A stretch of DNA of 22,237 bases from a virus. The position numbers and the translations under genes are program-made. Where the stretch lies: positions 1 through 22,237 of IMG/VR virus record IMGVR_UViG_3300049157_000043; one strand, 5' to 3'. Below, one piece after another: positions 1 to 22,237 of this stretch. The notes under the pieces were generated by a model. That model did no database searches, was not told where the DNA came from, and worked only from the letters and a program-made list of their open reading frames with translations. Position 1 is the stretch's first letter. The number at the start of each line of letters is the position of its first letter.

Positions 1-2
1 AG

Positions 3-95
3 TTCAAAGTCTTACGCTGGTGTCCCTCATGTAATCTGCATGGAGATAGGGACATTTTAGATCCAAATATAAAGTGTGAAAGGTGTGAGAAGTGA
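3..95 (+). CDS. C-terminal end of a zinc-ribbon protein (partial)
   Basis: The third reading frame is open from the left edge to a TGA at 93-95 and gives 30 residues. They contain two Cys pairs, WCPSCN near the start and KCERCEK at the end, spaced as in a small treble-clef or zinc-ribbon fold. The start lies outside the window, so function cannot be assigned. The stop overlaps the GTG of the next small ORF (GTGA), the translational-coupling pattern used throughout this phage operon, and this supports real coding. The zinc-ribbon reading rests only on the Cys spacing. Confidence 0.5.
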   Translation, partial: FKVLRWCPSCNLHGDRDILDPNIKCERCEK

Positions 96-226
96 ACAAT
101 AAAGGATATTCTTATTTCCGTTGGTGGGGCTGTAGTTTTAATCAAGGAGGAAGTCCTTCCTTAGTAATTCACTGGTGGCCGTGGAAAAAGCGTGTGTTTT
201 ATGTAGAAATAGGAGAAAAGCCATGA
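92..226 (+). CDS. Small aromatic-rich protein, 44 aa
   Basis: A GTG at 92 overlaps the preceding stop, and the frame runs to a TGA at 224-226, which overlaps the next ATG (ATGA). A purine-rich stretch (aaaggtgtgagaa) sits just upstream of the GTG. The 44-residue product is rich in Trp, Tyr and Phe (FRWWGC near the start, HWWPWKK in the middle) and has one Cys. I do not recognise a family. The overlap at both ends and the lack of any other frame using this stretch argue that it is a real small phage gene. Confidence 0.5.
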   Translation: MNNKGYSYFRWWGCSFNQGGSPSLVIHWWPWKKRVFYVEIGEKP

Positions 227-441
227 AAGTAGGATATAGAAAAACCATCAAGATAAATATCGGAAACTATGAAAATACTGACTGTACAGCATGGGCGGAA
301 GATGAGATTGGAGACAACGCAGATATTGAAGATATCCGAACTGTTTTCGCAGACCTGAAGAATTCTGTCTATGAAGAATTGAAAGAAGATATAAAAGATA
401 TAGATTCAAAAGAAACTAATCGGTTTGGAATTCCAAGATAA
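223..441 (+). CDS. Small acidic hypothetical protein, 72 aa
   Basis: The ATG at 223 has a strong AGGAG at 211-215 and overlaps the previous stop. The same frame is open back to a GTG at 175, but that start has no good ribosome site and would overlap the upstream small ORF extensively, so 223 is preferred. The product begins MKVGYRKTIKINIGNYE, two predicted beta strands, and continues into an acidic helical second half (KNSVYEELKEDIKDID). No catalytic motif or known domain is visible. Position in a run of small early genes suggests an accessory function. Confidence 0.7.
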   Translation: MKVGYRKTIKINIGNYENTDCTAWAEDEIGDNADIEDIRTVFADLKNSVYEELKEDIKDIDSKETNRFGIPR

Positions 442-458
442 AAACGGAAGGAACTGTT

Positions 459-635
459 ATGAGTATGAAGGAATTTGTGACAATAGCATCTATTACGATC
501 TTCCTTGTGTTAGGTGCACGTGCTTTCAATGCACATGGATCTGATAGACACTGTACTACTCATTATGAAGGGGATGGAACTATTATTGTGTGCTGCAAGA
601 CTGCATACGGTACAAGCTGTAGACGTATAACATAG
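459..635 (+). CDS. Small secreted Cys-rich protein, 58 aa
   Basis: ATG at 459 (a second in-frame ATG follows at 465), with GGAAGGAA at 446-453 as ribosome site. The N-terminus is a plausible signal peptide: MSMKEF, then a hydrophobic stretch (ASITIFLVLGA), then an A-R-A site where signal peptidase I could cut. The remaining roughly 37 residues carry four Cys (one HCTTH, one CC pair, one TSC), so a disulphide-stabilised periplasmic or secreted peptide is likely. No family is recognised. It could equally be a small membrane-anchored protein if the signal is not cleaved. It is followed by a 42-base spacer. Confidence 0.6.
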   Translation: MSMKEFVTIASITIFLVLGARAFNAHGSDRHCTTHYEGDGTIIVCCKTAYGTSCRRIT

Positions 636-677
636 TTGCACGCAAAAATTACGTGAAAGTGTAAAAGGAAATAAAAA

Positions 678-950
678 GTGGGAAAGAAACGAGATGATCG
701 TGCCGTGGCAGAAGGACGCTGTGCATATGAGATGGATGAAGCATTCTCTTCTTGCCCACATCCCTCTTATACACACAAAGCCAGAGATTGGCAGTTCGGC
801 TGGATGGAGGGAAAAGAAGCGGCAGAAGAATTCTTCAGAAAACAGAACAATCCAACTGTCGAAGAACGTGTAGAAAAATTGGAACAACAAGTCCTGGAAT
901 TGTCATCAATTCTTGAGGGCTTCAAAGAAATTTTGACAGGTGAAAGATGA
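678..950 (+). CDS. Ribosome modulation factor (RMF)-like protein, 90 aa
   Basis: GTG start at 678 behind AAAAGGA at 664-670. Residues about 10-45 follow the layout of the bacterial ribosome hibernation factor RMF: a G-x-x-A-Y helix, a Cys-Pro pair (SSCPHPSY), and a W-x-x-GW helix (DWQFGWMEG). E. coli RMF has the same order of Gly-x-x-Ala, Cys-Pro-Tyr and Trp-x-Gly-Gly-Trp elements in 55 residues. This protein adds a C-terminal amphipathic helix (EERVEKLEQQVLELSSILE) that should form a coiled coil and could mediate oligomerisation. RMF acts on ribosomes to form inactive 100S dimers; that a phage copy does this is inference. The match is by eye. Confidence 0.5.
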   Translation: MGKKRDDRAVAEGRCAYEMDEAFSSCPHPSYTHKARDWQFGWMEGKEAAEEFFRKQNNPTVEERVEKLEQQVLELSSILEGFKEILTGER

Positions 951-962
951 AAGGAATGAAAA

Positions 963-1193
963 GTGGGAAATCTAACAAATACAGAAAAACAAATCCTTCG
1001 TGAAATGAACGGAGAGGAACTAGGCCTTTATTGGGGAGGTGAAATGTCAGTATGTCTCACCTATCTAAGATCGCAAGGATTTCTTTCCGTGCACAAGACA
1101 GATCATGAAATAAGATACGTATTGACGCAAAAAGGAAAAGACAAAGCAGAAGAGCTTAAAAAAGAGGAAAAAAGCAATGACAACCTTATATGA
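963..1193 (+). CDS. Small winged-helix-like protein, 76 aa
   Basis: GTG start at 963; nearby ATGs are in another frame and hit stops early. The order is an N-terminal helix (TNTEKQILREM), a middle helix (GEMSVCLTYLRSQGFL), then a beta hairpin ending in YVLTQKGKDKAEEL. This is the pattern of the short winged-helix proteins of the MarR/DUF2250 type, where the Y-x-LT-x-x-GK element forms the wing. Its last 17 bases overlap the nuclease gene, so the two are probably co-translated. DNA binding is inferred from fold pattern alone. Confidence 0.5.
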   Translation: MGNLTNTEKQILREMNGEELGLYWGGEMSVCLTYLRSQGFLSVHKTDHEIRYVLTQKGKDKAEELKKEEKSNDNLI

Positions 1194-2154
1194 CAACACA
1201 CGCCTGAAGGATTACCGAAACTGTCCTCGTTTCTTCTACTTCCGCCACGTCAGGGGATGGGTAGGCAGTGGAACACGTGCACCACTAGCCTTTGGCCTTG
1301 CCTGGCATGCTGCGATGGATGTAGTCTGGGATAATATTCACATAGATGATGACGAAACCCTGGGGGCTAAAGCCTACTTTATGTGGGAAAAGACTTGGAC
1401 TGACGAAGGGTATCCGTCCCTAGACGAAATGACAGATGAAGATTATGAAGTCATAAAAATGCGTAACCCCAACACTGCTCTGGATATGATCCGTGCCTAC
1501 ATTGACAAACGACGAAGCTTCCTGGAAGGTATTGAAGTCCTTGACATCGAGAGACCTTTCGCAGTTCCTCTTGATCCCGGCAACCCCGAGCTTTTTTATG
1601 TCGGACGACTTGATAAAATCTTCAAGTGGCAAGGACGTATTTACGTGGGGGAACACAAGACAACGTCACTTTACAAACGTGATGGCGGCTTTCGTTCGTC
1701 ATATCTAGACTCTTTTAGCCCGAACTCCCAAGTTGACGGTTACATGCACGCATTACACATGCTGTATGGTGATAAGGCAAAAGGAATTATGGTAGACGCA
1801 GCCCTTGTCCATACTAAGGAAAGGGCTTTTACCTGGATACCTGTGGAGCGAGATATCTCTCAACTCGAAGCCTGGCTATGGGAAACCCATGACACGATAG
1901 ATGATATCAAAGAAGACAAGGAGTTTTTAGAAGACTCTAGCATGATGAGTAACTTGTCTTACATGCCTGCCTTCAGGAAGAACACTGAAAGTTGTTTCCA
2001 GTTCGGAAGTATGTGTACATACCTTGACATTTGTAAGTCTCACAGCTGCCCGTCCCGTATACAAGATCCGCCGCTCGGCTTTAAGGTGGAATACTGGAGT
2101 CCCTTTGAATTCCACAACTTACAAAGTCTAGGACTCACGGAGGATGATCAATGA
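1177..2154 (+). CDS. Cas4/RecB-like PD-(D/E)XK nuclease with Fe-S cysteines
   Basis: A 325-residue protein of the PDDEXK_1 (RecB/Cas4/AddB-type) nuclease superfamily. Visible motifs in order: a Cys at residue 16 (RNCPRFFYF), the His-containing motif GLAWHAAMD around 40-48, GRLDK with the metal-binding Asp near 145, GEHKTTS with the E-x-K pair at 159-161, and the QVDGY element at 185-189. Near the C-terminus, Cys 273, 280 and 286 (with another at 291) would, together with Cys16, form the 4Fe-4S clamp of Cas4 and AddB. This family degrades or processes DNA ends, often 5' to 3' on single strands. A role in phage recombination or DNA processing is inferred. It overlaps winged-helix-like genes at both ends. 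Confidence 0.85.
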   Translation: MTTLYDNTRLKDYRNCPRFFYFRHVRGWVGSGTRAPLAFGLAWHAAMDVVWDNIHIDDDETLGAKAYFMWEKTWTDEGYPSLDEMTDEDYEVIKMRNPNTALDMIRAYIDKRRSFLEGIEVLDIERPFAVPLDPGNPELFYVGRLDKIFKWQGRIYVGEHKTTSLYKRDGGFRSSYLDSFSPNSQVDGYMHALHMLYGDKAKGIMVDAALVHTKERAFTWIPVERDISQLEAWLWETHDTIDDIKEDKEFLEDSSMMSNLSYMPAFRKNTESCFQFGSMCTYLDICKSHSCPSRIQDPPLGFKVEYWSPFEFHNLQSLGLTEDDQ

Positions 2155-2483
2155 ACTGGAAAGATCAATTCAAAGATCATACAACTTCTACAGCCTTCAG
2201 CTTACGTCTAAGTAATCATATGTGTACTCTCTTATACTACATAAATGAAGGTATGTATTATGAGTACAGACAAATATCACGAGATTTCTGTACACCATTC
2301 CGTGCACTTGAAAGAAGAGGATTAGCTGAATGGAACCCAGAGTGTAGAGCTTACAAGCAAGGAGATGAAAAACCGGAATGGGTTTATCGCCTTACACCTG
2401 CTGGTAAATGTACACTAAAGTTACTCATCATGGCAGATGTGGTACAAGAATCTAAGAATATGAAAAGGAGTAAAGCAGCATAA
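2151..2483 (+). CDS. Winged-helix-like protein, 110 aa
   Basis: The ATG at 2151 overlaps the nuclease stop (ATGA), with a GGAGG site at 2139-2143. The middle of the protein reads as a helix-turn-helix (LYYINEGMYYEY, then ISRDFCTPFRALERRGLAEW), followed by a beta hairpin ending VYRLTPAGKCTLKLL. That ending is the same wing pattern as in the protein encoded just before the nuclease. The basic C-terminus (KNMKRSKAA) fits DNA binding. It could be a transcriptional regulator or an accessory factor for the nuclease; sequence alone does not decide. Confidence 0.5.
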   Translation: MNWKDQFKDHTTSTAFSLRLSNHMCTLLYYINEGMYYEYRQISRDFCTPFRALERRGLAEWNPECRAYKQGDEKPEWVYRLTPAGKCTLKLLIMADVVQESKNMKRSKAA

Positions 2484-2527
2484 CAAAGACATGTAATACA
2501 TACATCATAGAAATCTAAGGAAAGCAA

Positions 2528-2839
2528 ATGGAATCAGCTGATATCCTAGCTACAGCAAAAGACCTAGTCTCAGGAAATCGAGCTAAGTCTCACGGCGACA
2601 AACTGCTTAATCACAGTTGCATAGCTAATATGTGGACGGCGTATCTTGTAAACAAATTCGGACCTGCTGTCACTTTAGATCCTCATGATATCTGTAACAT
2701 GATGGAACTATTAAAGATCGCCAGGAGACAAACTGGCTCATTCAATGTGGACGACTATATTGACGGCGCAGGATATGCCAGTATCGCAGGTGATGTTCAA
2801 CAACAACTTATTGGAAAGACTAAAAAGAATGAAACATAA
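2528..2839 (+). CDS. DUF6378-like phage protein, 103 aa
   Basis: ATG at 2528 with AAGGAAAG just upstream. The product resembles the widespread phage DUF6378 family: an N-terminal helix with RAKSHGDKLLNH, the MELLKIARRQTG helix, and a C-terminal DDYIDGAGYASIAGDVQ. In the family these conserved His, Glu, Asp and Asp residues resemble the metal-binding layout of all-alpha NTP pyrophosphatases (MazG-like), but the activity is not established to my knowledge. It sits directly before a deaminase, so a nucleotide-pool function is plausible. Family assignment is from remembered motif patterns and was not searched. Confidence 0.65.
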   Translation: MESADILATAKDLVSGNRAKSHGDKLLNHSCIANMWTAYLVNKFGPAVTLDPHDICNMMELLKIARRQTGSFNVDDYIDGAGYASIAGDVQQQLIGKTKKNET

Positions 2840-3320
2840 GTTAATACACGAACCAAGTAAATGGGATCTACGTTTTTTTGCTTTAGCAAAAGAAGTAAGC
2901 ACATGGTCTAAAGATCCTTCAACTAAAACCGGCGCAGTTATAATTAACGAAGAAAAAATAGTGATCTCCACTGGCTATAATGGATTTCCACGGGGTATGT
3001 ATGACGGGCCTGAGTTATATGAAAACAGGAATATAAAATACACCCGTATTCTTCATGCCGACTTGAATGCAATCCTATCTGCAAAACAAAACGTAACTGG
3101 ATACACAATATATACTTATCCCTTTTTCACATGTGCAACATGTGCTCTAGCCATTATTCAAGCAGGGATAAAGACGGTCATATCGCCGGAGTTCCAAGAT
3201 GCCGGGTTACAAAAAAGATGGAACCAATCAACTGAACTCGCGAAAACTTTTTACAGGGAATCAGGGATTGACTTCAAGCTCATGGAGATCTCATATGCTA
3301 GACTGGAAGAAGTATCCTAA
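2829..3320 (+). CDS. dCMP/cytidine deaminase-family protein with variant HAD motif
   Basis: A 163-residue protein of the zinc-dependent deoxycytidylate deaminase family, which makes dUMP from dCMP for dTTP synthesis. Seen: WDLRFFALAKEVSTWSKDPS at the N-terminus, TGAVI, GYNGFPRG (substrate loop), HADLNAIL at 76-83 and TCATCA with Cys102 and Cys105, followed by IIQAGIK. His76 and the two Cys would hold zinc. The usual catalytic Glu of H-A-E is Asp78 here, so activity may be reduced or altered. The start at 2829 (ATG) is preferred over an upstream ATG at 2745, because the N-terminus then matches the family and the overlap with the preceding gene drops to 11 bases. Confidence 0.82.
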   Translation: MKHKLIHEPSKWDLRFFALAKEVSTWSKDPSTKTGAVIINEEKIVISTGYNGFPRGMYDGPELYENRNIKYTRILHADLNAILSAKQNVTGYTIYTYPFFTCATCALAIIQAGIKTVISPEFQDAGLQKRWNQSTELAKTFYRESGIDFKLMEISYARLEEVS

Positions 3321-3681
3321 TTTCAGCCGTGAAGAATTCACTTGCAGATGCGGCTGCCAGAAAAATGAAATGGACCCACAGTTTCTGGAACTAATTCAAA
3401 TCCTTCGAGAGAATGTCTCAACCCCTTTGATAATCAACAGCGGATTCCGTTGCAATGCTCATAATAATGCCGTCAGTAAGACTGGATTCTACGGACCGCA
3501 TACTACCGGAAGAGCTTGTGATATAAAGACATGTTATCATAATGCTTACTATCTAATCATGGCCGCCACACGTTTACCCTTTACAGGGATAGGAATAAAA
3601 CAATCTGGCTCTGTTCCTAATCGCTTCATACACCTGGATATCTTGGATGGCCCTAATAGACCACGTATATGGTCTTACTAA
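3295..3681 (+). CDS. Peptidase M15-type endolysin, 128 aa
   Basis: Zinc peptidase of the M15 (D-Ala-D-Ala carboxypeptidase/L-Ala-D-Glu endopeptidase) type, expected to cut cell-wall peptides for lysis. Residues 10-20 (NFSREEFTCRCGC) match the family's N-terminal helix and Cys cluster. INSGFRCNAHNNAV precedes the zinc motif GPHTTGRACD (His69, Asp76), and FIHLD supplies His113 with Asp115. At 128 residues it is one compact catalytic domain with no separate wall-binding domain or signal peptide, so it needs a holin or another route to the wall. The start at 3295 has GGAG at 3284-3287; the longer frame back to 3199 lies inside the deaminase gene and lacks such a site. It overlaps that gene by 26 bases. 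Confidence 0.88.
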   Translation: MLDWKKYPNFSREEFTCRCGCQKNEMDPQFLELIQILRENVSTPLIINSGFRCNAHNNAVSKTGFYGPHTTGRACDIKTCYHNAYYLIMAATRLPFTGIGIKQSGSVPNRFIHLDILDGPNRPRIWSY

Positions 3682-3692
3682 CAAAAAATTCC

Positions 3693-3721
3693 TTTACAAC
3701 TAGAAATCAATATGTAATAAT
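3693..3721 (+). promoter_or_regulatory. Probable sigma70-type promoter
   Basis: TTTACA at 3693-3698 and AATAAT at 3716-3721 each match the sigma70 boxes at five of six positions and are separated by exactly 17 bases. The site is in the longest gene-free stretch on this strand, just after the endolysin gene. Transcription would start near 3728, right before the structured RNA segment and the Sak4-like gene. Confidence 0.55.
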
Positions 3722-3727
3722 ACATAA

Positions 3728-3890
3728 CCATATGAAGGTATCTTTCTCGTATACCCGAGCAGGGTTTTCCCCCCGATCGCCCCTGCTGCCGGGGAAGGGT
3801 GAGTGGTTAAAACAGTGTTGGTTACTCCTCTGCACAGGAGACCGTCCGAAACGCTGGGCTATACCGTCGGGCCACCACTCACCCTTTTTA
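3728..3890 (+). ncRNA. Structured non-coding RNA or leader element
   Basis: A GC-rich, foldable block in otherwise AT-rich DNA, downstream of a likely promoter. A perfect 13-bp stem pairs 3795-3807 (aagggtgagtggt) with 3874-3886 (accactcaccctt) and is followed by a short T-run. Inside it, GGT(TA)CTCCT at 3820-3829 pairs with AGGAGACC at 3836-3843, and CCGA at 3846-3849 can pair with TCGG at 3867-3870, giving a three-way junction. Upstream, AGCAGGG (3758-3764) pairs with CCCTGCT (3781-3787). This competes with CCCC/GGGG (3780-3783 with 3791-3794) and TTCCCC/GGGGAA (3767-3772 with 3791-3796) pairings. It could be a small RNA ending at its own terminator, or a leader controlling the operon. No known RNA family was recognised. 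Confidence 0.5.
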
Positions 3891-3917
3891 AATACATAAA
3901 GAAATGAAAGGGACAAA

Positions 3918-4739
3918 ATGCCGAATACAAAGGATATAAAATTACACTCTGAAAGTATCCTTGCACTTGGTTTTGCAGGATCTGGAAAGACAGCAGCTTT
4001 TGCTACCCTTCCTGGAAAGAAATTTCTCTACGTATTTGATCCAAATTCACTTGCAACACTCAAAGGACAAGATATTGACTATGAAGAATTCGTAGCTGAG
4101 CACATGGATCTGGATGCCGTCACGCTGGCCGCCGATAGACGAGATAGAATAAGCAAAAGACCTGAACCAAAAACATATGTTGAATTTGAGAAAGATATTG
4201 AGACCAAAATCAGAGACAATTTCTTTGATGACTATGACGTTATAGGATTTGATTCTCTTACTACCCTCACAGATATTGTTATGGACAGAATTATGTACCT
4301 TAACAATAGATTTGGAAAGTGGCCAGAACAGGCTGATTATACAGCTACAATCAATACTGTAACAAAGATTTTACGTACAGTTACATCCTTCAAAGCACTG
4401 ATTTATGTAACAGGCCACTTGGAATTTAAACAAGAAGATAGTACAGGAAGATTTCTTAACACCTTATCTTTACTTGGACGCCTTCGTGTTAGGGCGCCTC
4501 TGTTATTTAGTAATCTATACCAGTTTTATGCAGAAGAAAACAACGACAAAAAAACTTCATGGTATGTACGGACAGAGCCAGATCGCTATAATCCGTACCT
4601 AAGAAAATCCCGAGGCATGAAAAACCTAAATACAGTTGAAGATATAACTGTACCTGACGATGCTTGGTCAGATTCGATTGAAGGATTTGGACTAGGTAAA
4701 CTAATCAAAGAAGCGTCTTCGATAGTCGAGGCCGCGTGA
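3918..4739 (+). CDS. Sak4-like RecA-fold ATPase (phage single-strand annealing/recombination)
   Basis: A 273-residue P-loop ATPase of the AAA_24 / Sak4 type. Walker A is GFAGSGKT at residues 18-25 and Walker B is DVIGFDS with Asp112. A later VTGHLEF strand fits the position of sensor residues in RecA-fold proteins. Sak4 proteins promote single-strand annealing and homologous recombination in phages and usually work with a phage SSB, which fits the next gene. ATG at 3918 with GAAAGGGA upstream. The gene ends with tandem stops (TGATAA). It is the first gene after the promoter and structured RNA. Catalytic detail is by family inference. Confidence 0.8.
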   Translation: MPNTKDIKLHSESILALGFAGSGKTAAFATLPGKKFLYVFDPNSLATLKGQDIDYEEFVAEHMDLDAVTLAADRRDRISKRPEPKTYVEFEKDIETKIRDNFFDDYDVIGFDSLTTLTDIVMDRIMYLNNRFGKWPEQADYTATINTVTKILRTVTSFKALIYVTGHLEFKQEDSTGRFLNTLSLLGRLRVRAPLLFSNLYQFYAEENNDKKTSWYVRTEPDRYNPYLRKSRGMKNLNTVEDITVPDDAWSDSIEGFGLGKLIKEASSIVEAA

Positions 4740-4752
4740 TAAGGAGAAAAGA

Positions 4753-5202
4753 ATGAGTTTCATTGATCTTGGCCAGGACTTTGCTGATGCCAAAGAACCT
4801 GAAGTTGCACCAGAAGGTAAAGAATATGATCTCCTGGTGAAGTCAGTAGAAGAAAATAAGGACGATGCGAAGAAGAAACACAGTATCCGTCTAATGATTG
4901 AAATCCAGCATGGGAAGGATGAAGGTCCTTACCGTCCCGTATTCCTGTATCTTGGAATTCCTAACAAGAAATGGGATGAAGAAAGAGATAACGAAAAAGA
5001 CAATGACAAAGGAACTGCATCGAAATTCAAGAATCTGAATATCAAACGAGCACTTTATTTCTTCGGTCTAGAGTGGGAAAATATCACAGGCTTTACTCCG
5101 CTTGACTTTGTAGGCCAAAGTGCACGGGGCGGCTTGGCACAGGAAGAATATCAGGGCAACAGGAGCAACAAAATTATCCTGCCCAATCTTCCTTCACCTT
5201 AA
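4753..5202 (+). CDS. Probable phage single-stranded DNA-binding protein, 149 aa
   Basis: ATG at 4753 behind AAGGAG at 4741-4746, 13 bases after the Sak4-like gene. The start (MSFIDLGQDFADAKEP, then a strand YDLLVKSVEENKDDAKKKHSI and RLMIEIQHG) is typical of DUF669/DUF2815-like phage SSBs: a beta-barrel core with a short acidic N-terminus. The FGLEWENITGF helix, GQSARGGLAQEEYQGNRSNK hairpin and NLPSP tail are also compatible with an OB-fold. The main argument is gene order, since phage SSBs commonly follow Sak4. No classical C-terminal acidic tip is present, so the assignment is moderate. Confidence 0.5.
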   Translation: MSFIDLGQDFADAKEPEVAPEGKEYDLLVKSVEENKDDAKKKHSIRLMIEIQHGKDEGPYRPVFLYLGIPNKKWDEERDNEKDNDKGTASKFKNLNIKRALYFFGLEWENITGFTPLDFVGQSARGGLAQEEYQGNRSNKIILPNLPSP

Positions 5203-5214
5203 TGAGGATCATCT

Positions 5215-5430
5215 ATGGAAAATGTCAAGAAGGTAGCAACACTGGACTTTGCCCATGGCAAGAAGTCATATACATTACTTGCGTTACATGCTTTCTTCAT
5301 CGGCATTGCTCCAGCTCTATTTGACTACTCAACGAATACTGTGTTATATCCACCTATGTGGGAAAACATAGACGTACAAGCTATATGGAATTCTATGATA
5401 GGAGCAACTATAAGGAAGGCCATCTCATGA
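5215..5430 (+). CDS. Small membrane protein, possible holin, 71 aa
   Basis: ATG at 5215 with GAGGA at 5204-5208. After a short charged start (MENVKKVATLDFAHGKKS), residues about 19-38 (YTLLALHAFFIGIAPALF) form a likely transmembrane segment. A later stretch (AIWNSMIGATIRKAIS) is amphipathic and ends in a basic tail, as in many small phage holin-like proteins. The gene overlaps the lipoprotein gene by 4 bases. A holin role fits this context, because the endolysin at 3295 has no export signal. No specific holin family was recognised. Confidence 0.5.
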   Translation: MENVKKVATLDFAHGKKSYTLLALHAFFIGIAPALFDYSTNTVLYPPMWENIDVQAIWNSMIGATIRKAIS

Positions 5431-5768
5431 GACGAGCCGTAAGAATTTTCACGGTGATTCTTGGATTACTGCTAACTGCATGTGTAGGCGCAGAGACATC
5501 ACAAGAAAAGCTGGCCGTTGCTGAGGTTCAGTTTCAAGGACTTCAAATAACAATCCAAGAATTAATCAAACAAGGTGTGATAACCGAAGAAACTGCTGGC
5601 TGTGTTGAAACTGCAAATGCAGCAGCCAAAGCGGCTCTGGACCGTGTACGAAGCTCCGTACGCTTAGAGCTTGGAGTAGTAGAAAGTGTTATCGGCTCCA
5701 TGAATGCGGCTGTAGCAGTCCTTGCATCAACCATAACCAAGTTACAGAAAGGAGAAAATCCATGCTAG
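5427..5768 (+). CDS. Small lipoprotein, 113 aa
   Basis: ATG at 5427 overlapping the upstream stop (ATGA), with AAGGAAGG at 5412-5419. The N-terminus is a lipoprotein signal: MRRAVRI, hydrophobic core FTVILGLLL, then a lipobox LTAC with the acylated Cys at residue 19. The mature part is helical and Ala-rich (about residues 25-113), ending with KGENPC. It lies between two small membrane proteins, so an outer-membrane spanin-like or superinfection-exclusion function is possible. The helical body is less Pro-rich than typical o-spanins. The longer frame starting at 5358 lies inside the previous gene and is not used. Confidence 0.7.
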   Translation: MRRAVRIFTVILGLLLTACVGAETSQEKLAVAEVQFQGLQITIQELIKQGVITEETAGCVETANAAAKAALDRVRSSVRLELGVVESVIGSMNAAVAVLASTITKLQKGENPC

Positions 5769-5989
5769 GCGGGGCACTAGGCATCGCAAATCTCATCATG
5801 GCAGTCTTGACCTTGGTTGAGCAAGGAGTAGTTACTGCAACTAGAGCGAAATCAATCATCTCACAAGGACGTGATGAAGACTGGGATGAAGCACGGTGGG
5901 AAACAGAACTCACTGACTTAGCTGAAAAGTCTGACAGTCTTTATTCTGATACTCAAGAAATGCTGAAGAACCTTAGACAACCTACATGA
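5762..5989 (+). CDS. Small membrane-associated protein, 75 aa
   Basis: ATG at 5762, overlapping the lipoprotein gene by 7 bases, with AAAGGAG at 5749-5755. Residues about 2-24 (LGGALGIANLIMAVLTLVEQG) are hydrophobic with Gly and Ala and could cross or lie on the membrane. The rest is a charged helical region (RDEDWDEARWETELTDLAEKSDSL). Together with the two preceding genes it forms a compact cassette ahead of a terminator. The pattern resembles phage lysis cassettes, but no specific family is recognised, so a lysis role is inference from position. Confidence 0.55.
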   Translation: MLGGALGIANLIMAVLTLVEQGVVTATRAKSIISQGRDEDWDEARWETELTDLAEKSDSLYSDTQEMLKNLRQPT

Positions 5990-6000
5990 ATGATAACAGG

Positions 6001-6025
6001 AGAGGGGCTTTATGCCCCTCTTCTT
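6001..6025 (+). terminator. Probable rho-independent terminator
   Basis: A perfect 8-bp GC-rich stem, AGAGGGGC (6001-6008) with GCCCCTCT (6014-6021), loop TTTAT, then TCTTATA. It lies in the 55-base gap after the membrane/lipoprotein cassette. The T-run is short, so termination may be partial. Confidence 0.65.
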
Positions 6026-6044
6026 ATACACAACAAGGAAGATC

Positions 6045-6239
6045 ATGGCACGTTTATCATTATCATTAGAAGAGAAAACAGCAGAGTTGCTGGCTAAAAA
6101 TATCCCTATAGGTGTACGAAGTGCAGTGATTGATGAACTGATCTGTATGATATCAAATGAGATTGAGAAGAACGGACCTGGAGTTATCGGATTAATCTTA
6201 GCAGGATCATGCCAGATTGAAGTATCACTAAAGGAGTGA
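6045..6239 (+). CDS. Small ribbon-helix-helix-like protein, 64 aa
   Basis: ATG at 6045 with AAGGAAG at 6035-6041; the frame extends back to an ATG at 6012, but that lies inside the terminator loop and is not used. The protein begins with a strand (ARLSLSLEE), then a helix (KTAELLAKN), then IPIGVRSAVIDELICMISNEIE. This strand-helix-helix pattern with GxRS at the turn resembles ribbon-helix-helix DNA-binding proteins. The C-terminal part (GVIGLILAGSCQIEV) is hydrophobic and may be a packing strand. A regulatory role is inferred. It is the first gene after the terminator, though I saw no clear promoter. Confidence 0.5.
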   Translation: MARLSLSLEEKTAELLAKNIPIGVRSAVIDELICMISNEIEKNGPGVIGLILAGSCQIEVSLKE

Positions 6240-6499
6240 TACAAGAAAAGAGGACCGTAAAAATTGCGGGTATCTATATGAGAGCAAAAGATGTAAAGAA
6301 ACCCATCAGGGAATTTAATCAAAAAGAATTAGATGACTACGTGAATTATTTAAGATATCTAAGAACAATACAAGAAACTACTACGAAAGCAGTAAAGAGA
6401 AAAAAGACTGCAAAGAATACAGAGAATAAACTTGATCAGCTGTTAAAATCCATGACAGATGAACAAAGAGAACAGTTCTTGGAGAAACACCTTGGTTGA
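6236..6499 (+). CDS. Small basic helical protein, 87 aa
   Basis: The frame opens with GTG at 6236, overlapping the previous stop by 4 bases. The AAGGAG at 6231-6236 is too close to serve this GTG, so translation may start by coupling or at the in-frame ATG at 6278. The product is highly charged and helical, with KRKKTAKNTENK in the middle and SMTDEQREQFLEKHLG at the end. No domain is recognised. A nucleic-acid-binding or adaptor role would fit the charge pattern, but this is only suggestion. Confidence 0.55.
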   Translation: MIQEKRTVKIAGIYMRAKDVKKPIREFNQKELDDYVNYLRYLRTIQETTTKAVKRKKTAKNTENKLDQLLKSMTDEQREQFLEKHLG

Positions 6500-6698
6500 A
6501 ATTTACCAGACGTCAGTAAGTCAAGGCGTCGATGGTGACGAAATCTTTTGGTTTCCTCTGTTCTATGTATTTTACAATGGAAAGCGTATGAGGACATGTT
6601 TGTCTATGAATAAAGCATACCAGTGCGCAGAAGAATTACAGAAGAAAGACAATCACCCTTTTATGCTTATAACCAGAGGTCCTAATGCAAATATCTAA
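6492..6698 (+). CDS. Hypothetical protein, 68 aa
   Basis: The best start is a TTG at 6492, seven bases after a GGAG site at 6481-6484; the frame is open further upstream to 6459 but would run through the preceding gene. The protein has an aromatic beta core (DEIFWFPLFYVFYNGKRM) and a helix (MNKAYQCAEELQKK), ending with FMLITRGPNANI. It overlaps neighbours at both ends. No family is recognised; it looks like a small alpha/beta protein. Confidence 0.5.
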   Translation: MVEIYQTSVSQGVDGDEIFWFPLFYVFYNGKRMRTCLSMNKAYQCAEELQKKDNHPFMLITRGPNANI

Positions 6699-8004
6699 AG
6701 TAAAGATAGAAAGTATAAAAATAAATGATCGCTTCAGGAAGGACATGGGGAACTTAGATGAACTCGCACTATCGATTCAAAGCAAAGGGCTTATACAGCC
6801 AATTACTATTGACACTGAGCACAATTTGTTGGCGGGCGGAAGGCGGCTTACGGCATGTCAGATTGTGGGCTTATCAACGGTGCCTTGCATCATCAGAGAG
6901 ACGGAGGATGAACTTGATGCAAAGGAAATAGAACTTTTTGAAAACATACATAGAAAGGATATGGAATGGCATGAGCAGGCAGAACTAACATCACGTATTC
7001 ACGCCCTGATGCAAGAAAAACACGCTGATAAATATGGAAAGTTATCTTGGAAGAACAATGATACAGCAAAATTACTAGGTAAGAGTGAAAGTGCTGTACG
7101 CCTGGACGTAGAAATGTCCAAAATGGTAGAGGTTCTTCCAGATCTAAAGAATGAAAAGAAAGCATCAGATGCCAGGAGGAAATATAACAGACTGATTGAA
7201 AACCAAATAGTACAAGAAGCCTTAACTGAAGCAAAAAGCAAAGGCAAAGCACAAAGAATAACATTTGCTAATTCTCATTATATGATAGGTGATTCTCTGC
7301 CGGCTATGTTGGCTCAAGGTAAGCATGTTAGCGAAGGAACTCGCGCAGGTGCACACTTTGCAGAGGTAGATCCGCCCTACGCTATTGCTCTAGATGAAAT
7401 GAATGCCAATAAAAATAAACTGGGTCTTGACGAGTATCACGAAATCCCTTCGTCAGATTATCCTGAGTTTATGAAGTACACAACTGCATTAGTTTACAAA
7501 TGCCTGGCTAAGGATGCATTCTGTGTGTGGTGGCATGGACCATCATGGCATGAACTAGTAAGAACAAGCCTGCTGAATGCCGGTTTCAAGCTAGATCCTA
7601 TCCCAGGGATATGGTACAAATCTAATACTGGCGCTGCATCTATGGCACCTAACACACATCTAGCCCGTAATTACGAACCTTTTTTCATTGCAAGAAAAGG
7701 TACACCTCAACTTAGAAAGCCCGGTCGTAGTAATGTATTCGATTTCCAGGGTGTAAGTCCAACTGCCCGGATACATGCTACTGAAAGACCCGTCACTCTA
7801 ATTCGAGAAATCCTAACGACATTTACTGGTCCTAAGCACACAATCATATGTCCTTTCCTAGGAAGCGGAAATACAATAATAGCTGCTTATCACGAAGGTA
7901 TGAATTGTTATGGCTGGGACTTGTCTGAAGAAATGAAATCTCACTTCCTTACCCGTGTACAGAAAGAGTTTCCAGATGACTTCACCCCCGAATTCAAGGG
8001 ATAA
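6685..8004 (+). CDS. ParB-domain/DNA methyltransferase fusion, 439 aa
   Basis: Residues 1-95 form a ParB/Srx-type N-terminal domain: LLAGGRRLTAC at 48-58 matches the ParB box and ENIHRKDMEWHEQA at 86-99 matches box 2. Residues about 118-150 (NDTAKLLGKSESAVRLDVEMS) look like a helix-turn-helix. Residues about 190-425 are an N4/N6 amino-methyltransferase domain: DPPY at 229-232 (catalytic motif IV), then PFLGSGNT at 390-397 (SAM-binding motif I), the order of beta-class enzymes. Such ParB-MTase proteins occur in many phages and plasmids and probably protect phage DNA from restriction. No matching restriction gene is present. The target site is unknown. ATG at 6685. Confidence 0.88.
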   Translation: MQISKVKIESIKINDRFRKDMGNLDELALSIQSKGLIQPITIDTEHNLLAGGRRLTACQIVGLSTVPCIIRETEDELDAKEIELFENIHRKDMEWHEQAELTSRIHALMQEKHADKYGKLSWKNNDTAKLLGKSESAVRLDVEMSKMVEVLPDLKNEKKASDARRKYNRLIENQIVQEALTEAKSKGKAQRITFANSHYMIGDSLPAMLAQGKHVSEGTRAGAHFAEVDPPYAIALDEMNANKNKLGLDEYHEIPSSDYPEFMKYTTALVYKCLAKDAFCVWWHGPSWHELVRTSLLNAGFKLDPIPGIWYKSNTGAASMAPNTHLARNYEPFFIARKGTPQLRKPGRSNVFDFQGVSPTARIHATERPVTLIREILTTFTGPKHTIICPFLGSGNTIIAAYHEGMNCYGWDLSEEMKSHFLTRVQKEFPDDFTPEFKG

Positions 8005-8236
8005 AAAGGCATTCACTGAGGTAAATCCCGGCGACAAAGTTTGTTTCTTCTCAAATGATGGGAATGAAGCAGTGCTGGGAATTATAAAGACTGTAGCTAA
8101 ACTAGGCCCAGAAAGGGAAGGACTTTTAAATCTCAGCTATAAATGCATACGTTATGAATTCGAGATTATAGCTACAACAAGTCCTCAAGGATACAAGGAC
8201 ATGGGAAAGTCAATCATTACTGAGGTAAAACTATGA
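7976..8236 (+). CDS. Hypothetical protein, 86 aa
   Basis: ATG at 7976 overlaps the methyltransferase gene by 29 bases, with a purine site AGAAAGAG just upstream; a GTG at 7955 in the same frame is a weaker alternative. The sequence alternates short strands: NPGDKVCFFSN, AVLGIIKTVAKLG, YKCIRYEFEIIATT, SIITEVKL. This is compatible with a small beta barrel of SH3/KOW-like size. No catalytic motif is visible and the family is not recognised. Co-translation with the methyltransferase is suggested by the overlap. Confidence 0.55.
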   Translation: MTSPPNSRDKKAFTEVNPGDKVCFFSNDGNEAVLGIIKTVAKLGPEREGLLNLSYKCIRYEFEIIATTSPQGYKDMGKSIITEVKL

Positions 8237-8292
8237 CAACTGGAAAAAGCAACTATGCTTGAATGGCTTGCAATGGATAAGGATCTAATGTG

Positions 8293-8709
8293 ATGGTTTC
8301 TGTAGAAGCTTTGATTGGTTCTGTCGAGAAGGTCAAAACATTTGAGAAGAAAGTGAGCAAGGGTATGAAAATAACTCTGTGTGGAAGCGGACGTTTCTGG
8401 GATGACTTTGATGTTTATGAGTCAGAGCTTAGCAGAGCAGGACACATTGTATACATACTCGGAGATCGTCTTGTAAACTATACAAACCATACATCTGTAC
8501 CTGAAGATGAACATCTTGAACATAAAGAAACACTTGATCTTGTTCATCTTGCTAAGATCATGAATAGTGATTGCGTCGTTGTTGTTCGTGGAAATGAATA
8601 CATCGGAGAAAGCACAAGAAGAGAAATTAAATGGGCTAGGATTCTCGGCAAATCTGTATACATGAACCTAGATAATTTCTGTAGACATATTGCTTCTGCA
8701 ACATTTTAG
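8293..8709 (+). CDS. Nucleoside 2-deoxyribosyltransferase-like protein, 138 aa
   Basis: Residues 25-34 (MKITLCGSGR) and 90-120 (MNSDCVVVVRGNEYIG, then ESTRREIKWARILGK) match the NDT/DUF4406-like fold: the CGS-x-RF nucleotide-binding loop, the D-x-VVVV strand, and the G-E-S-T-R-R-E-I helix that carries the candidate catalytic Glu106. NDTs swap bases between deoxynucleosides or hydrolyse the glycosidic bond. A role in salvage or in making modified nucleotides is possible but not shown. ATG at 8293 has AAGGAT at 8278-8283; an in-frame GTG at 8290 and ATG at 8365 are alternatives, the latter starting where the family usually starts. Confidence 0.65.
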   Translation: MVSVEALIGSVEKVKTFEKKVSKGMKITLCGSGRFWDDFDVYESELSRAGHIVYILGDRLVNYTNHTSVPEDEHLEHKETLDLVHLAKIMNSDCVVVVRGNEYIGESTRREIKWARILGKSVYMNLDNFCRHIASATF

Positions 8710-8730
8710 AAGAAATGAAAGAGCAAAAAG

Positions 8731-9744
8731 ATGCCTTATGCTCCTGAGGGGAATTTACACACGGCAGAAATAGTATTTGTCGGGGAAGCTCCTGCAAAGT
8801 ATGAGATTATGTACGGCAATCCTTTGTCAGGTCCAAGTGGATGGGTATTCGATGACTGCTTGGACGCCGCCAACATTAGTCGTTCAACGTGCTATATAAC
8901 AAATGTCTTTGATTTCATGGTAACAAAAGATGATCAAAAAAATATCTTGGATCGTGACAAAAATATACTTTATAAACCAAGAAGCGGCTTCACGGAAAAA
9001 GGCAAGATACATATAGATCGCTTGATGGATGAGCTGCAAGAATCAAAAGCAGATGTTATATGTACTCTCGGAAACCCCGCACTTGAAGCCTTGACTGGGC
9101 GGCGCGGTATCTTTAAGTGGCGGGGTTCTATACTTAATTCCAGTATTCTGCCTGGAAGGAAAGTTGTGCCTACTATACACCCTGCAAATTCCTTACACGG
9201 ACAATATATAAACAGATACTACATACGAAGTGATTTTAAGAGAGTTAAAAAGCAATCTGAATTTCCTGATATCAGGCGGCCCCCTTACAAACTCAGACTA
9301 TTCCCATCCTTTATTGAATGCATATCATTCTTGAATTATTTACTAAAAGACAAGCCACAAGTATCTGTAGACATTGAAGTCTCACATAGACAAGTAAGTA
9401 GAATATCTTATGGCTGGTCAGAGTATGAAAGTATCAGTATCCCTCACGGAGAAGCCGGCTGGAATTTTGAAGAAGAAAAGTTATTATGGCTGAAAACTGC
9501 TGAAGTACTTGAAGATCCGGATATCCCTAAGATAATGCAGAATGGTATATTTGATATACAATTCCTTATGTCAACACACCACATTCATGTCCCGATTTCT
9601 TCTATTAATGACACTATGTATGCACATCACATAGTGTATCCAGACTTTAGGGCGGGCCTGGCATCTATGACAGCCACATACACAGAGCAGCCTTACTATA
9701 AAGACATGATCAAACATGGTCCTATAGATAAAGAAGATGGATAA
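8731..9744 (+). CDS. Uracil-DNA glycosylase-like domain fused to a 3'-5' exonuclease domain (front part of a split DNA polymerase A)
   Basis: Residues 11-170 match the UDG family 4/5 fold: GEAPAKYE at 18-25, GNPLSGPSGWVFDD, TNVFDF at 57-62, CTLGNPALEAL and TIHPANS at 148-154. The N-terminal Fe-S Cys motif of family 4 is absent. Residues 205-337 form a DnaQ-like exonuclease: VDIE at 213-216 (Exo I), NGIFDIQF at 271-278 (Exo II), and NDTMYAHH. The protein ends after PYYKDM, before the Exo III Tyr-x3-Asp, which instead appears at the start of the polymerase ORF (YSCLD). So this is the N-terminal part of a UDG-exo-Pol chain, divided by a 458-base insertion. Assembly of the halves is inferred. Confidence 0.85.
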   Translation: MPYAPEGNLHTAEIVFVGEAPAKYEIMYGNPLSGPSGWVFDDCLDAANISRSTCYITNVFDFMVTKDDQKNILDRDKNILYKPRSGFTEKGKIHIDRLMDELQESKADVICTLGNPALEALTGRRGIFKWRGSILNSSILPGRKVVPTIHPANSLHGQYINRYYIRSDFKRVKKQSEFPDIRRPPYKLRLFPSFIECISFLNYLLKDKPQVSVDIEVSHRQVSRISYGWSEYESISIPHGEAGWNFEEEKLLWLKTAEVLEDPDIPKIMQNGIFDIQFLMSTHHIHVPISSINDTMYAHHIVYPDFRAGLASMTATYTEQPYYKDMIKHGPIDKEDG

Positions 9745-9753
9745 CACACCGGT

Positions 9754-9927
9754 ATGAAAACAAGAATCTCCGCCGTCAAACGTGCTAAGTTAATACAGAA
9801 AAGATATCAACGTGACCTAATGTTTGCAAAAACAACGTACGGTAATAAGCAAGAAGTATTTGACATAGGAATCTTTTTAGCAATAATAATAGGCTTAGGA
9901 ACATTCTTAGCGTTATGGCCAAGCTAG
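9754..9927 (+). CDS. Small membrane protein within the polymerase-splitting insertion, 57 aa
   Basis: ATG at 9754, ten bases after the stop of the exonuclease ORF, running to TAG at 9925-9927. The N-terminal half is basic (KTRISAVKRAKLIQKRYQRD). Residues 37-55 (FDIGIFLAIIIGLGTFLAL) form a clear transmembrane helix near the C-terminus. The ribosome site is weak. A membrane protein inside a replication operon is unusual and no family is recognised. Its stop overlaps the next start by 13 bases. Confidence 0.5.
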   Translation: MKTRISAVKRAKLIQKRYQRDLMFAKTTYGNKQEVFDIGIFLAIIIGLGTFLALWPS

Positions 9928-10199
9928 TAAGAGCCTTCGGGGTATATAACCAGGAGCTGTCTAAGAAATTGCCTTCTGATATGTTTCAGTTAATAAAGAC
10001 TTTAGAGGAAAAGCTTTGTCGTTATAATATGGGAATCTATATACGCATCGGAATAAATGATCACAGAAAAAGATGTGTGATATGTAACAAGATATTCACA
10101 GCGCACAGAACGACAGAGATAACATGTAAGGATAAGGAATGTATGACTGCCAGGAAAAGACAAAGAGACAGAAGAAACAAACTAATATATAGGAGTTAA
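9915..10199 (+). CDS. Zinc-finger protein within the polymerase-splitting insertion, 94 aa
   Basis: ATG at 9915, overlapping the upstream small gene. The N-terminal half is helical (YNQELSKKLPSDMFQLIKTL). The C-terminal half holds RCVICNKIFTAHR, then TCKDKECMTARKRQRDRRNK: a C-x2-C and a C-x4-C pair, followed by a basic tail. This motif is common in phage HNH-endonuclease-associated and ribbon-type DNA-binding proteins, but the HNH catalytic core is not visible. It is in the same frame as the polymerase ORF, separated by one TAA at 10197-10199. A role in insertion mobility or replication is speculative. Confidence 0.65.
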   Translation: MAKLVRAFGVYNQELSKKLPSDMFQLIKTLEEKLCRYNMGIYIRIGINDHRKRCVICNKIFTAHRTTEITCKDKECMTARKRQRDRRNKLIYRS

Positions 10200-10202
10200 A
10201 AG

Positions 10203-11708
10203 TTGAATACAAACGAGGCAAATGCCAAATACAGCTGCTTAGATGGCGTAGTAACTTATGAAATCTGGAAAAAGATAAGCCCAGACATACATAAACAAGG
10301 TCATGACTATAGCTATGACCAAGTTATCAAACTTATCAAGCCCTTAAGTTTCATGATGACAAGAGGATTGAGAGTAGACAGGGAAGCTTTGAAAGAAACA
10401 CATGAAAAAGTATCTCTTGATATTGACGAGAAAAGCGAAGAACTAACAAAGCTATGCGGCATATCTCTGAATCCTGGAAGTCCAAAGCAGATGCAACAAT
10501 ACTTCTACGGTATTCTCGGTTTGCCTATTTATACAAAAAAAGGGAAAGCAACAACAGATGATAAAGCTCTGGCTAGAATTGTCCGTAAAGGTGGACGTGG
10601 ATCAAAGGAAGCTAAACTATGTCAAGAAATTCGAAGACTTAGAAAACTCAAATCTTCCTATCTAGACGTTACAGTTGATGAAGACAATAGAATTAGATGC
10701 TTCTATAAGCCGCGCGGTACAAGAAACGGTAGAACATCTAGTGCTCAAACTATCTTCGGAACTGGACTCAATCTCCAAAACCTAGATCCTCGTTTTAAGA
10801 GCTTTATAGTTCCAGATGAGGGATATGTCTTTTTTGAGATGGATAAGCGGCAAGCTGAATGGGTGGTGACGGCCTATGTCAGCGGTGACGGGCAGATGAT
10901 TGCCGCCGTAGAAAGTAAAGAGGATATCCATGCACGTACAGCATCTCTAATCACTGGATTGCCGGTCGACATCATATTACGTGAATCTAAGATCGTCGGA
11001 CACCATACTGATCCCGATACTATCCTCGAACTCAGGCGCACTAACATCCCTGAAATTGAAGATCTTGCGATATTCTTACCTCGTATATTCTCCTGTAGGC
11101 AAGCCGGAAAGAAATCTAATCACGCACTGAATTATATAATGATGTTTAGGCGATTTGCACTTGAGAATGAAATCCCAGAAGATGATGCAAAAAAGATTGT
11201 AGCCGGCTATCATAGGAGTTATCCAGGACTTGAATTATGGTACGACAGAATTAAGACAGAACTGTCAAAGGATCGCATACTGACAAATTGTTTCGGGCGC
11301 AGTAGACGTTTCCTAAACGAATGGTCTGATGATCTGATCCGTGATGCCGTGTCTTTTATTCCACAAAGTACTGTCGCTGATATCAAGAATGAGGCACTAA
11401 TCAAGATATATGATGATGAAGAAGACTTCATGTACAAAATAGATCTGATGGCTGAAGTTCATGATAGCATACTCATGCAGTATCCAATCAATAACTGGCT
11501 AGACATGGCAAAGGCAGTATTACGCTGCCGTGATTATATGAACCCTGTTATGACTTACAGCGCAAGGAGTTTTAAAATTGGTACTGATATGAAAATAGGA
11601 ACTTCTTGGGGTGGAGGAGATATGATGGATGTCTCTATTACTGACAACATAATGGAACTGGCAGATAGGTTGGAGACCTCCTATGCAAAGCTCAAGGAAG
11701 CTACATGA
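10203..11708 (+). CDS. Family A DNA polymerase, C-terminal part (split from its exonuclease), 501 aa
   Basis: TTG start at 10203, seven bases after AGGAG at 10191-10195. Residues 1-20 carry the Exo III element YSCLD (Tyr10, Asp14), which belongs to the exonuclease domain of the upstream ORF. The polymerase domain follows: TRNGRTSS (thumb/palm) at 173-180, motif A FEMDKRQAEWV with Asp214 and Glu219, motif B RQAGKKSNHALNYI with Arg299 and Lys303, and motif C VHDSI with His420 and Asp421. In motif B the residue at the place of E. coli Phe762 is His307. Family A polymerases of this size replicate phage DNA. The following helicase gene overlaps by 26 bases. Confidence 0.88.
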   Translation: MNTNEANAKYSCLDGVVTYEIWKKISPDIHKQGHDYSYDQVIKLIKPLSFMMTRGLRVDREALKETHEKVSLDIDEKSEELTKLCGISLNPGSPKQMQQYFYGILGLPIYTKKGKATTDDKALARIVRKGGRGSKEAKLCQEIRRLRKLKSSYLDVTVDEDNRIRCFYKPRGTRNGRTSSAQTIFGTGLNLQNLDPRFKSFIVPDEGYVFFEMDKRQAEWVVTAYVSGDGQMIAAVESKEDIHARTASLITGLPVDIILRESKIVGHHTDPDTILELRRTNIPEIEDLAIFLPRIFSCRQAGKKSNHALNYIMMFRRFALENEIPEDDAKKIVAGYHRSYPGLELWYDRIKTELSKDRILTNCFGRSRRFLNEWSDDLIRDAVSFIPQSTVADIKNEALIKIYDDEEDFMYKIDLMAEVHDSILMQYPINNWLDMAKAVLRCRDYMNPVMTYSARSFKIGTDMKIGTSWGGGDMMDVSITDNIMELADRLETSYAKLKEAT

Positions 11709-12927
11709 TTGGTTAAGTGGATACCTTGAGTACACAGAAGGAACTGAATCACCATTAGCATATCATATATGGACAGGGATCACACTCATTGCAGGGACTT
11801 TAAAAAGAAGAACTTTCATACATGCAGGAATGGAAGGGAAGATATATCCTAACTTATATACCATACTAATAGGGCCATCCGGACAAGCTAGAAAAGGATC
11901 CGCCCTGAATTGTGCCACCCCTTTTATACAAGAATCTGGAATATCTATGCCATCTAATGCCATCACTACCGAGGCACTTATCAAACATGTAGTGAATTCT
12001 TCTAGTAACTTTAATAATGGCGAAGGCCAGATTGAATGGATGTGTCCTGTTACAATAATAAGCGGAGAATTGGGTGTCTTACTTGGTCAACACGATATAA
12101 AGTTTCTGGTTACTTTAACTGATTGGTATGACAGTAAAGACAGCTGGGGATATGAAACTAGAGGTAGAGGAAAGGAAAAGATCTCTGGCGTGTGTGTTAC
12201 TATGTTAGGAGCACTTGCTCCTGATTGGTTGCCATCCATGCTACCAGATGAAGCAGTAGGAGGTGGATGGTCTTCCCGTGTTATATTTATAGTTGAAGAT
12301 AAGAAAAGACAGATCATACCTTTCAGTCCAGTGCCTGACTTGTTATTGCAAGAAAAGCTGATACATGACATAAGTATGATAAGTAACTTAACTGGAAAAT
12401 TTGAATGGGGAGAGGGAGCAGAAGAAGCCTATGGTAAATGGTACGAGACTTATGAGACAGAATGGAACGCGGGAAATCCTCCTATACCACATCCAAAGTT
12501 TGAAGGTTACTGTGGAAGACGAGGGACACATCTTAGAAAGGTAGCCATGTGTCTGTCAGCATCAAGAGGAGATGATTTAATAATTCACTTAGAAGATTTC
12601 CGACGCGCAGTAAAAATACTCGAAGCTGCCGAAAAGAAAATGCCTAGGGCATTCGCAGGCATGGGGAGGTCAGACATATCTGTTAATACAGATCTAGTTT
12701 TATCCTGGATAAAGACTAAGGGTAAAGTAAAAAGATCTTATTTACTCAAACGGATATATGAAGACGTAGACATGTATACACTTGAAAGGATAGAACTAAT
12801 TCTGTCTGCAATGAAGGTAATAGAAATCATAGATCATCCAAATGAGAATGATAAAACATACAGGTTTATTGGCGCTGAGTCGCTCGTTTCTTCTCAACTG
12901 CCCAGTGATGAGCAAAAAGACCATTAG
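11683..12927 (+). CDS. DUF3987-like phage replicative helicase/ATPase, 414 aa
   Basis: ATG at 11683 (MQSSRKLHDWLSGYLEY) with GGAGACC at 11671-11677. The protein has the DUF3987 layout: helical start, a P-loop variant GPSGQARKGS at 64-73, a D-W-Y-D-S strand around 150-156, and PDEAVGGGWSSRVIFIVE, the Gly-Gly-Gly/Ser-Arg element typical of this family. The C-terminal third is helical with a winged-helix-like end (KGKVKRSYLLKRIYEDVD). DUF3987 proteins stand in for replicative helicases in many phages and follow polymerases. The Walker A has Lys-Gly-Ser rather than Gly-Lys-Ser/Thr, as in some family members. The last 62 bases overlap the end of the late operon on the other strand. Confidence 0.78.
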   Translation: MQSSRKLHDWLSGYLEYTEGTESPLAYHIWTGITLIAGTLKRRTFIHAGMEGKIYPNLYTILIGPSGQARKGSALNCATPFIQESGISMPSNAITTEALIKHVVNSSSNFNNGEGQIEWMCPVTIISGELGVLLGQHDIKFLVTLTDWYDSKDSWGYETRGRGKEKISGVCVTMLGALAPDWLPSMLPDEAVGGGWSSRVIFIVEDKKRQIIPFSPVPDLLLQEKLIHDISMISNLTGKFEWGEGAEEAYGKWYETYETEWNAGNPPIPHPKFEGYCGRRGTHLRKVAMCLSASRGDDLIIHLEDFRRAVKILEAAEKKMPRAFAGMGRSDISVNTDLVLSWIKTKGKVKRSYLLKRIYEDVDMYTLERIELILSAMKVIEIIDHPNENDKTYRFIGAESLVSSQLPSDEQKDH

Positions 12928-15900
12928 AATCATGAAGCCCTGGGACAAGGCGAGTCAATCTCTGAATGACTCTTTTTGCAGAAGGATCTGCATTTGCATA
13001 GGCATCACCTACAAGTATTGCTCTTTCCTTGGGTTGTATATCTCTGATATTCAACCACCAAGTTTTTGGGGGAACCCCTGGAGTAGAGAAATCTACTCTG
13101 TCCACTATCTTATCTAATACACGACGAGCAGATAATCTATTTAGCGCCCAGATTTTATTATCACCCAGGCTACGGGCATATGCCTTAGCATCGTCAAACG
13201 TATCTTTCTGAAGTATCTTGCCGCTGTCAATAATATTATCAAGTTCAGTAGCAAGTTCAAATCTTCGTGTATTTCCAATTCTTCTATAATACGTAGTCTT
13301 GTCCATAAAGGGTGCGATCGGGTTAGTGAAACCAATGGAATTACCTATTAGTGGAACATCTTTCAGGCGTTGTAAAGGCTGAGCTTCAAGGGAATCAGGT
13401 AGATCACCTGGTTTCCTGATATGTTCATATATGGAAGTTGGGATATCCAAGATGGGATTGGACGGAAAGACTTTTCGTGCGGCGGCTGTGGTACGCTCTG
13501 GGGACATGCCAATAACATCAATGTTAGGATCTTGGGACAATGACCGCGCCACGGGAGACACAATGCCGCTCACGTCCTGGGCCATTTGTGGGGTACGCCG
13601 CCCCGGTCGCTCAACGATTTCGGCTTCAGGTAAAACTTCTGGCCCGCGCCATACTGGTACATTGTTCCATGAGTCGCGGTTCGTTCCATAAGTACTGATT
13701 GCAGAAAATAACGGTATGCTGTCTGCTCCAGGTACAATTGACATAGCTTCTTTAATACCCGCCATAGTGTTTCGATAAACATCACTAGGTTCCTTACCAT
13801 CAAAGTACCAATCTCCCATTCCATTTGCAAAGGCAATGAATGGACGCATAGTTTGTTCAGTGGGAATCCTCATGTACATATATCTCTTTTCACCATTCTC
13901 ATCTTGATAGGAAAACGGAGTCATGAGAATAAGATTATTTGTTTTCACATCATCTGGAATTTGTCTCCAGCCTTCTTCATTTATCTGCCTATTCATTATA
14001 TTCCAGGCATAAACCATGGAAGTGTATTGAGTGATCTTTAGTCCAAATGTCTGCAGACGCTTAGCGGCTTCTTTAGTGGGACCTTTCCTCAAGATTGCTC
14101 CACCTAGCTCTCCGACGCCAGAAGCCCTGAACATACTCCTTATACCTTGGACAGATGCATTCAGGTATGGGAAAAAAGCATCTATTGTTTTTGTCAATAC
14201 GCCGCCTTGATCAAAATCTATTATCTCTCTTGCAATCCTTGCTGCTTCATCAGGCCTTTTGCCGTTCTTCAGTGCACGGTTAAATGCACTTACACGTACA
14301 AGAAGCTCTGCTCTCTCAGAAACATATTCAGCGGCAAACAAGGAACGTTGTACAACAGGATGCTTAAGCATCGGTCTGAATAATTGGCTTTCAGTGAATG
14401 TGTGAATATGTCCTTGTTGTGCGAGGAACTGCGTAGCTCCGCCTTCTTGAAAGAATTGCCTTGTGATCTTTCCGTAATCAGGTTTCATAACATCCCGAAA
14501 TACTTCAGTCACATCATTCCACTGCTGAGCTTTAGCGACAGGCCAAAAGGCAGAATATTCATCTGTCTTCATCCAGGCTCCGTGTAGCTCACGTGGAAAG
14601 TTACGAAGTGCAAATACAGCGTTGCTTCCTGTGGCAAGAGGTTTAACAATCTTTGCAAGAGAGGCCCAGGAAAGTGCCTCCATCAGGCCTCTGTTCATTA
14701 GCCTCCCGCTACCTGCAAACCACTCATCTGCAAATTCTGTAGGTATATAGAACTTCTTTCTTTCACCCCCAATCATAACACTCATTTCACTAGTCTTAGT
14801 ATTCTTCGGCTTCTTAATAAACACAAAACCATTTGTTGGATCAGCAAGACCTGCTTTATATAAAGCCCGGTTTGCTGTATTCCTTGCGATGCGGCTCTCT
14901 GTACGCATCATAAACTGATTAAGTAATAACTCACTGTCAGTTTCAATAAGTTCTCGGCCTCCCCTACCAAGGGCTTGTATACCGCTGCTCTTCACGGTGA
15001 TCTTACCCGCCCTGCCTCCTACTGTGAGATCGATCACCGGATCAACTGCGTCAATCAACTCAAGGGGAGTATAATCAAGTCTGGTGAGTCTAACAAGTTC
15101 ATCATCCGAAACAAGGCCAGCCTGCCAAAGTGATGTGACTTGATCCTTGATAGCATTGAAATAAGAATCTGCTCTCTTTTCCATCTGTAATATTACATCA
15201 GCGCCATGAGTTTGCCTAAGCTTGTCTAGAGCTGCCTGCGTGGTTTCGATATTATAGATAACTCCACCAACTTTGTGCGTATCTCTGTAACTAGTTATAG
15301 TCTGCAGGCGGCGCAACATAATCACTTGATCAAGCAAAGGCCTTTCTTTACTCGGCACTCCTCGAAATACAGGCTTACGTGCATCAAAGAACTTTACACG
15401 TGCTGAAGCAGGCGCTCCCCATACATTCAGAAATGATGTCAGAGTTCTTTCTCCGGGGCTTCCACTTGCTGTGCCTAGCTTCCTGGCAATTTCTCTTTTA
15501 ACTCCAGAAGATCTATCCCAAAATAACAAGGGAAGTTTCTTAACCTGTTCTTTAATTACCTCAGTCGCAGATCTATTAGATGCATCTGCACTATTTTCCA
15601 ATACTTTAATTATCTCATCTGCTGAACTTTTCGGAAGGATCGTAACACGACCTTCTCTTGCTACAGCCCTGGCGTTGTTGACAATAGTTTCTATTTCATT
15701 ATTCGTCAGGATTTGCCTAACATCAGCTTGCTTAATATATGAACGTAGACCTTGCTCAACTGCTTGTGGCCTTACGTCATCTGATACTTTAATAAATTGC
15801 TTAGTTAAGTCTCTAACACGGCGGGCGATATTTCTATCCAGAGCTGATCTATATGACGCAGGGTCAATGACATCTCTTGTCCTCTCAAGACGGGCGGCAT

Positions 15901-16567
15901 TCGCAGCCTTACCTGCATCAGTCATTTGTGCCTCAGCCTTAGCGACTGCACTAGCCGTTGCGGTGGAAACTGCTTTTCCACTAAATCTTATAGCTTCCGT
16001 AATACTAGCATCACCAAACAAATATGCTATTCTATGCGGCATCATTATGTCATCAAGCTCAGGGTCACGTAGATAAAGAGAAAGCTGACCATCATTATCA
16101 TAGAAAGCAACGTACTTTTCTGTATCTGGATTTCTTATTCTGTCCGGCGGCAGGTCTACACGAGCAGATGTGTTTACATTATCAGGTGCTTTTTGCAGCC
16201 TTTCTATAAATGGATGATGTCCTTGTTTTGCTGCCAGATGATTATTACCCATGTCTAGAAGCATTATCTTTCCAAAGGCCGGATCTGGGGCCTGAGGATC
16301 AGTTAATTTAATATCCGTCTGTTCGGTTTCAAAATCTTGTATTTGATCTACTAAAAGAGGAATACCCTCTTCAGATAATGGTCCGAACTGCTGTTCTGCC
16401 TCACCAAAGATTTCAATTCCTAACTGTTCATCGATTGCAGATTCTCCACTGATAATATTATCTAGCTCTTCCTCTAAGCCTGCTGCCAGAGGATCAGTGA
16501 CTTCCTGGGCTTCCTTCTTCTGTGCAGGAGCAATTCCAGTGTTGGTCTTTTCAACTTCAAATCCCAT
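12866..16567 (-). CDS. Large internal virion/polyvalent protein with LPD38-like domain, about 1233 aa
   Basis: The largest gene in the window, last of the late - strand run. The ATG at 16567 is preferred over a GTG at 16579, since it has a GGA at a normal distance while the GTG has nothing close. The N-terminal third is acidic and helical, with VSTATASAVAKAEAQ and long Ala/Arg-rich helices. The stretch around ALRNFPRELHGAW (about residue 660) and FFPYLNASVQGIRSMFR (about residue 810) match the large polyvalent protein domain LPD38. Such proteins are packed in capsids and ejected into the host, often with extra enzymatic domains; none is obvious here. The role as ejected protein is inferred. 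Confidence 0.7.
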   Translation of the reverse strand: MGFEVEKTNTGIAPAQKKEAQEVTDPLAAGLEEELDNIISGESAIDEQLGIEIFGEAEQQFGPLSEEGIPLLVDQIQDFETEQTDIKLTDPQAPDPAFGKIMLLDMGNNHLAAKQGHHPFIERLQKAPDNVNTSARVDLPPDRIRNPDTEKYVAFYDNDGQLSLYLRDPELDDIMMPHRIAYLFGDASITEAIRFSGKAVSTATASAVAKAEAQMTDAGKAANAARLERTRDVIDPASYRSALDRNIARRVRDLTKQFIKVSDDVRPQAVEQGLRSYIKQADVRQILTNNEIETIVNNARAVAREGRVTILPKSSADEIIKVLENSADASNRSATEVIKEQVKKLPLLFWDRSSGVKREIARKLGTASGSPGERTLTSFLNVWGAPASARVKFFDARKPVFRGVPSKERPLLDQVIMLRRLQTITSYRDTHKVGGVIYNIETTQAALDKLRQTHGADVILQMEKRADSYFNAIKDQVTSLWQAGLVSDDELVRLTRLDYTPLELIDAVDPVIDLTVGGRAGKITVKSSGIQALGRGGRELIETDSELLLNQFMMRTESRIARNTANRALYKAGLADPTNGFVFIKKPKNTKTSEMSVMIGGERKKFYIPTEFADEWFAGSGRLMNRGLMEALSWASLAKIVKPLATGSNAVFALRNFPRELHGAWMKTDEYSAFWPVAKAQQWNDVTEVFRDVMKPDYGKITRQFFQEGGATQFLAQQGHIHTFTESQLFRPMLKHPVVQRSLFAAEYVSERAELLVRVSAFNRALKNGKRPDEAARIAREIIDFDQGGVLTKTIDAFFPYLNASVQGIRSMFRASGVGELGGAILRKGPTKEAAKRLQTFGLKITQYTSMVYAWNIMNRQINEEGWRQIPDDVKTNNLILMTPFSYQDENGEKRYMYMRIPTEQTMRPFIAFANGMGDWYFDGKEPSDVYRNTMAGIKEAMSIVPGADSIPLFSAISTYGTNRDSWNNVPVWRGPEVLPEAEIVERPGRRTPQMAQDVSGIVSPVARSLSQDPNIDVIGMSPERTTAAARKVFPSNPILDIPTSIYEHIRKPGDLPDSLEAQPLQRLKDVPLIGNSIGFTNPIAPFMDKTTYYRRIGNTRRFELATELDNIIDSGKILQKDTFDDAKAYARSLGDNKIWALNRLSARRVLDKIVDRVDFSTPGVPPKTWWLNIRDIQPKERAILVGDAYANADPSAKRVIQRLTRLVPGLHDSNGLFAHHWAVEKKRATQRQ

Positions 16568-16597
16568 TGTCAGTTCCACGCAATTTTTGTGGTATCC

Positions 16598-17923
16598 TTA
16601 CTCAGGTACAGAAAGTATACCACGATCAATCAGACGATCAACATAAGAACTTGCTTCAGTCGTAGTGATATCAAAGTTCCCTGCTAAGAACTTGATTATC
16701 TTATCCTTAGCTCCAGGTGTGTCTGAGTTCCTTAAGTTAGCTGGAATAACCAAGCCCTTAGACCAGAAATTATCAGCTGCTTTAGTTACATTAGCTATAA
16801 CTGTAGGAAGAGACACGGCCTGTCCTTTGCTAAGCATAGCCTTTACAGCTTTTGTCGACAGTCCAAGGGCTTGACGTGCCTTCGCCTTTCCTACTCCGCC
16901 TTCAAAGAATTTCACCGTCTTTGTGTCAGCATCAAAGTCACCATAGAATCTCAAGATATTTGATGCCAATGCCTTTTGATTCTCAGCGAAGAATGCTGCA
17001 CCTTCTTCAGGAAGACCTGTCGCCTTGACTGTGTTCTCAAGTTCTCTTTCAAATTTCTTAAGTTCCGGGGGATCATCTGTTTCTGCTGGCTTAGTCGGTG
17101 AGAACCCAGCCTCTCGCAATTCTTTAAATCTCTCATCCGTATCGAAGGTGGATACACTTTCTCCCGGCCGTAAAGTAATCTTTCTCTCTTCAACCTTGCC
17201 TTTGTCAGTCTTTCGGAATACTTCAACATCCCTGCCCTTTACATCTCTGCTGCTACTTTGTACAGACGCTTTAGTTTGTAATACGGTTGAAGCTAAGCCT
17301 GGTTCTCCGCTGCCTATGTTCCTCAAAACATTAGCCGTGAATTCATCTCCCATTTGTTCAAGCTGAGTAGCTGTATTCTCCAGGGCGGATTTCCTCTCCT
17401 GCTGACGTATTTGCAGGATCTGTTCATCTAGTCCTGCTTTGAATCCAGCAGTTTCTCTAGCCTGCGCTCCTTGAGCAGCAGCTCTCTGCGGGATTAATTG
17501 TTTTTCTAATTCAAAATCCTTAGCCTTACTTTCTGCCTGTGTTTTACGAGCCTCGTCTCCTCTAAGCCCAATAAGATCACGAGCTTCCGCTTTGTCTTCT
17601 GTTCTCTCTGTCTTACGTGTAGCAGCTTTTTCTTTTTCTCTCCTGCCAGAGATAACTATATCAGCAATAAGAGCAGCATCCTTTGGGTCATCAGACACGT
17701 TCATAACTGCTGCTATAATATCAGCTGGATTCTTCTTATCATCTGAAAATGACTCACGTAAAATTGCAGCAAGTTTTTCTTTCTTTTCTTCCTTATCTTT
17801 TCTCTCTCGATCCTGTAAAATCTTCTGCACGATACCCTGAGCAAAGTCTCCAATGCCCTTGCCTATGGCACTCTGTGCTTCTCTTTTAGCAGAATTAGTT
17901 CTGGTTGGAAGTACTGTAGCCAT
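16598..17923 (-). CDS. Coiled-coil internal virion protein, 441 aa
   Basis: ATG at 17923 with GGAG at the upstream gene's end as ribosome site; an in-frame GTG at 17935 would destroy that spacing. The N-terminal half is rich in Lys, Glu, Arg, Ala and Gln (ERKDKEEKKEKLAAILRES; RKTERTEDKAEARDLIG), a long coiled coil. The C-terminal part has helical regions such as FFAENQKALASNILRFYG and ASSYVDRLIDRGILSVPE. No enzymatic motif is visible. Its place between the 309-aa protein and the giant LPD38-like protein suggests an internal core or ejection protein. Confidence 0.65.
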   Translation of the reverse strand: MATVLPTRTNSAKREAQSAIGKGIGDFAQGIVQKILQDRERKDKEEKKEKLAAILRESFSDDKKNPADIIAAVMNVSDDPKDAALIADIVISGRREKEKAATRKTERTEDKAEARDLIGLRGDEARKTQAESKAKDFELEKQLIPQRAAAQGAQARETAGFKAGLDEQILQIRQQERKSALENTATQLEQMGDEFTANVLRNIGSGEPGLASTVLQTKASVQSSSRDVKGRDVEVFRKTDKGKVEERKITLRPGESVSTFDTDERFKELREAGFSPTKPAETDDPPELKKFERELENTVKATGLPEEGAAFFAENQKALASNILRFYGDFDADTKTVKFFEGGVGKAKARQALGLSTKAVKAMLSKGQAVSLPTVIANVTKAADNFWSKGLVIPANLRNSDTPGAKDKIIKFLAGNFDITTTEASSYVDRLIDRGILSVPE

Positions 17924-17925
17924 TT

Positions 17926-18855
17926 CTATCTCCACATTTTATCAAGGGCAGGTACCAGTGCCTTGCGTAAAGTCGGGCTTCTTTTAACTAATTCAGCCAG
18001 CCAAGGTCCATGTATGCAGTAGTTTATAATGAATTCTAGAGATGCTTTCTCCACGATACGCTGCCTGAATTCTAGCCATCTTGTATCCTGGTATGCTGCT
18101 CTAGCTATCCAACAGAAAAGAGCTCCTACTGCACCGGCTATTCCTGCTAAAGCTTCAGGACCAACTCCGCTTGTGCCTTCTCTGTTCCCTGCAACATTTT
18201 CAATTGTCGGAGATGTAGCACCACCGAGAAGAAGTTGTAACATTCTAAGTTTTCTGTCTTGCTCAGCCCCAGCTGCACCTAAGAATTCAGATTGACTTCT
18301 AGCAACCAAGCTTTCAATTGATGCAGGCACGCCGCCAAGTTGTAGCCCAGATGTAATAGCACTCTGTTGTTGCTGGGTGAAGTCTTTAGCCAACCCAGCG
18401 CGGGCACCGACTAGTTGCTGCAAAAGATCTTCAGTAGCTCTACTTTCTGCTAGCTGCCTTTCCCCGCCTGTAAACTCGGGTGCAAATCTCCTACGAATTT
18501 GAGGAATTATATCTTCCTCAAAATTCCTAAGCAAAGGATCTTGAACTAGATCTTTAAATGTTTGATCCACGTCAAAAGTTGGACCGCCTTTAAGCAATCC
18601 ACTGACAGCGTTCTGTGCTTCCCCTACGCCGCCAAGTAATCCTTGAGCCCTGCTTTGATCTCGTAAAGCAAGTAATTCACTTAGGAGATCACCGGACTGT
18701 CCGCTAATACCCTCACCTTGTATAGACTCTTGTAGTAATTGCAGAAGGAAGTTTAGTGACTCTTCCTGCTGTCCACTAATAACAGGCAAGGTTCTGATAT
18801 CCGTCTGGCCTCCCGAGCCAAACAGAAAATCACCTACATCATCCAGGAAACCCAT
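17926..18855 (-). CDS. Virion-associated protein with Cys-Trp C-terminal domain, 309 aa
   Basis: ATG at 18855 with AGGAGG overlapping the upstream stop codon. MGFLDDVGDFLFGSGG is the common N-terminus of phage virion-associated proteins in this operon position. The middle is helical and Gln/Ala/Leu-rich. The end, from CWIARAAYQDTRWLEF through HGPWLAELVKRSPTLRKAL to the C-terminal LDKMWR, is a recurring domain in podophage and siphophage structural proteins; I recognise it by pattern, without a named function. A role in the tail or ejection apparatus is inferred from context. Confidence 0.65.
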   Translation of the reverse strand: MGFLDDVGDFLFGSGGQTDIRTLPVISGQQEESLNFLLQLLQESIQGEGISGQSGDLLSELLALRDQSRAQGLLGGVGEAQNAVSGLLKGGPTFDVDQTFKDLVQDPLLRNFEEDIIPQIRRRFAPEFTGGERQLAESRATEDLLQQLVGARAGLAKDFTQQQQSAITSGLQLGGVPASIESLVARSQSEFLGAAGAEQDRKLRMLQLLLGGATSPTIENVAGNREGTSGVGPEALAGIAGAVGALFCWIARAAYQDTRWLEFRQRIVEKASLEFIINYCIHGPWLAELVKRSPTLRKALVPALDKMWR

Positions 18856-18864
18856 AGCTTCCTC

Positions 18865-21333
18865 CTAGTAATTGCTCTCTTCTTTATATGTAAACCCTAA
18901 TGCTTCTAATTGAATATCTTGATTTCCTGTTAACTTATAACGTACAGATCTGCCTGTGAATTGCTTATAAAGTGATACTAGCATATGCTGTGGTCCGGGT
19001 GAAACTATTCCAAGTGTATCAAACGTGTTACCGCCATCTATAGAATATTCTATAAGCACGCCTGTTCCACTCAGAATAAAGTCATGTCTATCAAATCTAA
19101 GTATCTTGCTAGGAACATAGAAATCTTTTGTCTGTATTTCATATGGAATAGTAATACCATCATCATCCGTAACTATATAGTCAACTTCATAAACCAGGTT
19201 ATCAGTCACAGTTCCTTCACCGAACTTATAATACGCAACAAGGCCTGTTTCATTACCTACGAGTTCAAGAGCTTTATTGTCATTAATTTCAGTTTGTGTT
19301 CTTATATCATTCCAGAACCTGACATCATCCATCAAGCCACGCCATTTCTGCGTAGCGTCAAAGCTTCCACTAAGTGAATCCTGCTCTTGTCCAAGAAATA
19401 ACCCATTATCATCTACACTCAATGCACCTGTGGGGAAATTCTTAGTTCCCATAGAAGTACCATCTATAAACAATTCAACGTCACCAGTAGTTCCATCTCT
19501 TGTGAACGAATATCTTCTGGCTTGAGCCAATACACTTGGAACTCCATCAGAACTTGTCCAATTTATCAAAGTCCCTTTAATACCTACTCGAATGGTTGTA
19601 GACGGTACTTCTCCTATCTGTAAGAATATCTCATTACTTGCTGATGCATTAGCCGCACTAACAAATATATTCCCGTTTTCCGTAGGCTCTAGCCAGCCTT
19701 CAATAGTAAAATCAGTCAACGTATCTAGTGAAGCTCCGGGTAACTTTATTCCATCTGTAACATTGTCTTCAGACCCGAAATCGGCGGCGACACTATTCAA
19801 CAAGCCTCCCTGTAACGAAATTTCAACTTCTCCGATCGTATTCCCATCATAGTTATTAGAAGTCGAATCTAGGACAGACACCGTATCCCGTGTTTTTATG
19901 GCACAGAGATGTAAAGTCGGTGAATTGTCTTGTATCTGTTTTGCATTCCAAGGAAATTCATAATCTGTCCATTTACCTACCGCATTCTGCCAGATTATAT
20001 CTCCCTGTGTACGGAAAAATCCGAAGCCAGTAATATCATCTGCATAATCACGAAAGCTCCAAGCACCGGTACTAAGTTTTAGACGTGCAAGTCTGTTAGG
20101 ATTTTCACTAGGGCTATTAGGATAAAAGAACAAAGCCTCATCAGTTTCTTCCACATACACTGCGAATACTCGTGACACGAAGCCTGGATTCAACTCACCG
20201 TTTTGACCAAACAGTTTATCATAAACATTATCACCAATTGCTTCAGTGTCGAATCCGCCTTTGTACTTGTATATATTAGAGTTCCCGAATAGTATATGTT
20301 CAGAGTCTAAATTAATAACGCTGTCAACACTAACAGCTCCCTCGCCGGAAATCATATCCTCGAAACGGAAAGTAATGTCAACTGTACCGACAAACTCCAT
20401 ACGTACAATACTTCTTTCCTTATATATAATCTGGAAAGGTCCCAGCTTTTCCGATGCAACTATGAAGTCTTCGGATTCGTACAGATCCCTGAAGTTAACA
20501 CTCTCATTCCAATCCGTTGGATCGCCAGGCTCACACCATCTAACACGTTGTGGAAATGCTGTTCCATCTTCCTCAGTCCGCATAAGAACCAAGTAGTTAT
20601 TATATACTGCTACTAAATAACAAATAAATGTTGTTCCCGGCAGGTTAGAAATATCTGTAACGTTAGTACCATCAAACTGCTTCGGTGTGTCTTCACCGTT
20701 TGCAAAATACATCTTGTCTGACAGAGCCCAGGTTGTGATTGAAACACCCTTGTCATCATTACCAGATAGCACTACCGAATTAACCACGGAATTACCGGAG
20801 TCGGCGGCGCTGGGCAGTGGATCATCCACAGTAATCTCACCTGCAGCCGTACTTGCAACTGTTGTTTGATGCTGCATTCCGTCATTTAATAGTATTCCAA
20901 TATTATCACTGACTGAGAAACCAGTCTCGCTAGTTACACTAAGTACTGTCTGCCCTGCCGCCTCATTCCCACTTAATGTCGTACTAGTTCCATTTGCCAC
21001 ATACTGCCATTGATCAACAGTAGAACTCCAAGTATAAAACGAAAGATTCGTTATCAGCGTCAATTGTGACGAGCCATCTTTTTTAAAGAACTGAAAATCT
21101 ACTCTCGGTGTTCCTCTGACTTTAGATGCAAAATCTTTAAATCCATAATCCTTGATAATCCGTGCCTGATCCATTCGTACATTCAGAGCTTCACGAAGTT
21201 CACTAGATTTAATCAACTCTGATCTGACAGAAACATTCACGCCCCTGTTAAGAACTGGAACTTCCTCATAAGTCCAACCTTCATCAAGAACTGGCTGTGG
21301 ATTTTTCTGGCCTGTACTTGTTAAACTGACCAT
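18865..21333 (-). CDS. Tail hub/stabilisation-like protein with inserted LamG-like domain, 822 aa
   Basis: ATG at 21333. Residues 1-465 resemble podophage tail-hub or head-closure 'stabilisation' proteins: beta-rich with repeated strands such as FQIIYKERSIVRMEFVG, FGNSNIYKYKGGFD and WSFRDYADD. Around residues 470-705 lies a concanavalin/LamG-type jelly-roll: FTIEGWLEP, then ELFIDGTSMG, LMDDVRFWNDIRT and GLVAYYKFGEG are signature strands. After this the tail-protein fold resumes (PSKILRFDRHDF to the end). LamG domains bind glycans or proteins, so this insertion may help surface recognition. The exact tail position is not proven. Confidence 0.72.
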   Translation of the reverse strand: MVSLTSTGQKNPQPVLDEGWTYEEVPVLNRGVNVSVRSELIKSSELREALNVRMDQARIIKDYGFKDFASKVRGTPRVDFQFFKKDGSSQLTLITNLSFYTWSSTVDQWQYVANGTSTTLSGNEAAGQTVLSVTSETGFSVSDNIGILLNDGMQHQTTVASTAAGEITVDDPLPSAADSGNSVVNSVVLSGNDDKGVSITTWALSDKMYFANGEDTPKQFDGTNVTDISNLPGTTFICYLVAVYNNYLVLMRTEEDGTAFPQRVRWCEPGDPTDWNESVNFRDLYESEDFIVASEKLGPFQIIYKERSIVRMEFVGTVDITFRFEDMISGEGAVSVDSVINLDSEHILFGNSNIYKYKGGFDTEAIGDNVYDKLFGQNGELNPGFVSRVFAVYVEETDEALFFYPNSPSENPNRLARLKLSTGAWSFRDYADDITGFGFFRTQGDIIWQNAVGKWTDYEFPWNAKQIQDNSPTLHLCAIKTRDTVSVLDSTSNNYDGNTIGEVEISLQGGLLNSVAADFGSEDNVTDGIKLPGASLDTLTDFTIEGWLEPTENGNIFVSAANASASNEIFLQIGEVPSTTIRVGIKGTLINWTSSDGVPSVLAQARRYSFTRDGTTGDVELFIDGTSMGTKNFPTGALSVDDNGLFLGQEQDSLSGSFDATQKWRGLMDDVRFWNDIRTQTEINDNKALELVGNETGLVAYYKFGEGTVTDNLVYEVDYIVTDDDGITIPYEIQTKDFYVPSKILRFDRHDFILSGTGVLIEYSIDGGNTFDTLGIVSPGPQHMLVSLYKQFTGRSVRYKLTGNQDIQLEALGFTYKEESNY

Positions 21334-21653
21334 TAGTTACTCACTTGCACCCAATCAGCAGAAGATTCTGTACCTTTAGACATCCATACAGTATCTGCTG
21401 TTGTATTTACAAATATAAGTCCTAGTGAAGCAGGTGTGGTACTGGGGTTAGATGTTCCGCTGGTAATACCTGCATTAATCACAGTAGCATGGTCATTTAT
21501 TGCTTCTGTAATTAAATCTTTCAACTGCGATAGTTGACGCTCAAATGATCGCATTGAAGAAAAGAGATCATCAACACCTTTGATCTCTTCCTGATTACGT
21601 GGTTCCCGTAAAGGTACAGTTGGATATGTGTCTGGAAGTTTTTTTACTGCCAT
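21333..21653 (-). CDS. Small virion-associated protein, 106 aa
   Basis: ATG at 21653, overlapping the upstream stop (TAATG), and its own stop overlaps the next ATG. The N-terminal part is charged and helical (EIKGVDDLFSSMRSFERQLS, a possible coiled coil). The C-terminal half contains the strand-rich element SLGLIFVNTTADTVWMSKG, followed by DWVQVSN, a form common in phage tail-fibre attachment and spike-base proteins. It most likely links or trimerises with neighbouring tail components. Confidence 0.6.
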   Translation of the reverse strand: MAVKKLPDTYPTVPLREPRNQEEIKGVDDLFSSMRSFERQLSQLKDLITEAINDHATVINAGITSGTSNPSTTPASLGLIFVNTTADTVWMSKGTESSADWVQVSN

Positions 21654-22237
21654 TATTCTCTCGGATCAATCCAGCCATGGGTTATAACATGAAAGCTGCC
21701 ATTCGTAGAACTGCTTCTAATCCGTATTCTTTTACTTGTGTCAGTCCTGACATAGCCAGAATAGTTACCATCATACCAAGACGTTCCTCCTTCAACGCCT
21801 GAACGTGTTGCAAGACTTGCATTTGTTGAATCAACTGCTACATCTGCAGCATCTGGGCTATATAATCTAGCATAACGTGTACCACTGCTGTTTCCATTCC
21901 AAATCGCTGTTATCTCTGCAAATATATTAATACCATTTGGAACTGTTAATGAGATCAACTCACCACTTGTAGAAGGAGCTGCGTTTCTATCTTGAACTGG
22001 TGTCTTTAAGATAAAACGGTTTTGATCTTGTATAAAGGGACGAATGTTTGCATTTGAGTCCGTGAGAATACTTCCTATTCTTTTTTTCTTTGTAAATCCC
22101 GTAGGAAGCGTAGGACTAATACTAGTAGATGCTACGATATCTGCTGTTCCGTCATCTTTTTCAACCTTAAAGATATTATAAGATGTATCTGCTGCAATAG
22201 TTCCGCCATCGAGACAGCCTTGATTAGTGCCCTCTGC
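21653..22237 (-). CDS. Tail-fibre-like protein, C-terminal 194 aa (start outside window)
   Basis: On the - strand the frame is open without stop from the right edge (22237) to the TAA at 21653-21655; a TTG at 21958 looks like a possible start but the open frame continues beyond it, so the gene is partial. Seen at the edge: GCLDGGTIAADTSYNIF, SISPTLPTGFTKKKRIGSI, and NIRPFIQDQNRFIL, a recurrent domain in phage tail fibres and appendages. The remaining part is beta-rich (LTVPNGINIFAEITAIW, SFHVITHGWIDPRE). A receptor-binding or fibre role is inferred from position upstream of the tail-hub gene. Confidence 0.68.
   Translation of the reverse strand, partial: AEGTNQGCLDGGTIAADTSYNIFKVEKDDGTADIVASTSISPTLPTGFTKKKRIGSILTDSNANIRPFIQDQNRFILKTPVQDRNAAPSTSGELISLTVPNGINIFAEITAIWNGNSSGTRYARLYSPDAADVAVDSTNASLATRSGVEGGTSWYDGNYSGYVRTDTSKRIRIRSSSTNGSFHVITHGWIDPRE

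Follow-up and report, generated by a model that had tools for sequence, protein, structure and literature searches.

Canonical intrinsic terminators have a loop of 3–13 nt (median 4) in a stem-loop of at most 59 nt (PMC12207403), and lambda OOP exemplifies a phage sRNA transcribed from its own promoter (PMC12197685). The locus described here, positions 3682–3917, is the gap between the end of an M15 endolysin gene at 3681 and the start of a Sak4-like recombinase gene at 3918 in an IMG/VR virus record of 22,237 bases, which was analyzed at its full length and is referred to below as the window (Table 1). The gap appears to hold a real, lineage-specific element that is probably an unusual terminator in the leader of a phage operon. 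The early genes lie on the + strand in the order exonuclease-like, DUF6378, dCMP deaminase, M15 endolysin, and Sak4, followed by small genes of unproven function, a ParB-methyltransferase, and a DNA polymerase. The first ATG of the endolysin ORF lies inside the preceding ORF, and its true start is uncertain. A match to PHROG 124 bears out the Sak4 identity that an earlier note on this DNA had assigned to the gene after the gap, and the labels "SSB" and membrane protein that it gave to the two genes after Sak4 received no confirmation from PHROGs or Pfam. The closest named relative found of this little-studied phage lineage is Desulfofustis phage LS06-2018-MD01. Farther along the window (8731–11708), the gene for a family-A DNA polymerase comes in two pieces: the exonuclease part ends at 9744, right before an Exo III-like motif, and the polymerase part restarts at TTG 10203, preceded by AGGAG, after 458 bp that hold two small ORFs (9754–9927 and 9915–10199, the latter with a Cys-rich segment). 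In OP947158 and MW202489 the same polymerase is one ORF.

Table 1. Positions of the features in and around the endolysin–Sak4 gap, and of long-looped elements in related phages
Feature	Position	Strand	Basis
M15-family endolysin, upstream gene	3199–3681	+	PHROG 894 endolysin, E 5e-25; Pfam PF08291, E 4e-14
Sigma70-like promoter, extended −10 (TTTACA-17-AATAAT)	3693–3721	+	Promoter scans, shuffles; predicted
Upstream hairpin, CCCGAGCAGGG...CCCTGCTGCCGGG	3754–3793	+	Pairing probability 0.82–0.98
Closing stem P1, 13 bp, perfect, enclosing a 66-nt folded interior; arms AAGGGTGAGTGGT / ACCACTCACCCTT	3795–3807 / 3874–3886	+	Folding, stem scan
Stem interior, two predicted hairpins (3813–3856, 3857–3873)	3808–3873	+	Folding
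T5 run (TTTTT) at stem base	3885–3889	+	Sequence; predicted site of termination or pausing
Sak4-like recombinase, first gene downstream of stem	3918–4739	+	PHROG 124, E 2e-14
Long-stem, folded-loop, U-run elements between genes, related phages	L118:8287–8360; L120:1409–1477; L062:1139–1212, 3610–3679; L159:1844–1936; L167:5337–5430; L074:6710–6812; L029:12935–13013		

The closing stem is the only perfect 13-bp stem spanning no more than 130 nt in the whole window; for perfect stems of at least 11 bp, about one is expected per shuffled window and four registers were seen. When both strands were folded in 100-nt windows at steps of 4 bases, the lowest raw energy of all fell at 3789–3888 (−42.5 kcal/mol) and the top GC-corrected score at 3793–3892 (z −4.1), while 3794–3892 reached z −4.35 against its own shuffles. 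The complete stem has a pairing probability of 0.97–0.98. The perfect 13-bp stem running into a T-run that the earlier note described is thus present, and no other 100-nt stretch of the window folds as stably. The GC-rich block is likewise as claimed: GC content reaches 58% at 3750–3890, where 100-nt windows average 41% (sd 5.3%), and one other stretch, near 13525, is GC-richer. Like an intrinsic terminator, the GC-rich stem is followed directly by a U-run. Its apical part of 66 nt and total length of 92 nt, however, fall outside the limits of 3–13 nt for the loop and 59 nt for the stem-loop, which are TransTermHP criteria as quoted in PMC12207403, and a consensus scan did not report the element. 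The element may work like a terminator, but it is not a canonical member of the class. With an apical part so much bigger than canonical terminators have, its efficiency is doubtful and read-through is plausible. Also counting against efficient termination is a U-run of only five, partly paired, the first two T pairing with the AA of the stem.

RNase III-type processing sites between co-directional genes are known in T7-type phages. A perfect 13-bp stem between two co-directional genes might similarly be cut by RNase III or a related activity, or protect a 3′-end, parting the endolysin mRNA from the Sak4 mRNA. The stem is nonetheless short for RNase III, and a T-run beside a stem is a terminator trait, and we regard such a processing site as highly improbable.

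The same sequence had been read as a three-way junction, with two inner hairpins inside the stem, and as an upstream AGCAGGG/CCCTGCT hairpin in competition with two other pairings. All of these pairings are predicted to be present, but they do not exceed chance: by MFE the interior is not more stable than its shuffles (P 0.29), the upstream hairpin is of borderline stability against shuffles (P 0.065), and the alternative partners of the 5′ arm, inside the stem and upstream of it, are no stronger than in shuffles (P 0.64 and 0.99, respectively). The three-way junction and the competing hairpins are what GC-rich filling would yield anyway. Because the interior and the alternative pairings lie at chance and the upstream hairpin is borderline, what remains as true signal is the promoter together with the closing stem and its T-run. 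These results bear directly on a true switch, whether attenuator, riboswitch, or protein-bound leader, whose competing hairpins would choose between terminator and antiterminator. Folding of growing transcripts does yield transient alternatives (3801–3810 with 3818–3827 and 3777–3782 with 3797–3802), yet these compete at chance strength with a complete stem that wins, and we found neither an Rfam match nor a homolog displaying a conserved core. We consider a switch very unlikely, and the competing-hairpin version was rejected because its pairings are at chance level. The earlier suggestion of a small RNA or a leader attenuator therefore covers the likely roles, but its switch built from competing hairpins or a three-way junction is unsupported, given chance-level pairings and no homolog in the searched collections.

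A near-consensus sigma70 promoter had also been proposed, and the site is there, scoring 10/12 and carrying the extended −10 TG as well; transcription is predicted to start at ~3727–3730. Dinucleotide shuffles of 3682–3917 contain a 10/12 site in 2% of cases and one with TG in ~0.1%, a post hoc figure that is supportive rather than proof because the 4 kb around the gap has no more promoter-like sites than shuffles lead one to expect. Promoter scans saw no promoter-like site between the stem and Sak4, whose ATG lies 29 nt past the final T of the T-run.

Related phages, gathered via alignments of the polymerase, ParB-methyltransferase, and Sak4, plus the endolysin, show how the same boundary is arranged elsewhere. 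In the nearest relative (L110, IMGVR_UViG_3300033407_000043), whose Sak4 is 49% identical, the gap before Sak4 holds a conventional terminator (CCCCCATGG...CCATGGGGGCATTTTTT) and then TTGACC-17-CATAAT. This boundary resembles that of the window in combining a predicted terminator with a sigma70-like promoter in the gap; it differs in that its terminator is ordinary and stands before the promoter, the reverse of the window, and in having no sequence similarity to it. In a second relative, L216, the gap before Sak4 contains a promoter-like TTGACA-18-TACAGT, and in most others Sak4 overlaps or abuts the preceding gene, leaving no gap. The L110 and L216 gaps support a predicted transcription-unit boundary at the window's position. 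The stem might instead be a plain terminator of the endolysin unit, the promoter match being accidental and Sak4 being reached by read-through. Ordinary terminators do end the gene in some endolysin relatives (L292 and L294), the L110 terminator sits at this boundary, and the surrounding 4 kb is not enriched in promoter-like sites over shuffles. Nevertheless, more than 110 nt separate the stem from the stop codon of the endolysin gene, the gap holds an extended −10 promoter of a kind seen in few shuffles, and promoter-like sites precede Sak4 in L110 and L216 too, which makes this explanation rather unlikely in our judgment. Other hairpins were noted in passing. A different one lies upstream of Sak4 at L059:3150–3280 and L056:5510–5640 (GGTGCAGCTG.../GGTGCAGTCG...), with 79% identity between the two relatives and changes in the stem. 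The window itself has a conventional terminator-like hairpin at 5998–6024, an 11-bp stem and then a T-rich tail, after an ORF ending at 5989, and L110 has a strong terminator (9166–9207) in a comparable place.

In keeping with the statement that the locus matches no RNA family, covariance-model searches of the window and the region found none: an Rfam scan of the window gave no match at E ≤ 1, and a scan of the region at E ≤ 10 gave sub-threshold chance matches only (SNORD82, CRISPR-DR24, and Alpha_RBS). ARAGORN found 0 tRNA or tmRNA genes, and blastn against phage and plasmid records gave no real match to the element. Run on 48 whole records and on the loci of the relatives, a covariance model made from the window's sequence alone, and thus a weak probe for diverged homologs, returned plain terminators only or nothing, and no homolog; with filters off, it found plain terminators and noise only in the closest relative. 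No such RNA accompanying the endolysin was found downstream of 18 endolysin relatives, and the model was also empty over 31 loci. The phage and plasmid records and the fetched related-phage loci yielded no homolog that could show covariation. Several candidates were set aside. An interior 16-mer occurs in 24 viral contigs, all of which lack the flanking stem. The pattern GGTGAGTGGT-N50-80-ACCACTCACC occurs in six contigs that are not homologs, mostly GGTGAGT-type repeats with interiors that all differ; in these six (L262–L267), heptanucleotide repeats of this type lie beside hairpins, and a 10-mer is shared with the window's stem through the choice of pattern. A protein-coding reading of 3732–3896 (+) or 3710–3916 (−) was rejected, with codon usage that is not phage-like and no family matches.

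The main rival to a leader terminator is an independent phage sRNA gene, with promoter, ~160-nt body, and its own terminator, that would act in trans, on targets of the host or the phage, while Sak4 is transcribed otherwise. The signals in the sequence are consistent with such a self-contained layout, the GC-rich block stands within an AT-rich phage, the element was not found in kin, as expected of a recent gain, and own-promoter phage sRNAs such as lambda OOP are known (PMC12197685). Against it, no homolog was found that might show covariation, the interior structure is at chance, and Sak4 would be left without a visible promoter; we hold this reading to be unlikely, if a serious contender. 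Were it a stable sRNA, it would count as a new one among phages, with no known relatives.

Long-looped stems also occur elsewhere in the relatives. Across relatives and window, perfect stems of at least 10 bp with a loop of 61–110 nt have a T-run on the terminator side in 7 cases and on the wrong side in 0, compared with 4 and 3 for loops of 31–60 nt. The excess is modest because a looser scan allowing G-U pairs gave 26 matches, some within genes, versus 18 in reversed-sequence controls. Several of the elements directly precede the ParB-methyltransferase gene. In sequence they are unrelated to the window and, apart from a partial match between L159 and L162, to other loci, and an Rfam gathering scan of five of these loci was empty. 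A hairpin inside the L159 element (1884–1915) recurs at L162:1436–1467 with 84% identity in different surroundings, as if mobile. It is conceivable, though we think it improbable, that the element is a lineage-specific regulatory RNA, either a stable ~160-nt species or a leader that senses a protein of the phage (such as Sak4 or its neighbor), that tunes expression of the recombination genes, and that related phages have elements of equivalent function but unrelated sequence, likewise with a long stem and U-run, where their own operons join.

We favor, with about an even chance of being right, the reading of 3682–3917 as a transcription-unit boundary, in which the leader of the Sak4 operon would contain an atypically long-looped intrinsic terminator. 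Host RNA polymerase would initiate at ~3728, driven by the extended −10 promoter, and some would probably come in from the endolysin gene as well. After ~160 nt it would meet the 13-bp GC-rich stem and U5 run, acting as an intrinsic terminator with a large folded apical part. Some polymerases would stop at the U5 run, freeing a structured RNA of ~160 nt that may be stable, and the remainder would read through into Sak4 and later genes, where no promoter-like site follows the stem. In favor of this model are the strength of the stem and T-run, the promoter score, the gaps before Sak4 in L110 and L216, the one-sided T-runs of the long-looped stems, and the two ORFs across the element, whose codon usage is not phage-like and which have no family match. 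The terminator-then-promoter order in L110 and the G-U scan of only 26 versus 18 count against this model. If the element terminates as proposed, it shows how a little-studied phage lineage meters its recombination genes and adds to signs that these phages have terminators with large folded tops, overlooked by standard terminator finders.

Among known systems, attenuators and terminator-type riboswitches likewise place a structured leader with a terminator-like stem ahead of an operon, whereas the window leader has no above-chance antiterminator, phage-like coding ORF, or known aptamer. Lambda OOP-type sRNAs have, like the layout predicted for the window element, an intergenic position, a promoter, a short structured body, and a U-run end; the window element differs in having no known target or homolog and in being a predicted transcript. 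Intrinsic (Rho-independent) terminators differ in size, the window's 66-nt apical part folding on itself within 92 nt in total (versus the limits in PMC12207403), and resemble it in the perfect GC-rich stem, the U-run directly after it, and the location at a gene boundary.
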